Shown here piece after piece: positions 1 to 64,000 of a stretch of 64,000 nt of DNA; position 1 is the first letter of the stretch; each line of letters starts with the position of its first letter. The DNA comes from Erysipelothrix tonsillarum DSM 14972 (lineage in GTDB: Bacteria > Bacillota_I > Bacilli_A > Erysipelotrichales > Erysipelotrichaceae). The position numbers and the translations under genes are program-made. The DNA lies in NCBI RefSeq assembly GCF_000373785.1, contig NZ_KB892377.1, positions 1 through 64,000 on the forward strand, given 5' to 3'. The notes below the pieces were generated by a model, which worked only from the letters and a program-made list of their open reading frames with translations, had not been told where the DNA came from and did no database searches.

Positions 1-49
1 ATAGTGATATGTGGAGCTGACTGATACTAATAGGTCGAGGTTTTAATCA
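1..49 (+). rRNA. rrl: 23S rRNA, 3' end (partial)
   Basis: The first ~49 bases contain the conserved 3'-terminal 23S sequence CTGACTGATACTAATAGGTC followed by GAGG. Only the end of the gene is in the window; the exact 3' end is approximate. A 5S gene follows after a ~77-nt spacer with no tRNA, so this is the tail of an rrn operon. Confidence 0.93.
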
Positions 50-126
50 CAAAAGATACAACGATTCGAAAAAGATCAAGTTTCTGTTATTCAGTTTTGA
101 GAGTTCATCTCTCTAATGTAATATGA

Positions 127-240
127 TCTGGTGATTTGAGCGAAGTGGTCACACCTGTTCCCATCTCGAACACAGAAGTTAAGCACTTTAGCGGCGACAA
201 TATCTAGCCACGCGCTAGTGAAGATAGTTCATTGCCAGGT
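127..240 (+). rRNA. rrf: 5S ribosomal RNA
   Basis: About 114 nt with the hallmark 5S segments CACACCTGTTCCCATCTCGAAC and GAAGTTAAGC, and complementary ends (TCTGGTGA near the start, ATTGCCAGGT at the end). It lies just downstream of the 23S 3' end and just before an intrinsic terminator. End positions are accurate to a couple of bases. Confidence 0.95.
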
Positions 241-245
241 AATTC

Positions 246-273
246 GACACTCTACTTAGAGTGTCTTTTTTTT
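246..273 (+). terminator. rrn operon terminator
   Basis: Perfect 8-bp stem GACACTCT/AGAGTGTC with a short loop followed by eight T residues, immediately after 5S rRNA. Confidence 0.92.
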
Positions 274-372
274 ATGCAAAGGAATGGATTGTTAATTATG
301 TGACAGTTTATATTTTTTTCACATGTTTATTTAATATTGTTAATGGTTTTTAACACAAATAGGACTATTGAC

Positions 373-381
373 TGTTATAAT
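373..381 (+). promoter_or_regulatory. Extended -10 promoter for ugp operon
   Basis: TGTTATAAT is a perfect extended -10 (TGnTATAAT). No good -35 is visible 17 nt upstream. It leaves a leader of about 100 nt before the ATPase gene at 487, whose start has AGGAGGAAG upstream. Confidence 0.6.
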
Positions 382-486
382 AATGATGTAACAACTGTAC
401 GTAAAAATCTGTGGTCGTTCACGGAAAGTTATAATATCCAATATATTAAAAAATTACGTAATATAGTGTTTATAGGAGGAAGATGA

Positions 487-1557
487 ATGATTGAAGTCAA
501 GGACTTACGAAAAGTGTTTGATAATGGTTTTGAGGCATTAAAACAAGTTACATTCTCTATTGAGAAAGGTGACCTTGTCTGTTTGCTTGGACCAAGCGGT
601 TGCGGTAAGACCACAATTCTAAACTTAATTGCGGGATTACTCGATCCAACGGATGGTGCAATTCTAAATGGAGGGATCTCAATGGTGGATAAACACCCTA
701 AAGATCGTGACATTGGATTTGTATTTCAAAACTATGCACTTTATCCACATATGACAGTGTTGGAAAATGTTATGTTCCCGCTGCGTGTTGGAGATAAAAA
801 AATGCCAAAAGAAGATGCTGAGAAAATCGCACGCAAATATATGGCATTAACAGATATTGAAGAATTAGCAAATAAGAAACCAGGCACGATGTCAGGTGGA
901 CAACAGCAACGTGTTGCAATTACACGTGCTCTCGTTCAAAATCCTTCAATTTTATTACTTGATGAGCCACTAAGTAATCTTGACGCACGATTACGTTTAA
1001 AAATACGTGAAGAAATTCGTCGCTTAGTTAAGGAAATTAATATTACAACAATTTTCGTGACTCATGATCAAGAAGAAGCGCTTTCCATTAGTGATAAAAT
1101 TGTTCTTATGAATGAAGGGGTAATTCAACAATATGATGACCCACAAAATCTTTATCTAGAACCTAATAATTTATTTGTTGCTCAATTTATTGGAAACCCG
1201 GTGATAAATATTCTCCCAGTGGAAGTAAATAATGGCATAATTAAAGGTGAATCTTTTGAATTTGATCAAAGCTCTTTAGTTGCATCTCGTTTGAAAAACG
1301 AACTAACAGATGGTACTTATCTGCTAGGTGTGCGACCTGAGGATATTGTTTTTGGAAATCAAGGAATTTTCGATACTACCATTGAAACAGTTGAATTAAT
1401 TGGTCGAGAAGGTATTTTAAACTTTAAAATTGGTTCAAAAAACTCTAAAGGAATTGTAAGCATTGATGAATTAATTGAGCCTGAAACAGTGGTTCATTGT
1501 GACTTTAACTACCCACGAATCTTTATGTTTAAAGAATCTGGCGAGAGGGTCTACTAA
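487..1557 (+). CDS. ugpC: ABC importer ATPase, UgpC/MalK type
   Basis: Energising ATPase of a carbohydrate or glycerol-phosphate type ABC importer, 356 aa, the usual length for MalK/UgpC/MsmK. Walker A GPSGCGKTT near residues 36-44, Q-loop FQNYALYPHM, signature MSGGQQQR, Walker B LLLDEPLSNLD, switch histidine in VTHDQEEA, and a C-terminal OB/TOBE-like regulatory domain from about residue 235. The start ATG is preceded by AGGAGGAAG. Its stop overlaps the next start (TAATG), so it heads a tightly coupled operon with two permeases, an MBL hydrolase and a binding lipoprotein. The binding protein resembles UgpB, so the substrate is probably sn-glycerol-3-phosphate or a related phosphoglycerol compound; this is inferred from family likeness. 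Confidence 0.9.
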   Translation: MIEVKDLRKVFDNGFEALKQVTFSIEKGDLVCLLGPSGCGKTTILNLIAGLLDPTDGAILNGGISMVDKHPKDRDIGFVFQNYALYPHMTVLENVMFPLRVGDKKMPKEDAEKIARKYMALTDIEELANKKPGTMSGGQQQRVAITRALVQNPSILLLDEPLSNLDARLRLKIREEIRRLVKEINITTIFVTHDQEEALSISDKIVLMNEGVIQQYDDPQNLYLEPNNLFVAQFIGNPVINILPVEVNNGIIKGESFEFDQSSLVASRLKNELTDGTYLLGVRPEDIVFGNQGIFDTTIETVELIGREGILNFKIGSKNSKGIVSIDELIEPETVVHCDFNYPRIFMFKESGERVY

Positions 1558-2441
1558 TGAAAAAGTTTAAGTATAGCGCTGAAAATCAAAGGCAAGCATG
1601 GTTATTTCTTTTGCCTGCTTTGGTAATTATTGCTTTATTTAATATTTATCCTCTGATTCGAGCTTTAATAATGTCTTTCCAAACAGGAACATTAACAAAT
1701 TTAAAGCCAGCAGGGATTAGTAATTATCAATATGTTTTACAAGATCCAAAGTTTCATATAGCGATGCGTAATACAGCTGTCTATGCATTTCTCGTAGTTC
1801 CTATATGTTTAGTGCTTTCGATGTTTATCGCACTGCTAATTTTTGAAAAAATTAAACATAAGAGTTTCTTTGAAACAATATTTTTTATTCCATATTTAAC
1901 CAGTGTTATTGCTATTGGGGTTGTGTTCCGCTATCTATTTAATGGATCCTATGGTTTCATCAACTTCCTTCTAAGCTTTATAAATGTTGGTCCGATTAAC
2001 TTCTTGGATGACATCATGATGAGTTTACCGACTCTGGTCATATTTGGTATTTGGAATGGATTAGCCTTCAATATTATCATTCTCCTGTCAGGGTTGCGAA
2101 ATATTGATCGTGAATACTATAAAGTTGCAGATATGTTTGGTGCAACAGGAATGCAAAAATTATTCCGTATTACTTTACCACAGTTAATTCCAACATTAAC
2201 ATTCTTGTTAACGGTTAACTTAATTAATGCGTTTAAAGTTTATACACAAGTCTTTGCAATCTTCAATGGTAAAGCGGGTATTGCTAATAGTGCAACCACA
2301 GCTGTATTCTACATATTCACTACCTTCCATGTTGATAATCGATATGGTCCGGCGATGGCCGCAACAATTCTTCTGTTTGTGTTTATCTTAATCCTTACAC
2401 TCATTCAGAATAAAGTGTTGAAAAAGATAGAGGAGAGATAG
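1557..2441 (+). CDS. ugpA: ABC importer permease, UgpA/MalF type
   Basis: Integral membrane subunit, 294 aa, with six predicted hydrophobic segments (first at about residues 14-38: AWLFLLPALVIIALFNIYPL). The binding-protein-dependent permease EAA loop is visible as ADMFGATGMQKLFRITLPQL near residues 195-214, the contact site for the ATPase. It overlaps the ATPase stop by one base and is followed two bases later by the partner permease, so the three are translationally coupled. It pairs with the downstream UgpE-type permease. The pairing and length are typical of the MalF/UgpA family; the exact substrate is inferred from the neighbouring UgpB-like protein. Confidence 0.88.
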   Translation: MKKFKYSAENQRQAWLFLLPALVIIALFNIYPLIRALIMSFQTGTLTNLKPAGISNYQYVLQDPKFHIAMRNTAVYAFLVVPICLVLSMFIALLIFEKIKHKSFFETIFFIPYLTSVIAIGVVFRYLFNGSYGFINFLLSFINVGPINFLDDIMMSLPTLVIFGIWNGLAFNIIILLSGLRNIDREYYKVADMFGATGMQKLFRITLPQLIPTLTFLLTVNLINAFKVYTQVFAIFNGKAGIANSATTAVFYIFTTFHVDNRYGPAMAATILLFVFILILTLIQNKVLKKIEER

Positions 2442-2443
2442 CC

Positions 2444-3304
2444 GTGAACGAAAAATCTGAATTTTCAACAAAATTAAAATTTATTTTATCAAAAGTATTT
2501 AGAGTACTTGCGACTATATTTATTGTTATTATGGCAATTATTACGTTATTCCCATTTGTCTATATGATTCTTGCGAGTCTTATGACCTATCAGGAAGCAA
2601 CAAGTATTCCGCCTACCTTAATCCCAGCGGCACCACAATTCCATAACTTTGTAGAAGTTTTCCAAACGGCTCCGTTTGTACGCTACTTCTTTAATACTGT
2701 AGTAGTCGCTGGAATCAGTACGTTGGGGATTTTAATTACCTCAACTTTAGCAGCGTTCGCGCTTGTAAAATTAGAGTTTAAATATAAAAATGTTGTAATC
2801 TTAATTATGGTGTCTTTATTGATGGTTCCTTATGAATCTACAGTTTTCACGAATTATCAAACGATTGCTCGTTTAGGACTCCTTAATACATACACCGCAT
2901 TGATTGTGCCTTCATTAGCAAGTGTGTTTTATATTTTCTACCTAAAAGGATATTTAACCAGTATTCCAATTTCGTATTATAAAGCTGCTAAGATTGACGG
3001 GTGTACAGATTTAGAATTTATACGTAAGATTATGATTCCACTCTCGAAACCTGCATTGGTAACGATTGGGATTTTGAGTTTTATTTCTCATTGGAATTCA
3101 TTCTTATGGCCACTATTGGTAACGAATGATTCAAGTATGCGTTTGCTTAATAATGGTTTAAGTGCCTTTGCAACAGAAAGTGGAACAGATGTTCACTTAC
3201 AAATGGCAGCAGCAACATTAACAATCATTCCAGTATTAATCATTTACTTTATTTTTAGAAATCAAATAATTAAAGGAGTGTCGAAGAGTGGACTTAAAGG
3301 ATAA
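2444..3304 (+). CDS. ugpE: ABC importer permease, UgpE/MalG type
   Basis: Second membrane subunit, 286 aa, GTG start preceded by GAGGAG. Six hydrophobic segments, first at about residues 22-46. The EAA motif reads AAKIDGCTDLEFIRKIMIPLSKPAL near residues 180-204, as in MalG/UgpE. It begins two bases after ugpA ends, and its 3' end overlaps the next gene by 17 nt, which continues the operon. Together with the upstream permease it would form the transmembrane channel of the importer. Confidence 0.88.
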   Translation: MNEKSEFSTKLKFILSKVFRVLATIFIVIMAIITLFPFVYMILASLMTYQEATSIPPTLIPAAPQFHNFVEVFQTAPFVRYFFNTVVVAGISTLGILITSTLAAFALVKLEFKYKNVVILIMVSLLMVPYESTVFTNYQTIARLGLLNTYTALIVPSLASVFYIFYLKGYLTSIPISYYKAAKIDGCTDLEFIRKIMIPLSKPALVTIGILSFISHWNSFLWPLLVTNDSSMRLLNNGLSAFATESGTDVHLQMAAATLTIIPVLIIYFIFRNQIIKGVSKSGLKG

Positions 3305-4565
3305 AAAAACAAAAATTACATTTCACAGTGGTGTTCTTACTATCGGTGGTACAGTCATTGAAATTGCGTATGAAGATTCACATATATTCTTTGACTTTGG
3401 AACTGAGTTTAAACCAGAGTTAAACTTGAAAAATGAATCGATACAAGAATTAATCAATCATAGACTTGTTCCTCACCTCGAGAATATTTACGATCCCAAA
3501 TTGGGGTATGTATACCCTTATGAGAAGGGACCAAAATTCAATCATACTGCAGTATTTTTAAGTCATTGTCATTTAGATCATACGCGTATGGTTAATTATC
3601 TTGATCCCAAAATTCCGATGTATGCTTTAAAAGAAACTAAAGTGCTCTTAAACAGTTTAAACGCTCAAAATGATTTTATTCTTCCATTATTGAACCCACA
3701 AGATTCCTTTACTCGTGATATTATTGGATGTGAGAATCATGATTGCATTGAAGTGGGTGCCATTAAAGTTGAGCTAAGCCGTGTCGACCACGATGCTTAT
3801 GGTGCTTGTGGACTTATCATTACAACTCCGGATATGAATATTGCTTATACAGGTGATTTACGCCTTCATGGCTTTGATGTGAATGATTCACTTCATTACT
3901 GTGAACAAGCAAAAAATACCGATATGCTTATCATCGAAGGGGTATCAATTAGCTTCCCTAATGAAGACCGTGCAACGGGTCGCATTGAGACTGAAGCAGA
4001 TTTACTTAAGAAAATCGTGAATATTGTAAACAGTAATCCAGATAAACAGGTAACTTTTAATTGCTATCCAGCAAACGTGAAACGTTTGGCGGAGATTGTA
4101 AAACAAAGTCCTCGTGAAGTCGTTCTTGAAGCATCCTTTGCAAATATATTGAAAGAATGTTTAAATATGGAGTGTAAGTATTACAATACAAGTGATCACA
4201 CTTATGACCTTGATAAAAATCTTGAAGTTGAATATGACCTTCTGCTCCAAGATGAGGGAGTTTATTTATGGCAAGTGGTTGATCATCACGAAAACCTTAA
4301 AGGAGGTGGTGTCTATATCCATAGCGACGCTTCGCCGCTAGGAGAATTTGATCCAGCATATTTACCATTTATTCAGTTGTTGAAGGATTGTGATATCGAG
4401 TTTAACCGTGTAGCGTGTTCTGGACATGCTTACCCTGAAGATTTAGACCGTATTATAAGCCTAATTCAACCGAAGTTATTAGTTCCGATTCATTCTTTGA
4501 GACCGGATTTACTCGAGAATAAATATGGAATGCGTCATTTACCAACCCGTGGGGAAACTATCTAA
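3288..4565 (+). CDS. MBL-fold/beta-CASP-like metallohydrolase in ugp operon
   Basis: 425-aa cytoplasmic metallo-beta-lactamase-fold hydrolase. The complete metal motif HCHLDH occupies residues 93-98; further ligands are suggested by VDHDAYGACG and AYTGDLRLHG. Near the C terminus CSGHAYPEDLDRII followed by PKLLVPIHSLRP resembles the beta-CASP closing motifs of RNase J and related nucleases. There is no signal peptide. GTG start with AGGAGTG 6-12 nt upstream, overlapping the permease gene by 17 nt, so it is translated with the transporter. An MBL enzyme between the permeases and the binding protein is unusual; it may hydrolyse the imported ligand, for example a glycerophosphodiester, doing the job UgpQ does elsewhere. 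That role is inference; an RNase-type activity is an alternative. Confidence 0.8.
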   Translation: MDLKDKKTKITFHSGVLTIGGTVIEIAYEDSHIFFDFGTEFKPELNLKNESIQELINHRLVPHLENIYDPKLGYVYPYEKGPKFNHTAVFLSHCHLDHTRMVNYLDPKIPMYALKETKVLLNSLNAQNDFILPLLNPQDSFTRDIIGCENHDCIEVGAIKVELSRVDHDAYGACGLIITTPDMNIAYTGDLRLHGFDVNDSLHYCEQAKNTDMLIIEGVSISFPNEDRATGRIETEADLLKKIVNIVNSNPDKQVTFNCYPANVKRLAEIVKQSPREVVLEASFANILKECLNMECKYYNTSDHTYDLDKNLEVEYDLLLQDEGVYLWQVVDHHENLKGGGVYIHSDASPLGEFDPAYLPFIQLLKDCDIEFNRVACSGHAYPEDLDRIISLIQPKLLVPIHSLRPDLLENKYGMRHLPTRGETI

Positions 4566-4585
4566 AGGAGACACATAAAACAAAT

Positions 4586-5845
4586 ATGGGAAATATTAAA
4601 AAGATTTTAGTAGCATTACTCGCATTACTTGTTCTTGTAGGATGTTCAAGCAAAGGTGGCGATACCGTATCAACAGATATCGTTACTGAATTGACAGAAG
4701 AAACAGAAATTCGTTTCTGGCATGCAATGAACGGTAAGCAAGAAGAAGCATTAACAAAACTTACTGAAGATTTTATGGCAGCAAATCCAAAGGTTAAGGT
4801 TGTTTTACAAAACCAATCAAGTTATCCTGATTTACGTCAAAAGTTATCTGCAACATTAGTAAGTCCTAAAGACTTACCTACAATGACGCAAGCATATCCT
4901 GCATGGATGTTTAATGCTACAGTGGATAATTTAGTGACAGATTTAACACCATATATTGAAAACGATACAATCGGAATGAAAGACTACAACGATATTGTTG
5001 AAGGCTTCCGTGAAGGTGGAAAAATCGAAGGTGTTACATATGGTATGCCATTTAACAAATCAACAGAAGTACTATACTACAACAAAACACTTCTTGATGA
5101 ACTAGGACTTAAAGCTCCTACTACATTAGAAGAATTGAAAGAAGTAAGTAAAACTGTTTATGAAAAGAAAAATATTGTTGGTGCTGGTTTTGACTCACTC
5201 AACAACTATTATGCTACAGGATTAATCAATAAAGGCGTCGAATTCAATAAGGATATGGATCCAACAAGTAAAGAAAGTATTGAAGTTGCATCATTCTACC
5301 AAGAAGGTGTTAAAGATGGTTACTTACGAATCGCTGGAACAGATAAATATCTATCCGGACCATTCGGTAATGGTCAATTAGCAATGAATGTTGGTAGTAC
5401 AGCTGGAGAATCACACGTACTTAAAGGTGTCGATGGACGATTCGAAATTGGCGTTGTAAAACGTCCTGAAAAAATCAGCTTACAACAAGGTACAGATCTT
5501 TACATGTTCTCATCAGCAACACCAGAACAAAAAACTGCTTCATTTGAATACATGAAATTCTTAGTATCTGCAGATTCACAACTACACTGGGCTAAAGCAA
5601 CTGGTTATATTCCAGTACGTACAAGTGTAATCGAAAGTAAAGAATACTTGGAAAGTGGATCAATGATTGCTCCATTAATTCAAGAAATTACGAAAGATGT
5701 ATTTACAATTCCAGTATCTGCAAACTCAGATGCTGCATACACAGAAGCAACTGTGAAGATGGAAGAATTACTATCCGATACTTCAAAAACACCAGAATCA
5801 GTAATGGAATCATATAAGACATCATTACAAACAATCTGGCAATAA
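4586..5845 (+). CDS. ugpB: ABC importer substrate-binding lipoprotein, UgpB-like
   Basis: Extracytoplasmic solute-binding protein, 419 aa, family 1. N-terminal lipoprotein signal with lipobox LVGC (Cys20), so it is membrane-anchored. The mature N terminus contains TEIRFWHAMNGKQEEALTKL, close to the FWHSM(G) opening of UgpB, which supports glycerol-3-phosphate type ligands. Last gene of the operon, followed by an intrinsic terminator. The only clear ribosome-binding site (AAAGGAG) is about 15 nt from the ATG, longer than usual, but the ATG gives a perfect lipoprotein signal. The substrate is inferred; other sugar ligands of this family are possible. Confidence 0.86.
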   Translation: MGNIKKILVALLALLVLVGCSSKGGDTVSTDIVTELTEETEIRFWHAMNGKQEEALTKLTEDFMAANPKVKVVLQNQSSYPDLRQKLSATLVSPKDLPTMTQAYPAWMFNATVDNLVTDLTPYIENDTIGMKDYNDIVEGFREGGKIEGVTYGMPFNKSTEVLYYNKTLLDELGLKAPTTLEELKEVSKTVYEKKNIVGAGFDSLNNYYATGLINKGVEFNKDMDPTSKESIEVASFYQEGVKDGYLRIAGTDKYLSGPFGNGQLAMNVGSTAGESHVLKGVDGRFEIGVVKRPEKISLQQGTDLYMFSSATPEQKTASFEYMKFLVSADSQLHWAKATGYIPVRTSVIESKEYLESGSMIAPLIQEITKDVFTIPVSANSDAAYTEATVKMEELLSDTSKTPESVMESYKTSLQTIWQ

Positions 5846-5852
5846 TTACAAG

Positions 5853-5880
5853 AGGTAGATTTAAAATCTACCTTTTTTTA
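5853..5880 (+). terminator. Terminator of ugp operon
   Basis: Stem AGGTAGATTT/AAATCTACCT with minimal loop followed by seven T residues, eight bases after the binding-protein stop. Confidence 0.9.
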
Positions 5881-5888
5881 TGGAATTA

Positions 5889-5918
5889 TTGAATATACGA
5901 CCATTATTGTCGTATACT
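5889..5918 (+). promoter_or_regulatory. Promoter with palindromic operator in the spacer (WYL locus)
   Basis: -35 TTGAAT (5889-5894), 18-nt spacer, -10 TATACT (5913-5918). The spacer is filled by a perfect inverted repeat TATACGAC (5894-5901) N7 GTCGTATA (5909-5916). A repressor bound here would block RNA polymerase. The WYL regulator two genes downstream is the obvious candidate (autoregulation); this is inference. Confidence 0.65.
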
Positions 5919-5950
5919 ATTGATATACTCTAATCAAGAGGTGATACAAG

Positions 5951-6502
5951 ATGAAAAAAGGATATAACTTGAAGGACTTAATGATTAGTATGAAAGGAAA
6001 CAACGTTGCATCGTTTATCAATGATCAAGCTTTACGTTTCACAGAGCGTTTTGGTTTGGCATTTGAAGAATGTGTATCCGTTACCCTAAAATTTGAATCC
6101 AGCCAAGATGCAAATGATTTCTACAATGAATTAAAATTCAACAGTCACTATGCTAAAGATTATACAGTGACAACTTCTAATCGAGGTAGTTACTATCTAA
6201 CAGTTACTGGAGCGGAAACTTTGTACGATTATTTTGGATCTACCGAACCGAATCTACTCACTGTAAGTAGAGATTTAGGGTTGAACTTTGAAATTTTCTT
6301 TACGCAAACTTATACAGGAACTGAATTTACTGGTGCAGTGCATCGTGGCGAGTTGTTAAGCCGCCAATGTATTGTCGAGGTAAGCAACATTATTCCTGAA
6401 TTAACATTAGGGGGATTACACCAAATTGCCCGTGACGAAGCTGAGTTTAATGATCTTCTGACACGATGCTACCTTGTAGAAGGACAAACAATTTATGAGT
6501 AA
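5951..6502 (+). CDS. Hypothetical 183-aa protein upstream of WYL regulator
   Basis: I do not recognise a family. The protein is soluble with no signal peptide or membrane segment, mildly acidic, and mixed alpha/beta by eye. The start ATG has GAGGTGATAC upstream and the gene follows a promoter with an operator-like palindrome. Its last codons overlap the WYL regulator start by 8 nt (6495-6502), so the two are translationally coupled and probably act together, for example as regulator and target or co-sensor. No catalytic motif is obvious; conserved-looking stretches are SNRGSYYLTVTGAETLYDYF and RGELLSRQCIVEV. Confidence 0.75.
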   Translation: MKKGYNLKDLMISMKGNNVASFINDQALRFTERFGLAFEECVSVTLKFESSQDANDFYNELKFNSHYAKDYTVTTSNRGSYYLTVTGAETLYDYFGSTEPNLLTVSRDLGLNFEIFFTQTYTGTEFTGAVHRGELLSRQCIVEVSNIIPELTLGGLHQIARDEAEFNDLLTRCYLVEGQTIYE

Positions 6503-7421
6503 ATTAAGTAATGCTTTAGTTATGCTAGATGTATTGTCAGCGCGTTCTGTGGTTCCACTTGCAGAGCTTGCTGACCTTTTAGAAATTAGTGAACGTGGTG
6601 TTCAACGTCTCAAAGTTGAACTGGAATCAGTCGGATATGTGATTAATACGATTATGGGACCCGGTGGTGGATATATGTTGGAGACTAAAACACAAATTCA
6701 ACCACTTGCATTCGCCAGTCATGAACGAAAGTTGCTCAAGCAAGCCTTCTCGATTCTTTTATCTCAGGATAATCCCACCTATGGTCATGATTTCGTTACC
6801 GTTATTTCTAAATTATCACATCAGCTTGATTATAGCGGGACAGTGTCAGTGTCTGCTTTTCAATCTGTAAAGCTAAATGTAGATCCGATTCTATATCAAA
6901 AGCATTTAGATTTACTTGAAAAAGCGATTGAGAAGCATCTTCGATTAGATATAATCTATAATAAGAATCATCGCGAAAAACGTTCATACGTATTTGAACC
7001 CTACGAACTGGTGATTGTCAATAAATTTTGGTATTTATTAGGCTATGACGAGAAGGGACGTTATTTGAGCTTGAAGGTTAACCGAATTCATGCTCTAACA
7101 ATTCGTGATGAAGTATTTCGCTATGACGAGGATACATCCAGCAAACATGTTTTTTCAAAATTTGGTTACAAAATAAAGCCAGTTTTTGCGGAATTAGAAG
7201 TATTTGAACAAGATTATATTAGCGAATATATTTGGGGTGAACATCAAGAAATAATATGGTTGGATGATCACCGTTTTATTCTCAAAGTAGAGTTTTCCAA
7301 TGAACTTGCGGTCAAAGACTTTGTTTTACAAGGGGGTTCACATGTTACCGTTTTGAAACCGGATTGGCTTAAAGCGTGGATTGTCGATGAATGTCATAAA
7401 ATTACTAAACTCTATCGTTAA
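6495..7421 (+). CDS. HTH/WYL-domain transcriptional regulator
   Basis: 308 aa. N-terminal DeoR-like winged helix (residues about 1-55; SVVPLAELADLLEISERGVQRLKVELESVGY as the helix-turn-helix), then a WYL domain around residues 140-210 (KNHREKRSYVFEPYELVIVNKFWYLLGYD, with the W-Y-L triad seen as FWYLLGY) and a C-terminal WCX-like region. WYL domains bind nucleic acid or nucleotide ligands in other proteins. It overlaps the preceding unknown gene by 8 nt. Likely binds the palindrome at 5894-5916. Not part of a recognisable defence island here. Confidence 0.85.
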   Translation: MSKLSNALVMLDVLSARSVVPLAELADLLEISERGVQRLKVELESVGYVINTIMGPGGGYMLETKTQIQPLAFASHERKLLKQAFSILLSQDNPTYGHDFVTVISKLSHQLDYSGTVSVSAFQSVKLNVDPILYQKHLDLLEKAIEKHLRLDIIYNKNHREKRSYVFEPYELVIVNKFWYLLGYDEKGRYLSLKVNRIHALTIRDEVFRYDEDTSSKHVFSKFGYKIKPVFAELEVFEQDYISEYIWGEHQEIIWLDDHRFILKVEFSNELAVKDFVLQGGSHVTVLKPDWLKAWIVDECHKITKLYR

Positions 7422-7555
7422 GACGCTTGCTTTTTTGTCAGTACAAAGCTAAACTAATTAATAGAGTGTCTCCTAGAGACATGAGATGGTGGTGACTTAT
7501 GGGATTTAATTATAGAGATATGTTAAATTATGTATCACGGAAAGAGGTTTATGAC

Positions 7556-8158
7556 ATGATTGTTATTGAAGGTGTAGTTGGAGTTGGAAAAAGCTCCCTA
7601 ATGCGTATTCTCGGTCAAGAAGGATACGAAGAATTTGAAGAACCCGTAGTGGATAATCCGGTATTGGATAAGTTTTACCATGACCGTTGCCGTTACTCAT
7701 TTCCATTACAAGTATTTTTCTTAAATAAACGTTTCGAGCACATCAAAAAAGCAAAAGATGTAAGTATGGCAGTAATGGACCGAAGCATATATGGGGACGC
7801 GATATTCGCTCGTATGTTAAACTTGAGTGGAGAAATGAGTGACGAAGAGTTTCAAATATATTCAGAACTTTTACAAAACATGCTTGAACATGTACATACG
7901 CCTAAATTAATGGTTTATCTGGAAATAAGTGTTGATGAAGCGATGAATCGAATTAATAAGCGTGGAAGAGATTATGAGTTGATTGTGGAACGTGAGTATT
8001 GGGAAAAACTAAATCGTGAATACAGTAATTATTTTGATGATTATGATTTATCGCCAATGTTGAAAATTAATGTTGATCATCTTGATTTTGAAAATAACGC
8101 TGATGATCGAATTTATGTACTCAACCTCATTAATGAAAAGTTACTCGAATTAAAATAA
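7556..8158 (+). CDS. Deoxynucleoside kinase (dAK/dGK family)
   Basis: Phosphorylates deoxynucleosides to dNMPs in nucleotide salvage. P-loop IEGVVGVGKSS at the N terminus, DRSIYGD (the DRS motif) in the middle, and KRGRDYE as the arginine-rich LID (RGR). About 200 aa from the chosen start. I place the start at ATG 7556, with AAAGAGG 8 nt upstream and the reading frame beginning MIVIEG, as usual for the family. An in-frame ATG at 7499 (219 aa) also has a GGTGGTGA upstream and cannot be excluded. It is followed 10 nt later by cysE. Base specificity cannot be read from the sequence. Confidence 0.86.
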   Translation: MIVIEGVVGVGKSSLMRILGQEGYEEFEEPVVDNPVLDKFYHDRCRYSFPLQVFFLNKRFEHIKKAKDVSMAVMDRSIYGDAIFARMLNLSGEMSDEEFQIYSELLQNMLEHVHTPKLMVYLEISVDEAMNRINKRGRDYELIVEREYWEKLNREYSNYFDDYDLSPMLKINVDHLDFENNADDRIYVLNLINEKLLELK

Positions 8159-8168
8159 GGAGTATTAT

Positions 8169-8699
8169 ATGAGATTTTTAGAGACAGCACGTGCCTATAA
8201 AAAACAAGATCCTTCTGTCAAAACAGTCTTGGAAGTCATCTTACTGTATCCAGGATACCATGCAATGGGATTTTATCGAATCGCACATTGTTTCTATAAA
8301 ATAAAGTTTTATTTTATTGCACGTTTTATTTCACAACTGGGTAGAATGCTAACACAAGTTGAAATTCATCCAGGAGCACAAATTGGTCGACGATTTATTA
8401 TCGACCATGGTAGTGGTGTTGTAATCGGTGAAACAGCAATCGTAGGGGATGACTGTTTGATACATCATGGGGTAACTCTTGGTGGTAAGTCTCGAGAAAT
8501 CGGGAAACGACATCCTACATTGGGTAATAAAGTGCATATTGGTGCTGCCGCACAAATATTAGGGAATATTACAATTCATGATGAAGCTGTCGTTGGTGCC
8601 GGTAGTGTCGTTACGAAAGATGTAGCGCGTTGTGACATTGTAGCAGGGATTCCTGCTCGTACTATTCGAAACAAATGTACTGATGAAGGAAGACTATAA
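8169..8699 (+). CDS. cysE: Serine O-acetyltransferase
   Basis: Transfers acetyl from acetyl-CoA to L-serine, first step of cysteine synthesis. 176 aa, the short Gram-positive form. Left-handed beta-helix hexapeptide repeats from about residue 60; catalytic region IHPGAQIGRRFIIDHGSGVVIGETAIVGD and HHGVTLGGKSREIGKRHPTLG match CysE. AAGGAG lies just upstream of the ATG. It follows the deoxynucleoside kinase by 10 nt and ends at a terminator. No cysteine synthase is visible nearby. Confidence 0.92.
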   Translation: MRFLETARAYKKQDPSVKTVLEVILLYPGYHAMGFYRIAHCFYKIKFYFIARFISQLGRMLTQVEIHPGAQIGRRFIIDHGSGVVIGETAIVGDDCLIHHGVTLGGKSREIGKRHPTLGNKVHIGAAAQILGNITIHDEAVVGAGSVVTKDVARCDIVAGIPARTIRNKCTDEGRL

Positions 8700-8701
8700 A
8701 G

Positions 8702-8729
8702 AAAAACGAACGATGATCGTTCGTTTTTT
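8702..8729 (+). terminator. Terminator after cysE
   Basis: Stem AAAACGAACGA/TCGTTCGTTTT followed by T residues. It touches the 3' end of the convergent purA gene and may work for both strands. Confidence 0.88.
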
Positions 8730-10011
8730 ATTTTCGTAGCGGTTTTCTTTTCATAATTTGATTACGATTTGGACCGTTTGATACCAGTGCAATATCCGTA
8801 TCAATAAGTGATTCTAGTTTATTAATATAGTTTTTACAATTTTCAGGAAGATCATTATAACAGGTAATTTGAGTTATATCTTCTTTCCATCCAGGTAATG
8901 ATTCAATAATCGGTTTTGTATTTTCAAGTTCACTAATATTACCGAAACGCGTTGATATTGTACCTTCATATTCATAAGCTGTAACGACTTTAATTTCATC
9001 AAGATATGAGAGCACGTCAATATTTGTGAGCGCAACATGGGTGGCTCCTTGAGTTTTACACCCGAAACGTGTAGCGACGGCATCAAAGTAACCAACACGA
9101 CGTGGTCGTTTTGTATTGACACCATATTCGCCTGCGTCCCCTCCGCGTCGTCTGAGTGTTTCTGCTTCATCACCAAAAATCTCGGATACAAAAGCACCAG
9201 CACCAACACAACTTGAATAGGCTTTTGTTACCGCCCAAACTTCATCGATGGGATGTGGTAGTCCTGAACCTACTGTCGCATAGTAAGCAAGTGTAGAAGA
9301 AGAAGTCGAATAAGGATAGATACCAAAGTCAGGATCACGAAGTGCACCCAATTGACCTTCAAATAAAATATGCTTTCCTTCCGCATGCGCTTTGTTTAAA
9401 AACGTAAAGACATCACGAACATATGGATGGATCATTTTGCGGTAAGCCATGAGCTCATTGAAGACATCCTCAGGGTCAATCGGATCTTGATGATATAGAT
9501 TCACTAAGAGTGTATTTTTGATGTCGAGAACGCGCTCAATTTTTTGCTTGAGCCAAGTTTCATTATACAATTCGCAAACTTGAAAGCCGATCTTCGCATA
9601 CTTATCGGAATAAAAAGGGGCAATTCCCGATTTTGTTGAGCCAAATTGTTTTTCGCCTAAACGTGCTTCCTCGTAAACATCAAACGCTTTATGATAACTC
9701 ATGACAATTTGCGCACGATCACTAACGATTACATGAGGTTGTACCCCACGTGTCGCAAGCTCTTCCAGTTCTTTTATAAATGCTGGAATGTTAAGTGCAA
9801 CACCATTTCCGATAACATTGATTGTATGATCATAAAAAACTCCAGATGGAAGCATTTTAAGTGCAAACTTTCCTTTGTCATTGATTATGGTGTGGCCTGC
9901 ATTGTTTCCACCTTGGAATCGGACAATAATGTCCGATTCACTCGCGAATACATCCGTTAGTTTTCCCTTACCTTCATCGCCCCAATTCGCACCTACTATA
10001 GCTTTAATCAT
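8728..10011 (-). CDS. purA: Adenylosuccinate synthetase
   Basis: Joins IMP and aspartate with GTP to form adenylosuccinate, the committed step to AMP. 427 aa, normal length. N-terminal GDEGKGK P-loop at about residues 10-17, catalytic region NNAGHTI, and a C-terminal GTP/IMP segment (RRVGYFDAVATRFGCK and the NIDVLSYLDEIKV guanine-recognition region). AGGAGG lies 5 nt upstream of the ATG. It has its own promoter at 10068-10096 and a short leader containing a strong hairpin. It is monocistronic, convergent with cysE. Confidence 0.96.
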   Translation of the reverse strand: MIKAIVGANWGDEGKGKLTDVFASESDIIVRFQGGNNAGHTIINDKGKFALKMLPSGVFYDHTINVIGNGVALNIPAFIKELEELATRGVQPHVIVSDRAQIVMSYHKAFDVYEEARLGEKQFGSTKSGIAPFYSDKYAKIGFQVCELYNETWLKQKIERVLDIKNTLLVNLYHQDPIDPEDVFNELMAYRKMIHPYVRDVFTFLNKAHAEGKHILFEGQLGALRDPDFGIYPYSTSSSTLAYYATVGSGLPHPIDEVWAVTKAYSSCVGAGAFVSEIFGDEAETLRRRGGDAGEYGVNTKRPRRVGYFDAVATRFGCKTQGATHVALTNIDVLSYLDEIKVVTAYEYEGTISTRFGNISELENTKPIIESLPGWKEDITQITCYNDLPENCKNYINKLESLIDTDIALVSNGPNRNQIMKRKPLRK

Positions 10012-10034
10012 AATTACCTCCTAAAAATACAAAA

Positions 10035-10054
10035 TGAGACACTCTTGTGTCTCA
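10035..10054 (-). promoter_or_regulatory. Hairpin in purA leader
   Basis: Perfect 8-bp inverted repeat TGAGACAC-TCTT-GTGTCTCA, about 7 nt after the predicted transcription start. On the purA strand it is followed by TTTTGTATTTTT and then the ribosome-binding site, so it could be a 5' stability hairpin, a weak attenuator or a DNA operator. I see no purine riboswitch consensus in the short leader. Confidence 0.55.
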
Positions 10055-10067
10055 CTGTACACGAACT

Positions 10068-10096
10068 AGAATACTTTTATTTTTTTTATGTGTCAA
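10068..10096 (-). promoter_or_regulatory. purA promoter
   Basis: On the minus strand: -35 TTGACA (10091-10096), 17-nt spacer, -10 TATTCT (10068-10073). It is a near-consensus sigma-A promoter, giving a leader of about 50 nt. Confidence 0.75.
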
Positions 10097-10114
10097 GATT
10101 TTTTTTGCTATGCA

Positions 10115-10158
10115 CAAAAAAATACAGAGGACTCAAATTGAGAGAACCGCTGTATTTT
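10115..10158 (-). terminator. Terminator of 5'-nucleotidase gene
   Basis: On the minus strand AAAATACAG ... CTGTATTTT forms a 9-bp stem, with further pairing inside (GGTTCTCTCAA with TTGAGTCC), followed by a T-run. It lies just after the stop of the minus-strand gene. Confidence 0.8.
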
Positions 10159-10167
10159 AGGGAAAAT

Positions 10168-11688
10168 TTAGGATGCAATAACCTTGATGTTATTGTGATG
10201 ATTTACAGTGACCGGGGAATGCTTCACAAAATAGTCCATAATAATATCGACCATTTCTTCTTGAATATCTTCGATTGTTTCGCTATCTGCAACCATCGTG
10301 AAGTTTCCACCACCCATAGCCCGATAATTATTAACAACAACTGAGAAGGTATCATCATCAAGGACCGGTTTTCCTTGATAGGTCAATTCAATTACTCGTG
10401 AACCGCGTTTTTGTGAAACATCAATCGTATAATCCACACCATCGAGCATATCGTAATTATAATGTTGCGGTTTCGGTGCTATAAATTCAGGAGAAGGTAC
10501 AATATTACCAGCATCATCAAGACTAAAGTAATATGCGCTAAATTCAATCATTTCACGTAAAGCTTTACCACTCATGCGTTTTACCACAAGGGTGTTTGGA
10601 TAGAGATAGGTACTTACCAATTCACGCATGGTAATTGAACGCTTGAAGCCTTGAGCTCCATTAAATAATGCCACAGATGAAATTTGGGCTCCAGAACGTT
10701 CCAGTTGAATCTGATTTAAGAGCGATACGAGGGGATGTTTATGAAGACGTGCATCAAGTTCATCTTTAATCATAACATCCATATTTTCAAGAGAACCAAC
10801 AGGTAAATCCAACCATGTCTGAGTCGCATCTTGTAAATCTTGGAGTGGTTTCAACAAAGACATATCGACAGCAAAGTCTGCAGCACTCATCAGCTCAGCT
10901 GAAGTTGCGCCCGTTTCCAAGTCCAAATCAATTGTAATAAATTCCTTAGCTTTAAAAGTATTTTGTGTAACAAGTACACCGTTTACCGTTTCAACAAAAG
11001 AACGATGTTGATGACCTGTGATGAGGATATCAAGACCTTCAATTTGTGTCATGGCATATCCTTCATTTTCACCTGTTAGGCGTTCAGTTGGGACGCCGGT
11101 AAGAGGATCGCGTTCAAGTCCACCATGATACATTGCAATGACATAATCAACATCATTGCGGACTCGTTGGACTTCATTTTGAAGGTGGTCGTAGGCACTG
11201 AAAAATTGCATATTGTTGATATGGTTTGGTCGCTCCCAATGCGGAATATATTGGGTAAGTACTCCAATTAAAGCAATGGTTTTCCCACCATAGTTTAAAA
11301 TTTGTGTTTGCCCTGGAACGTTACCATCGATTTCTAAATTTGAAGTGAGCAGTGGTGCTTTGTTTTCTGAAATATATTTTTTAAGAATCTCAGGACCATA
11401 GTTAAAGTCATGATTACCAAGATTAATATAATCATAGTTCATCGCATTAAAGCAACTCGCAGTTGGATTGGTATACAGATCAGCATGTTGATGTGCATAC
11501 GTTAGAAGTGGCGTTCCTTGGAAGGCATCTCCATTATCTAAAAGCAAAACTTCCCCTTGTTCACGGTAAGTTTTTACGGCAGAACTGATTCGTGAAAGAC
11601 CGTAGTTTTCGATATTATCACGACTTGTATAATTCGTTGGAAAGATATTTCCATGGACGTCTGTTGTAACGACGATTTTAAGTTTCAT
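10168..11688 (-). CDS. 5'-nucleotidase / 2',3'-cyclic phosphodiesterase family protein (cytoplasmic form)
   Basis: Two-domain metallophosphatase of the UshA/CpdB/YfkN family, about 506 aa. N-terminal calcineurin-like domain with TTDVHGNI, GDAFQG, LGNHDFN, YHGGLERD and ITGHQHRS, which together supply the di-metal centre; C-terminal 5'-nucleotidase substrate domain from about residue 320. Unlike most relatives it has no signal peptide or wall anchor, so it probably acts inside the cell on nucleotides. I choose ATG 11688; an upstream in-frame TTG at 11700 would fall at or before the likely transcription start. It would hydrolyse nucleoside monophosphates or cyclic nucleotides; specificity is not readable. 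Confidence 0.87.
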   Translation of the reverse strand: MKLKIVVTTDVHGNIFPTNYTSRDNIENYGLSRISSAVKTYREQGEVLLLDNGDAFQGTPLLTYAHQHADLYTNPTASCFNAMNYDYINLGNHDFNYGPEILKKYISENKAPLLTSNLEIDGNVPGQTQILNYGGKTIALIGVLTQYIPHWERPNHINNMQFFSAYDHLQNEVQRVRNDVDYVIAMYHGGLERDPLTGVPTERLTGENEGYAMTQIEGLDILITGHQHRSFVETVNGVLVTQNTFKAKEFITIDLDLETGATSAELMSAADFAVDMSLLKPLQDLQDATQTWLDLPVGSLENMDVMIKDELDARLHKHPLVSLLNQIQLERSGAQISSVALFNGAQGFKRSITMRELVSTYLYPNTLVVKRMSGKALREMIEFSAYYFSLDDAGNIVPSPEFIAPKPQHYNYDMLDGVDYTIDVSQKRGSRVIELTYQGKPVLDDDTFSVVVNNYRAMGGGNFTMVADSETIEDIQEEMVDIIMDYFVKHSPVTVNHHNNIKVIAS

Positions 11689-11704
11689 TTTTATCACCAA
11701 CCTT

Positions 11705-11713
11705 ATTATAACA
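11705..11713 (-). promoter_or_regulatory. Extended -10 promoter for 5'-nucleotidase gene
   Basis: On the minus strand TGTTATAAT is a perfect extended -10. It sits only about 17 nt before the ATG at 11688, so the leader would be very short. Confidence 0.5.
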
Positions 11714-11759
11714 AATCTAACTGATGATATTACGAATTGATTACTTTTAAAGTGTTTTA

Positions 11760-11768
11760 TGCTAAAAT
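11760..11768 (+). promoter_or_regulatory. Extended -10 promoter of small ORF/exporter unit
   Basis: TGCTAAAAT matches TGnTAnAAT; a TTGATT lies about 20 nt further up, too far for an ideal -35. Followed by AAAGGAGG and the small ORF. Confidence 0.5.
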
Positions 11769-11792
11769 ATTATCAAATGAAAGGAGGAACTT

Positions 11793-12017
11793 ATGAATCG
11801 CTCAGAGAAATGTTTAATGTGTGTTGTTTTATTTGTTACCGTCATAATGCATGGTATGAATCCAAAAGAAGATGAACAAGGCGCTTTTGTAACAAATAGT
11901 AAGCACCTTTTAACCCACATGAATAAAACCGAAAATGTAACATCATCGAGCGGCAAGACCGGTCTTGCGAAAATTAATATCTATGAGATGCTGTGTGATT
12001 CATTAAGTTGCTCTTAA
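11793..12017 (+). CDS. 74-aa small protein, candidate leader peptide or secreted peptide
   Basis: Short ORF with an excellent Shine-Dalgarno (AAAGGAGG, 6 nt from ATG) and an extended -10 upstream, so it is very likely translated. Residues 7-22 are hydrophobic (CLMCVVLFVTVIMHGM); the rest is polar and it ends YEMLCDSLSCS, with Cys68 and Cys73 near the C terminus. No known family recognised. It is followed by a terminator and then by a heterodimeric ABC exporter. In B. subtilis a similar arrangement (bmrB leader ORF, terminator, bmrCD) works by ribosome-mediated attenuation; the small ORF here may do the same. Alternatively it is a small exported peptide carried by the exporter. A 16-bp perfect palindrome lies inside the ORF at 11953-11968. 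Confidence 0.65.
   Translation: MNRSEKCLMCVVLFVTVIMHGMNPKEDEQGAFVTNSKHLLTHMNKTENVTSSSGKTGLAKINIYEMLCDSLSCS
11953..11968 (+). promoter_or_regulatory. Perfect palindrome inside the small ORF
   Basis: GCAAGACCGGTCTTGC is a 16-bp perfect palindrome; as RNA it folds into a 6-bp stem with a CCGG loop. It lies about 85 nt upstream of the terminator, a suitable place for a leader structure that responds to translation. Confidence 0.5.
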
Positions 12018-12052
12018 ACTTACTTAATTTATCATCATCGCAATTCATAAAC

Positions 12053-12076
12053 AAAACACATGGAAGTGTGTTTTTT
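12053..12076 (+). terminator. Terminator/attenuator between small ORF and exporter
   Basis: Stem AAAACACA/TGTGTTTT with loop TGGAAG followed by T residues. No clear new promoter with proper spacing is seen before the exporter gene, so exporter transcription probably has to read through it. Confidence 0.8.
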
Positions 12077-12114
12077 AAGCATTTTAAGGAGAAAATTATA
12101 ATATAGAGGTGAAT

Positions 12115-13908
12115 ATGAAAAATATTAGTTTTATTTCTAAGTATACCCATGGTCATCGGCGAAAAATATTTATCATGATTTTTGCGATATTTATATACTG
12201 TGCAGTACTTTTGGTTAATCCACTTTTACTTCAATATACCATTGACCATGTACTTAATGATCTACCCATGAATTCGACGATTATGCAAAGTGTTACGAAT
12301 TTTTTTGGTGGTCTGGATGCAGTTCGCAACCATTTATGGTATGTTGGATTGATCATTATTTTATTGAATTTATTAAGTGGCGTTGCACATTTTTGTGGAA
12401 GTTTATCGATTGGTTCTTACTCAGAATATTTTGCGGAAAACTTACGTAATGATTTGTTTGACCATTTGCAAAAACTTCCATACGCTTATCACGTCCGTGC
12501 AAAAACGGGGGACTTGATACAACGTTGCACAAGTGATGTTGATCAGATCGGTCGGTTTTTGAAATCTAAAATCCAAGAACTCGTTTATGCACTCACAATG
12601 GTTGTGGTTGCTATAACGATTTTATTTCGAATCAATGCGAAAATGACATGGCTAACAATGATTTCTTTTCCACTGATTTTCGGTTTTGCATTTCTGTTTT
12701 TTAAAAAAATGCAAGTAGTTTTTAGAAAAAGTGACGAAGCTGAGGCGGCATTGTCTAATACATTTCAAGAAAGTATGGATGCCGTGCGTGTTGTAAAAGC
12801 ATTTAATCAAGAACGCTACGAAGTACAAAAATTCGAAACAAAAAACCGTGCTTATGCTTCCATTACGAAGGATATGATGCGCCTTTTGGGTGTCTATTGG
12901 GGCGCATCAGATTTGATGTGTTTTATCCAAACTCTAATTGTGCTCATAGCAAGTATTTTTGAAGTTCGTTCAGGAAATCTAACTATTGGAAATGCCGTAG
13001 TATTTATTTCGTATGTCAACATGGTTCTATGGCCAATAAGAAATGTTGGGCGTACGCTGTCGGATATGGGAAAAGTTAGCGTGAGTATCGATCGTCTTAA
13101 TGAAATTTTAGACTTACCAATTGAAGATTTGGAGTCAGGGCTGAAGCCAGAGATTAAGGGGAACATCTCATTTAATAATGTTTCTTTTAAATATGAAGAT
13201 GCAGCAATGCCAGTGCTGGAAAATCTTAATTTTGAAATTGCTCAAGGAGAAACTGTCGCGATTATGGGACCAACAGGAAGTGGTAAATCAAGTTTAGTTC
13301 ACCTCTTAACGCGAATCTATGATGTTACGGAAGGCAGTATAAAAATTGATGGTATCAACATAAATGACATTTCGAAGAGCCATTTACGAAAAAAAGTAGG
13401 ACTTGTATTGCAAGAACCTTATTTATATTCGAAGACGATCTTTGAAAACATCCGTATTGCAATGCCAACTGCATCAAATGAAGAAGTTCACGATGCTTCA
13501 CGCATTGCTTCAATTCACGATGTTATCACTGCATTTGATCAAGGTTATGAAACACCTGTTGGAGAAAAAGGGGTAACGCTATCAGGTGGGCAAAAACAAC
13601 GCGTCGCCATCGCACGTACGCTGATTGCCAATACACCGATTTTAGTATTTGATGATTCCTTGTCAGCTTTAGATTCTCAAACAGATGCTTCGATTCGAGA
13701 AGCGCTTAATAATACAAAGAGCGCAACCTCAATCATTATTACGCATCGAATCAACAGTGCTCAAAATGCCGACAAGATTATCGTAATATTTGGTGGAAAA
13801 ATTAAACAAATTGGTACCCATGAAGAGCTATTAGCATCAGAGGGATTATATCGAAATATCTATGAAATTCAAACGAATCAAAAGGGAGGTGGAACGAATG
13901 AGTTTTAG
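12115..13908 (+). CDS. Heterodimeric ABC exporter, degenerate-site subunit (BmrC-like)
   Basis: Type IV ABC exporter half-transporter, about 597 aa: six membrane helices (first at about residues 19-40), then an ATPase domain. Walker A GPTGSGKSS, signature LSGGQKQR, Walker B LVFDDSLSALD. The catalytic glutamate after Walker B is replaced by Asp, the mark of the degenerate partner in heterodimers such as BmrCD, LmrCD and TM287/288. Start chosen at ATG 12115 with AGAGGTGA just upstream; a GTG at 12109 is possible. Its end overlaps the partner start by 11 nt. Likely exports drugs or peptides. The upstream small ORF and terminator suggest attenuation control. Confidence 0.88.
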   Translation: MKNISFISKYTHGHRRKIFIMIFAIFIYCAVLLVNPLLLQYTIDHVLNDLPMNSTIMQSVTNFFGGLDAVRNHLWYVGLIIILLNLLSGVAHFCGSLSIGSYSEYFAENLRNDLFDHLQKLPYAYHVRAKTGDLIQRCTSDVDQIGRFLKSKIQELVYALTMVVVAITILFRINAKMTWLTMISFPLIFGFAFLFFKKMQVVFRKSDEAEAALSNTFQESMDAVRVVKAFNQERYEVQKFETKNRAYASITKDMMRLLGVYWGASDLMCFIQTLIVLIASIFEVRSGNLTIGNAVVFISYVNMVLWPIRNVGRTLSDMGKVSVSIDRLNEILDLPIEDLESGLKPEIKGNISFNNVSFKYEDAAMPVLENLNFEIAQGETVAIMGPTGSGKSSLVHLLTRIYDVTEGSIKIDGININDISKSHLRKKVGLVLQEPYLYSKTIFENIRIAMPTASNEEVHDASRIASIHDVITAFDQGYETPVGEKGVTLSGGQKQRVAIARTLIANTPILVFDDSLSALDSQTDASIREALNNTKSATSIIITHRINSAQNADKIIVIFGGKIKQIGTHEELLASEGLYRNIYEIQTNQKGGGTNEF

Positions 13909-15748
13909 AGAAGAAGAATCATTTACGTCAGATAAACTGGATTTAAATCTCTGGAAAAAAATTGGGAAAATGCTTCTTGAAAATAAGAAAAATTTAATTT
14001 TGGCACTCGTTTTTGTTTTGGGTGAAGCCGTCATTGGCGTCGTGCTCCCTATTTTAAATCGCTATGCAATCGATGTATTTTATCAAGGACACGGCACAAA
14101 TCAAGATATTATAAAATTCGCAATCTTATATGGAAGCTTAGTCACATTTCAAGCCTTTTTAATCTATGAATTTATTTATCGAAGTGGCCTTATTGAAATG
14201 GATATCAGTTATCAAATTCGGCAAAGTGTTATGGAAAAACTACAAACTCTTCCGTTTGCGTATTATGACAAAACGCCTACGGGATGGATTATGGCACGAA
14301 TGACCAGTGATGTCTCACGTTTATCCGAAATATTATCCTGGAGTTTTAATGACCTTGTATGGGGATTTCTTGTTATGATCATGCTTTTGATTGTGATGTT
14401 CACCGTTAATTGGAAACTAGCATTGATTATTCTTGCGATTGTGCCAATTGTGTATTTTGTGAGTTCGTGGTTTCAAAAACGAATTTTACAAAATTACCGA
14501 AAGGTTCGTGCTGAAAACTCGAAGATTACACATGGTTTCAGCGAAGGTATTACAGGTGCGAAAACAACAAAAACAATGGGACTTGAAGGCATTCATTACA
14601 GTGAGTTCAAAAGCAATACAATGGCAATGCGTTCAAAGTCAATTCATGCCGTAATTTTAAGTGCTCTCTATATGCCGATTATTACCATTATTTCATCATT
14701 AGGGAATGCAGGTATTATTTATGCGGGTGGAAATATGGCACTTCAAGGTGTTATTCAAATTGGAACACTGATTCTCTTTACGCAATATGCAGAGCGGTTT
14801 TTTGAACCGTTACGAAATATTACGAATGTTTTTGCGCAACTTCAAATGGCGCAAGCATCGGCTGAGCGGGTGCTCTCACTTTTAGAACAAGAGTCAACCT
14901 TGGTAGACCGTCCAGACGTTATAAAAAAATACGGAACGATTTTAAATCCAAATGAGTCGGTATATGAACCGATTATTGGTGATATTGAGTTTCAAAATGT
15001 TGACTTTTACTATCAAGAGTCTGAACCAATTTTGAAACAGTTCAATCTTACGGTCAAACCAAAACAACGTATTGCTTTAGTTGGTGAAACGGGAAGTGGC
15101 AAGTCAACGATCGTTAACCTTATTTGTAGATTTTACGAGCCCATAAACGGTTCCATAATGATTGACGGTGTGGATTATCGGGAGCGTTCGATTGGATGGC
15201 TACATTCACATCTTGGTTATGTTTTGCAAGCACCTCATCTTTTCTCGGGTTCTGTCCGAGAAAACATTGCTTATGGAAATCCTGATGCAACAGATGATGC
15301 AGTGATTGCGGCTGCGAAACTCGTTGATGCGCATCGTTTTATTATAGAACTTGAAAATGGCTACCAAACGGATGTTGGTGAAGGTGGAAACCGCCTCTCA
15401 ACTGGGCAAAAACAATTAATATCATTTGCCCGTGCTATTTTGGTAAATCCATCGATATTCATTCTTGATGAAGCCACGGCATCCATTGATACGGAAACAG
15501 AAGCCATTATTCAAAATGCTGTTGAAACAGTCTTAAAAGAAAAAACAAGTTTTATCATTGCTCATCGATTATCAACGATAGTTAATGCAGATCGGATTCT
15601 TGTGATCGATAAAGGTGAAATCATTGAAGATGGAAATCATAAGACGCTAATGAACCAAAAAGGACATTATTATAAGCTCTATATGAACCAGTTTAACGAG
15701 AGAAATGAAACAAAAATGATGAACAAACTAACACCTATTTCCGAATAG
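13898..15748 (+). CDS. Heterodimeric ABC exporter, catalytic subunit (BmrD-like)
   Basis: Partner half-transporter, about 616 aa: N-terminal cytosolic extension, six membrane helices, ATPase domain with Walker A GETGSGKST, Walker B IFILDEATASID (canonical Glu) and a deviant signature LSTGQKQL. The canonical catalytic Glu here with the canonical signature in the partner is the expected division in asymmetric exporters. Start at ATG 13898 with AAAGGGAGGTGG upstream; the longer frame from 13862 lies inside the previous gene. The last codons lie within the terminator. Confidence 0.89.
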   Translation: MSFREEESFTSDKLDLNLWKKIGKMLLENKKNLILALVFVLGEAVIGVVLPILNRYAIDVFYQGHGTNQDIIKFAILYGSLVTFQAFLIYEFIYRSGLIEMDISYQIRQSVMEKLQTLPFAYYDKTPTGWIMARMTSDVSRLSEILSWSFNDLVWGFLVMIMLLIVMFTVNWKLALIILAIVPIVYFVSSWFQKRILQNYRKVRAENSKITHGFSEGITGAKTTKTMGLEGIHYSEFKSNTMAMRSKSIHAVILSALYMPIITIISSLGNAGIIYAGGNMALQGVIQIGTLILFTQYAERFFEPLRNITNVFAQLQMAQASAERVLSLLEQESTLVDRPDVIKKYGTILNPNESVYEPIIGDIEFQNVDFYYQESEPILKQFNLTVKPKQRIALVGETGSGKSTIVNLICRFYEPINGSIMIDGVDYRERSIGWLHSHLGYVLQAPHLFSGSVRENIAYGNPDATDDAVIAAAKLVDAHRFIIELENGYQTDVGEGGNRLSTGQKQLISFARAILVNPSIFILDEATASIDTETEAIIQNAVETVLKEKTSFIIAHRLSTIVNADRILVIDKGEIIEDGNHKTLMNQKGHYYKLYMNQFNERNETKMMNKLTPISE

Positions 15749-15756
15749 GTGTTTTT
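15730..15756 (+). terminator. Terminator after exporter genes
   Basis: Stem ACACCTATT/AATAGGTGT with loop TCCG and T-run; it includes the last codons and stop of the exporter gene. Confidence 0.88.
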
Positions 15757-16007
15757 CTCTCAATTCTTGTCATAATAAATATTCTCTATCATAATTCGTG
15801 TTCTCAAGATATCTTTATGATATGATAGTTTAGAAAAAAGAGGCTCATGAATTCCCACCAATTATCGTTACAGGTGCTTAAGTGACTATTTTATTTAGAT
15901 GAATCACGTTACATCTTCAGTCAAGGTGTAGAAATGCATAATAATTGCCGTCTTAACACTGTTACATCATTGGATTTTCAATAGGAGTCGAGATATAGGA
16001 GAAAGAT
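15757..16007 (+). promoter_or_regulatory. Intergenic leader upstream of M42 peptidase
   Basis: No ORF. A -10-like TATGATATGATA lies near 15818-15830, which would leave a leader of roughly 170 nt. It contains two copies of GTTACATC (about 15908 and 15961) and the shared context CACNGTTACATC. I recognise no riboswitch or T-box in it. The gene start has AGGAGAAAG upstream. Confidence 0.35.
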
Positions 16008-17117
16008 ATGAAGAAAAATATTACGCTTGAAGAAGCATACGGTGATGTAAATCTCGAAATGCTCGCTGATTTTACGCTTACTAATGGAATCTCAGGTCAT
16101 GAGAAAGATGTTGCGAATGTATTCAAAACTTGGGTTGAAGAGAGTGCAGATGATATTTGCTTTGATAATCTCGGGTCAATTATTGCTCATAAAAAAGGAG
16201 TCGAAAATGGACCTAAAATTATGCTTGCAGGCCATATTGATGAAGTAGGATTTCTTGTGCGAAGTATTGATGACAACGGATTTTTACGCATTCATCCCGT
16301 AGGCGGATGGTGGCCACATGTATTACTTTCCCAACCGGTTACAATTCAAACACGCGATGGAAAAATGTATGTTGGGGTAACGGGTTCTAAAGCACCTCAT
16401 GGCATGACTCCCGCAGTTCGTAATAAAGTTATGGATATTACGGAAGTATTTGTAGATCTTGGTGTTGCATCAAGAGATGAAGTTGAATTACTCGGCATCC
16501 AAGTTGGAGATACAGTAACACCTAAGTCTGATTTCCATGTTCTTGCGAATCCAAACTTTTTAATGTCTAAAGCATGGGATGATCGTATTGGTGCTGCTAT
16601 TGTTGTTGACGTAATGCGCCAACTTAAAGGCGTCGAGACACAATCTCATATTTATTCAGTTGGGACTGTTCAAGAAGAAGTTGGTTTACGTGGTGCACGT
16701 ACCGCAGCACAAACAATTAACCCTGATATTGCATTTGCGGTGGACGTAACGATTGCTACTGACACACCAGGTGAAGACAACCGCATTAAAATGGGTGTTG
16801 GAGCCACACTTGAAGTTATGGATGGGTCAGTAATTGGCCATAAAGGACTTCTCTACTATCTACAAGACCTCGCAGAAGAAATGAACATTGATACTCAATT
16901 CGAAATTCTAGCAGCGGGTGGAACGGATTCAGGAGAAATTCATAAAGTTCATGATGGTGTTATTACGTTAACGCTTTCCATTCCTGCACGCTACATCCAT
17001 TCGCATCTTGGAATTATTCATCGTAAAGATTATGCAGATACGGTTTCACTAATTACTGAATTCTGTAAACGATGTGATGCTGAATTACTTGAATCATTAC
17101 AAAATTATAAAAGATAA
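16008..17117 (+). CDS. M42 family metallo-aminopeptidase
   Basis: 369-aa di-zinc aminopeptidase of the PepA/FrvX/YsdC family (glutamyl or general aminopeptidase, forms tetrahedral dodecamers in known members). Motifs: GISGHE near the start, LAGHIDEVGF (metal His-Asp), SKAWDDRIGAAI (bridging Asp), VGTVQEEVGLRGA (catalytic Glu-Glu), AVDVTIATDTPG, and RYIHSHLGI near the end (metal His). Cytoplasmic; trims peptides for amino-acid recycling. Monocistronic, with a terminator beginning at its last codons. Confidence 0.92.
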   Translation: MKKNITLEEAYGDVNLEMLADFTLTNGISGHEKDVANVFKTWVEESADDICFDNLGSIIAHKKGVENGPKIMLAGHIDEVGFLVRSIDDNGFLRIHPVGGWWPHVLLSQPVTIQTRDGKMYVGVTGSKAPHGMTPAVRNKVMDITEVFVDLGVASRDEVELLGIQVGDTVTPKSDFHVLANPNFLMSKAWDDRIGAAIVVDVMRQLKGVETQSHIYSVGTVQEEVGLRGARTAAQTINPDIAFAVDVTIATDTPGEDNRIKMGVGATLEVMDGSVIGHKGLLYYLQDLAEEMNIDTQFEILAAGGTDSGEIHKVHDGVITLTLSIPARYIHSHLGIIHRKDYADTVSLITEFCKRCDAELLESLQNYKR

Positions 17118-17139
17118 GTCTAAGACTTATCTTTTTTTT
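17111..17139 (+). terminator. Terminator after M42 peptidase
   Basis: 10-bp perfect stem AAGATAAGTC/GACTTATCTT, 3-nt loop, long T-run. Confidence 0.92.
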
Positions 17140-17169
17140 CGGTTATAATAGAATAAAGAGAGGTACATT

Positions 17170-17577
17170 ATGCTTAAAGAAACGGTTTTTATTGAAGCCC
17201 CTTTGGATAAAACCTGGGAGCGTGTTGAACTGGAATTTGCAAAAATATTTAAGTGCAGCCCTAAAAAAATGCTTCATCGTGAAATGAAAACAAAAATTAA
17301 ATCAATAAGTGGACGTGAACTCGAAATAAAGCAACGTGTTATTATCCATGATCGATATAAACATTTTGCCTTTGTATCGGAGAACCCGAAAGAACATGTC
17401 ACAACACATTATGAGTTTTTCGAAGATAAGGATGGGACCTATATTACATCATATGACGAAAAAGAAAAAGGTGGTTTTATGTATAAGATGCCTTTTGTGA
17501 GACAAAAGGTAAAACGACAGTTAAAAGGTCGGCTACAACAAATTAAATCTATGGTAGAAGCAGAAAAGGGAGCATAG
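17170..17577 (+). CDS. Small SRPBCC-like protein (possibly DUF3284)
   Basis: 135-aa soluble protein beginning MLKETVFIEAPLDKTWERVE, which is the typical first strand and helix of START/SRPBCC fold proteins, and ending in a long basic helix. It resembles the DUF3284 group of Bacillota; that assignment is tentative and no ligand is known. A TATAAT (17144-17149) sits just after the preceding terminator, and AGAGAGG precedes the ATG. Convergent with the GntR regulator, sharing a terminator. Confidence 0.7.
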   Translation: MLKETVFIEAPLDKTWERVELEFAKIFKCSPKKMLHREMKTKIKSISGRELEIKQRVIIHDRYKHFAFVSENPKEHVTTHYEFFEDKDGTYITSYDEKEKGGFMYKMPFVRQKVKRQLKGRLQQIKSMVEAEKGA

Positions 17578-17586
17578 CTCCCTTTT
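17564..17586. terminator. Bidirectional terminator
   Basis: AAAAGGGAGC-ATA-GCTCCCTTTT, a perfect 10-bp stem flanked by A and T tracts, lies between convergent genes and overlaps both stop regions. Confidence 0.88.
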
Positions 17587-18292
17587 AAATTGGACTTGAT
17601 AGTTTTAAGAAACGTGCGTACTTGTAATGGTGATAATCAATCGAATAATCAAAGATTTCCCCATTTTTAAGCATAGCTTTACTGGTAGTTTTCAGGGCAG
17701 GGTCACCTGCAGCCAAACCTAAGAGTTTGGCATTCTTACTATCCAGTGAACAGGCTTCAATTAAGCGGTCAATATATCCTACCTCTTGTCGGAGTCCTTC
17801 TTGAATATAAGAATAGATAGAACTTTCAATAATTTCCCGATTTAAATATGGAATTAGATTACGGTTGAAGTAGGAATATTCAACTACCCATCGATTGCCA
17901 TCAACGATACGAAGACGATTAACGAAATAAAGCTTGGTTCCAATTTCACAATTCATTTCAATGGCGATGTCACGTGTTGCTAATATTTCTTGAAAATCTA
18001 AAATTTCAGTTTGAATCCGATTTTTTTTATGATTGGAGGATAATCCATGAAAATTCTCCAGATTGATGGTGTTTATATGATCCACATCGCGTACAAACAT
18101 GCCGCTTCCCTGAACAGATATGATGTAACCCTGGCGGGATAATAACGCAATGGCTTTACGAATTGTATTTCTACTGACAGCAAATTCTTGCATTAAAACT
18201 TCTTCTGTTGGTATTTTTGTATTTGAGGGATAAATCCCTTCAGTAATTCGATCTTCAATTATTGTACTAATCATTCGATACTTATGTGACAT
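17585..18292 (-). CDS. GntR family regulator (HutC/UTRA subfamily)
   Basis: 235 aa. N-terminal winged helix (residues about 5-70, EVLMQEFAVSRNTIRKAIALLSRQGYI with RNTIRKAI as recognition helix) and a C-terminal UTRA effector domain (about 90-230). UTRA domains sense small molecules such as sugar phosphates or amino acids. No dedicated target operon is adjacent: the divergent gene is a cyclophilin. A perfect 8-bp inverted repeat at 18465-18485 in the shared upstream region could be an operator. Confidence 0.88.
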   Translation of the reverse strand: MSHKYRMISTIIEDRITEGIYPSNTKIPTEEVLMQEFAVSRNTIRKAIALLSRQGYIISVQGSGMFVRDVDHINTINLENFHGLSSNHKKNRIQTEILDFQEILATRDIAIEMNCEIGTKLYFVNRLRIVDGNRWVVEYSYFNRNLIPYLNREIIESSIYSYIQEGLRQEVGYIDRLIEACSLDSKNAKLLGLAAGDPALKTTSKAMLKNGEIFDYSIDYHHYKYARFLKLSSPI

Positions 18293-18464
18293 AATGAGCT
18301 CCTTTATCTCGTTTGTAACACTGTCAAGAAAAGCAAATGAAACTACAGATGATGCATCACTTACTGATACACCATGAAACCATTCTCACATCTTATCGAT
18401 TGAGCAATATTCGTTTGGATATTTAAATTAGACTCAATGAAGTGAGTAACGGAAACACAATAAC

Positions 18465-18485
18465 GGAATTTGTCGTGCAAATTCC
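18465..18485. promoter_or_regulatory. Inverted repeat between gntR and ppiB
   Basis: GGAATTTG-N5-CAAATTCC, perfect 8-bp arms. It lies about 50 nt upstream of ppiB and about 170 nt from the divergent gntR. Possible operator for the GntR protein; not demonstrated. Confidence 0.4.
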
Positions 18486-18535
18486 TCCTAGTAAAAGTAT
18501 AGCACTTTTGCTATGATTGTCACGGAGGTATTTTT

Positions 18536-19015
18536 ATGACACAAACAATTAAAATTACAATGGATAATGGGAAGACAATGATCGCGGAACTCTACGAAGA
18601 TATTGCACCTAAAACCGTTGCAAACTTTGTAAAACTTATCGAAGCGAAATTTTACGACGGATTGATTTTTCACCGCGTGATTCCCGGTTTTATGATTCAG
18701 GGTGGATGTCCTGATGGAACAGGGATGGGTGGACCTGGTTATGAAATCGAAGGGGAATTCACTTCAAATGGTTTCAAGAATGAATTCAAACACAGCAAAG
18801 GTGTTCTATCCATGGCACGTGCTATGGATCCAAACAGTGCTGGAAGCCAATTCTTTATTATGGCCGAAGATGCACCGCATTTAGATGGTCAATATGCAAG
18901 CTTTGGAAAAGTAATCGAAGGGCTCGACGTTGTAGATGAAATTGTTCATGTTAAACGGGATCGTTCAGACAAGCCATTGGAAGCTCAAATTATTAAAACA
19001 ATCGAATTATTATAA
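18536..19015 (+). CDS. ppiB: Peptidyl-prolyl cis-trans isomerase, cyclophilin type
   Basis: 159-aa single-domain cytoplasmic cyclophilin that speeds proline isomerisation in protein folding. Active-site stretch FHRVIPGFMIQGG followed by MARAMDPNSAGSQFFIM and HLDGQYASFGKVIEG. Length and lack of signal peptide match PpiB. CACGGAGG lies upstream of the ATG. Monocistronic with its own terminator. Confidence 0.95.
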   Translation: MTQTIKITMDNGKTMIAELYEDIAPKTVANFVKLIEAKFYDGLIFHRVIPGFMIQGGCPDGTGMGGPGYEIEGEFTSNGFKNEFKHSKGVLSMARAMDPNSAGSQFFIMAEDAPHLDGQYASFGKVIEGLDVVDEIVHVKRDRSDKPLEAQIIKTIELL

Positions 19016-19045
19016 GAAAAGGTGTCGTTTACACCTTTTCTTTGT
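19016..19045 (+). terminator. Terminator after ppiB
   Basis: 10-bp stem GAAAAGGTGT/ACACCTTTTC with loop CGTTT, then TTTG. Confidence 0.85.
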
Positions 19046-19121
19046 TTAAAAGTAAGTATTAATCGGGAACCTTTTATAGTAAAATAGCCAATGTATGATA
19101 AGCCTTTCGAGGAGGTTATGA

Positions 19122-20248
19122 ATGAAGAAAAAACTTGATTATATCTTAAAACACAATAAAATACTACTCATCGTATTTACTAAAACAATGTCATTAATCA
19201 TGCGTTTAATTGGATTATTCGTGCGCACAGAAGAAAATTTAATTTTAATTTCAGCAAATTCACGTGGTTATAATGACAGCCCGCGTGCAATTTATGAATA
19301 TATGAAATCAGATGGAAATTATAAACAGTATCGCAAGTTATTGAAGGCGCCGATGTGGTGAAAGCTGATACATGGCAATATTTTAAGACTGCTTTAAAAG
19401 CACAATATTGGATTACAAGTGTTAATATTGAACGCGGTTTGCATTTTAAGAAAAAAAAGACTGTGTTCCTCAATACATGGCATGGTGTTGCAATCAATGA
19501 AATGGGGAATGCCGTCGCAGGAAGAACGGATTTTGATTGGTCTCATACGAATTATATTTGTTATAGTGCAGAGTATGAAAGACCGATTTATTACCGAGAC
19601 TTTAATGCGAAGCCAGAATCGATGATTCCAACTGGGCTCCCTCGTAACGATGCTTTATATCATGTTGATCCGATAGCCGTCGAAGCAATCAAATCAGATT
19701 TAAACATTCCTAGCGATAAAAAAGTAATTCTTTATGCACCAACATGGCGTGATAGTGAAGACTTTGGTAAGAGCTATCAGATTAAACCACCCATCGATTG
19801 TGATGTTTGGAAAAAAACGTTGGGTGATGAATATGTTGTAATCCTTAGGACACATCCGTACACAAATGAATTGATGGGTGTTGCTTTCGATGATTTTTTC
19901 TTTGATGGTACAGCCTATCCACGTGTGAATGACTTAATGATGATTTCAGATATTCTTATTTCAGATTATTCAAGTATTATCTTTGATTATTGTATTCTGG
20001 AGCGTCCTGTTATTTGTATTGGATATGATTATGAAGCATATGCAGCAAAGCGAGAATTTTATATTGAACTAGAGTCAGTCATACCAAGTGGTATTATTCG
20101 TGATGAAGCGACCTTATTGAATTACATCAAGACGATGGATTATCAAGAACAAGTTGAAAAAACAAAGATAATGAAAGCTAGCCATGTTACCTATGGTGGT
20201 AACGCAACAGAACAAATTGTTAAAGTGGTATTTGGAGAAAAGAACTGA
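19122..20248 (+). pseudogene. Broken CDP-glycerol glycerophosphotransferase (TagF-like)
   Basis: Two frames together make one TagF-type enzyme (PF04464), which adds glycerol-phosphate units to wall polymers. Part 1, 19122-19361 (79 aa, AGGAGG upstream), has the membrane-associated N terminus and the stretch SANSRGYNDSPRAIYEYMK. Part 2, 19355-20248 (297 aa, GTG), carries the catalytic core: LNTWHGVAINEMGNAVAGR, APTWRD, RTHPYTNE, and ISDYSSIIFDY. Part 2 can be read upstream to QVIEGADVVKADTW, so the break lies near 19330-19345. The usual family segment between these (about 10 residues with WAL) is missing, so it looks like an out-of-frame deletion rather than a single-base slip. Part 2 alone might still be made but lacks the N-terminal domain. 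A sequencing error is the alternative. Confidence 0.78.
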
Positions 20249-20275
20249 TCGATAACGGTCAGTTCTTTTGTTTTT
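20238..20275 (+). terminator. Terminator after TagF-like gene
   Basis: 11-bp stem AAAAGAACTGA/TCAGTTCTTTT with a 10-nt loop and T-rich tail. Confidence 0.85.
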
Positions 20276-20281
20276 GGGCAT

Positions 20282-20305
20282 AAAAAAAGGCAGCCATTGG
20301 CTGCC
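20282..20305 (-). terminator. Terminator for M24 peptidase gene
   Basis: GGCAGCC-ATT-GGCTGCC, preceded on the plus strand by seven A residues, which form the U-run on the minus strand. About 105 nt after the minus-strand stop. A second hairpin AATGCTTT/AAAGCATT (20307-20332) lies between. Confidence 0.8.
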
Positions 20306-20410
20306 AAATGCTTTGAGGGGATGTAAAGCATTACAATCTTATGACTGCATATACATCATAACCTTTAAACATAAATATGTAAATTAAATAGCGTGTTTTT
20401 CACGAGTGTT

Positions 20411-21457
20411 TCACTTTTTAATATCTTTTAATTCTTTTTTACATTGGTTCATGACAAAGACACCTTCATTTGTTACATGAACAAGGTCTTCAACTCGAAT
20501 TCCACCCACATTAGGGATATAAATTCCGGGTTCAATTGAGAAACACATTCCAGGCTCAATGGTACGATTGTTTTTAGATGAGACATCAAGATTTTCGTGA
20601 CATTCCATTCCTATTCCGTGTCCGGTTCGGTGTACAAAATAAGGTCCGTATCCTGCTTTTTCAATTACGGAACGGGTTGCACGATCAACATCGGATAAAG
20701 TTGCACCCGGTTTTACTGCGTTGATACCCGCTTTATTTGCTTCTAAGACGATTTTATAAATCGCTTCCATTTTGGGATTATCGCCCATGAAGAAACAGCG
20801 TGTCATATCAGAACAGTAATTTTTATAGATGCCGCCCATATCAATTAATACAACATCATCTTCACGAAGGATCCGATCGGATGGTACCCCATGAGGGTCA
20901 GCGATATTTTCTGTGAAGAGTACAATCGGTTCGAAACTAACACCCGTTAGCGGCGGTGTGGTTTGTTTTTGACGAACGATTTCTGCGAGTTCTATTTCAG
21001 TCATTCCGACTTGAAGCAGTGCTTCCATTTCAAGCATGATACGATCATTGTGATGTGATGCTTCAGTGAGTATCGCGACTTCTTCGGAATCCTTAATTGT
21101 ACGAATTTGTTCGAGGTACGTAGACCCATTAACAATGTGATACCCTTTGTCGATAAAAGGTATTAAAAATCGGGAAGCCCAGTTTCCATCAATCGCAAGT
21201 TCCTTTTGCAATAAGTGGTTTTCAATAAGCGCTGTCGTATCGTCACCATCTTCATAACAGATTGTTTTGATATCTTGGGATGCTTCAAATAATTTGTTTA
21301 AAAAGAGAACTGGTTCCTGTTGCTTACTTACGAGTAAAGCAATCATGCGTTCACCCACATCATAGCGATGTCCAGTGTAGTAAAAAATCATCATTTCATC
21401 TGTGATAATCAGTTGATTTTCGTGCATAAGTGCTGTTAGTTTTTCTATTCTTTCCAT
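20411..21457 (-). CDS. M24 family Xaa-Pro peptidase
   Basis: 348-aa pita-bread metallopeptidase (PepQ/PepP-like) that cleaves after the residue preceding proline in peptides. N-terminal creatinase-like domain (residues 1-120), catalytic domain from about 125 with metal ligands in VLIDMGGIYKNYCSDMTRCFF (two Asp), GHGIGMECHE (His), SIEPGIYIPNVGGIRVEDL (Glu...Glu). Start ATG has AGGAGTGAT upstream on the minus strand. Cytoplasmic; works with the oligopeptide importer and the M42 enzyme in peptide use. Aminopeptidase versus dipeptidase activity cannot be told. Confidence 0.92.
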   Translation of the reverse strand: MERIEKLTALMHENQLIITDEMMIFYYTGHRYDVGERMIALLVSKQQEPVLFLNKLFEASQDIKTICYEDGDDTTALIENHLLQKELAIDGNWASRFLIPFIDKGYHIVNGSTYLEQIRTIKDSEEVAILTEASHHNDRIMLEMEALLQVGMTEIELAEIVRQKQTTPPLTGVSFEPIVLFTENIADPHGVPSDRILREDDVVLIDMGGIYKNYCSDMTRCFFMGDNPKMEAIYKIVLEANKAGINAVKPGATLSDVDRATRSVIEKAGYGPYFVHRTGHGIGMECHENLDVSSKNNRTIEPGMCFSIEPGIYIPNVGGIRVEDLVHVTNEGVFVMNQCKKELKDIKK

Positions 21458-21551
21458 TTTATCACTCCTTACCGATATTATACGCGCGTTGTTATCTCAA
21501 ATGCAATGTAGATATAAGTATGGTAGAATAGAAATGAAAGGATGATACACT

Positions 21552-21908
21552 ATGAAACATGGACAAGAATCACAAGTCATTATTGTAAACCGCAATCCTT
21601 ACGACTCAAGTATTCAAATTGTCATACCGCCGTTTCGTCCGATAAATCTTTTTGAAATTGAAGATAATTTTGAGGAAGTAAAAAAAGAAATTGAAACGAA
21701 AATAATTAATGAGGAAGTCGCTGATCGCATCGTACTTTTCGTCTCTGCTTTCAAAGAATCAATGGAGGAAGGCGATGTACTACCAATTGTTGAGTACTTC
21801 ATTTCAAGTGATATTGAGAGTATGGATCCCGATGAATTAAAAATGATATTTGATGCTGTGAAAGAATTTATTAATCTCGTCAATGATGAAAATCGATTGA
21901 TGCACTAA
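21552..21908 (+). CDS. Conserved hypothetical 118-aa acidic protein
   Basis: I do not recognise it. Soluble, acidic, with predicted helical C-terminal half (EEVADRIVLFVSAFKESMEEGDVLPIVEYF and DPDELKMIFDAVKEFINLV). AAAGGATG lies upstream of ATG, and a TATGGTAGAAT -10-like sequence lies about 40 nt upstream. Monocistronic, sharing a terminator with the convergent phosphatase gene. No functional motif seen. Confidence 0.68.
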   Translation: MKHGQESQVIIVNRNPYDSSIQIVIPPFRPINLFEIEDNFEEVKKEIETKIINEEVADRIVLFVSAFKESMEEGDVLPIVEYFISSDIESMDPDELKMIFDAVKEFINLVNDENRLMH

Positions 21909-21937
21909 AAAAATCTCCTATATGAGGAGATTTTTTA
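21907..21937. terminator. Bidirectional terminator
   Basis: AAAAATCTCCT-ATATG-AGGAGATTTTT between convergent genes, A/T tracts on both sides. Confidence 0.88.
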
Positions 21938-22549
21938 TTTTCGCTGATAGTGGCTGATATCGTTTCTAAAACATAAAGTAGCTTGTCCATTCGTGATTTC
22001 AATTTTTGTTAAACTTGTAGAATCAAAGGCATCTTGAAGATGAATGTGATCAAAAGAATATCCTAGTAAATAATTCGTAATTATCTTCAGAGTAATACCA
22101 TGTGAAACAATGGCAATCGTTTTCCCCGAATAGGTTTCAGCCAAGGAATCCAAAACAGGGACAATACGATTGTGGACATCTTTGAATTGTTCTCCTGAGC
22201 CAACAGGAATGAATTTTAGGGGGTCGTGATGAAAATGATGCCATGCTTGGGGATATTTTCGGGCAACATTTTCATGAAGTTCACCTTCCCAAACACCCAT
22301 TTCTATTTCCCGTAAACCAGCTTCTAATTGAGGTTGATGTTGTGGAAAGACAATAGCCGCGGTTTCTTGTGCGCGTGGGCTAGTACTTACAATAACTTCA
22401 TCAAAATGAATCGTATTTAACCGATCACAAAGTGCTTCTGCCTGTGCGATGCCTTCGGACGTTAGGGGCGAATTCTTAGACCCTTGCATGCGATGTTCCT
22501 GGTTCCAAACCGTTTTGCCGTGGCGCATTAAATAATATGTTGTTGTCAC
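21935..22549 (-). CDS. Histidine phosphatase family protein (phosphoglycerate mutase-like)
   Basis: 204 aa. Catalytic RHG motif LMRHGKTVWNQEHRMQGSKN at the N terminus, acid residue in REIEMGVWEGE, and second histidine in IVSHGITLKI near residue 150. Belongs to the GpmB/CobC/PhoE-like branch 1 family; probably a broad phosphatase rather than a glycolytic mutase, since it is short and lacks mutase-specific insertions. It follows DUF2721 on the same strand with a hairpin in between. Confidence 0.88.
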   Translation of the reverse strand: MTTTYYLMRHGKTVWNQEHRMQGSKNSPLTSEGIAQAEALCDRLNTIHFDEVIVSTSPRAQETAAIVFPQHQPQLEAGLREIEMGVWEGELHENVARKYPQAWHHFHHDPLKFIPVGSGEQFKDVHNRIVPVLDSLAETYSGKTIAIVSHGITLKIITNYLLGYSFDHIHLQDAFDSTSLTKIEITNGQATLCFRNDISHYQRK

Positions 22550-22570
22550 GATAAATCCTCTTTTCTTTCA

Positions 22571-22600
22571 AATTAAAAAGCACACACGTGCCTTTTAATT
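22571..22600 (-). terminator. Hairpin/terminator after DUF2721 gene
   Basis: AATTAAAA-A-GCAC-ACAC-GTGC-C-TTTTAATT: 12 bp with one mismatch and a 4-nt loop, covering the stop of the DUF2721 gene and lying before the phosphatase gene on the same strand. Confidence 0.65.
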
Positions 22601-23014
22601 TTTTTTATTTTTATTTTTAATATCTTGTAATTGAATGGTGAGTGCTTCGATTGAAATGGATAATTCTTTGAGAAGATATACCAACGAGATGACAAGCAAT
22701 ACTAAACTTAGGGCGAAGATAACACGCGAGAGCGTAAACATGACTGCATTGTAATGGGTGAACATTGTTAGTAACATACTGAGCACCGCTCCAATGAAAC
22801 TCATAGCTCCAAGCACTTGCATCGATTTGATATACTTCATTCGTTTTTGTAGATTTATGATTTGCGCTAGAATTTGTTCATTAGGTGAATCTTGGTGTTT
22901 TTCATATAAATCTCGTATTAAACCCGCGAGTACTACAAACCGGTTCGTATAGGCTAACATGAGTAATGAAATCGCAGGGAAAATCATTGCTGGCGTTTGT
23001 AATGTGAATTCCAT
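22595..23014 (-). CDS. DUF2721 family membrane protein
   Basis: 139 aa. The N terminus TPAMIFPAISLLMLAYTNRFVVLAGLIRDL matches the DUF2721 signature (PAISLLxLAYTNRF). Three hydrophobic helices, at about residues 8-28, 65-86 and 91-113, then a lysine-rich tail. Function of the family is unknown. ATG preceded by AAAAGGAGAT on the minus strand. Confidence 0.82.
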   Translation of the reverse strand: MEFTLQTPAMIFPAISLLMLAYTNRFVVLAGLIRDLYEKHQDSPNEQILAQIINLQKRMKYIKSMQVLGAMSFIGAVLSMLLTMFTHYNAVMFTLSRVIFALSLVLLVISLVYLLKELSISIEALTIQLQDIKNKNKKN

Positions 23015-23050
23015 AATTTAATCTCCTTTTTAATTGTCAAAACGATAACG

Positions 23051-23077
23051 AAGTGAATGTGAAATATAAATTCACTT
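23051..23077. promoter_or_regulatory. Inverted repeat between DUF2721 gene and lplA
   Basis: AAGTGAAT N11 ATTCACTT, perfect 8-bp arms. An inner reading GTGAA N7 TTCAC is reminiscent of the redox repressor Rex site, but its spacing is one base too long. Regulator unknown. Confidence 0.35.
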
Positions 23078-23147
23078 TAGTTGAATTATATCGTAATGCT
23101 CTTTAAAATGAAAGTGGATGTGGGAGATAGAGAGTGAGGTAACGAGT

Positions 23148-24134
23148 ATGAGATACTTAAAAAATCCATCAACAAATCCTTATTTTAATTTGGCACTTGA
23201 TGAATATGCTATGAAGCACATCGATTGTGATGAGGATTTTTTCTTTCTATGGCAAAATGAGCCAGCTGTCATTATTGGTAAAAACCAAAATACAGTCGAA
23301 GAAATTAATCAAAAGTTTATTGATGATCAAGGAATCAAGGTTGCCCGTCGCGTATCTGGCGGTGGTGCTGTATATCATGATTTTGGTAATCTAAACTTTA
23401 CTTTTGTAATTAATGTGGATGACCCAGGAAAAGTCAATTATAAGAAGTATGTCCAACCAATTATTGATGCCTTAGCAAGTATGGGTATCAATGCTGAGGC
23501 TTCAGGACGTAATGATATTTTAATTGATGGACTCAAGATTTCAGGAAATGCACAACGAATGGCCAATGGAAAGCTTATGCATCATGGGACACTGTTGTTT
23601 GACGTTAATATTGAAGATATGGTTCAAGCGTTAAACGTTGATCCCGATAAGATTACTTCTAAAGGGGTAAAATCGGTGCGATCACGCGTAACCAATATTA
23701 AAGAACATTTACCTGAAGGTACTGATCTTAAAACCTTCTGGGATGAGTTACAATACTTTTTATCAAACAAGGGGCAAGATGAGGAAATTATCCTATCGCC
23801 TGAAGAGATTGCTAAGATTGAATACGAGGCAATTAATCGATTTGGCACATGGGATTGGATTTATGGTGCTTCACCAGAATTCAATCTAAAGAACAGTAAA
23901 CGATTTGCTGGCGGACGTGTTGAGGTCTTGATGGATGTAAGCGAAGGCCACATAGCCAATGTTCGTTTTATTGGAGATTATTTAGGATTGGAAGATGTTG
24001 CGGATGTTGAAGCACGACTCCAAGGCGCGCGATTTAAACAAAGTGACGTAGATGCAATCCTATCAGAAATTAATTTAAGAAAGTACTTTGGTAATATCTC
24101 AAAAGAGGAATTATTAGAGCTAATGTTTGATTAA
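23148..24134 (+). CDS. lplA: Lipoate-protein ligase A
   Basis: Activates free lipoate with ATP and attaches it to lipoyl domains. About 328 aa; N-terminal BPL/LplA catalytic domain (RRVSGGGAVYHDFGNLNFT lipoate-binding loop; NDILIDGLKISGNAQR with the catalytic lysine) and C-terminal accessory domain (from about residue 245). Start chosen at ATG 23148 with GTGAGGT 8 nt upstream; the frame from 23118 adds an unlikely prefix. It lies directly upstream of the pyruvate dehydrogenase operon whose E2 it would modify; no lipA/lipB is visible here, consistent with scavenging. Confidence 0.93.
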   Translation: MRYLKNPSTNPYFNLALDEYAMKHIDCDEDFFFLWQNEPAVIIGKNQNTVEEINQKFIDDQGIKVARRVSGGGAVYHDFGNLNFTFVINVDDPGKVNYKKYVQPIIDALASMGINAEASGRNDILIDGLKISGNAQRMANGKLMHHGTLLFDVNIEDMVQALNVDPDKITSKGVKSVRSRVTNIKEHLPEGTDLKTFWDELQYFLSNKGQDEEIILSPEEIAKIEYEAINRFGTWDWIYGASPEFNLKNSKRFAGGRVEVLMDVSEGHIANVRFIGDYLGLEDVADVEARLQGARFKQSDVDAILSEINLRKYFGNISKEELLELMFD

Positions 24135-25389
<1,255 letters not shown>

Positions 25390-25390
<1 letters not shown>

Positions 25391-26370
25391 TGGCACAACT
25401 AACAATGATTCAAGCCATTACAGAAGCGCTTGATATTGCCCTTGAACGCGACGAAAATACATTGATTTTCGGAGAAGATGTTGGGAAAAACGGTGGTGTA
25501 TTCCGTGCAACTGACGGACTTCAAGAAAAACACGGTGAAGACCGAGTATTTGATACACCATTAGCTGAATCCGGTATTGGTGGATTAGCAATCGGATTAG
25601 CATTAGAAAAATATCGTCCAATTCCTGAAATCCAATTCTTTGGTTTCGTATTTGAAGTTATGGACTCAGTAGTTGCTCAAATGGCACGTACACGTTACCG
25701 TTTAGGTAATACACGTAACATGCCAATCACAATCCGTTCACCATTTGGTGGCGGTGTTCATACACCTGAGCTTCACTCAGATAACCTTGAAGGTTTAATG
25801 GCTCAATCACCAGGAATTAAAGTGGTTATTCCATCAAATCCATATGACGCTAAAGGACTACTTTTAGCTTCTATCGAAGACAACGATCCAGTTGTGTTCT
25901 TAGAACATATGAAATTATACCGTTCATTCCGTGAGGAAGTTCCAGAAGGTTACTATACAGTACCTTTAGGAAAAGCGAATGTTGTTAAAGAAGGAACTGA
26001 TGTAACAATCGTTACTTATGGAGCAATGGTTCGTGAATCAATGAAAGCTGTTGAAACACTTGCAGCAGAAGGAATTTCTGCAGAAGTAATCGACTTACGT
26101 ACAGTTTCACCAATTGACTTAGATACAATTATTGAATCTGTAACGAAAACAGGACGTTTAGTTGTTGTACAAGAAGCACAACGTCAAGCCGGAGTAGGCG
26201 CTCATGTTATGTCAGAAATCGCAGAACGCGCAATTCTAACATTAAAAGCACCTGTAGGTCGTGTTGCAGCACCAGATACAATTTTCCCATTTGGTTTAGC
26301 TGAAAACGATTGGTTACCAAACGAAGAAGACATCACTAATAAAGTACGTGAAATTGTTAACTTTGATTAA
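25390..26370 (+). CDS. pdhB: Pyruvate dehydrogenase E1 beta subunit
   Basis: 326 aa, normal length. Transketolase-type pyrimidine-binding domain with [19 protein letters not shown] and the E1-beta phrase [17 protein letters not shown]-terminal domain with [13 protein letters not shown] and [19 protein letters not shown]. Overlaps pdhA by one base, so translation is coupled. GGAGG upstream lies in the pdhA 3' end. Confidence 0.95.
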
Positions 26371-26390
26371 TTTAGGAGGCGAAGTGCATA

Positions 26391-27968
26391 ATGTCATTTA
26401 TATTTAAAATGCCTGACGTAGGTGAAGGAATTGCTGAAGGAGAAATCGTTAGTTGGTTCGTTAAAGAAGGCGACACAATTAAAGAAGATGAACCTCTATT
26501 AGAAGTTCAAAACGATAAACTCGTTCAAGAAATTCCATCCCCAGTATCAGGAACAATCACAAAAATTATGGTCGAACCAGGAACTGTAGCAACAGTCGGT
26601 GATGACCTTGTAGAAATCGCAGCTGAGGGAGCCGTGGCTTCAACACCTGCAAAAGAAGAAACAGTAGCAGCACCTGCAACACCTGCAGCAGCTACAGGAT
26701 CATTCGTATTCAATATGCCTGATGTCGGTGAAGGTATCGCTGAAGGAGAAATTGTACAATGGTTCGTAAAAGTTGGAGACGAGATTCAAGAAGACGCTCC
26801 ACTATTAGAAGTTCAAAACGATAAACTCGTTCAAGAAATTCCATCCCCAGTATCAGGTAAAATCATGAATATTATGATTGAAGCTGGAACTGTGGCAACA
26901 GTGGGTCAACCCCTTGTTGAATTTGCAGCAGAGGGTCATGCTCCTGCAGCATCAACACCGGCAGCACCAGTTGCCACAACAGGTACACAACCTGTAGCTG
27001 GTAATGGCGAAACATTCGCACAAAATAAAATTGCTGGACGTGTTCTTGCAATGCCATCTGTTCGTCAATTTGCACGTGAAAACAATATTGATTTATCACT
27101 TGTTAATGCAACAGGTAAACACGGTCATATTCGTAAATCAGATGTTGAATCCTTCATCGCTGGAGGCGCAACGGCACCTGTAGTTGAAGCAGCACCAGTT
27201 GAAACAGCACAAGCAGCACCAGCAGCTAAACCAGCAGCTAAGCCAGCACCAGTTGTCGTTTCAGGATCAACAACTCGTGAAAAAATGACACCTACACGTA
27301 AAGCGATTTCTAAAGCTATGGTTACAAGCAAAGCAACAGCTCCACACGTTACGTTATTCGACGAAGTTGATGTAACTGAACTTGTTAACCACCGTAAGAA
27401 ATTTAAAGAAATTGCAGCATCACAAGATGTTAAACTAACATTCTTACCTTATATTGTTAAGGCGTTGACTGCAGTTGTACGTAAGTACCCAATCTTAAAC
27501 TCAAGTGTTGATGATTCAACACAAGAAATTGTTTACAAAAACTTCATTAATATCGGGTTTGCAGCAGATACGCCTCATGGTTTATATGTTCCAAACATTA
27601 AAAATGCAGATTCAAAAGGTATCTTTACAATTGCTAAAGAAATCTCAACATTGGCTGCAGCTGCAAATGATAATACATTAGCTGGAGCAGATATGCGTGA
27701 TGGATCGATTACAATTAGTAATATTGGGTCAGCACGTGGATTATGGTTTACACCAATTATTAACTACCCAGAAGTAGCTATCTTAGGTGTTGGACGTATT
27801 GATAAGAAACCAGTTGTACTTTCAGACGGTACAATCGGTGTTGGCAATATGTTAGCATTATCATTAAGCTTCGACCACCGTATCATCGATGGTGCCCTAG
27901 CACAAAATGCCATGAACGAACTCAAGAGATTGTTAAACAATCCTGAGCTTCTATTAATGGAATCTTAA
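26391..27968 (+). CDS. pdhC: Dihydrolipoamide acetyltransferase E2, two lipoyl domains
   Basis: 525 aa: lipoyl domain 1 (residues about 2-78), Ala/Pro linker, lipoyl domain 2 (about 103-180), linker, peripheral subunit-binding domain (about 215-250, MPSVRQFARENNIDLS), Ala/Pro linker, catalytic domain to the end with SFDHRIIDGALA (active-site His and Asp). Lipoylation lysines lie in the two copies of QNDKLVQE. The two lipoyl domains share a 56-bp identical DNA stretch (26496-26551 and 26802-26857). Core of the pyruvate dehydrogenase complex, modified by the neighbouring LplA. Confidence 0.96.
   Translation: MSFIFKMPDVGEGIAEGEIVSWFVKEGDTIKEDEPLLEVQNDKLVQEIPSPVSGTITKIMVEPGTVATVGDDLVEIAAEGAVASTPAKEETVAAPATPAAATGSFVFNMPDVGEGIAEGEIVQWFVKVGDEIQEDAPLLEVQNDKLVQEIPSPVSGKIMNIMIEAGTVATVGQPLVEFAAEGHAPAASTPAAPVATTGTQPVAGNGETFAQNKIAGRVLAMPSVRQFARENNIDLSLVNATGKHGHIRKSDVESFIAGGATAPVVEAAPVETAQAAPAAKPAAKPAPVVVSGSTTREKMTPTRKAISKAMVTSKATAPHVTLFDEVDVTELVNHRKKFKEIAASQDVKLTFLPYIVKALTAVVRKYPILNSSVDDSTQEIVYKNFINIGFAADTPHGLYVPNIKNADSKGIFTIAKEISTLAAAANDNTLAGADMRDGSITISNIGSARGLWFTPIINYPEVAILGVGRIDKKPVVLSDGTIGVGNMLALSLSFDHRIIDGALAQNAMNELKRLLNNPELLLMES
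26496..26551 (+). repeat. 56-bp perfect direct repeat, copy 1 (lipoyl domain 1)
   Basis: From CTATTAGAAGTTCAAAACG to CCAGTATCAGG, identical base for base to 26802-26857, offset 306 bp (102 codons, in frame). Encodes the strand around the lipoylated lysine. Confidence 0.92.
26802..26857 (+). repeat. 56-bp perfect direct repeat, copy 2 (lipoyl domain 2)
   Basis: Second copy of the repeat at 26496-26551. Recombination between the copies would remove exactly one lipoyl domain plus linker and keep the frame. Confidence 0.92.
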
Positions 27969-27987
27969 TTGGAAGGTGGAATATTAA

Positions 27988-29394
27988 ATGGTAGTAGGAG
28001 ATTTAGCATTAGAATTAGATACAATTGTTATTGGTTCAGGTCCTGGTGGATACGTTGCAGCAATTCGTGCAGCTCAATTAGGACAAAAAGTAGCAATTAT
28101 TGAAAAAGACAATATCGGTGGCGTTTGCCTTAACGTTGGATGTATTCCTTCAAAAGCGCTCATTAACGCAGGTCATCGTTATCAAGAAGCAATGAACTCA
28201 CAAACATTTGGTGTAACAGCTGAAAATGTGCAAATTGACTTCACAAAAACACAAGCATGGAAAGATGATCAAGTTGTAAACAAACTTACATCAGGAATTG
28301 CAATGTTATTGAAGAAAAACAAAGTTGAAATCATTCGTGGTACAGCATTCTTCAATGACACACATCAGTTACGTGTTGTAAATGATGAGTCCGCTCAATC
28401 ATATACTTTTAAACACTGTATTATTGCAACAGGTAGCCGTCCAATTGAAATCAAAGGATTTAAATTTGGAAAACGTATTATCGATTCAACAGGTGGACTT
28501 AACTTAAAAGAAATTCCTAAGAAACTTGTTGTTATCGGTGGTGGTTACATCGGTAGTGAATTAGCAGGTGTTTATGCTAACTTAGGATCCGAAATCACAA
28601 TTCTTGAAGGTGCATCTTCAATCTTGCCTCAATTCGATAAAGATATGATTAAACTTGTGGAAAATGAGTTCAAGAAGAAAGATGTTACAATTGTAAACAA
28701 TGCTATGGCCAAAGAAGCCAAAGAAACCAAAGATGGTGTTGAAGTTACATATGAAGTAAACGGTAAAACTGAAACAATTGAAGCTGATTACGTAATGGTA
28801 ACTGTTGGACGTCGTCCAAACACAGATGATCTTGGTCTTCAAGTAGCAGGTGTTGAAACAAATGACCGTGGTCTTATCACAGTTGATAAGCAAGGCCGTA
28901 CAAGTCAAAAACACATCTTTGCAATTGGTGATGTTACACCAGGATTAGCATTAGCACATAAAGCTTCTTATGAAGCTAAAGTTGCTGCTGAAGTAATTTC
29001 TGGCCATTCAGCTGAAATTGACTATGTTGCAATCCCAGCTGTATGTTTCACAGACCCTGAGCTCGCAACTGTTGGTTTAACAGAAAAAGAAGCTAAGGAT
29101 CAAGGATTAACAGTAAAAGTATCAAAATTCCCATTCGGTGCAAACGGACGTGCACTTTCACTTAACGCTGGTGAAGGTTTCGTAAGACTTGTATCAGAAA
29201 AAGACACAGGATTATTACTTGGGGGACAAGTAGCTGGTGTTGGAGCAAGTGATATCATTGCTGAAATTGGATTAGCTGTTGAAGCTCGTATGAATGTTGA
29301 AGACCTATCATTAACAATTCATGCTCACCCAACACTATCTGAAACAGTTATGGATGCATCTGAAATTTCACTCGGATTGCCAATTCATATTTAG
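27988..29394 (+). CDS. pdhD: Dihydrolipoamide dehydrogenase E3
   Basis: FAD flavoprotein that reoxidises dihydrolipoamide with NAD+, 468 aa. FAD motif [17 protein letters not shown], redox-active disulfide [18 protein letters not shown] motif [13 protein letters not shown], and C-terminal catalytic His-Glu in HAHPTLSE. Last gene of the pdh operon, 19 nt after E2, AAGGTGG upstream of ATG, followed by a terminator. No N-terminal lipoyl domain is fused, unlike some relatives. Confidence 0.96.
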
Positions 29395-29398
29395 TAAA

Positions 29399-29428
29399 TA
29401 AAAAAGGATGCTTAGGCGTCCTTTTTTT
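29399..29428 (+). terminator. Terminator of pdh operon
   Basis: AAAAAGGATGC-TTAG-GCGTCCTTTTT with one G-T pair and a seven-T tail. Confidence 0.9.
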
Positions 29429-29703
29429 ATATCCATCAATATAAAAGAATTTATGTTGTATTATTGTACTATCTTGCAATTATTTCTGAAAATTCTTTCA
29501 TGAATTTGAGTGTTGGTGCATCATTCTATGGATTTTTTGTGATAATAAGGGCGTTTTTTACACAAATAATATACAATCTCTATTTTGAAATCATTGAATT
29601 TCCCACATTTAAGTGCAGTTAGAGTATATATTTTAGTTATGAAAATTGTTTCATAACTTTTATGATTTATTTTCATAAAATTGATAATATACTGAAAAAC
29701 CAA
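29429..29703 (+). promoter_or_regulatory. AT-rich opp upstream region with two tandem palindromes
   Basis: About 275 nt without a credible gene. Two adjacent inverted repeats: GTTATGAAA-ATTG-TTTCATAAC (29636-29657, perfect 9-bp arms) and TTTTATGA N7 TCATAAAA (29658-29680, perfect 8-bp arms), sharing the half-site TTATGA. They end 23 nt upstream of the opp -35, so they fit an activator or repressor array. Confidence 0.6.
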
Positions 29704-29731
29704 TTGACAAATTTTCTGTATCCTATATAAT
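29704..29731 (+). promoter_or_regulatory. opp operon promoter
   Basis: Consensus -35 TTGACA (29704-29709), 16-nt spacer, consensus -10 TATAAT (29726-29731). A strong sigma-A promoter; start expected near 29738, giving a leader of about 54 nt. Confidence 0.88.
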
Positions 29732-29791
29732 ACATTCATACAGTATCACTTATCTGTATCAATGTTTGACAACAAAAGGAGGAGAATTACC

Positions 29792-31570
29792 ATGAAAAAA
29801 TTAATGATTGCATTAGTTGCAGCGTTAATGGTATTAACTGGTTGTGGATCTAAAGGTTCAGCTAGTACATTAACGGTAGCAGCCCCTGCTTCACAAAATG
29901 GTGACTTTGTGGAAGGGTTCGGTTCTAATGCTTACGACCGTTGGGCAACAAACTTAATGCACTTGGGAGCTAGCGTATTCTATATTGATCGCGATACTTC
30001 AGATATTAAGCCAAACCCTAACTTCGTTGAAAGCCACGAGGTTACTGCTGATAAAGAAGGTAATAAAACATATACTTTCAAAATCAAGTCAGGTAACAAA
30101 TATTCAGATGGAACTGAAGTTACAGCTAAAGATTACGTAATGGCAATGTTATTACGTGCTAATCCAGCTTGGATGAAAGTTGCATCAATGGAAAGTACAG
30201 GAGACGAACTTGTAGGCTATGAAGCATATAGCACAGGTGAATCAAAAGTATTCGAGGGTGTTAAACTTATCGATGATAATACTTTCTCATTAACAATTGA
30301 TAAAGCAAACTTGCCTTACTACTTTGAAGCAAGTAAAGCTGATATCTCACCAGAACCAATGCATGTTTGGTTTAAAGATGCAAAATTAAATGCTGAAGGT
30401 AATGCATTTGACAATACACCTGAAGAAATTCAAGCAGCTGTTGAATATGTTTCTACAACAGAACGATACAAACCATCCGTAGTAGTTGGACCATATAAGA
30501 TGGATAGCTATGAAAACGGAACTACAATCTTGGTTAAAAATGATCAATATGTAGGTAACTACGAAGGTGAAAAACCATCAGTAGATAAAGTTGTTATTCG
30601 TCAAGTTGATTCAAACGTTACAGTACAAGCTATTGAAAAAGGTGAAGTTGATTTATCACCAGGAAATATCGAAGGTGAATACATCAATAAAGCAAAAGAA
30701 CTTGAATTACAAACTGTTAACTATCCACGTAATGGATTTGGTAACATTACATTAAAAGCTAATAAAGGTCCTACTCAGTACAAAGAAGTACGTCAATCAA
30801 TCGGTTATATGTTAAACCGTAACGAATTCGTACAAAAAATTGCTGGTGGTTACGGTTCCGTTGTTAATGGTCCGTTTGGTCTATCACAATGGTTCTACAA
30901 AGACAATAAAGATGAAATCGAAAGCAAGTTGACAGACTATACTTACAACATTACTAAAGCAAACGAATTATTGGATCAATCAATCTATAAATTCGAAAAA
31001 GATGGTGTAACACCATTTGATGCAAGTAAAGCAAGTAAAGACTATGCTCGTTACGATGCAGATGGAAACAAACTTATTGTTAAACACTTTGGTTCTGAAA
31101 AGAACTCAGTAACTGACTTAATTGTTTCACAATTAGTACCTGCAGCTGAAAAAGCTGGTATGGAATACTACATTGAACAAGGTGAGTTTGCTACATTAGG
31201 CGCTTACATGCAAGGAATTGAAGAAAATGATTTCAACGCATTTAACCTTGCGACATCATTTACTTCACTATACGATCCATGGCAAAACCATTCAAAATAT
31301 GTTGGGACAGGTTTAAACTGGAGTGATGTTGCAGATCCAGAACTTGATGCAGCAATTGAAAAAGTACGCCGCATTGAACCAGGAAATCGTGAAGCTTACT
31401 CAGCAGCAGTTGTTGAATACTTCGAAATTTGGAATGATCTATTATTCCAAATCCCTCTCTACTCAAATCTATACCACGATATCGCATCAAACCGCGTTAA
31501 AGGGTTAGAAAAAGTAACACCTGAGATGGACTGGTCAAAAACAATGGAATATATCTCAATCGAAGATTAA
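29792..31570 (+). CDS. oppA: Oligopeptide-binding lipoprotein OppA
   Basis: Family 5 extracellular solute-binding lipoprotein, 592 aa. Signal ending in LTGC (Cys18). Typical SBP_bac_5 blocks: TYTFKIKSGNKYSDGTEVTAKDYVMAM and VVGPYKMDSYENGTTILVKNDQY. Start at ATG 29792 with AAAGGAGGAG 7 nt upstream; the frame from 29762 reads through the ribosome-binding site. It captures peptides for the OppBCDF importer that follows. A strong hairpin without T-run separates it from oppB. Confidence 0.94.
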   Translation: MKKLMIALVAALMVLTGCGSKGSASTLTVAAPASQNGDFVEGFGSNAYDRWATNLMHLGASVFYIDRDTSDIKPNPNFVESHEVTADKEGNKTYTFKIKSGNKYSDGTEVTAKDYVMAMLLRANPAWMKVASMESTGDELVGYEAYSTGESKVFEGVKLIDDNTFSLTIDKANLPYYFEASKADISPEPMHVWFKDAKLNAEGNAFDNTPEEIQAAVEYVSTTERYKPSVVVGPYKMDSYENGTTILVKNDQYVGNYEGEKPSVDKVVIRQVDSNVTVQAIEKGEVDLSPGNIEGEYINKAKELELQTVNYPRNGFGNITLKANKGPTQYKEVRQSIGYMLNRNEFVQKIAGGYGSVVNGPFGLSQWFYKDNKDEIESKLTDYTYNITKANELLDQSIYKFEKDGVTPFDASKASKDYARYDADGNKLIVKHFGSEKNSVTDLIVSQLVPAAEKAGMEYYIEQGEFATLGAYMQGIEENDFNAFNLATSFTSLYDPWQNHSKYVGTGLNWSDVADPELDAAIEKVRRIEPGNREAYSAAVVEYFEIWNDLLFQIPLYSNLYHDIASNRVKGLEKVTPEMDWSKTMEYISIED

Positions 31571-31594
31571 TTTGAGTTATAACTGAATGTAAGT

Positions 31595-31628
31595 ACTATA
31601 AGAAGTGTCAAGCGGCACTTCTTATAGT
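31595..31628 (+). promoter_or_regulatory. Strong hairpin between oppA and oppB
   Basis: 13-bp perfect stem ACTATAAGAAGTG/CACTTCTTATAGT with 8-nt loop and no T-run. Likely an RNA stability or partial-termination element that makes oppA mRNA more abundant than the permease mRNA. Confidence 0.75.
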
Positions 31629-31649
31629 CGTGTTAAAAGGAGAAAAACG

Positions 31650-32621
31650 ATGTTTAAGTATATAATAAAACGGATTATGTCGTTGATTCCTGTCGTGATC
31701 ATCATCTCAATTATGCTATTTTCATTAGTGAAAATGATGCCTGGTGATCCCGTTATAGGAATGATAAATCCAGCGATTAAAGATCCAGTACAATACCAAA
31801 GGGCTTATGATGAAGCTGCAGAGCGCATCGGTAATAATAAGCCACTCCCAGAACAATATGTTCGTTGGGTAAAAAATACACTTTCGGGAGATTTAGGAAT
31901 TTCAACTTCTAAAAACAAACCCGTTAAAGATGTTATTGCAACACCTTTAAAAAATACAGTCTTCCTCAATGTAATATCGACAACAATTGCCTTTGTGATT
32001 TCGATTATTGTGGGTATTAAATCAGCCGTTAATAGGGGTGGTAAATTTGATAAGTTCTGGCAGGTCTTTTCACTTGTCGGTATGTCAATGCCAACATTGT
32101 TAATCTCAATTCTACTAATTTATTTCTTCGCGATTAAATTAAGTATTTTCCCTACAGGGGGTATGCCGCTTGCGGGTACTACAGGGATTGCTTACGTAGC
32201 AGATTGGTTTAGATACGCAGCATTACCGATTATCACGTTAACCATTGGTTCATTTGCATCTACAATTCGATATGTCCGAAATGCAATGATCGAAGTTTTA
32301 AACAGCGATTATATTCGAACTGCACGTGCTAAAGGACTTTCCGGTAAAGTTATCATCTATTCACATGCCTTTAGAAATGCGTTAATTCCTGTTGTAACTG
32401 TTTTAGCTGGTTCAATTGCAGGAATCTTTGGTGGTGCAGCCATCACTGAGCAAATCTTCTCATGGAATGGGATTGGTAACGTCTTGATTCAAGGTGTTGG
32501 TAGCCGTGACTTCATGCTTGTACTAGCAATGAACATGTTCTACGCAGTCTTATCACTTGTTTCAAATATTATTATGGATATTGGATACGCGATGGTTGAC
32601 CCTCGTGTTAAATTAGATTAG
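31650..32621 (+). CDS. oppB: Oligopeptide ABC permease OppB
   Basis: About 323 aa, six hydrophobic segments, starting with MFKYIIKRIMSLIPVVIIISIM, the typical OppB/DppB N terminus. LVKMMPGDPV follows, and the EAA region RTARAKGLSGKVIIYSHAFRNALIPV contacts the ATPases. Start at ATG 31650 with AAAAGGAG upstream. It pairs with the fusion permease OppC downstream (10 nt gap). Confidence 0.94.
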   Translation: MFKYIIKRIMSLIPVVIIISIMLFSLVKMMPGDPVIGMINPAIKDPVQYQRAYDEAAERIGNNKPLPEQYVRWVKNTLSGDLGISTSKNKPVKDVIATPLKNTVFLNVISTTIAFVISIIVGIKSAVNRGGKFDKFWQVFSLVGMSMPTLLISILLIYFFAIKLSIFPTGGMPLAGTTGIAYVADWFRYAALPIITLTIGSFASTIRYVRNAMIEVLNSDYIRTARAKGLSGKVIIYSHAFRNALIPVVTVLAGSIAGIFGGAAITEQIFSWNGIGNVLIQGVGSRDFMLVLAMNMFYAVLSLVSNIIMDIGYAMVDPRVKLD

Positions 32622-32631
32622 GAGTTTTGAT

Positions 32632-34491
32632 ATGGACAATAATAAGAAGAATTCACTTTGGTCAAGTATCAAATCGATGTTTGCTAATCTATTTAAGAGT
32701 GGTGGACAAAGACATGAAGAGCTTGAAGATCTTATAGCAGATGATGTGGTTATTAGCCCATCTAAACAAATTGCTAAAAACTTTTTCGAAAATAAATTGG
32801 GTGTTACAGGACTTGTTGCTTTTGTATTAATCTTTGTAGTTGTATTTGGAACAACATCATTCAGACCGTACAACTCATATGATCATGAAACTGTACTAAA
32901 CAACTTGGCTCCGGGTATGAAATACTTAAATATTCCCAAGGAAATACAAGGAAAAAACATTGAAACAATAAGTAGTGGTACATCATACTCTGTTGCTTTA
33001 GATGATTCGGGGAAAGTTCACTTTTGGGGACAAAGACCTGATAAGAAATTTAAAGTTGATGATATCGTCGAAAAAACAAAAAACAGTAAAATTAAATCAC
33101 TTGCATCAGGAGATAAATTTGTTGTTGCCGTCACCGAAAACAATCAATTTATTGGTGTAGGAGAAAATACGTTCTCTCAAACAGAGCTACCATTTGATGT
33201 CATGGAAGATCTTGGTAGTGATAACATTGTTAAAGTAGCTGCTGGTAAACGTTTTACCGCAATTATTACAGATAGTGGAAAAATCTATACATGGGGTAGT
33301 GTTCTTGAAAACAATCTCGATAACATACCTAAAAATATTCAAGGTCGCGTAAAAGACTTTGCAATTGGACAATTTAATATTATTGCGTTACTTGATGATG
33401 GTTCACTTGTTGCCTTCGGACAAAGTGGTACAGAAGTTGGTGCCATTCCTACTGAATTAACAGATGGTTCTGTTAAAGTAACACAAGTCGAATTGACTAA
33501 AACGTCTGCAATGGCATTAGACTCTGAAGGAAATGTTCATACTTGGGGTGCACAGGGTAAATACCAAAGTGTTCCTGAACTTGATGGTAAAGTGGTTCAA
33601 ATTTCATCAACATTATCATCATTTAATGCCCTTACTGAATCAGGCCAAGTTTATGCTTGGGGTGATGGTAAGTTCAATTTAACAAACATACCTTCATCTA
33701 TTACAAATGTTAAAAATAAACAAATCTTCTCAGATCATTTCCAATCTTTCGCTGTTAGCGAAGACAATCAAATCAATGGTTGGGGAAATAAAGGATTTGT
33801 CCTAGGAACTGATGATATGGGTCGTTCTATTGGTGAACGTTTACTTTATGGTGGACGTATCTCACTCACTGTTGGTGCAATCTCAATGATTATCTCAACA
33901 GTAATTGGGGTTCTTGTGGGACTCATCGCTGGTTTCTACGGTGGTTGGGTTGATAATTTACTCATGCGTGTTGCAGAGGTTATCAGTGCATTCCCATTCC
34001 TTCCGTTAGCAATTACCCTTTCAGCATTACTCCCATCTTCAACGACACAGTCACAACGACTTGCGATGATCATGGTTATCCTCGGGGTAATTTCGTGGCC
34101 GGGAGTTGCGCGTCTCGTGCGTGGTCAAATTCTTGCGGAACGTGAGAAAGACTTCGTCTTGGCGGCACGTGCTTTAGGTCTTAAAGAAAAGACAATTATC
34201 ATTCGTCATATTCTTCCAAGTGTATTTAACTTCATTATCGTTAATATGACACTTGGATATGCATCAAGCTTACTTACAGAAGCAGGTCTTTCGTATTTAG
34301 GATTTGGTGTTAAGCCACCTTCACCATCATGGGGTAATATGTTAAATGGTGTTGCGAATACAACAGTTATTGAAAACTACTGGTGGCAATGGCTTCTACC
34401 AGCACTATGCGTTATGTTTACGGCTTTATCTGTAAACTTAATGGGTGATGCACTTCGTGATGCAATGGATCCGAAGTCGAACCAGAAATAG
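32632..34491 (+). CDS. oppC: OppC permease with an inserted RCC1-like beta-propeller
   Basis: 619 aa, about twice the normal OppC length. Residues 1-58 cytosolic, TM1 about 59-73, then SFRPYNSYDHETVLNNLAPG as in ordinary OppC. Normal OppC would continue directly to LGTDDMGRS; here that motif comes at 401-409. Between them (about 95-395, DNA 32914-33816) are seven repeats ending in a Gly-rich or Trp-Gly turn: VALDDSGKVHFWGQ, VAVTENNQFIGVGE, AIITDSGKIYTWGS, ALLDDGSLVAFGQ, ALDSEGNVHTWGA, ALTESGQVYAWGD, AVSEDNQINGWGN. Seven repeats suit an RCC1-type propeller. The remainder is a normal BPD permease with EAA loop (ARALGLKEKTIIIRHILPS). The propeller would face outside, near where OppA docks. Role unknown. 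Confidence 0.92.
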   Translation: MDNNKKNSLWSSIKSMFANLFKSGGQRHEELEDLIADDVVISPSKQIAKNFFENKLGVTGLVAFVLIFVVVFGTTSFRPYNSYDHETVLNNLAPGMKYLNIPKEIQGKNIETISSGTSYSVALDDSGKVHFWGQRPDKKFKVDDIVEKTKNSKIKSLASGDKFVVAVTENNQFIGVGENTFSQTELPFDVMEDLGSDNIVKVAAGKRFTAIITDSGKIYTWGSVLENNLDNIPKNIQGRVKDFAIGQFNIIALLDDGSLVAFGQSGTEVGAIPTELTDGSVKVTQVELTKTSAMALDSEGNVHTWGAQGKYQSVPELDGKVVQISSTLSSFNALTESGQVYAWGDGKFNLTNIPSSITNVKNKQIFSDHFQSFAVSEDNQINGWGNKGFVLGTDDMGRSIGERLLYGGRISLTVGAISMIISTVIGVLVGLIAGFYGGWVDNLLMRVAEVISAFPFLPLAITLSALLPSSTTQSQRLAMIMVILGVISWPGVARLVRGQILAEREKDFVLAARALGLKEKTIIIRHILPSVFNFIIVNMTLGYASSLLTEAGLSYLGFGVKPPSPSWGNMLNGVANTTVIENYWWQWLLPALCVMFTALSVNLMGDALRDAMDPKSNQK

Positions 34492-34506
34492 GGGATGGTA
34501 GATAAA

Positions 34507-34551
34507 ATGACAAATACAGTTAATTTAAAAAGTAAGGATGGGATTATATAA
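34507..34551 (+). CDS. 14-codon mini-ORF coupled to oppF
   Basis: ATG 34507 to TAA 34551 encodes MTNTVNLKSKDGII, with GGGGATGG upstream; its stop overlaps the oppF start as TAATG. It may only serve translational coupling, or be chance. No protein function is claimed. Confidence 0.3.
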   Translation: MTNTVNLKSKDGII

Positions 34552-36038
34552 TGGAAAACAAAGATAATCGCGTTCTCATTAAGGTTGAACACTTACAAAA
34601 ATATTTCCCAATAAAAAAATCAAGTGTTTTCCAACGTAAACAAGAGTATGTTAAAGCGAATAAAGATATCTCAATCGAAATCTTTGAAGGTGAAACACTT
34701 GGACTTGTTGGAGAATCAGGTTGTGGTAAATCCACTTTTGGTCGTACACTCATTCAGTTGTACGATCAAACAGGTGGCGTATCCCTTTATTATGGTGAAA
34801 CAATTGAAGAAATGATGCCTGAGTACGTACGCGGAGTATATAAATCAATACCAAAGGTTTTTGGTAAACATGATGACGAATACAAGGCGATTAAAGATCT
34901 CGAAGCAAAAATCGAAGGAACATCAGGTGAAGAATTTATCGAACTAAACGAATCATTGCGTCTTTTAAAGATTGCATACGAATCGACATATGGTAATATT
35001 TTCCGTCTTGCAGGTGGACTCTTGGTTCATGAAAATTTAAATGAAGTAAGTAAATTATTACTTTCAAAATATCAAAAGGGTAGTGCTGTCGCAAAACTGC
35101 ACAAAGAACTTGAACTTGAAACCTTGCGTAATACCATGCAAGATAAAAAAGCTAATGGTAATATATCAAGCTTGAATGCAAAATTAGATGCAGCACAAAA
35201 AGAACTCGATGACGTTAATGTGGTTATTAACGAAATGAAGGCTAAATTATCATCACATGATAAATTTGAAGAATATGAATCATTACTTGATGATGGTATT
35301 GATTTATCATCACTTAACAAACAAGAGATGCGTTTCTTACGTAAAGACTTACAAATTATTTTCCAAGATCCATATTCATCACTAGATCCACGCTTCACTG
35401 TTGGAAACATTATCGGAGAAGGGCTCATTGCTCATAAACTCTTTAAAGATGCAAATAGTGAAGAGTACAATGACTACATCATTGACATTATGGAGAAATG
35501 TGGTCTTGAAAAAGAATACATTCATCGTTATCCTCACCAATTTTCAGGTGGACAACGTCAACGTATTGGGATTGCACGTGCATTAGCATTGCGTCCTAAG
35601 TTCATCGTTTGTGATGAAGCGGTTAGTGCCTTGGATGTTTCAATTCAATCACAAGTTATTAACTTACTTCAAGATCTTAAGGATGAACATAACCTAACAT
35701 ATCTCTTTATTACACATGACCTTGGTGTTGTGCGTTATATCAGTGACCGTATTGGTGTTATGTACTTCGGTAATTTAGTAGAACTTGCGCCTGCTGAAGA
35801 AATCTTTAGCAACCCGCAACATCCATATACAAAGCAATTGCTAGCAGCAATTCCTCGTATGGAAAAAGATGAAGCAGAAATTGCGGAACTTCTAAAAGTT
35901 GTTCCAAATGGTATTTTTGACTTTACCTTTGAAGAAACAGGTGAAGCGGACAAAGATTGGTATGAAGTATCTCCAGATCACTTTGTAGCATGTCGTTTAT
36001 TGAATGCGGAAGCTAAAAATACGAAAGGAGGTATGTAA
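34551..36038 (+). CDS. oppF: Oligopeptide ABC ATPase OppF with large helical insertion
   Basis: 495 aa against roughly 310-330 for ordinary OppF. Walker A GESGCGKST (54-62), then where OppF usually has about 30 residues before the Q-loop there is an extra stretch of about 165 residues (about 83-247, DNA 34797-35291), rich in charged residues and with coiled-coil character (LNAKLDAAQKELDDVNVVINEMKAKL). Then QIIFQDPYSSLDPR (Q-loop Gln272), FSGGQRQR signature, CDEAVSALDVS Walker B, and the C-terminal oligopeptide/dipeptide (OppF-type) tail. Motifs are intact, so it should hydrolyse ATP. It pairs with OppD. Confidence 0.92.
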   Translation: MENKDNRVLIKVEHLQKYFPIKKSSVFQRKQEYVKANKDISIEIFEGETLGLVGESGCGKSTFGRTLIQLYDQTGGVSLYYGETIEEMMPEYVRGVYKSIPKVFGKHDDEYKAIKDLEAKIEGTSGEEFIELNESLRLLKIAYESTYGNIFRLAGGLLVHENLNEVSKLLLSKYQKGSAVAKLHKELELETLRNTMQDKKANGNISSLNAKLDAAQKELDDVNVVINEMKAKLSSHDKFEEYESLLDDGIDLSSLNKQEMRFLRKDLQIIFQDPYSSLDPRFTVGNIIGEGLIAHKLFKDANSEEYNDYIIDIMEKCGLEKEYIHRYPHQFSGGQRQRIGIARALALRPKFIVCDEAVSALDVSIQSQVINLLQDLKDEHNLTYLFITHDLGVVRYISDRIGVMYFGNLVELAPAEEIFSNPQHPYTKQLLAAIPRMEKDEAEIAELLKVVPNGIFDFTFEETGEADKDWYEVSPDHFVACRLLNAEAKNTKGGM

Positions 36039-36040
36039 TT

Positions 36041-36982
36041 ATGGCTTTGTTAGAAATTAAAAATTTACATACTTACTTTGATACAAAACGTGGTTTAGTT
36101 AAAGCCGTGAATGGTGTATCGTTCTCAGTTGAAGAAGGACGCACATTGGGTATTGTTGGAGAATCAGGAAGTGGTAAGAGCCAAACAGCGATGTCTATCT
36201 TACAACTCTTTGAATCAAACCAACGTATTTATGAAGGTGAAATCATCTTTAATGGTGAAGTTCTATCAGATTACAATGAAGAACAATTGCGAAAGATTCG
36301 TGGAAATGATATTTCAATGATTTTCCAAGAACCAATGACAAGTTTAAATCCGGTATTCACTGTGGAGCGTCAGATTAGTGAAGTATTAATGCTTCACCAA
36401 GGGATGACGAAACAAGAAGCAAGTCAACGTGCATTAGAAATGCTTGCATCTGTTAAAATTCCTCGCCCAGAGAAAGTATTACAAAACTATCCACACCAAT
36501 TATCTGGTGGGATGAGTCAACGCGTTATGATCGCGATGGCTCTTGCATGTAATCCTAAACTTTTAATTGCAGATGAGCCTACTACGGCTCTTGATGTTAT
36601 CATTCAAGCAGAAATTCTTAAGCTTATGAATGACTTAAAGAATGATTATAATACATCCATTCTATTTATTACCCATGACTTAGGTGTTATCAGTCAAATG
36701 GCTGATGATGTTATCGTTATGTATGGTGGTAAAATTGTTGAAGCTGCACCAATTAAAACAATCTTTAATGATGCTAAACATCCGTATACGAAACGCTTGT
36801 TGAATGCATTCCTTAAAACAGATATCAGTGGTCGAAAAGATCGTGAAGAAGTTGAAGCGGATCTTTATTCTTCAGAAAATGAAGTTTACGATTTCTATAA
36901 CTTTAAAACGAATGCGATTGCAGATACTGATTGGCACTGTGTTGGTGAAAACCACTATGTTGCATGTAATTTAAAGAAATAA
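36041..36982 (+). CDS. oppD: Oligopeptide ABC ATPase OppD
   Basis: 313 aa, standard length. Walker A GESGSGKSQTA, Q-loop MIFQEPMTSLNPVFTV (OppD type), signature LSGGMSQR, Walker B IADEPTTALDVI, switch FITHDLGV. The Cys-containing C-terminal motif in relatives is represented by HYVACNL at the end, shared with OppF (HFVACRL). AAAGGAGG upstream. It overlaps the following small gene start. Confidence 0.93.
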   Translation: MALLEIKNLHTYFDTKRGLVKAVNGVSFSVEEGRTLGIVGESGSGKSQTAMSILQLFESNQRIYEGEIIFNGEVLSDYNEEQLRKIRGNDISMIFQEPMTSLNPVFTVERQISEVLMLHQGMTKQEASQRALEMLASVKIPRPEKVLQNYPHQLSGGMSQRVMIAMALACNPKLLIADEPTTALDVIIQAEILKLMNDLKNDYNTSILFITHDLGVISQMADDVIVMYGGKIVEAAPIKTIFNDAKHPYTKRLLNAFLKTDISGRKDREEVEADLYSSENEVYDFYNFKTNAIADTDWHCVGENHYVACNLKK

Positions 36983-37173
36983 TGATGTTTAATAAACGCA
37001 AAAAAAGAAAACTCTTAACTGAAGAAGAGATTGAAGAAAAGTTTAAAGGTGTTGAGTTTGAAAAAAATGACACAACAGCAATGATCATTGCTGCATTGGT
37101 CACACTCTTGCCGGCATTAATTCTTGTATTAGGATTAATCTATGGACTTTTATGGCTCATTTTCATCAGCTAG
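36982..37173 (+). CDS. 63-aa single-pass membrane protein at end of opp operon
   Basis: Highly basic N terminus (MMFNKRKKRK), acidic helix (LTEEEIEEKFKGVEF), then one long hydrophobic segment (about 33-61, TAMIIAALVTLLPALILVLGLIYGLLWLIF). ATG overlaps the oppD stop (TAATGATG); a second ATG follows at 36985. Position before the opp terminator means it is cotranscribed with the importer. No family recognised; it could be a small transporter-associated peptide. Confidence 0.65.
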   Translation: MMFNKRKKRKLLTEEEIEEKFKGVEFEKNDTTAMIIAALVTLLPALILVLGLIYGLLWLIFIS

Positions 37174-37184
37174 ATACACTTAGG

Positions 37185-37215
37185 AAGCCGTCTAAAGACG
37201 GCTTTCATTTATTTT
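37185..37215 (+). terminator. Terminator of opp operon
   Basis: AAGCCGTC-TAAA-GACGGCTT, perfect 8-bp stem, T-rich tail. Confidence 0.88.
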
Positions 37216-37236
37216 TCACGGTGTGTTTTTCTTTTT

Positions 37237-37264
37237 TGATATAATTAGTTAGTCGTTTAACTAA
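37237..37264 (+). promoter_or_regulatory. Promoter with MarR-type operator
   Basis: Extended -10 TGATATAAT (37237-37245) followed directly by the inverted repeat TTAGTTA (37245-37251) N6 TAACTAA (37258-37264). The repeat resembles known MarR-family operators and covers the likely start of transcription, so the downstream MarR protein probably represses its own operon. Confidence 0.72.
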
Positions 37265-37275
37265 AGGAGAAGATT

Positions 37276-37716
37276 ATGGAGTCGATACTGTCACGTTTAT
37301 ACCGCGAATTAGAGCGAAAACACCGAACGGTCGTTCAAGCGTATCTTGATACATTAGGACTGTACATTGGACAGCCCCGTTTTTTGTTCGAATTGAATCG
37401 TAATCCCGGACTTACACAGCGTGAACTTGCAGAAACGTTAGTGGTTACTAAGGAAACGGTTTCTGTAGCACTAAAACGCCTTGAACAAGGTGATTTTATT
37501 CGTCGTGAGATCCCGGAAGATGACAAGCGGTGTCGTCAGTTGTATCTGACCCCAAAAGGTGAAGAAACCATTGTGGAATTGAAAAAAAATTTTGATTCCA
37601 TCAATAATTCAATGTTTTTAAACCTTGATCGGGAACAACAACTTCAGTTAGAAGAACTACTTACAGAAATGATTAAAGGATTGGAGGCAAGAGAGACAAA
37701 TGAAAACATTCTTTAA
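37276..37716 (+). CDS. MarR family regulator of exporter operon
   Basis: 146 aa winged-helix repressor. Helix-turn-helix NPGLTQRELAETLVVTKETVSVALKRLEQGDFI followed by the wing RREIPEDDKRCRQLYLT (DxR motif as DDKR). MarR proteins release DNA when they bind drugs or are oxidised. AAAGGAGAAG upstream of ATG. Overlaps the first exporter gene by 17 nt, so it is in the same operon with its own operator at 37245-37264. Confidence 0.91.
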   Translation: MESILSRLYRELERKHRTVVQAYLDTLGLYIGQPRFLFELNRNPGLTQRELAETLVVTKETVSVALKRLEQGDFIRREIPEDDKRCRQLYLTPKGEETIVELKKNFDSINNSMFLNLDREQQLQLEELLTEMIKGLEARETNENIL

Positions 37717-39430
37717 ATATTTTAAACCGGAAATCCCCACAGCGTTACTCGGGATTCTGTTTGTCGGTAGTGTGGCCTTCATCGAATTATATCAAATTCA
37801 ATTGATGGCCCAAATTATCGATGTTGGTATTGCAAATCAAGATTTTACGGTCATTTTAAATGTTGGTTTGAAAATGGTGGGATTAGCGCTTTTAGGGGCA
37901 GTAATTGCCATGTTAGGGCTTATTTTTCCATCACAAGCTTCAAATAATTTCGCATTGAATTTGCGTCGTGATATTTTTAAACGAATTCAAACATTCTCAT
38001 TAAAAAATATGTCGCAGTTTCAAACAGCATCATTGGTTACACGTCTAACTAATGATATTAACTTTTTACAACGAACCATTATGATGTGCTTACGACTATT
38101 GGTTCGTGCACCGGTATTCTTAATTAGTACAGTTGTGATGACGTATATGATTAGCCCTGATTTATCTGTCGTGATGTTGGTGGCAGTGGTTGTATTATCG
38201 TTGGTGCTTCTCTATGTAATCAAAGAAGGATTTCCACGATTTGTTAAGTTGCAAGATAAAGTGGATAAGATGAACCGTAAGGTACAAGAATCCTTAATGA
38301 ATATTCGTGTTATTAAGTCGTTTGTTCGTGAGGATGAGGAATCCCATAAATTTGAAGATGAGAATGGTGAATTGTTTGATGCTTCGGTTAACGCCATGAA
38401 CTTAATGGTCGTTATGAATCCAGCACTTATGGGAGCCATTCATTTCGCAACACTATTTATCGTCTGGATTTCAAGTTTCTTGATTGTGGATCAACACTTA
38501 ATCCATATTGGGGATTTGCTTGTATTCATCAACTATTTACGATTTACAATGTTTTCGATGATGATGATTACCAATGTGCTCATGATGATTTCTCGTTCAA
38601 AGGCTTCTGTAATTCGTTTGAAGGAAGTTTTAGAAACTGAACCGGATATTACAAATGCAGAATGTTTGGATACCTTACCGGTCAATCCACGTGGTGATAT
38701 TCACTTCGATAATGTATCATTCCGCTATTATGAAGATGCAAGTGATATTCTTACTAATATTAATTTTTCAATTAATCCGGGTGAGCATGTTGGGATTATT
38801 GGATCTACCGGAAGCGGTAAATCAACGCTTATTAACCTGATGGTGCGTCTAATTGATGTCAGTGAGGGAACAATCTATCTCGATGGCAAAGACATCCGCA
38901 CATTGGATTTAAAAGCGTTACGAAGCCAATTTGGTTTTGTGCCTCAAAAAAATGTCCTGTTTACCGGAACGATTGAATCAAACTTAAAACTCGGTAATCC
39001 CAATGCTACACAAGAAGATTTAATTCGTGCTACACAAGCAGCTTCAATTTATGATTTTATAATGGAACAAGAAGCAGGATTTCAAGCACCCATCCAACAG
39101 GGTGGAACAAACCTCTCTGGGGGCCAACGTCAACGCATGTGTATTGCACGGGCATTAGTGGTTGAACCCAAGATTCTCGTCTTGGATGACAGTACCAGTG
39201 CTTTGGATGCGGCAACGGAACAAAAGGTTAAGGAAGCAGTTCAAAACCTTTACAGTGATGTTACAGTTATCAGTATTGCGCAAAAAATCAGTTCGGTTGC
39301 AGATAGCGATATGATCCTGGTTATGGATGAAGGACAAATTGTGGGGCAAGGGAAGCATCAAGACCTTCTTGAAACCTGCACCGTTTATCAAGAAATCTAT
39401 GAGAGTCAATTAAGAAAGGGGGACGAATAA
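37700..39430 (+). CDS. Heterodimeric ABC exporter, degenerate-site subunit
   Basis: 576-aa half-transporter: six membrane helices (about 15-300) and ATPase domain with Walker A GSTGSGKST, signature LSGGQRQR, Walker B LVLDDSTSALD. Asp replaces the catalytic Glu, as in the first exporter pair (12115-15748) and in LmrC/BmrC. Overlaps marR by 17 nt and is followed one base later by its partner. Likely a multidrug exporter induced through MarR. Confidence 0.9.
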   Translation: MKTFFKYFKPEIPTALLGILFVGSVAFIELYQIQLMAQIIDVGIANQDFTVILNVGLKMVGLALLGAVIAMLGLIFPSQASNNFALNLRRDIFKRIQTFSLKNMSQFQTASLVTRLTNDINFLQRTIMMCLRLLVRAPVFLISTVVMTYMISPDLSVVMLVAVVVLSLVLLYVIKEGFPRFVKLQDKVDKMNRKVQESLMNIRVIKSFVREDEESHKFEDENGELFDASVNAMNLMVVMNPALMGAIHFATLFIVWISSFLIVDQHLIHIGDLLVFINYLRFTMFSMMMITNVLMMISRSKASVIRLKEVLETEPDITNAECLDTLPVNPRGDIHFDNVSFRYYEDASDILTNINFSINPGEHVGIIGSTGSGKSTLINLMVRLIDVSEGTIYLDGKDIRTLDLKALRSQFGFVPQKNVLFTGTIESNLKLGNPNATQEDLIRATQAASIYDFIMEQEAGFQAPIQQGGTNLSGGQRQRMCIARALVVEPKILVLDDSTSALDAATEQKVKEAVQNLYSDVTVISIAQKISSVADSDMILVMDEGQIVGQGKHQDLLETCTVYQEIYESQLRKGDE

Positions 39431-39431
39431 G

Positions 39432-41222
39432 ATGAGTGAACGTAAAGTTGTCATTGGTCATAAACCACGACATCAACAAAAAACCTTGAAACGCTTGTTG
39501 GGTTACTTAGGACAAAATAAAATTTTATTAATCATGGTTATCATTGCATCCATCGTCTCAACCCTTGGTGGACTCTATGGATCGTATGCGATATCCCCTC
39601 TTATTAAAATTATTGAAAATGGTTTAAATGGTTCAATAGCACGTGATGTTATGTTCCAACAACTGCTCAGTAAACTTATCTTCCTTGCCATTATTTTTGC
39701 GGTAGAAGTACTTGCAATGTTATTTTCAAACCGAATGATGGTAAAAATATCTCAACGCACCGTAGAAACAATCCGTAAGGATATGTTTGATCACGTCTTA
39801 AAAATGGACGTAAAGCATCATGATCAAAATGCTCATGGGGATTTAATGAGTCGATTTACGAATGATATTGATTTGGTTGGTGAAGGACTTAACTCCGCAG
39901 CTGCTTCAATTATCATTAATATCTTTACATTAATTGGAACGATTGTGGTTATGTTTATTTTAAGTCCAACCTTGTCATTGGTAACGATAATCATATTACC
40001 GTTACTTTCCGTTATGGCAAATGCTATCGTGAAACGCAGTCGCATTTATTCCAAACGTCAACAACGTTCCCTTGGAACTTTGAATGGCTATATTGAAGAA
40101 TCAATGGAAGGCCAAATGGTGATGCAACTTTTTAATCATGAGAGTGAGGCCGAAAAGGACTTTCAGGTCTTGAATAAAGATTATCGTAAAAACTCGCAAC
40201 GTGCTCAGATTACATCCATAATGATGTATCCGTTGATGCAAAATGTGAATACCATCAGTTATGCGGTGATTGGAATTGTCGGGGGTTATCTTGCGATTAA
40301 TCATGGTCTAAGTATTGGGGATCTGGGTGCTTATGTGAATATGACACGGACTCAAGGGAAACCAATTAATGAAATATCCAGCCAATTCACCACGCTACAA
40401 TCAGCAATTGCTTCGGCAGAACGGATTTTTGAATTGCTTGATTGGTCGTTAGAATCAGAAAATGAAGACGATCTTCTTTTAGAAGATGTTGAAGGGTCGG
40501 TACGTTTTGAAGATGTAACATTTGGCTATAATCCAGGTGTTCCAGTTCTTAAATCTGTATCATTTTGGGCGAAACCTGGCCAAAAGATTGCTTTTGTTGG
40601 TTCAACGGGAGCAGGGAAAACCACGATTACGAATCTTATTTCCCGTTTTTATGACATTGATTCTGGAACAATCTTAATTGATGGACACGATTTAACGACC
40701 ATCAACCGTTATAGTTTACGTAAACATATCGCAATGGTCTTGCAGGATACGCATCTCTTTAGTGGTACTGTTATGGATAACATCCGTTATGGTAACTTGG
40801 ATGCTACGGATGCGGAATGTATTGCCGCTGCGAAGTTGGCAAATGCCGATCACTTTATTCGTCAGTTAAAACATGGTTATCAAACTATCATCGGTGGTGA
40901 CGGGGATGATCTTTCACAAGGGCAAATGCAATTATTAAACATTGCACGCGCTGCAGTAGCAAATCCTGAAATCTTAATTCTTGATGAAGCCACATCTTCA
41001 ATTGACACGCGTACCGAACGCATGGTTGAAAAGGGTATGGATTCTATTATGGAAGGACGTACTACGTTTGTGATTGCGCACCGCCTTTCGACCGTTCGAA
41101 ATGCAGATGCCATCATTGTCTTAGAACATGGTGAAATTATTGAACGAGGAAGTCACGATGACTTGATTGAAATGGGTGGACGCTATGCTTCACTTTATTC
41201 AGGTCAATCACAATTATCTTAG
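39432..41222 (+). CDS. Heterodimeric ABC exporter, catalytic subunit
   Basis: 596-aa partner: longer N terminus (HKPRHQQKTLKRLLGYLGQNK), six helices, ATPase with Walker A GSTGAGKTT, canonical Walker B LILDEATSSID and deviant signature LSQGQMQL. Same asymmetric arrangement as LmrD/BmrD. Start: the ATG at 39432 follows AAAGGGGGACG in the previous gene's end. Terminator immediately after. Confidence 0.9.
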   Translation: MSERKVVIGHKPRHQQKTLKRLLGYLGQNKILLIMVIIASIVSTLGGLYGSYAISPLIKIIENGLNGSIARDVMFQQLLSKLIFLAIIFAVEVLAMLFSNRMMVKISQRTVETIRKDMFDHVLKMDVKHHDQNAHGDLMSRFTNDIDLVGEGLNSAAASIIINIFTLIGTIVVMFILSPTLSLVTIIILPLLSVMANAIVKRSRIYSKRQQRSLGTLNGYIEESMEGQMVMQLFNHESEAEKDFQVLNKDYRKNSQRAQITSIMMYPLMQNVNTISYAVIGIVGGYLAINHGLSIGDLGAYVNMTRTQGKPINEISSQFTTLQSAIASAERIFELLDWSLESENEDDLLLEDVEGSVRFEDVTFGYNPGVPVLKSVSFWAKPGQKIAFVGSTGAGKTTITNLISRFYDIDSGTILIDGHDLTTINRYSLRKHIAMVLQDTHLFSGTVMDNIRYGNLDATDAECIAAAKLANADHFIRQLKHGYQTIIGGDGDDLSQGQMQLLNIARAAVANPEILILDEATSSIDTRTERMVEKGMDSIMEGRTTFVIAHRLSTVRNADAIIVLEHGEIIERGSHDDLIEMGGRYASLYSGQSQLS

Positions 41223-41246
41223 GGTAGCGTTTCGCTACCTTTTTTT
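41221..41246 (+). terminator. Terminator of marR-exporter operon
   Basis: GGTAGCG-TTT-CGCTACC followed by seven T residues; begins within the stop region. Confidence 0.9.
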
Positions 41247-41275
41247 CATGTTATAATCGTTGTAAGGGGGGCGTT

Positions 41276-41953
41276 ATGATGATTAATGTTGAATATATTA
41301 ATAATGCTGGTTATGTAGTAGAAACGGATAAGGCCGTGTATATTTTTGATTATGTTGAGGGACTTTTACCCTCACGGTATTTATACAGTGATAAAGAAAC
41401 ATTCTTTTTGGTGACCAGTCGCCATCGTAATCACTATAATGAATCGATTTACAGTTATGGAAAAACTGTAATTCTTTCATCGGACATCTTGGTTTCACCT
41501 TATCGAAATGTATTTATGATGAGTGCAGGTGATGAGATTCATTTAGGGTTTGCGAAAATTCGGGCTTATGACAGCACGGGAGGTGGCATCTGTTATTTAA
41601 TTCAAGAAGATGAATTAAAAATGCTTCATGCAGGTTCTTTAAACAATTGGCATTGGAGTGAGCGGTTCACACCAACCGAATCACGTTATGAAATACACAA
41701 GTTTAATCAAATACTTCAAGAGATTGCGATACATGCACCGCTTGATATTGTTATATTTCCGTTAGAACCTTCGATGGGAGAAGCATATGATCGCGGAGCA
41801 CGTGATGTTGTCGATACATTGCATCCACTTTGTTTCTTTCCCGTGATGGCCCATCATGACGATTCAAGATTTTTTGATTGGGCAACATCACGTCCAATCA
41901 CCACATGTTATCAACCAAAACATGATAACCAAGTATTTCGCAATATAATTTAG
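41276..41953 (+). CDS. MBL-fold-like protein with altered metal motif
   Basis: 225 aa. Overall resembles small MBL hydrolases: N-terminal VEYINNAGYVVETDKAVYIFDY, then FFLVTSRHRNHYNESI where HxHxDH is expected, and MLHAGSLNNWHW where HAGDLNxW is expected. Three usual ligands appear changed (first His, Asp of HxHxDH, and Asp of HAGD), so metal binding may be weak or the protein may be non-catalytic. A TATAAT lies about 22 nt upstream and AAGGGGGG before the ATG. Followed 14 nt later by a HAD phosphatase. Confidence 0.75.
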   Translation: MMINVEYINNAGYVVETDKAVYIFDYVEGLLPSRYLYSDKETFFLVTSRHRNHYNESIYSYGKTVILSSDILVSPYRNVFMMSAGDEIHLGFAKIRAYDSTGGGICYLIQEDELKMLHAGSLNNWHWSERFTPTESRYEIHKFNQILQEIAIHAPLDIVIFPLEPSMGEAYDRGARDVVDTLHPLCFFPVMAHHDDSRFFDWATSRPITTCYQPKHDNQVFRNII

Positions 41954-41967
41954 AAAGTAGGATTACC

Positions 41968-42612
41968 ATGGCATTTATTTTTGATTTAGATGGAACGTTA
42001 TTGGATTCAATTGATGACTTAGGCAATAATCTGAATACGGTCCTAGCACGACACGGGCTTCAAACCTATAATCGTGCTCAATATAAGAAATTTGTTGGAA
42101 ATGGGATGAAAAAACTCGTAGAACGTGCGTTACCGGCCGATTACGAGGGTTTTGATGTTATCTTGGACGAATACCTTGACGAGTATAGTCGACACTACAC
42201 GGTAGCTTCTGCACCTTATGAGAAGGTCTGTGAAACGCTGCTTGAATTGAATCATCGTCAAATTCCAATTGCAATTTGTACAAATAAAAAACAAGAATAT
42301 ACGGATGGAATTGTACGGCATTATTATGATGACATTAAATTTGTGGCGACCATCGGCGATAAGTTTGATGGAAAACATAAACCCAATCCCTTTTATCCCT
42401 TACAAATCGCTTCAATGATGGCTCAAGATCCAAAGACGATCTATTTCGTTGGAGATAGCGATGTAGATATGAAAACCGCTAAAAATGCTGGAATGATTCC
42501 GGTTGGGGTGTCTTGGGGATTTCGAAGTGTTGAAGAACTAAAAGCCAATGGTGCAGAATACATTATCGATTCCATTGAAGAAGTCTTGCAATTACCAAAA
42601 CTCGCAAAATAA
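41968..42612 (+). CDS. HAD family hydrolase, phosphoglycolate phosphatase-like
   Basis: 214 aa. HAD motif I FIFDLDGTLLDS, motif II in IAICTNKKQEY, motif III Lys (GKHKPNP), motif IV FVGDSDVDMKTA. Small helical cap typical of Gph. Its substrate could be phosphoglycolate or another small phosphate. Transcribed with the MBL-like gene (14-nt gap). Confidence 0.86.
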   Translation: MAFIFDLDGTLLDSIDDLGNNLNTVLARHGLQTYNRAQYKKFVGNGMKKLVERALPADYEGFDVILDEYLDEYSRHYTVASAPYEKVCETLLELNHRQIPIAICTNKKQEYTDGIVRHYYDDIKFVATIGDKFDGKHKPNPFYPLQIASMMAQDPKTIYFVGDSDVDMKTAKNAGMIPVGVSWGFRSVEELKANGAEYIIDSIEEVLQLPKLAK

Positions 42613-42624
42613 CTTTGTGTATTG

Positions 42625-42660
42625 AAGCCTGAAAATCACAAGTGGTTTCCGGGTTTTTTA
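42625..42660 (+). terminator. Probable terminator after HAD gene
   Basis: Imperfect hairpin AAGCCTGAAA ... GGTTTCCGGGTT followed by TTTTTTA. Confidence 0.5.
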
Positions 42661-42819
42661 TTTTGTGACACCATTCCCATTTTTTATAACAAATCTTCCA
42701 ACATCTTTTGACTTTGTGAAAAATAGAACGTATTTAACTTATGTATCTCTTGATTCGGTTTGTCGTATTGAATAGAATATACATAGAGAGCTTACGATTT
42801 TAAGAAGGATGGGATATCA

Positions 42820-43122
42820 ATGAAATACGTAGAAGTAAAACATTATGAAATGAAAAAAGGAACAGGACGCGATTTTGCCGAAAATTTTTATAATCGTACT
42901 GTTGTAAAAGAAGTACCAGGTTTTGTAAGTTTACGTGTTGGTTTGAATGAATCATGCCACAGTTATGACTGTGTGGATGTTTCATTTGTATGGCAAGATG
43001 AAGAAGCTTATACAAACTTCAAGCGCAGTGATCTTCACAAAGAACTTCACCGCACACGTAAACCAAACCCAAATATGATTAAACATTCATCATATCGTTA
43101 TGATATGATTTATGAAGATTAA
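42820..43122 (+). CDS. ABM-domain protein (HmoA/IsdG-like)
   Basis: 100-aa antibiotic-biosynthesis-monooxygenase fold protein. The stretch VSFVWQDEEAYTNFKRSDLHKELHR resembles the W-x-D/S-E...F-x-x-W/F...S-x-x-H...H pattern of the heme-degrading monooxygenases IsdG/HmoA/HmoB. If that holds, it would release iron from heme; other ABM proteins have different or unknown roles. A single-gene unit with GGATGGGAT upstream and a strong terminator. Confidence 0.7.
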   Translation: MKYVEVKHYEMKKGTGRDFAENFYNRTVVKEVPGFVSLRVGLNESCHSYDCVDVSFVWQDEEAYTNFKRSDLHKELHRTRKPNPNMIKHSSYRYDMIYED

Positions 43123-43149
43123 ACACTGAAGTATCAGTGTTTTTTTTTA
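43121..43149 (+). terminator. Terminator after ABM gene
   Basis: AAACACTGA-AGTA-TCAGTGTTT and nine T residues; starts at the stop codon. Confidence 0.92.
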
Positions 43150-43150
43150 C

Positions 43151-43183
43151 CTTATTGAGAATAGCAACGAAGTGCTCAATAAG
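43151..43183. promoter_or_regulatory. Inverted repeat upstream of pyrophosphatase gene
   Basis: CTTATTGAG N15 CTCAATAAG, perfect 9-bp arms, just after the preceding terminator and about 180 nt before the pyrophosphatase start. No role assigned. Confidence 0.35.
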
Positions 43184-43362
43184 CAATATGATATCAATTC
43201 CTCCAACTTTTTAGCCATACTTAGTGAACCTGCGCAATATTTTATGAAAATAAGATAATCATACCCATAAATAGTGTTTTATCAGGGTTCTTTTTTACGA
43301 GCCTATCTTTATATATTGGTAAGATATGATAAACTATAATTAATGACTGAAAGGGAATTAAT

Positions 43363-45015
43363 ATGAAAAACGAAAAAGATTTGATCTATATTTGTGGACA
43401 TCGTCATCCAGATACGGATTCAATTGTATCGTCAATTGCCTATGCTCATTTGAAGAATATTTTGGGAGCACCAGCGGTACCATGCCGTTTGGGTGAACTC
43501 AGTGATGAAACCAGCTATTTACTTGAACGCTTTGGTTTTGAAACGCCTACTCTTCTTAAAGATGCACGCGCAACACTTGATGAAATTGAAATGGATGATG
43601 CTGTAAAGATTCACCTCGATACCTCCATAAAGGAAGCCATGGAGATTATTTCGGATAAACGTCAAACCCTCGCTGTAGTTGATGATCGGGATCAGCTTAT
43701 CGGTTTGGTAACGAGTTCAAACCTCGCTCATATTGCTATGGGTGATACAAAGCATTCGATTGAACTCTTAAAGAAAACACCGATTTGTAATATTGCACAA
43801 GCGATCGATGGTGAGTTGGTATACGAACCAAAACATTTTCATTTTAATGGGAAGACGAGCATTATCGCGATTTCTAAGACAAAGTTGGATAACTATGAAC
43901 TGACCGATCGTTTAGTGATTATTGGTAACGACACTGAGTCCCAATTGACCGCAATCCGCAAGGGTGCTTCGTGTATTGTGACAGTGTGGACCGATGAGAT
44001 TGAGGAGTCAGTACTTTCACTTGCAAAGCTCCTGGACTGTGGAATCATTCGCTCAACGCATGGAACAATGAATACCTCTCGATATTTACTCTTTGCACCA
44101 AGTGTTCGGGAAGTGATGTCGACGGACCTTGTGACCTTTAACTGGAATGAGTTTGTAGATGATGTTGGAAAGCGGATGCTTAAAACACGTTATCGTGCTT
44201 ACCCAGTGTTAGACGATCAAAATAAAATATATGGGTTTGTTTCGCGATACCACATTTTGAATTCATCAAGTAAAAAGATGATTTTGGTGGATCATAATGA
44301 AGCTTCTCAAAGTGTCGATGGGATCCAACAAGCGGAAATTCTCGAAATTATTGATCACCATCGAATTGGTGATTTACGTACGGTTAAACCCATTTACTTT
44401 AGAAATGAGATTATTGGTTCAACAGCTTCAATTATCACAAAAATGTATCTGGAGCATGATATTGAAATTCCCGAAAAAATTGCATCACTCTTATTGGCGG
44501 CACTTGTATCGGATACGCTTAACTTAAAATCTCCGACAACCACGCCAAAAGATTTTGAAATTGCGAAGATTCTTCAAGAACGCTCAGGACTGGATCGCAA
44601 TGATTTTGCACGGGATATGTATGAAGTAACATCCGGATTGAAGAATAAACCTTATGAAGATATTATCAATCAAGATATTAAGAAATTTTATATTTCGCAG
44701 AAGGAAGTTATGGTATCTCAACTCGTTATTTATCATTTTGATGAACTCGATGATATTTTGGATTCCTTTGAGGAATCGATGGAACAATTTGTGGCACAGC
44801 ACCATTTAGATTTATTGGTAGTTGTCTTTACGAGTGTTGAGGACAATGGATCCATCATTGTTGCTTCAGGAAGCCTAAAAGAAGCAGTCCTTGATGCATT
44901 TCCAAATAAAGATGGTGAAGAACGAACCTTCTTGCAAGATGTTGTTTCCCGCAAGAACCAAATCATTCCGCGCCTCTCAGCTGCAATTTCTCAGTATTTA
45001 GGAACAGGAATCTAA
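43363..45015 (+). CDS. ppaC: Family II Mn-dependent inorganic pyrophosphatase with CBS and DRTGG domains
   Basis: 550 aa, hydrolyses pyrophosphate. N-terminal DHH domain with GHRHPDTDS, then a regulatory insert: CBS (about 80-130), DRTGG (about 135-245), CBS (about 250-300), then the rest of DHH with IIDHHRIGD, GSTASI and the DHHA2 domain. In characterised enzymes such CBS pairs bind AMP/ADP (inhibition) or ATP (activation), and DRTGG-containing versions respond to diadenosine polyphosphates. AAGGGAAT lies upstream of ATG. Ends before a strong terminator. Confidence 0.93.
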   Translation: MKNEKDLIYICGHRHPDTDSIVSSIAYAHLKNILGAPAVPCRLGELSDETSYLLERFGFETPTLLKDARATLDEIEMDDAVKIHLDTSIKEAMEIISDKRQTLAVVDDRDQLIGLVTSSNLAHIAMGDTKHSIELLKKTPICNIAQAIDGELVYEPKHFHFNGKTSIIAISKTKLDNYELTDRLVIIGNDTESQLTAIRKGASCIVTVWTDEIEESVLSLAKLLDCGIIRSTHGTMNTSRYLLFAPSVREVMSTDLVTFNWNEFVDDVGKRMLKTRYRAYPVLDDQNKIYGFVSRYHILNSSSKKMILVDHNEASQSVDGIQQAEILEIIDHHRIGDLRTVKPIYFRNEIIGSTASIITKMYLEHDIEIPEKIASLLLAALVSDTLNLKSPTTTPKDFEIAKILQERSGLDRNDFARDMYEVTSGLKNKPYEDIINQDIKKFYISQKEVMVSQLVIYHFDELDDILDSFEESMEQFVAQHHLDLLVVVFTSVEDNGSIIVASGSLKEAVLDAFPNKDGEERTFLQDVVSRKNQIIPRLSAAISQYLGTGI

Positions 45016-45054
45016 TCACTGTAAAGATTTCTAAATAGGAAAATTGAAACAACT

Positions 45055-45108
45055 AAAAACCTCTTGAATATAAATCATTAAAAAATGATAAAACAAGAGG
45101 TTTTTTTT
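45055..45108 (+). terminator. Terminator after pyrophosphatase
   Basis: 12-bp stem AAAAACCTCTTG/CAAGAGGTTTTT; the long loop contains a second hairpin (ATCATT/AATGAT). T-run follows. Confidence 0.85.
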
Positions 45109-45223
45109 GTACTTAAACATTGCAAAAAAATGAAGGTTTGTAGAATGATTAATGAAATCAAACAATAAAATCTTAGGTCGTTTATCTACTTCATAAAAAC
45201 GAAGTTTGTCTTACAAAAAATGC

Positions 45224-46120
45224 TTAATATTGAATCGCGGGTATTGCGCCCGGAAGCATCACTACTTGTGCACTAATCTTACTTGCATAAACCACCGCTT
45301 GCTCAAGTTCTTCTGCTTGCCAGTCTATAAAAGAGAGTGCTGACTTTTCCAAGGAAGCAAGAATCATTGCAATATAACTATCACCTGCTCCAGTTGTATC
45401 AACCTGCTCACAAATTGGTGGTTGATATTTTAGAAAGACACCTTTTGAATTGAGTAAGATCGATCCGGCTGAGCCCAGTGTACAAATTACAAGTTGATGA
45501 TGTGTTTGTAATTTTTTTAGCCCAGCTTCGATATCTTCAGTACCTGTCAACCAAGTCAATTCCGATTCATTTACTTTTATTATATCTACTTGTGGGATCA
45601 TCGACATGACTGATGATAAGGCGACATCTAAATGAGACCATAATTTTTCTCGTAAATTAACATCAAAACTAATAATCCCACCATTTGCTCTGCATGTTTC
45701 CAATGCGTATTGATGACTATCATATGTAGATCCATCCGGGACAAGACCGAGAGAACAAAAATGTAGGATATCTTTAGGGTTAAAGTTTATTTGATCAATA
45801 TCATCTTTATTCAAATCTAGATCGGCTGTATTATTACGATAAAATTGGAATGATCGTTCTCCGTTTACGTGGGAAATGATGGCTAATGCAGTGTTCTTTT
45901 CACTTCTTTCTAAAGGGAAAAGAATATTGTATTTTTCTAAAGTGTTCGTAAGGAGTTCTCCAAAATTATCGGTGCTTATTTTTCCAACAAATACCGCATT
46001 CGCACCGCTTCGTTTCGCATGAGCCGCAACATTTGCTGGTGCACCACCGGGATACGGAATGTATGAACCATTTTCTTCTTGCATAAAATCAATTAACATT
46101 TCACCCATACTATATATCAT
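45224..46120 (-). CDS. scrK: Fructokinase, PfkB family
   Basis: Phosphorylates fructose freed by sucrose-6-phosphate hydrolase. 298 aa ribokinase fold: GEMLIDF at the start, GGAPANVAAHAKRSGANAVFVGKIS (substrate region), DTTGAGDSYIAMILASL (catalytic Asp and anion hole). It overlaps scrB by 11 nt on the minus strand, so the two form one operon. No clear terminator seen after it. Confidence 0.91.
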   Translation of the reverse strand: MIYSMGEMLIDFMQEENGSYIPYPGGAPANVAAHAKRSGANAVFVGKISTDNFGELLTNTLEKYNILFPLERSEKNTALAIISHVNGERSFQFYRNNTADLDLNKDDIDQINFNPKDILHFCSLGLVPDGSTYDSHQYALETCRANGGIISFDVNLREKLWSHLDVALSSVMSMIPQVDIIKVNESELTWLTGTEDIEAGLKKLQTHHQLVICTLGSAGSILLNSKGVFLKYQPPICEQVDTTGAGDSYIAMILASLEKSALSFIDWQAEELEQAVVYASKISAQVVMLPGAIPAIQY

Positions 46121-47498
46121 GATTTACGTCCTCCAATTCATAGTAGTCTACGTGTAGATTATCATCGAGTGTATTTATTCTAACCTTTCCACTGATATCT
46201 TTCGGGAAAAAGCGAGCAGTCATTGTATATTTTCCATTATTTATAAATATTTCGACTGTAGAAGTATCTCTAAATACCTGCAGGTTATTTAAAGCATCTT
46301 CCATCTTTATGGATCGGACTTCACCACGATCAAGAGAGACTTTATGTGTAAATGAACTTCGGTCGAGTTTTAAGATATGCGTCTTCGAGTCAAACGTTAG
46401 CTTTAATGTTTCATTATTGTTGGTATAAAGTTCAATATCGAAATCATCAGTGATATTAGTAACGATGAGTTCGTAACGGGACAACATGGTTGAAATATCC
46501 ACGCAGCTTTTGCGAAGCGTTTTTAGTTGTGGGTGAGGTGTTTGATATAAATACCCATGTTTTTGTGTAAGCACACGGGGTATTGTTAGAACATGAGCCC
46601 ACTGATATCTTTCTGTAGGATAGTCTCCATCAGCTGCTCCGATCCAAGCAATCATAACACGGCGATTATGTTCATCGAGGAAGGTTTGGGCCGCATAAAA
46701 ATCAAATCCATAATCGAGAAGGCGCATTGAGGCATGATTCTTTAACTCCCACTTTTGAATATCAAGATCTCCGCTGAGATAAGTATTTGGGTAAACGTTT
46801 GTTTCCTTCTCAGGTTTATTTAGGGAACCTTGCGGACAAAAAAGAAGAAAATCTTTTCCATCTAATGCAAATACATCGGGACATTCCCACATATAAGAAT
46901 GATCAATCAAGTTAGTGAAAAGTTCGGATTCAAAGGTCCAATTCTCTAAATCCGGGGAAGTATATATAACTGCCGTACCAGTATGGTCTAAGCGTTGTGC
47001 TCCAATAATCATTGCATATCCACCATGAATTGAAAATACCTTCGGGTCTCTAAAATGGTCCGTATAGCCTTCTGGTATGGAGTCGATAAGAACACGTTTA
47101 TGATCAATACGTTCTTGATTAAGGGTTGCCTGAAGTTGAAAAGGGATCCGTTTGTCAGCTTCGTCTCTTGTGTTGCCGGTATAAAAGAGTTGAATTTCAT
47201 TATTTACTACGAATGCAGATCCAGAATAAGCACCATGACTATCATAAATAGAATCGGGTTTTAAAATGCGATCGTCTTGCTTCCAGTGAACTAAGTCAAT
47301 GGATGTGACATGATTCCAGTATTTTAGACCGTGACAAGGTGCATCAGGGTGCCACTGATAAAAGATATGATATGTACCATTATGGTAGATTAGTCCGTTA
47401 GGGTCATTTAATAATCCTGTAGGCGGTTGAATATGGAAACAATTTCGCCATTTATCGGAATTGACGGTGTTTTTTATTTTATTGTTTATATGAATCAA
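46110..47498 (-). CDS. scrB: Sucrose-6-phosphate hydrolase, GH32
   Basis: Cleaves sucrose-6-phosphate to glucose-6-phosphate and fructose. 462 aa. GH32 motifs: LLNDPNG (nucleophile Asp), FRDPKVF (transition-state Asp), MWECPD (acid/base Glu). TTG start at 47498 with GTGAGGT 7 nt upstream; no earlier in-frame ATG fits. Divergent from scrA across a shared operator region. Confidence 0.93.
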   Translation of the reverse strand: MIHINNKIKNTVNSDKWRNCFHIQPPTGLLNDPNGLIYHNGTYHIFYQWHPDAPCHGLKYWNHVTSIDLVHWKQDDRILKPDSIYDSHGAYSGSAFVVNNEIQLFYTGNTRDEADKRIPFQLQATLNQERIDHKRVLIDSIPEGYTDHFRDPKVFSIHGGYAMIIGAQRLDHTGTAVIYTSPDLENWTFESELFTNLIDHSYMWECPDVFALDGKDFLLFCPQGSLNKPEKETNVYPNTYLSGDLDIQKWELKNHASMRLLDYGFDFYAAQTFLDEHNRRVMIAWIGAADGDYPTERYQWAHVLTIPRVLTQKHGYLYQTPHPQLKTLRKSCVDISTMLSRYELIVTNITDDFDIELYTNNNETLKLTFDSKTHILKLDRSSFTHKVSLDRGEVRSIKMEDALNNLQVFRDTSTVEIFINNGKYTMTARFFPKDISGKVRINTLDDNLHVDYYELEDVNHDI

Positions 47499-47529
47499 GT
47501 TAAGTACCTCACTTTATATATCGTTTAGT

Positions 47530-47541
47530 GGGAACGATACC
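47530..47541. promoter_or_regulatory. ScrR operator 1
   Basis: GGGAACGATACC, one base different from operator 2, with the near-palindromic LacI-type core centred on CG. A further half-similar site in reverse orientation (TTTTATCGTACC) lies at 47547-47558. It lies 32 nt upstream of scrB start. Confidence 0.65.
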
Positions 47542-47648
47542 GTAGTTTTATCGTACCACAGAGTGTTGGACAGTGCAATATCGAGATAAAAATACTTGAA
47601 AGGGGCTGCATTATAGGATAAACAGTGATAATCTTAGAGTATAAACAT

Positions 47649-47660
47649 GGTAACGATACC
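47649..47660. promoter_or_regulatory. ScrR operator 2
   Basis: GGTAACGATACC, near-palindrome (GGTA...TACC), typical of LacI/ScrR operators, 16 nt upstream of the scrA ATG. Expected to block scrA transcription until sucrose-6-phosphate or fructose is present. Confidence 0.7.
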
Positions 47661-47676
47661 ACATTAAGGAGGAAGT

Positions 47677-49050
47677 ATGAATTATCAAGATATCGCATCA
47701 CGCATTCTTGAAGCTGTCGGAGGGAAGACCAATGTTCAAAACTTTGAGCATTGTGCGACAAGACTTCGTATTATTGTTAAAAATAATGATGCTGTTGATG
47801 CTGGAAAAATAGAACTACTCAAAGAAAATATTGGCGGTTATTTCTTTCAATCAGGTCAACATCAATTCATTATTGGAACGGGAAAAGTAAATAATGTTTT
47901 TGAGGCATTTCAAAAAGAATTAGGTCAAGAAATACAAAGTAGTGATGAATTTAAACAAGATGCTTATGCAAATATGAAACCCGTACAGAAATTAATGAGA
48001 ATCTTTGCGGATGTTCTCATCCCATTGATTCCTGCATTAGTGACAACAGGTCTATTAATGGGTATTCGTGGTATGTTAAATAATTTAGGGGTCGTAATGT
48101 CACCTGAGTTTGCGTCTTTATTTGAAATGTTAACGGATATCGCATTTGCGTTTTTACCAGTCCTTATTACTTATTCTGCAACCAAACGATTTGGTGGTAA
48201 TCCAATATTAGGGATTGTTGTTGGATTAATGATGGTAGCGCCACAACTTCCCAATGCATGGGCTGTTGCCACTGGTGGCGCAGAACCGATGATGCTTAAT
48301 ATTTTCGGCTTTACAGTGAGCATTGTAGGATATCAAGGATCTGTTTTACCGGGTATTTTTGCAGGGTGGCTTGTAGCATGGGTAGAACGCAATGTACGTA
48401 AGGTTGTTCCAGCGATGATGGATTTAATTGTGACACCGTTCGTATCCATTCTTGTTTCTATATCTGTTGTTCTTGTTTTAGTAGGACCAATACTACACAG
48501 TGTTGAACAATTTGCGACACAAGGTGTTCTTGTATTAACACAAATACCGTTTGGTATCGGGCAAATCATCTATGCAGCAATACAACAAGTTATTGTTATT
48601 ACTGGTATGCATCATGCCTTGAGTGTGATTGAAATTCAATTAATTAATGAAACCGGTGTTAATATCCTTCAACCACTTGGTACTGCTTCAATGGCAGGAC
48701 AATTTGGAGCGGCTATTGCAATCGCAACATTGCTAAAAAATAAGAAACAAAAATCAAATGCACTCTCAGCTTCAGCATCAACGCTTTTTGGGATTACGGA
48801 ACCCTTGCTCTTTGGGGTGACATTACCCCAACCAAAAGCATTTGCGATGGGAATGATTGGTGGTGCTGTAGGGGGACTTGTTACATATCTCTTTAAGGTA
48901 GCACCAGCTGGAATGGGGATCACGTTTATTCCAGGATTACTTCTTTACACAGAGTCATTTACAGCAATACTGGGTTATTTACTTGTAATTGTAAGTGCTT
49001 TTGCAACAGCGTTTATCTTAACACGTCTGTTTGTTAAGATAGAACAGTAG
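47677..49050 (+). CDS. scrA: Sucrose-specific PTS EIIBC component
   Basis: Imports sucrose as sucrose-6-phosphate. 457 aa: EIIB domain (about 1-85) with phosphorylated Cys26 in HCATRLR, then EIIC with about ten membrane segments (from about 105), including VITGMHHALSVIEIQLI and GITEPLLFGVTLPQPKAF. No EIIA domain is fused, so it must use another EIIA, as usual for this family. AAGGAGGAAG upstream. Located with scrB, scrK and scrR, which supports sucrose over other beta-glucosides or trehalose. Confidence 0.9.
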   Translation: MNYQDIASRILEAVGGKTNVQNFEHCATRLRIIVKNNDAVDAGKIELLKENIGGYFFQSGQHQFIIGTGKVNNVFEAFQKELGQEIQSSDEFKQDAYANMKPVQKLMRIFADVLIPLIPALVTTGLLMGIRGMLNNLGVVMSPEFASLFEMLTDIAFAFLPVLITYSATKRFGGNPILGIVVGLMMVAPQLPNAWAVATGGAEPMMLNIFGFTVSIVGYQGSVLPGIFAGWLVAWVERNVRKVVPAMMDLIVTPFVSILVSISVVLVLVGPILHSVEQFATQGVLVLTQIPFGIGQIIYAAIQQVIVITGMHHALSVIEIQLINETGVNILQPLGTASMAGQFGAAIAIATLLKNKKQKSNALSASASTLFGITEPLLFGVTLPQPKAFAMGMIGGAVGGLVTYLFKVAPAGMGITFIPGLLLYTESFTAILGYLLVIVSAFATAFILTRLFVKIEQ

Positions 49051-49074
49051 TAGGGATTGATTCAATAAAAAGTA

Positions 49075-49105
49075 AAAAAGCAACATTCTTAGAGTGTTGC
49101 TTTTT
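49075..49105. terminator. Bidirectional terminator between scrA and scrR
   Basis: AAAAAGCAACA ... TGTTGCTTTTT, 11-bp stem, between convergent genes with A and T tracts on either side. Confidence 0.88.
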
Positions 49106-49118
49106 GTATTCTATTATT

Positions 49119-50078
49119 TTATTTGGTGGATTCACGTTCGATAATTTTCAAAGAAATTTCTTGGGGTTCATATTCAAAGGCTTCTTCGAGTAAAGAAAGC
49201 ATTGTGTTTGCAGCATTTTGACCCATTGCCTGGTAATCGATGTGAAGTGTTGTTAATGTCGGGTTAATAAAGTGGCTTAAGTCATAATTCCCAATCCCAA
49301 CCACTTTAACATCATTAGGTACTTTTACATGGTGGTCATGTAGGTATCGCATTGCACCAATGGCGATATTATCCGTTGCACCAACAACAATATCATATTT
49401 CAAAGTAGAAGATTCTTTGCTCATAATATCATAAGCGTCAGATTGTTGGAAACCTGTGATGAGTGTACGTACTGGTTTTTTTATGGTGTCCAAGAAACCT
49501 TGTTTACGATTCACTCCGACAGCATGATCACTTTCAGATACTGATAGATAGAGAACATTCTCAATATCAAGTGTATTCACATATTCAGCGACAAGATGAC
49601 CAATTTTATAGTCTTCTAAGGTAATACTTCGTGTTTTAGGATGTTCTTGCCCTGTAAATAAAATTGGTGGATGTGAGGCGTTTGCAATCGATACATGCTC
49701 ATCGGTGATGGCATGTGCCATAACGATAATTCCATCGAAACCTTGTGTCGATATACGTCTTAGGTAAGTGAGCTCATCTTCTTCAATTGTATTTTTAGGT
49801 ACAACCACCATCTGATAACCATGTTGTGATAAGACATTATTCATGCCATTTAAGGATTGAATGGACGTGAAAGAATCTAAACGAGGTAATATAATTGCAA
49901 TAAGCTTACTTCTCTTTGTTTTTAAACCACGTGCAAAAACATTGGTTTGATAACCGGTTTCATCAATTGCAATACGAATTTTTTCGCGATTTGCATCGCT
50001 TACATAACCGTCGTTTAAATATCTAGATACAGTGCTTTTGGATACACCTGCAGCTTTCGCAACATCATTGATTGTCAT
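49119..50078 (-). CDS. scrR: LacI family repressor of sucrose genes
   Basis: About 319 aa. N-terminal TINDVAKAAGVSKSTVSRYLNDGYVSDANR LacI helix-turn-helix and hinge, followed by a periplasmic-binding-type effector domain (IAIILPRLDSF onwards). Start at the ATG at 50078 with GAGGTGGT upstream; the frame continues to 50114 but that prefix is not typical. Its likely targets are GGTAACGATACC-type sites at 47530 and 47649. Confidence 0.91.
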   Translation of the reverse strand: MTINDVAKAAGVSKSTVSRYLNDGYVSDANREKIRIAIDETGYQTNVFARGLKTKRSKLIAIILPRLDSFTSIQSLNGMNNVLSQHGYQMVVVPKNTIEEDELTYLRRISTQGFDGIIVMAHAITDEHVSIANASHPPILFTGQEHPKTRSITLEDYKIGHLVAEYVNTLDIENVLYLSVSESDHAVGVNRKQGFLDTIKKPVRTLITGFQQSDAYDIMSKESSTLKYDIVVGATDNIAIGAMRYLHDHHVKVPNDVKVVGIGNYDLSHFINPTLTTLHIDYQAMGQNAANTMLSLLEEAFEYEPQEISLKIIERESTK

Positions 50079-50159
50079 TAATACCACCTCGAATTCTAAC
50101 TCTATTATACGCATAATATCATATAAAAGCGATAGTTAGGAATTCTGATATACGAGATA

Positions 50160-50188
50160 TTGAATAGTACACGTTATTCGTGTACAAT
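50160..50188 (+). promoter_or_regulatory. Promoter of SatD-DUF3307 unit
   Basis: -35 TTGAAT (50160-50165), 17-nt spacer, -10 TACAAT (50183-50188). Palindrome 1 (50167-50185) fills the spacer and reaches into the -10, and palindrome 2 (50196-50214) covers the start point. Leader about 155 nt. Confidence 0.6.
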
Positions 50189-50292
50189 TGAAATAGTTCA
50201 CAAATAACGTGTACTAACAGTCGAAAAAACGGAATAACACGATTGTACACGAATATCGTGTACAATGAGTCATGTACACGAATACCGTGAAC
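50167..50292. repeat. Four 19-bp palindromic sites, GTACACG N5 CGTGTAC
   Basis: Site 1 GTACACGTTATTCGTGTAC (50167-50185, perfect arms); site 2 GTTCACAAATAACGTGTAC (50196-50214); site 3 GTACACGAATATCGTGTAC (50245-50263, perfect arms); site 4 GTACACGAATACCGTGAAC (50274-50292). Sites 1-2 and 3-4 are each 29 bp apart, start to start, and the pairs are 78 bp apart. An operator array for a dimeric regulator not identified in this window. Confidence 0.85.
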
Positions 50293-50351
50293 GATTATGC
50301 AATAAATTTAAATTTACCTGATTAGACAAACTTTTAATAAGAAAGGAATTT

Positions 50352-51065
50352 ATGATGTACATTACGATACGATTAGATATAAAAGAGTCAAGATTAAACT
50401 CAAATTATAAAAAAATGTCGAATCTCCATAACTCAATAAAAAAAAGGATTAATAATAAAATTGAAAGCTATCAAGAATTAGAAATAAGAAATGGAGATGA
50501 GTTATTTGGAATTTATGAAGATATTAATAATGCAATGAAAGTTGTTGAAGCAATATTAGTTGAAGCGAAAATGAATAAGATAAATATTTATTTAGGGTTG
50601 GGGATTGGTAATATTGATTATGGTATAGATGAAAGTGCTCATACTGTTAATGGTTCATCAATATGGAATGCTACAGAGGCACTTGATTCAGCGAAGACAA
50701 AAGGAAATACGGCAAGTGGCAATACTTGTTGTGTTTATACAAATTTTAAGAAAGCATACACGGATACCTTAAATCTATTATTAAATATTGCAGTTGAAAA
50801 CATCGAAAATCGAACTCAAGAGCAACAAAAGGCTATTGACCTAAAGAGAAATAATCCTGATAAATCGCCTGCCGAATTATATCTTGCACTGAAAGGTATT
50901 GATGAACATAATAATCTATCAGAATCTAGTGAAAAAAAATTAGATAATTACCGTGTTAACTTTTCGCGATTTATAACACGTTCAGAATTATCAAGATTCA
51001 ATGAAATATTGGGGTGTATGATAGGGATTTGTAATGATCAAAGTTTAAGTGAGGTAAATAAATGA
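50352..51065 (+). CDS. SatD family protein (cyclase-like core)
   Basis: 237 aa. The pattern fits SatD-family proteins: first strand with Asp (YITIRLDIKESR, Asp9), NGDELFG (Gly-Asp at 47-49 region), INIYLGLGIGNID (79-89) and NGSSIWNATEALDSA (100-114). These are placed like the D, GD and substrate motifs of class III nucleotidyl cyclases, a resemblance I see but cannot test. The usual SatD C-terminal helix-turn-helix is only vaguely recognisable. AAAGGA lies upstream; ATG 50355 is an alternative. Overlaps the next gene by 4 nt (ATGA). Strongly AT-rich compared with neighbours. Function unknown. Confidence 0.72.
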   Translation: MMYITIRLDIKESRLNSNYKKMSNLHNSIKKRINNKIESYQELEIRNGDELFGIYEDINNAMKVVEAILVEAKMNKINIYLGLGIGNIDYGIDESAHTVNGSSIWNATEALDSAKTKGNTASGNTCCVYTNFKKAYTDTLNLLLNIAVENIENRTQEQQKAIDLKRNNPDKSPAELYLALKGIDEHNNLSESSEKKLDNYRVNFSRFITRSELSRFNEILGCMIGICNDQSLSEVNK

Positions 51066-51994
51066 TATTTCTAATTTTAATTTCATCTCATTTAATTGCA
51101 GATTTCTGGTTACAAACAGATCAGATGGCATTATTAAAAGGCGCTGACAACACTCTAAATATACGAAAAAAAACGATTAAACGTCATGTAATTCATCATT
51201 TATGTTTAGCAACTCTTTTCATAGTATCTTATCTCGCTATATACTGTCATAAGAGTTTTTTTTCAAGTATCCTAATCCTTGAAATTTTGGTGGTGTTAAA
51301 TTGTGTTTTTCATTATTATATAGATTTGTGTTTAAAGGATATAATAACCAAAAAGCTTACCTTAATAGATGAAACTCAGAAATGCTTTTATAAATATCCG
51401 CAATTAAGTATATTTTTGATTGACCAAGGGATGCATTTCCTATCTGTTTTAGTGGTCTGTTTCATAGGTGTTAAAATACAAGAAGAAAGCTTATATGCTT
51501 TAGTAAGCCAAAGTATTATAATATTCCCGTTTAAAAACTTTGATATACTTCCGTTTGCGACTCGCGCTATTATACTTGGAATTTGTGTGGTACTCCTTAC
51601 TTCATTCAGTGGTATACTAATTAGTTTATTATTTAAAGATTTAGAAGATCATCAAGAAAATTCGAATATCGATGATTTCAAGATGGAGGTTCAAGTAAAT
51701 GATAAATTAATGATTACTCAGACGACATTTACCGTAGAACACATGAGTGAAGAAGTTGATAGATATGGCAAAATGATTGGTTATTTTGAAAGGATATTAA
51801 TATTTTTTCTCATAATAAAAAATTATTATGAGGGAATAATTTTCTTGTTGACATTAAAAACTTTCTCTCGTTTTAAGCAATTGAATCAGAAAAAATTCAC
51901 AGAAAGATTCATTTTAGGAACACTTGTAAGCGTAAGTCTAGCGATTAGTATTGCTCTAATTTATAAATTCATTTGCAATTTATTCTTGTTTTAG
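51062..51994 (+). CDS. DUF3307 multi-pass membrane protein
   Basis: 310 aa. N terminus ISSHLIADFWLQTDQMA matches the DUF3307 signature (His10, Asp14, Gln18), followed by HxxxH-like VIHHLCL and HYYIDLCL. Predicted helices near 50-72, 76-95, 125-145, 160-200, and two at the C terminus (about 238-262, 280-308); a hydrophilic part at about 200-235. Starts inside the SatD stop (ATGA), so the two are coupled. Pairing of SatD with DUF3307 is, to my recollection, recurrent. Could be an effector or transporter controlled by SatD. Very AT-rich. Confidence 0.75.
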   Translation: MIFLILISSHLIADFWLQTDQMALLKGADNTLNIRKKTIKRHVIHHLCLATLFIVSYLAIYCHKSFFSSILILEILVVLNCVFHYYIDLCLKDIITKKLTLIDETQKCFYKYPQLSIFLIDQGMHFLSVLVVCFIGVKIQEESLYALVSQSIIIFPFKNFDILPFATRAIILGICVVLLTSFSGILISLLFKDLEDHQENSNIDDFKMEVQVNDKLMITQTTFTVEHMSEEVDRYGKMIGYFERILIFFLIIKNYYEGIIFLLTLKTFSRFKQLNQKKFTERFILGTLVSVSLAISIALIYKFICNLFLF

Positions 51995-52200
51995 TTTATT
52001 ATTTTAATATGTTTTGTTGAATAAATTAAACATGTAATTGAAAATATATTGTTTGGTTAAAAAAAATTATCAATAGTTTAAAAAAAAGGTTATGCGTATA
52101 TTGATTAAATTAATGTTGGATTAACAGTCTTTTTGTTTAATAATTGAGTAATAATTGAGATTTTATTTAAATGCCTCTACTATTAGATTAGGAGGTAATT
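51995..52200. other. AT-rich intergenic stretch
   Basis: 206 nt, very AT-rich. It contains ATGTTT ... AAACAT (about 52008-52035) as a possible weak terminator for the DUF3307 gene. I see no convincing gene or RNA. The next gene has AGGAGG. Confidence 0.4.
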
Positions 52201-52806
52201 ATGTATACAAATTTTATATTTGACATGGGAAATGTATTAATGGATTTCAGTCCGGATTATATTCTTTCGGAATTTACGAATAATGTTGAAGAGATAGAGT
52301 ATTTAAAAATACAAATTTTCGAGAGTGAATTGTGGCGAAGTCTCGATAATGGAGATATTAATTTTGAGAATGCTCTCTTAAAAATACTAGATGATGTACC
52401 CCAATCAAAACACAAAATATGTCGTGAAATATTTAATCATTGGCAAGAATATAAAGTTCCTCGTAATGACATGCTAGACATAATAAAAACCTTGAAGCGT
52501 AAAGGATATGGAATTTATCTTTGTTCAAATGCTGCGTCACGTTTCCATTCATATGTTGATCATTATGAAGTGTTTTCTTACTTCGATGACTTAGTAATAT
52601 CGGGTGATTTACATATATCAAAACCTGATATTCGGATTTATGAGTATTTGTTGGAAAAAAACCGCCTTGATGCAAAAACCTGTCTATTTATTGACGACCT
52701 TAATATTAATATAAAAGCTGCAAGAATGTGTGGTATTTCTGGCTACCATTACAATGGAAATGCAGAGCTGTTCAAATTATTCCTTCAAAATATAAACATA
52801 CTATAA
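52201..52806 (+). CDS. HAD-IA phosphatase, YihX-like
   Basis: 201 aa. Motif I NFIFDMGNVLMDF has the DxGNV form of YihX (alpha-glucose-1-phosphate phosphatase) and haloacid dehalogenase relatives, rather than DxDGT. Motif II YLCSNAA, motif III SKPDIRIYEYLL, motif IV FIDDLNINI. It sits next to a convergent phosphohexomutase, which would make glucose-1-phosphate, so a role in sugar-phosphate turnover fits. Substrate inferred. AGGAGG upstream. Confidence 0.84.
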   Translation: MYTNFIFDMGNVLMDFSPDYILSEFTNNVEEIEYLKIQIFESELWRSLDNGDINFENALLKILDDVPQSKHKICREIFNHWQEYKVPRNDMLDIIKTLKRKGYGIYLCSNAASRFHSYVDHYEVFSYFDDLVISGDLHISKPDIRIYEYLLEKNRLDAKTCLFIDDLNINIKAARMCGISGYHYNGNAELFKLFLQNINIL

Positions 52807-52807
52807 A

Positions 52808-52836
52808 ATAAAAGCACCTCTAGAAGGTGCTTTTAT
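52808..52836. terminator. Bidirectional terminator
   Basis: ATAAAAGCACCT-CTAGA-AGGTGCTTTTAT between convergent genes. Confidence 0.9.
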
Positions 52837-52837
52837 C

Positions 52838-54238
52838 TTATATAGACTTAAGTGATAAGTAGTTTTCAAATATGGTAACGAGTTCTAATACATCGTTTTC
52901 AGTATTTGCTTCTGCAAATATTCGTAAGAGTGGCTCGGTCCCGGAGAATCTTGAACTTATCCAGGAACCATCCTCAAAATAAATTTTCAGGCCATCCATA
53001 TAGCTAATATTTTCAATTTTTTTATTGAAGGTGGGAAGATTTTTGTTGACCATGAGTGTTTTGTGAATTTGTATTTTATCGTCTGAGGAGAAACGGTAGT
53101 CACGCTCTATATTAAATAATTCTCCGTATCGTTCATAGAGTTCTTCTACAAGTTCATGGATTCCTTTATGAGTAACACTTATCATTTCTACAAGTAGACT
53201 TGCTGCAAAGATTCCATCTTTTCCAGATATATGGCCTCTTATTGTTAGTCCTCCACTGGATTCACCGCCAATAAGAGCATTACTTTTTTCCATACCGTTC
53301 GTGATGTGTTTAAATCCTACGGGAGTTTCAATACAGTCTTCTTGATGGTCTTGAGCGATTCGATCAATTAAGTGTGTCGTAGAAAGATTTCTTACCGCAG
53401 CTCCAGACCAACCTTTGTATTCTAACAAATAATAATAAATTAAAGAAATTAAAATATTAGGATGTACAAAATTGCCAAGTTCATCGACAATACCGATTCG
53501 GTCCGCATCGCCATCGGTAGCAATACCGATGTTATATCTCCCTTCTTTTACTAAATCTTGTAACTTATGAAGTGTGGCTGATGCAGGAGACGGAAGTTTA
53601 CCTCCAAATAAAGTATCATGTCGATCATTAATTATATCCACATCACATCGTGTCGTGTTTAAGATAATTGATAATGAAGTTTTTGATACTCCGTGCATCG
53701 TATCCACTAAAACTTTCAAATTTGCATTTCGAATGGATTGAGTATCAATCATGGAAAGAATTGAGTCAATATAGTCGTTACTTGGGTCATAATATGAAAT
53801 CATATTTTTTACAAGTCCTTCTTCAAAGTTAATTGAATTAATTTTCTTTAAACCAATCAAGTTCTTTTCAAATAAATCAGTTACTGATTCTGTGGCATCT
53901 CTACCACCACGTGTAAATACCTTGATACCATTATAGATTGCAGGATTATGACTTGCGGTAACAGTTAAGCCAAATTCTAGATTTAATTGTTTGACTGTAA
54001 ACATAGTCATGGGAGTCGGTACTGCTTTATCAATAAATAATACTTTGATACCATTACCTGCAAACACTTCAGCAAGCCAATGTGCCGCAACGTCGGATAG
54101 AAAGCGACGATCATAACTAATAACAATAGGTGTTTCCTTGCACTCCATTGATATCGCTTGTGCTAATTTTTGAATATTATTTTTTGTGAATTCATCTGCG
54201 ATAATTGCTCGCCAACCACCAGTTCCAAATTTAATCAT
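52838..54238 (-). CDS. Phosphohexomutase (phosphoglucomutase/phosphomannomutase family)
   Basis: 466 aa alpha-D-phosphohexomutase. Active-site Ser in TASHNPAIYNGIK, metal loop DGDADRIGIVDE, sugar-binding GGESSGGLTIRGH, phosphate-binding RFSGTEPLLRIF. Interconverts hexose-1- and hexose-6-phosphate. Divergent from the sugar-phosphate-type importer (start 54398) and convergent with the YihX-like phosphatase, which fits sugar-phosphate metabolism. ATG preceded by AAGGAGG on the minus strand. Confidence 0.9.
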   Translation of the reverse strand: MIKFGTGGWRAIIADEFTKNNIQKLAQAISMECKETPIVISYDRRFLSDVAAHWLAEVFAGNGIKVLFIDKAVPTPMTMFTVKQLNLEFGLTVTASHNPAIYNGIKVFTRGGRDATESVTDLFEKNLIGLKKINSINFEEGLVKNMISYYDPSNDYIDSILSMIDTQSIRNANLKVLVDTMHGVSKTSLSIILNTTRCDVDIINDRHDTLFGGKLPSPASATLHKLQDLVKEGRYNIGIATDGDADRIGIVDELGNFVHPNILISLIYYYLLEYKGWSGAAVRNLSTTHLIDRIAQDHQEDCIETPVGFKHITNGMEKSNALIGGESSGGLTIRGHISGKDGIFAASLLVEMISVTHKGIHELVEELYERYGELFNIERDYRFSSDDKIQIHKTLMVNKNLPTFNKKIENISYMDGLKIYFEDGSWISSRFSGTEPLLRIFAEANTENDVLELVTIFENYLSLKSI

Positions 54239-54331
54239 AATTCATATACCTCCTTATTATTAAATTTATAGATATCCGAAGCGGCTTACAAGTGATTACG
54301 GAATATTCAACAAATTGCCTGTTTTATACCA

Positions 54332-54360
54332 TTGTTGAGTTTTATTGGCTGTGATATTCT
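54332..54360 (+). promoter_or_regulatory. Promoter of hexose-phosphate-type importer
   Basis: -35 TTGTTG (54332-54337), 17-nt spacer, -10 TATTCT (54355-54360). Confidence 0.55.
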
Positions 54361-54372
54361 TAGATTACAATA

Positions 54373-54386
54373 TGAAAGCGTTTCCA
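54373..54386 (+). promoter_or_regulatory. CcpA cre site overlapping the ribosome-binding region
   Basis: TGAAAGCGTTTCCA matches the cre consensus TGWAANCGNTNWCA except at one W position. It lies just downstream of the predicted start of transcription and runs into the AAGGAGGAAAG of the first gene. Suggests catabolite repression (roadblock). Confidence 0.7.
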
Positions 54387-54397
54387 AGGAGGAAAGA

Positions 54398-55414
54398 ATG
54401 AAAAAATTTGTAAAGATACTATTACTTAGTATTGTAGCTTTATCATTAGTTGCATGTTCTTCGGATAAACAGGAAGACACTGCTGGAAGTGAAACTCTAA
54501 CGGTATATTCACCTCATCCAGCTGAGACAATTAATTTAGTTGTTAAAGAATTTAAAGAGAAAACGGGTATAAACGTTGATGTCGTTGCAGCAGGAACCGG
54601 TGAACTCTTAAAACGTGTTGAGTCAGAAGATGGAAAACCATTAGGAGATGTATTATGGGGTGGTGGTGCTGAATCCCTTGCTTCGTATACAGATTATTTT
54701 GAAGCTTATGAATCCCCAGAATTAGCTAATATTGATGCTCAATATTATGATAAAGACTTTAAATGGATTGGTGAGAGCCCCCTTCCAATGGTATTAATGT
54801 ACAACACTAACTTGGTTGAAGAAGGCAATGCGCCCACAAGCTGGCAAGATCTAACAAATCCTGAGTTCAAAGGAAAAATTGCGATGGCAGATCCAGCAAA
54901 AAGTGGTTCTGCGTATACAATCTTAGCGACGATGGTTCAAGCTTATGGTAAAGACGACGGAAAAGGATGGGATTTTGTACGTGAGTTTTATGCAAACTTG
55001 GACGGTAAAGTTCTAACGAGTTCATCAGCGGTCTATAAAGGTGTTGCTGATGGAGAGTACTCAGTGGGACTAACATTGGAAAAAGAAGCGATTAAATATG
55101 TGCTCAATGATGCACCAGTAAAGATTGTGTATCCAAATGAGGGAACTTCAGCAATTCCAGATGGCGTAGCCATTATTAAAGATGCGAATAACATGGATAA
55201 TGCTAAAAAGTTTGTTGATTTTGTATTAAGCAAAGATACTCAAGAAATCATGTCAAATAAATTAAGCCGTCGTTCAATACGTAAAGATGCTGAAGCACCA
55301 GAAGGTCTTGAAGCACTTTCAACAATTAAACTTGTAGATTATGACTTTAATTGGGCTGCATCCGATAAGGATGTAATTTTAAAACAATGGAAAGATATTA
55401 TCATTGGTGAATAA
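54398..55414 (+). CDS. ABC importer binding lipoprotein, AfuA/HptA-like
   Basis: About 338 aa; lipobox LVAC (Cys20). Looks at first sight like a ferric-ion binding protein, but the FbpA Tyr-Tyr iron pair (GLINNYY position) is replaced by VGLTLEKEA, so iron is unlikely. AfuA (hexose-6-phosphate) and HptA have a similar form. Gene context agrees: a YesM/YesN-type two-component system behind (as in HptARS) and a phosphohexomutase in front. Start at ATG 54398 with AAGGAGG; the frame from 54332 is upstream of the promoter. Followed by a hairpin before the ATPase gene. Confidence 0.83.
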   Translation: MKKFVKILLLSIVALSLVACSSDKQEDTAGSETLTVYSPHPAETINLVVKEFKEKTGINVDVVAAGTGELLKRVESEDGKPLGDVLWGGGAESLASYTDYFEAYESPELANIDAQYYDKDFKWIGESPLPMVLMYNTNLVEEGNAPTSWQDLTNPEFKGKIAMADPAKSGSAYTILATMVQAYGKDDGKGWDFVREFYANLDGKVLTSSSAVYKGVADGEYSVGLTLEKEAIKYVLNDAPVKIVYPNEGTSAIPDGVAIIKDANNMDNAKKFVDFVLSKDTQEIMSNKLSRRSIRKDAEAPEGLEALSTIKLVDYDFNWAASDKDVILKQWKDIIIGE

Positions 55415-55422
55415 AAATTAAA

Positions 55423-55453
55423 AAGCAAACAAGAGGGAAACCTCTTTTTGCTT
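55423..55453 (+). promoter_or_regulatory. Hairpin between binding protein and ATPase genes
   Basis: AAGCAAACAAGAGG-GAAA-CCTCTTTTTGCTT, about 12 bp with a small bulge, loop GAAA, no T-run. Like the oppA-oppB hairpin it probably stabilises the upstream mRNA or partly terminates. Confidence 0.68.
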
Positions 55454-55476
55454 AATACTAGTTTAAGGAGATCAGT

Positions 55477-56553
55477 ATGAGTGTAAATGTAGACATAAAA
55501 AATGTAGTAAAAAAATACGGTGATTTTGTAGCCATCAATGATGTAAGTTTATCTATCCAAGAAGGTGAATTCTTTACTTTGCTTGGGCCATCGGGTTGTG
55601 GTAAAACGACATTACTAAGAATGATTGCAGGCTTTAATTCTATTGAAGCAGGAGATATTAACTTCGGTGATCAACGCATTAACGATGTAAGTGCTCATAA
55701 AAGGGATATTGGAATGGTTTTCCAAAACTATGCTGTTTTTCCACATTTGAGTATCTATGACAATGTAGGTTATGGACTCAAAGCACGCAAGATTCCTAAA
55801 GAAGAAGCACATGAAAGAATCATGGATGCTTTAAAAATTGTTCAAATAGAAGAACTAAAAGATCGCATGCCATCAGCACTATCCGGAGGACAACAACAGC
55901 GAGTTGCCTTAGCTCGCGCCATTGTAATCGAGCCTAAAATTCTTTTGATGGATGAGCCATTAAGTAACTTAGATGCTAAGCTCCGAGTACAAATGAGAAC
56001 AATCATTAAAAAATTACAAAGAAAACTCAATATTACAACGATTTACGTGACCCATGATCAAGAAGAAGCACTGGCAATTTCTGATCGAATTGCGGTTATG
56101 AACAAGGGCAAAGTGATGCAAGTGGATGCACCGAGTGTAATCTATCAAAAACCTGCGAACCAATTTGTGTCAAACTTTATTGGTACTTCTAATTTCTTAA
56201 AAGGTATTGTTGAGGAAAACAATCAAATCAAGATTGAAAACTATCGATTCACTAAAAAAGTCAAAGCAGCGGTCGGTACAGATGTTTTGATATCGGTTCG
56301 TCCAGAGCAATTCATATTTACGGACCATCAGGACAGTATCCATGGATCGATAACACTGGCCACATTTTTAGGCGATTTTATTAGCTATGAAATTGAACTC
56401 GAAAATCAATCACTTATCGTCGAGGTGAATGAATATACACAAAATATAAAAAATATCCGTCCAGAGGGTCCAGTGAGCCTGGTTCTATCAGAAAAAGATA
56501 TTAATGTTTATGATATCGAAGGTAAGGTGAATTTGAATGAAGCAGAAGTTTAA
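55477..56553 (+). CDS. ABC importer ATPase (AfuC/FbpC/PotA type)
   Basis: 358 aa. Walker A GPSGCGKTT, Q-loop FQNYAVFPHLS, signature LSGGQQQR, Walker B LLMDEPLSNLD, switch VTHDQEEA, C-terminal TOBE domain (VRPEQFIF). Energises the importer with the fused permease that overlaps its 3' end by 17 nt. AAGGAG upstream of ATG. Confidence 0.9.
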   Translation: MSVNVDIKNVVKKYGDFVAINDVSLSIQEGEFFTLLGPSGCGKTTLLRMIAGFNSIEAGDINFGDQRINDVSAHKRDIGMVFQNYAVFPHLSIYDNVGYGLKARKIPKEEAHERIMDALKIVQIEELKDRMPSALSGGQQQRVALARAIVIEPKILLMDEPLSNLDAKLRVQMRTIIKKLQRKLNITTIYVTHDQEEALAISDRIAVMNKGKVMQVDAPSVIYQKPANQFVSNFIGTSNFLKGIVEENNQIKIENYRFTKKVKAAVGTDVLISVRPEQFIFTDHQDSIHGSITLATFLGDFISYEIELENQSLIVEVNEYTQNIKNIRPEGPVSLVLSEKDINVYDIEGKVNLNEAEV

Positions 56554-58192
56554 AAATATTAAATGGGACTTTTGGACATTCGCAAAAATAGGTGTATTTA
56601 TTGGTTTTGCATTATTTCTAATCTACCCATTTTTATCGCTTTTTTTACGAAGTTTCTTTGATGTAAACGGAAATATAACGTTAGAAAATTTCAAAACATT
56701 CTTTACTTATAAATACTATTATCAAACTCTATTTCGTTCACTCCTTGTAGCGATTGTAACGACAGTCATGGCTGTTATCATAGGGGTTCCATTTGCTTAC
56801 CTTACAACTCGTTACAATGTTTGGGGTAAACGAATTATAAATGTTATGATTATTATGTCTTTAATGTCACCACCGTTTATTGGAGCATACTCTTGGATTA
56901 TGCTTTTAGGACGTAATGGTGTTATTACTAAATTCTTTGCTACACTTGGTGTAAGTTTACCATCAATTTATGGGTTTACAGGGATTATCCTTGTTTTTAC
57001 ACTTAAATTATATCCATATGTGTATTTATATGTTTCGGGTGCACTTAATAGTATCGATAGTTCCTTAGAAGAAGCAGCAGAAAACCTTGGTATGAGTAAG
57101 TGGAGACGTATGCTTACTGTAACGTTCCCTGTTATTTTACCAACGATTGGTGCAGCTGCGATTATGGTATTTATGTCTAGTTTAGCAGATTTTGGTACAC
57201 CGATGTTAATTGGTGAAGGATTTAAGGTTTTACCTGTGCTTGTCTATGAAGAGTTTATGAGTGAGATGGGTGGAAACCCAGGATTAGCATCAGCATTAAG
57301 TATTATTGTGGTACTTTGTTCAATGACTGTGTTGCTCTACCAAAAGCGTGTTGTTGATAAAAAAGTATATTCTATGAGTACACTAAGACCACCCGTTGAA
57401 GTTAAACTAAAGAAAATACCAAGAATATTTTGGACTTTCATTTCATTCTTAATTGCGACAATAACCTTCTTACCACAAATTGTCGTGGTTGTGACCTCCT
57501 TTATTAAAACGCAGGGACCTGTGTTTGTTAAAGGTTTCAGTCTAGAAAGTTATCGTACAATTTTTTATAAAATGGGATCAAGTATTCGAAATACATTCAC
57601 ATTCTCCTTTGTTGCAATTGTTATAATAATTGTAGTAGGGATTATTATTGCTTATTTAATTACGAAACGACGTAGCAAGTCTTCAGAAGTATTAGATATT
57701 CTTGTTATGATGCCTTATGTTATTCCAGGAGCGGTTTTAGGTATTGGTCTTTCATTAGCATTTAAAAATGGACCATTGGCTTTAACAGGGACCCCAGCAA
57801 TTATGATTTTGGCGTATGTTATTCGAAAAATGCCGTATACAGTGCGATCGTCTGGAGCGATGCTTCAACAAGTTGATCAAAGTGTAGAGGAAGCCTCAAT
57901 TAATTTAGGCGTATCCCCAATGCGATCTTTTTTCAAAATAACTGCTCGACTTATGTTACCTGGAATTGTTTCAGGAGCAATATTAAGTTGGATTAGTACG
58001 ATTAATGAGCTCAGTTCCAGTATTATGTTATATACTGGTAAGACTCAAACAATTTCTGTTGCAATTTATACAGAAGTTATCCGCGCTAGTTTTGGAACTG
58101 CTGCCGCACTTGCAAGTATTTTAACTGTCGCAACCATAATCTCATTTATTATCTTTAATATCGTAAGTAAAGGAAAAGTATCTGTAGTTTAA
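56537..58192 (+). CDS. ABC importer permease, fused two-domain (AfuB/FbpB type)
   Basis: 551 aa with two BPD permease modules, each with six predicted helices. EAA loops: LEEAAENLGMSKWRRMLTVTFPVILPT (about 175-201) and VEEASINLGVSPMRSFFKITARLMLPG (about 453-479). This duplication is typical of FbpB/ThiP/AfuB. Translation is coupled to the ATPase by overlap. First cytosolic segment KFKNIKWDFWTFAKIG. Confidence 0.91.
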   Translation: MKQKFKNIKWDFWTFAKIGVFIGFALFLIYPFLSLFLRSFFDVNGNITLENFKTFFTYKYYYQTLFRSLLVAIVTTVMAVIIGVPFAYLTTRYNVWGKRIINVMIIMSLMSPPFIGAYSWIMLLGRNGVITKFFATLGVSLPSIYGFTGIILVFTLKLYPYVYLYVSGALNSIDSSLEEAAENLGMSKWRRMLTVTFPVILPTIGAAAIMVFMSSLADFGTPMLIGEGFKVLPVLVYEEFMSEMGGNPGLASALSIIVVLCSMTVLLYQKRVVDKKVYSMSTLRPPVEVKLKKIPRIFWTFISFLIATITFLPQIVVVVTSFIKTQGPVFVKGFSLESYRTIFYKMGSSIRNTFTFSFVAIVIIIVVGIIIAYLITKRRSKSSEVLDILVMMPYVIPGAVLGIGLSLAFKNGPLALTGTPAIMILAYVIRKMPYTVRSSGAMLQQVDQSVEEASINLGVSPMRSFFKITARLMLPGIVSGAILSWISTINELSSSIMLYTGKTQTISVAIYTEVIRASFGTAAALASILTVATIISFIIFNIVSKGKVSVV

Positions 58193-58204
58193 AAGGAGAT
58201 TATA

Positions 58205-59941
58205 ATGAACCAAAAACCAAGAAAGAGTTTTAAAAAGAAGATAACCATCATTATCACTTTGGTATCGACTATTCCAATTCTCATTCTTGGTTTTTTTTCA
58301 ATTTATTTTATCAATAAAACAACAAAAGCGAGTGTTGAAGATCGTTTATCGGAGACGTTACTCTCTGTAGATCAAATAATTGGGACAACATTTGATTCAT
58401 TTAGTAGTGAATTGGATATGCTTGGACGTAATACTCAATTAATTGAAATGCTGAAGGATGGACATATTGATGATGTAGATAAGTCGTATATAAATAATAA
58501 AATTTACAGCATTATGGCAAATAGAAGCACTATGATGAATATGTTTGTGATTGCACCAAATGGTGAAAGCTATGGAAGTGCCGAACTTCCTGATATCTAT
58601 AAGTTACCAGATTACAAAACATGGGGCATTTATCGAGCTGTAGAAGGGGAGAAAGATGTTGTATTTTATCCTAATTACACAAGAACAAATAGTGACTTCA
58701 CTACATCAACGTCAATGATTCGTCCAGTATTGTATAAAAATGAAGTGGTAGGCTATATCATTATGGATATATCGACTGAATTAGTACAAAGTATGATTAA
58801 TACAGTTAAAGGAACATCATTTGGTTATATTCAATTTATAATAGCATCTTCAAATGATGATATTATTTATAACGATTCGAGTTTTAATAGTCCTATTAGC
58901 TTTCTAACAAATATCTTTCGTTATGATCGATTTTCTCCGGAAAATGCTGGAGGTTTGAAAGAAGAGTTAGATTCAAACATGATGTTGTCACGATCAAATA
59001 GTAATTATGGATTAACTTATTACGGTATGATTCCAAATAAAATGATGATTGATCAAAGTAAGACTCTTTCAATCATTGTGGGAATAATGGCGATCTTTGC
59101 TGCAATAAGTGCTGTTGTTGTAGGTAAAATATCTGGAGGTAAAATATCTCAACCTATCGTCCAATTAGCACAAGAAATGAAGGGGTACCCAGATAATAAA
59201 ATAGTGTCAAGTTTAGATAAAAATCGAGAAGATGAGATTGGAGAGATCAATTATCAATTTCGTCAGCTCATCAAACGTTTAAGTGATTATCATGAACAGG
59301 ATTTAGAAAAACAAGATTTATTGAGACAAGCAGAAATTAAATCCTTAATGTCACAGATTAATCCTCATTTTTTATACAATACGTTAGATTCAATAAAGTG
59401 GAAGGCGAAGCTCAATGAAGTTGATGATGTAGCGTTTATGGTCGCGGAACTCGGTGTTTTGTTACAGGGAAGCATGGATACCAAAACAACACTTGTCCCG
59501 GTTTCAGAAGAGATACGATTTGTTGAAAGTTACATAAATATTCAAAAAATAAGATATGGTGAAAGACTTCAGTATGTTTCAGGTATCCAAGAAGGGATTG
59601 AGCAATACATTATTCCAAAATTAATTCTCCAACCACTTGTAGAAAATGCAATTATTCATGGAATCGAACCATTAGACAAGGATGGAATTATTGAAATAAA
59701 CGTATGGACGGGAACCCAACATCTATACTTGTCAGTAGCTGATAATGGTGTGGGAAATGATGCTAGACTCAGCCGTTATCTTAAAGAGGACAGCAAGAGT
59801 ATTGGATTAAAAAATGTTGATCGACGCATAAAACTTTATTATGGTCCTTCCTATGGTTTACGTTGGAGTAGTGAAGTCGGTAAAGGAACCGTAATTTTCA
59901 TTAGAATACCCCTGAAAGTGAGAGGTGAAAGCGATGTTTAG
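58205..59941 (+). CDS. Sensor histidine kinase, YesM/LytS type (HptS-like)
   Basis: 578 aa: TM1 about 15-36, extracellular sensor domain 40-280, TM2 about 283-305, HAMP-like segment (ISQPIVQLAQEMK), then His_kinase with SQINPHFLYNTLDSIKW (phospho-acceptor His388) and HATPase (LVENAIIHGIEP N-box; VADNGVG). AAAGGAG upstream. Part of the importer operon, which suggests it senses the transported sugar phosphate, perhaps with the binding lipoprotein as in HptARS. Confidence 0.89.
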   Translation: MNQKPRKSFKKKITIIITLVSTIPILILGFFSIYFINKTTKASVEDRLSETLLSVDQIIGTTFDSFSSELDMLGRNTQLIEMLKDGHIDDVDKSYINNKIYSIMANRSTMMNMFVIAPNGESYGSAELPDIYKLPDYKTWGIYRAVEGEKDVVFYPNYTRTNSDFTTSTSMIRPVLYKNEVVGYIIMDISTELVQSMINTVKGTSFGYIQFIIASSNDDIIYNDSSFNSPISFLTNIFRYDRFSPENAGGLKEELDSNMMLSRSNSNYGLTYYGMIPNKMMIDQSKTLSIIVGIMAIFAAISAVVVGKISGGKISQPIVQLAQEMKGYPDNKIVSSLDKNREDEIGEINYQFRQLIKRLSDYHEQDLEKQDLLRQAEIKSLMSQINPHFLYNTLDSIKWKAKLNEVDDVAFMVAELGVLLQGSMDTKTTLVPVSEEIRFVESYINIQKIRYGERLQYVSGIQEGIEQYIIPKLILQPLVENAIIHGIEPLDKDGIIEINVWTGTQHLYLSVADNGVGNDARLSRYLKEDSKSIGLKNVDRRIKLYYGPSYGLRWSSEVGKGTVIFIRIPLKVRGESDV

Positions 59942-60716
59942 AATTGTGATTGTAGAAGATGAAGCAACAGTTCGTAGAGGTCTTGTAATGACCACTCCGT
60001 GGAAAGATTATGACTGTAAAGTCATCGGAGAAGCAGAAAATGGTAAAGATGGATTAGATTTAATTCTAAGACTCAAACCGGATATTATCATTACGGATAT
60101 TAAAATGCCCAAGATGTCCGGAATCGAAATGATGGAATGTGTTCTTGAAAAACAAGATGCAGTTTTTATAGTGCTAACTGCATTTAATGAATTTGAGTAC
60201 GCGCAACATGCCATTAAATTAGGAGCAATAGATTATCTTCTCAAACCTTTCTCTGATGAGCAATTTGAAACTGCAATAAGAAGAGCCAAACAGACCGTTA
60301 AGAATCTACAGATTGTAGCAGGGCATCAATCTACTCATCAAAATGAGATGATTGAATCAATTGATAAATACTTATCAACGAGTAATAATAGCAAACATGA
60401 AAAGCTGATAGGTGTAATGGAATTTATTCGGAGCAATTATCAAAAAGATATTAGTATTAGCGATACGGCAGACTACTTTAACGTTTCAGAGAGCTATTTA
60501 AGTCGTTTATTTCGAGAAGAAACCGACTATAGTTTCCATGAATATTTAACAGTATATCGAATACGCAAAGCATGTGAAATGTTAATGGATACATCCGTTC
60601 GCATTTATGAAGTTGCTCAAAGCGTAGGATATAAAGACCAGCGATACTTTAGTATTGTTTTTAAGAAATATATGGGAATGTCACCGGGACATTTTAAAGA
60701 AAAATTACCAAAATGA
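59934..60716 (+). CDS. Response regulator with AraC output domain, YesN type (HptR-like)
   Basis: About 260 aa: receiver domain (1-118; Asp55 in IITDIKMPK, Lys in LLKPFSD) and C-terminal AraC helix-turn-helix pair (about 160-258; SISDTADYFNVSESYLSRLFREE and VAQSVGYKDQRYFSIVFKKYMG). Start chosen at the ATG 59934 with AGAGGTGA 5 nt upstream; a GTG at 59925 is an alternative. Overlaps the kinase by 8 nt. Probably activates the importer promoter at 54332. Confidence 0.9.
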   Translation: MFRIVIVEDEATVRRGLVMTTPWKDYDCKVIGEAENGKDGLDLILRLKPDIIITDIKMPKMSGIEMMECVLEKQDAVFIVLTAFNEFEYAQHAIKLGAIDYLLKPFSDEQFETAIRRAKQTVKNLQIVAGHQSTHQNEMIESIDKYLSTSNNSKHEKLIGVMEFIRSNYQKDISISDTADYFNVSESYLSRLFREETDYSFHEYLTVYRIRKACEMLMDTSVRIYEVAQSVGYKDQRYFSIVFKKYMGMSPGHFKEKLPK

Positions 60717-60726
60717 TTTTTAATGA

Positions 60727-62019
60727 TTACTGGTCTGAATTCACCTTCAAGATGGATTCGACGATTTGGTGGTGGATACTAATGCGATCGTCTTGAGTAA
60801 ATACGTTAACGGGACTGATAAAAATCTTGTTTGGATGTTTTAAATCTGGGATATCTGTAATAAGAACATCGCAATATAATGGATTGTAGACAAATATAAT
60901 AATGGTATTGTTATAAATATGTCTGAGTTCTTTTTGAAAGTATGGTCCAGCACTTAAAGATTCTGAAAATTTTATGCAGATACGTAGAGGTTTTGTTTTT
61001 CTGCTGTAGTAAGGTTCTAAATAATAGATGAGTTCAATGAAATCGTCATCGATTAAATTACGATATTTTCCATTGTTGTCTTTGATAAAGTTTTCGGTAA
61101 AAAATTTAATACGCTGGATTCGAGTTACTTTATTTGAGTCTTCACTTATTAAAGTTGGTTTAAAATATATTTCATGTCGTAGTTCGTATGTGATGAACAT
61201 AATAGCCATCTGTTCTGCTTTGGGTCGTAATTCAATTGTATCAATGAGTGCATCGTAAAATTTACCTAAAAAATCGTGAAGGAAGAGATCATGTGCATGG
61301 ACTTCTTGATCAATTTTTTTCATAAGGAACCGTGTATCTTTTGATTTTTGTTCGAAGAATAAACAAACAATAGTGGGTAAATATGTTTTCGGTTTTAAAG
61401 GCGAGAAAATTGGATCCAAACAATCTCTTAATGAATCGCTGATTACAGTTTGACAATGTTCACCAAAAGGAATAAATTGGATTGTTGTAGCATTTAATTC
61501 GAGGGAATTCCCTGTAAATTTATAGTAATAATTATAATAAGCGGTAAAATGATAATAAACATTAAATAAATTTCCTTGTACGACAATGCGTTTGTGTTCC
61601 AAGATGAGGGAAAAATGAACTTCGTGGTGAATATCATTAAATTTTTGAATTGCTCTATATACAGCTTTACTTGAAATATATAACGTTTTCGCACAATCTT
61701 GAACAGTGATTGGCTCATTTTTGAGATAACTTTCAAAGATTAGTTTGAAGACCATAAATGATTCACTATTTTTACCATAAAAATCTGCTAACTGACTTTG
61801 GATAATACGTAATTGATAGTGGGGAAGGGGGATATCTTTCCAATTTTTAGTATAGGGATCAATTTCATAGTGAAAACCAATAGCTTGCAGATCCTGATTT
61901 AATTCATGAACCAAACGATGATAATGCCGTGGCGAAACTTTACAGTTATCGGTCTTGTTTGCGACATCCAATAATATTTCGCGTTTACGCTGGTCTGAAG
62001 CTGTGAAGAGTCTATACAT
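60727..62019 (-). CDS. Mga/AtxA-like stand-alone transcriptional regulator
   Basis: 430 aa. N-terminal helix-turn-helix regions, one at about residues 95-130 (ITVQDCAKTLYISSKAVYRAIQKFN, Mga HTH type), then a helical PRD-like middle (about 160-320) and an EIIB-like C-terminal domain (about 335-425; LRICIKFSESLSAGPYFQKEL, INYNN..VTDIP pattern). This order resembles Mga, AtxA and related PRD-containing virulence regulators. No antiterminator CAT domain is present. Convergent with the response regulator. PRD histidines cannot be assigned with confidence. Confidence 0.72.
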   Translation of the reverse strand: MYRLFTASDQRKREILLDVANKTDNCKVSPRHYHRLVHELNQDLQAIGFHYEIDPYTKNWKDIPLPHYQLRIIQSQLADFYGKNSESFMVFKLIFESYLKNEPITVQDCAKTLYISSKAVYRAIQKFNDIHHEVHFSLILEHKRIVVQGNLFNVYYHFTAYYNYYYKFTGNSLELNATTIQFIPFGEHCQTVISDSLRDCLDPIFSPLKPKTYLPTIVCLFFEQKSKDTRFLMKKIDQEVHAHDLFLHDFLGKFYDALIDTIELRPKAEQMAIMFITYELRHEIYFKPTLISEDSNKVTRIQRIKFFTENFIKDNNGKYRNLIDDDFIELIYYLEPYYSRKTKPLRICIKFSESLSAGPYFQKELRHIYNNTIIIFVYNPLYCDVLITDIPDLKHPNKIFISPVNVFTQDDRISIHHQIVESILKVNSDQ

Positions 62020-62060
62020 ATGATCACCTCTATAGATAGTATAACTGAGTTTGTAGGTAT

Positions 62061-62090
62061 TAAAAACCCCTTGAAGAAAAGGGGTTTTGT
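62061..62090 (-). terminator. Terminator of dehydrogenase gene
   Basis: AAAACCCCTT ... AAGGGGTTTT, 10-bp stem; T-run on the minus strand. It starts at the stop of the minus-strand gene. Confidence 0.85.
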
Positions 62091-62091
62091 T

Positions 62092-63132
62092 TTATTTAAT
62101 TGGTTTTGTTGCAGGAAGATCGAGTGCTTTTAAGAATCCAGGTTCAGCATTAACCACCATTGGAATTAAATTTACGCTGGGTGCCGTACTTGAAGAAAAA
62201 GGTTCGTCATTAGGGATCATACCTTCGATACGAATATCAAGAGTAGGTTCACCTTCAATATGATAACCATCATACATAATCGGTTCTTTTTGTAAATCAT
62301 CACAAACCTTATGTACAAAATGGAAGCCAGTTACTTCGACGCCATCTTTCATACATTTCATAATGAATTCATGACCACTAATCGTTCCAACATCAACATG
62401 ACCACAAGGTGGATCTAGCGGCATTGTTGCTGTATGAATCACATGTTCTTCTTCATAAGTATCGTAATCGATGTTTGCTTGTTCAGCGAGAACCATCGCT
62501 GTTGGACCGTAGTATGATGTAATGATGTCTTTCAACACATCACCATTAAAGGATTCAATCGTTTTACCATACCCAAATACTTGAACCCAAGGGGATGTGT
62601 TAAGTTGATCATCTTGACCCCCATGAACAATAATCTTGTCGACACGTCCGCACATGGAAGATGCAACAATGGGTAGGTAAGGTGTGAATAAACCTGGGAA
62701 AATTCCTTGTTGAGTGTAGGTAACTCCATTTTTTAACGCGCATTCGTGAACCATTTTATAGATTTCTGGTGCTGTTTCATGCATATGATAAACAGGTAAA
62801 GGTGAAATTACATTTTTTCCGGCGTTGAGCGCTTTACAGATATTTTCTGCATTGGGTACAAAACCCGTTGGGCGTAGATCACCCGGTGTTCGCATATTCG
62901 GTAAATATGTAAGCACAACGTCTGCATCTAATGCGAGAGCAGCATCAATATCATCGGTAACGATGATGCCGGATTCTTTAAAGCCAAAAATGGAACCCGC
63001 ATCTTTCCCAACTTTTGATGGATCTGTGTCGATTGCGGCAACAAGTTCTAATGATTGTTTTTCTTGGATCATCTTTACAGCGTAACGACCAACGCTGCCT
63101 AGACCCCAAATAATTACTTTATATTTTCTCAT
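62092..63132 (-). CDS. NAD(P)-dependent dehydrogenase, dihydrodipicolinate reductase-like
   Basis: 346 aa. Rossmann fold VIIWGLGSVGRYAVKMI and DTDPSKVGKDAG at the N terminus, substrate domain with QQGIFPGLFTPYLPI. Similar in layout to 2,4-diaminopentanoate dehydrogenase and other DapB-like oxidoreductases; DapB itself is shorter and has different active-site residues. The same-strand MFS transporter upstream might supply the substrate, but a terminator and a separate promoter lie between. AAAGGAGC upstream of ATG. Confidence 0.75.
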   Translation of the reverse strand: MRKYKVIIWGLGSVGRYAVKMIQEKQSLELVAAIDTDPSKVGKDAGSIFGFKESGIIVTDDIDAALALDADVVLTYLPNMRTPGDLRPTGFVPNAENICKALNAGKNVISPLPVYHMHETAPEIYKMVHECALKNGVTYTQQGIFPGLFTPYLPIVASSMCGRVDKIIVHGGQDDQLNTSPWVQVFGYGKTIESFNGDVLKDIITSYYGPTAMVLAEQANIDYDTYEEEHVIHTATMPLDPPCGHVDVGTISGHEFIMKCMKDGVEVTGFHFVHKVCDDLQKEPIMYDGYHIEGEPTLDIRIEGMIPNDEPFSSSTAPSVNLIPMVVNAEPGFLKALDLPATKPIK

Positions 63133-63159
63133 ATAAAGCTCCTTTCGATGTATACTCGT

Positions 63160-63188
63160 ATATTAGTTCATAATATGACGCGCTACAA
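63160..63188 (-). promoter_or_regulatory. Promoter of dehydrogenase gene
   Basis: On the minus strand: -35 TTGTAG (63183-63188), 17-nt spacer, -10 TAATAT (63160-63165). Confidence 0.5.
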
Positions 63189-63220
63189 TTTTGTGATTAT
63201 GAATCTATAATTCACAAAAT
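63188..63220. promoter_or_regulatory. Large inverted repeat at the -35 edge of dehydrogenase promoter
   Basis: ATTTTGTGA (63188-63196) N15 TCACAAAAT (63212-63220), perfect 9-bp arms, with inner TTAT/ATAA pairing. It abuts the -35, a position for an activator. The spacing does not fit CRP/FNR. Confidence 0.5.
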
Positions 63221-63334
63221 GTTATTTAATCCAACAGATTAAGGTTAAAGAGTGCATTAAATCGTAAAAAAAAGCTGAAATGGGACATTATTAGACGCAT
63301 TTTCGACAAATATCAAGAATGATAACACGAGTAA

Positions 63335-63362
63335 ATAAAAAAAACACGGTGTAAACCGTGTC
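63335..63362 (-). terminator. Terminator of MFS transporter gene
   Basis: ACACGGT-GTAA-ACCGTGT flanked by A residues on the plus strand (U-run on the minus strand), just after the MFS stop. Confidence 0.85.
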
Positions 63363-63369
63363 TTAATAT

Positions 63370-64000
63370 TTAGAAGACTTCATTATAACGTTTATATACA
63401 TATGCAACACAAACTAAATTTATGATTGCGACCGAGACATTAAAAATCATGACGTAGCGAATGTTAATATCCGCGATAAGACCTGTAAGGTAAGGACAGA
63501 TCATAACTGAAATGCTTGTGGCCATCGTATAAATACTTGTGGCTTTTCCTTTGCGACTAGGAAAAAATGCTAACATAATCGCAAGAGCTAACTGCCAAAT
63601 ACCTCCTGCTGCAAAGATACCAATACCGAATGCCCCTAACTTGCAAATAAGTGGAGTAGGTATGCATACAATGAGGATTAGAATAAAGAGGGTGATTGTG
63701 GAACAAATCAAGAGTATTTTATCGTTTGCCTTCGTTTTTTTCGAAATATAAGCAGTAATAAATACTGAAATAAAGGACCCAAGGCTGTAGGATGAAACGA
63801 GTGTTAATGCCGCTTCACGTTCCATGCCGGCTAATTGAATCGCATATTCGGGAAGCCACCATACGATAATATTAAACAGCGTTACAATCGTAAATCCAAG
63901 GATAAATAATGCGATGCCTTCTTTTTTTAGACTTGGTTGAGATTTTGTAAATGTTGGGGCAGATATCGATTGTGTATTGTTACATTGACGATCTTTTGGA
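63370..64000 (-). CDS. MFS transporter, C-terminal part (runs off window)
   Basis: The open frame on the minus strand continues from the stop at 63370 past the internal Met at 63825 to the window end. The visible part begins with a polar loop (PKDRQCNNTQS ... QPSLKKEG), typical of the central cytosolic loop of MFS proteins, then about six hydrophobic helices: GIALFILGFTIVTLFNIIVWWLPEY, SYSLGSFISVFITAYIS, ILLICSTITLFILILIVCI, FGIGIFAAGGIWQLALAIMLAF, ATSISVMICPYLTGLIADI, and FNVSVAIINLVCVAYVY. FPSRKGKATSIYTMATS resembles the loop 10-11 region. Substrate unknown. The N-terminal half is outside the window. Confidence 0.85.
   Translation of the reverse strand, partial: PKDRQCNNTQSISAPTFTKSQPSLKKEGIALFILGFTIVTLFNIIVWWLPEYAIQLAGMEREAALTLVSSYSLGSFISVFITAYISKKTKANDKILLICSTITLFILILIVCIPTPLICKLGAFGIGIFAAGGIWQLALAIMLAFFPSRKGKATSIYTMATSISVMICPYLTGLIADINIRYVMIFNVSVAIINLVCVAYVYKRYNEVF

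Follow-up and report, generated by a model that had tools for sequence, protein, structure and literature searches.

The window analysed here, a stretch of 64,000 nucleotides from Erysipelothrix tonsillarum DSM 14972, carries on its forward strand five genes in the order oppA-oppB-oppC-oppF-oppD (29762–36982), and their sequences identify the system as an OppABCDF peptide ABC importer of an Opp4-like branch. The first gene (29762–31570, true start probably at 29792) encodes the lipoprotein OppA, with an SBP_bac_5 domain, as recognised from the open reading frame, Pfam and a genome search. It is followed by oppB (31605–32621, true start probably at 31650), whose product, a permease of 338 aa assigned from the open reading frame, Pfam and NCBIfam, is without a large ectodomain, by oppC (32632–34491) and by the genes of the ATPases OppF (34551–36038, 495 aa; open reading frame, Pfam and measurement) and OppD (36041–36982, 313 aa; open reading frame, NCBIfam and measurement). 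In OppF the Walker A motif lies at residue 54 and the Q-loop at residue 271, with about 167 extra residues between them; this insert, with approximate limits at 34803–35300, is rich in Lys and Glu and looks helical by eye, and OppD is free of it. Mycoplasma-type OppF models match the window OppF in several pieces. A consensus scan gave a promoter-like site upstream of oppA (29704–29731, forward strand; TTGACA-16-TATAAT, 12 of 12 matches) and a terminator-like hairpin 3′ of oppD (37183–37206, forward strand), and no riboswitch or other RNA element upstream was above the Rfam gathering scores. Moreover, in profile searches of the genome, whose assembly is 97% complete, OppA was the only SBP_bac_5 match and the product of 32632–34491 the only OppC match.

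The oppC gene is one open reading frame of 619 aa with an ATG start, and this single frame holds OppC_N, six RCC1_2 stretches and BPD_transp_1 (residues 426–615), all above the Pfam cut-offs. The first transmembrane helix, TM1 (residues ~54–78, 32791–32865; helix 55–77 in the structural model), lies within OppC_N (PF12911, residues 42–94, 26.1 bits against a cut-off of 23.9). It is followed by an extracellular seven-bladed propeller of the RCC1/BLIP-II type (residues ~95–386, 32914–33789), which is matched by PF13540 (RCC1_2) in six stretches with an E-value of 3.8e-30 (103.3 bits, cut-off 22) and by PF00415 (RCC1; 30.3 bits, cut-off 21.7). The conserved OppC core begins at the motif LGTDDMGRS (residues 391–399, 33802–33828), which is kept in the family alignment, and continues in the BPD_transp_1 transmembrane core (residues 400–617, 33829–34482; PF00528, 6e-30, 104.8 bits, cut-off 26.4). 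Two further models scored below their thresholds, namely PF25390 (WD40_RLD, RCC1-like domain), with 118.3 bits against 150, and the NCBIfam Opp4C equivalog NF045476, with 317.5 bits against 350, the latter still being the top match among all OppC models. The OppC sequence alone matched solved DppC/OppC at 5.6e-51, as well as the solved RCC1-type propellers of BLIP-II (8e-12), UVR8 (~1e-11) and HERC2.

The cytosolic N-terminus of OppC (residues 1–40, 32632–32751) has an SIxxLFxxLF-like, possibly amphipathic, pattern, which in the alignment is common to several propeller-bearing families and is also present in L120, L125 and L126. A second RCC1-repeat protein of the same genome, an open frame of 1742 residues with a signal-like N-terminus (L168 3–2636, minus strand; G000:C2, ~328.5–331.1 kb), is probably secreted or wall-bound.

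Fold, topology and ancestry of the propeller

The structure of OppC was predicted by AlphaFold2 from a family alignment of 23 sequences, and the model was compared with solved folds by Foldseek and VIA-align. Its mean pLDDT is 84, with residues 90–400 mostly at 89–96, and between residues 110 and 385 it forms a ring of seven blades, each three- or four-stranded, whose strand triplets begin at residues 110, 154, 199, 240, 283, 321 and 362. The nearest solved fold to the propeller is BLIP-II (Z 30.9, 2.1 Å, 257 residues, 26% identity), while E. coli OppC (8z21_B) aligns with 278 of its 278 residues (Z 30.1, 2.5 Å) over model residues 40–614. Thus, the predicted protein is an entire OppC into which, between TM1 and the LGTD motif, an entire propeller has been inserted. 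A cytosolic propeller is ruled out by the homology of OppC_N and TM1 and by the alignment to solved OppC; since the propeller is extracellular, a Ran guanine-nucleotide exchange activity, as in RCC1, is very unlikely. A misassembly or chimera is ruled out as well, because the same fusion recurs in ~33 independent assemblies, including isolates. A sequence-only reading of this DNA had placed seven repeats between TM1 and LGTDDMGRS, at residues 95–395, on the outer face of the permease. Pfam and the model bear out the repeats, the range was correct to within a few residues, and the outer location agrees with the OppC_N/TM1–TM2 topology; the propeller that it had expected a prediction to return is given confidently by AlphaFold2, with seven blades of the RCC1 type, and the assembly artefact that it had reckoned with is excluded by the recurrence.

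Ordinary OppC/DppC proteins, as in E. coli OppBCDF (8z21) and DppBCDF (8z1v) and in M. tuberculosis OppABCD (8j5q), are alike in TM1, LGTD motif, BPD_transp_1 and oppABCDF operon, whereas the window OppC has ~290 extra residues, folded as the propeller, between TM1 and LGTD. BLIP-II (3qhy, 1jtd) shares with the window propeller the fold, the short blades of ~40 residues and the extracellular location; it is, however, a free secreted inhibitor, and the window propeller is built into a membrane permease.

The architecture is known from ~33 genomes in all, and 20 of the 98 nearest-relative genomes, the window's own counted, carry it. It occurs in Erysipelotrichaceae, in four further families of its class (f3, f20, f21 and f25) and in Tissierellia (Neofamilia), and the named records are Longicatena caecimuris, Neofamilia massiliensis and two MAGs labelled Eubacteriales and Bacillota. 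In the genus of the window, the propeller is missing from some species, which have ordinary Opp systems. Open frames of 648–677 aa flagged as long OppC in related genomes proved false, the five regions read encoding ordinary OppCs of ~307–335 aa. When a tree was built from the permease cores without the propeller, all 27 RCC1 forms fell into one clade (support 100/99); therefore, a single ancient origin of the architecture is likely.

Comparison with the three nearest relatives shows strong purifying selection on the propeller and nothing that points to diversification: its dN/dS is 0.046–0.051, and that of the transmembrane core 0.028–0.036. At larger distances such values suffer from dS saturation. 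Mean pairwise identity over the whole family is 0.35 in the propeller versus 0.61 in the core. The most conserved turns are those linking strands 1 and 2 in blades 7, 1 and 2 (0.54–0.59, versus 0.15–0.28 in blades 3–6), which adjoin the entry and exit of the propeller, nearest the membrane junction; the WG/G turn residues are likewise fixed, and the long inter-blade loops are variable (0.17–0.37). One sub-branch has decorated propellers, with an OppC of 1149 aa in L137 (G287:C40) and of 760 aa in L138 (G390:C76), in which the extra segments lie within or between the RCC1 blades and, in L137, include a long coiled-coil-like stretch.

The OppF insert and another ectodomain at the same loop

The stretch from Walker A to the Q-loop was 158–415 residues long in all 23 complete RCC1 operons measured (the window, L137–L139, L141, L144–L148, L150–L158, L160 and L033–L035), whereas in the control ATPases it spanned 22–61 residues in 69 of 70 and 113 in the remaining one; for the window OppF the distance is 209, versus 42 in control OppFs. 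The two largest OppCs, of 1149 and 760 aa, accompany the two largest OppFs, of 718 and 646 aa. oppA and oppB always lie beside the RCC1-type oppC (the contig of L148 ends before oppA), and so do oppD and oppF, with the exception of one long-branched sub-branch made up of L020 (entered also as L159, G050) and L124 (G367). Here the propeller is kept and the genomes hold only plain OppF, so that the pairing of propeller and OppF insert is not obligatory; L020/L159 is, moreover, an orphan oppABC with no oppDF adjacent, which would therefore need ATPases in trans. Descent of the whole branch from one ancestor could by itself account for the pairing, with no functional link needed. When the distances between propellers were compared with those between partner proteins, beyond what the transmembrane domain accounts for, the partial correlation was 0.60 for OppF, 0.39 for OppA and 0.30–0.31 for OppB and OppD; as OppF is higher and OppB and OppD are only slightly lower, this measure fails to single out OppA.

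A neighbouring OppC branch, found in Eubacterium, Lachnospiraceae and some Erysipelotrichaceae, carries at the same loop an unrelated ectodomain of ~210–460 residues. These OppCs (L027, L028, L040, L057, L074 and L171–L173) share a permease branch with the RCC1 forms (support 99/95), and a profile comparison of the two OppC alignments covered only the permease core. The alternative ectodomain had no match in Pfam, and none in the PDB beyond the OppC core. Its AlphaFold2 model is weak (mean pLDDT 59.8) and seems to be made of repeated helix-plus-strands units. The OppF insert was absent in both operons of this kind that were checked. As unrelated ectodomains occupy one site, the TM1–TM2 loop in this branch of OppC has gained large ectodomains at least twice.

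Possible roles of the propeller at the presumed OppA-docking face

Permease ectodomains beside a binding protein have precedents. MalF P2 is a folded extracytoplasmic permease-loop domain of the maltose importer (PMC8134467), for which Daus 2009 and Grote 2009, both cited in PMC3328499, report contact with MalE in all phases of the cycle and signalling of substrate availability to MalK. Like the propeller, it forms a folded unit within a loop of a type I importer permease and lies beside the binding protein, but permease family, loop and fold are different, and the likeness is one of position and, putatively, of role. For pneumococcal Ami, the sole oligopeptide importer of an auxotroph, a model has the TM1–TM2 loop of AmiD (residues 64–99) touching lobe 2 of the binding protein, which ECD1 and ECD2, the large ectodomains of AmiC, are proposed to clamp (PMC11192437). 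AmiC and the window OppC are both Opp-family permeases with a large extracellular domain. AmiC, however, is the OppB-type subunit, and its ectodomains are not described as RCC1 propellers; in the window OppC bears the domain and OppB is short.

Because the propeller stands at the position of the AmiD loop and OppB is short, we suggest, with about even confidence, that it is a tethered platform for OppA docking and peptide handover. By analogy it would adjoin the seat of OppA, and the AmiD loop (PMC11192437) lends support to the sequence-only reading, which had set the propeller next to the OppA docking site. Such a platform would take hold of peptide-loaded OppA by one lobe, might align or open it above the OppB/OppC pore and might aid the release of long peptides. 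Its part in OppC would then resemble that of MalF-P2 towards the maltose-binding protein, or that proposed for the AmiC ectodomains in pneumococcus; more speculatively, the enlarged OppF may be a cytosolic counterpart that tunes the use of ATP. The conserved turns of blades 7, 1 and 2 near the junction are what is expected of a fixed contact inside a complex. Also in favour are the constant company of oppA and oppB, the single clade, the low dN/dS, the repeated gain of large ectodomains at this loop and the correlation of propeller with OppA distances. That ordinary Opp systems work without a propeller counts against the docking platform, as do the failure of that correlation to single out OppA and the faster evolution of the propeller than of the transmembrane domain over wider distances.

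The variable inter-blade loops look instead like a ligand-reading surface, and the propeller could be a ligand-binding domain in its own right, taking up peptides or proteins at the surface for delivery to OppA or straight to the pore. We consider this possible, if rather unlikely. Its nearest fold, BLIP-II, is secreted and binds another protein with picomolar affinity, the propellers of UVR8, HERC2 and RPGR bind partners too, and with a single Opp system detected a wider capture range could be useful; the faster evolution of the propeller than of the transmembrane domain over wider distances would also fit a ligand-facing or exposed domain. On the other hand, the propeller showed neither a catalytic motif nor a known ligand motif, the conserved surface residues lie at the turns near the junction and not in the variable loops, and OppA already does the capturing. 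Contact with the host, by an adhesin-like domain on the importer of a host-associated bacterium, is quite improbable, even if the propeller is on the outer face and its named carriers include the gut bacteria Longicatena caecimuris and Neofamilia massiliensis. The thick Gram-positive wall would cover a domain so close to the membrane, the propeller shows purifying selection (dN/dS ~0.05) and no diversification, it is conserved, from one origin, in five families of the class as well as in Tissierellia, and the secreted RCC1 protein of 1742 residues would be better suited to the task. A passive spacer or stabiliser, which sets the height of OppA within the zone of the cell wall but makes no contact of a specific kind, would tolerate both the variable loops and the different ectodomains that related lineages put at the same loop, but the purifying selection and the conserved turns of blades 7, 1 and 2 make it highly improbable.

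The OppF insert could assign the propeller to a regulatory pair, in which OppA or peptide is sensed outside and ATP is gated, or a cytosolic partner docked, inside. The insert accompanies the propeller in every complete operon measured and none of the 70 control nucleotide-binding domains has one of such size, the largest forms of the two proteins go together, OppF has the highest partial correlation, and signalling from periplasm to nucleotide-binding domain has a reported precedent in MalF-P2 (Daus 2009 and Grote 2009, cited in PMC3328499). We nevertheless hold such a pair to be unlikely: L020 and L124 keep the propeller with only plain OppF, L020 even without an adjacent oppDF, and joint inheritance from one ancestor would give an equal pattern. 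A two-sided importer, in which the OppC propeller reads OppA or the peptide, the coupled enlarged OppF gates ATP hydrolysis or signalling, and the importer doubles as a peptide sensor, is decidedly unlikely. Of the roles proposed in the sequence-only reading, recognition of OppA fits best, and host contact is weakened by the deep conservation, the low dN/dS and the single ancient origin; its observation was real and its interpretation is supported in part, and it had missed the OppF insert and the sister-lineage ectodomain at the same site. It had also known of no described transporter of this form, and our literature search, whose coverage excluded subscription papers and preprints, found no paper describing an RCC1 propeller on an OppC-type permease.

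The propeller fold itself and permease ectodomains that meet a binding protein are already known, and the importer is not a new class of system; it is an Opp importer with a permease ectodomain. Peptide importers feed many bacteria that require amino acids, and also import signalling peptides; in this genome, the only such importer detected bears a well-folded domain of a protein-binding type where OppA should dock. Since sister lineages have a different domain at the same place, the recognition and opening of the binding protein would be directly testable with the soluble domain. Moreover, if the OppF insert proves to be linked to the propeller, this family would be a naturally occurring example of a type I importer controlled from outside to inside.
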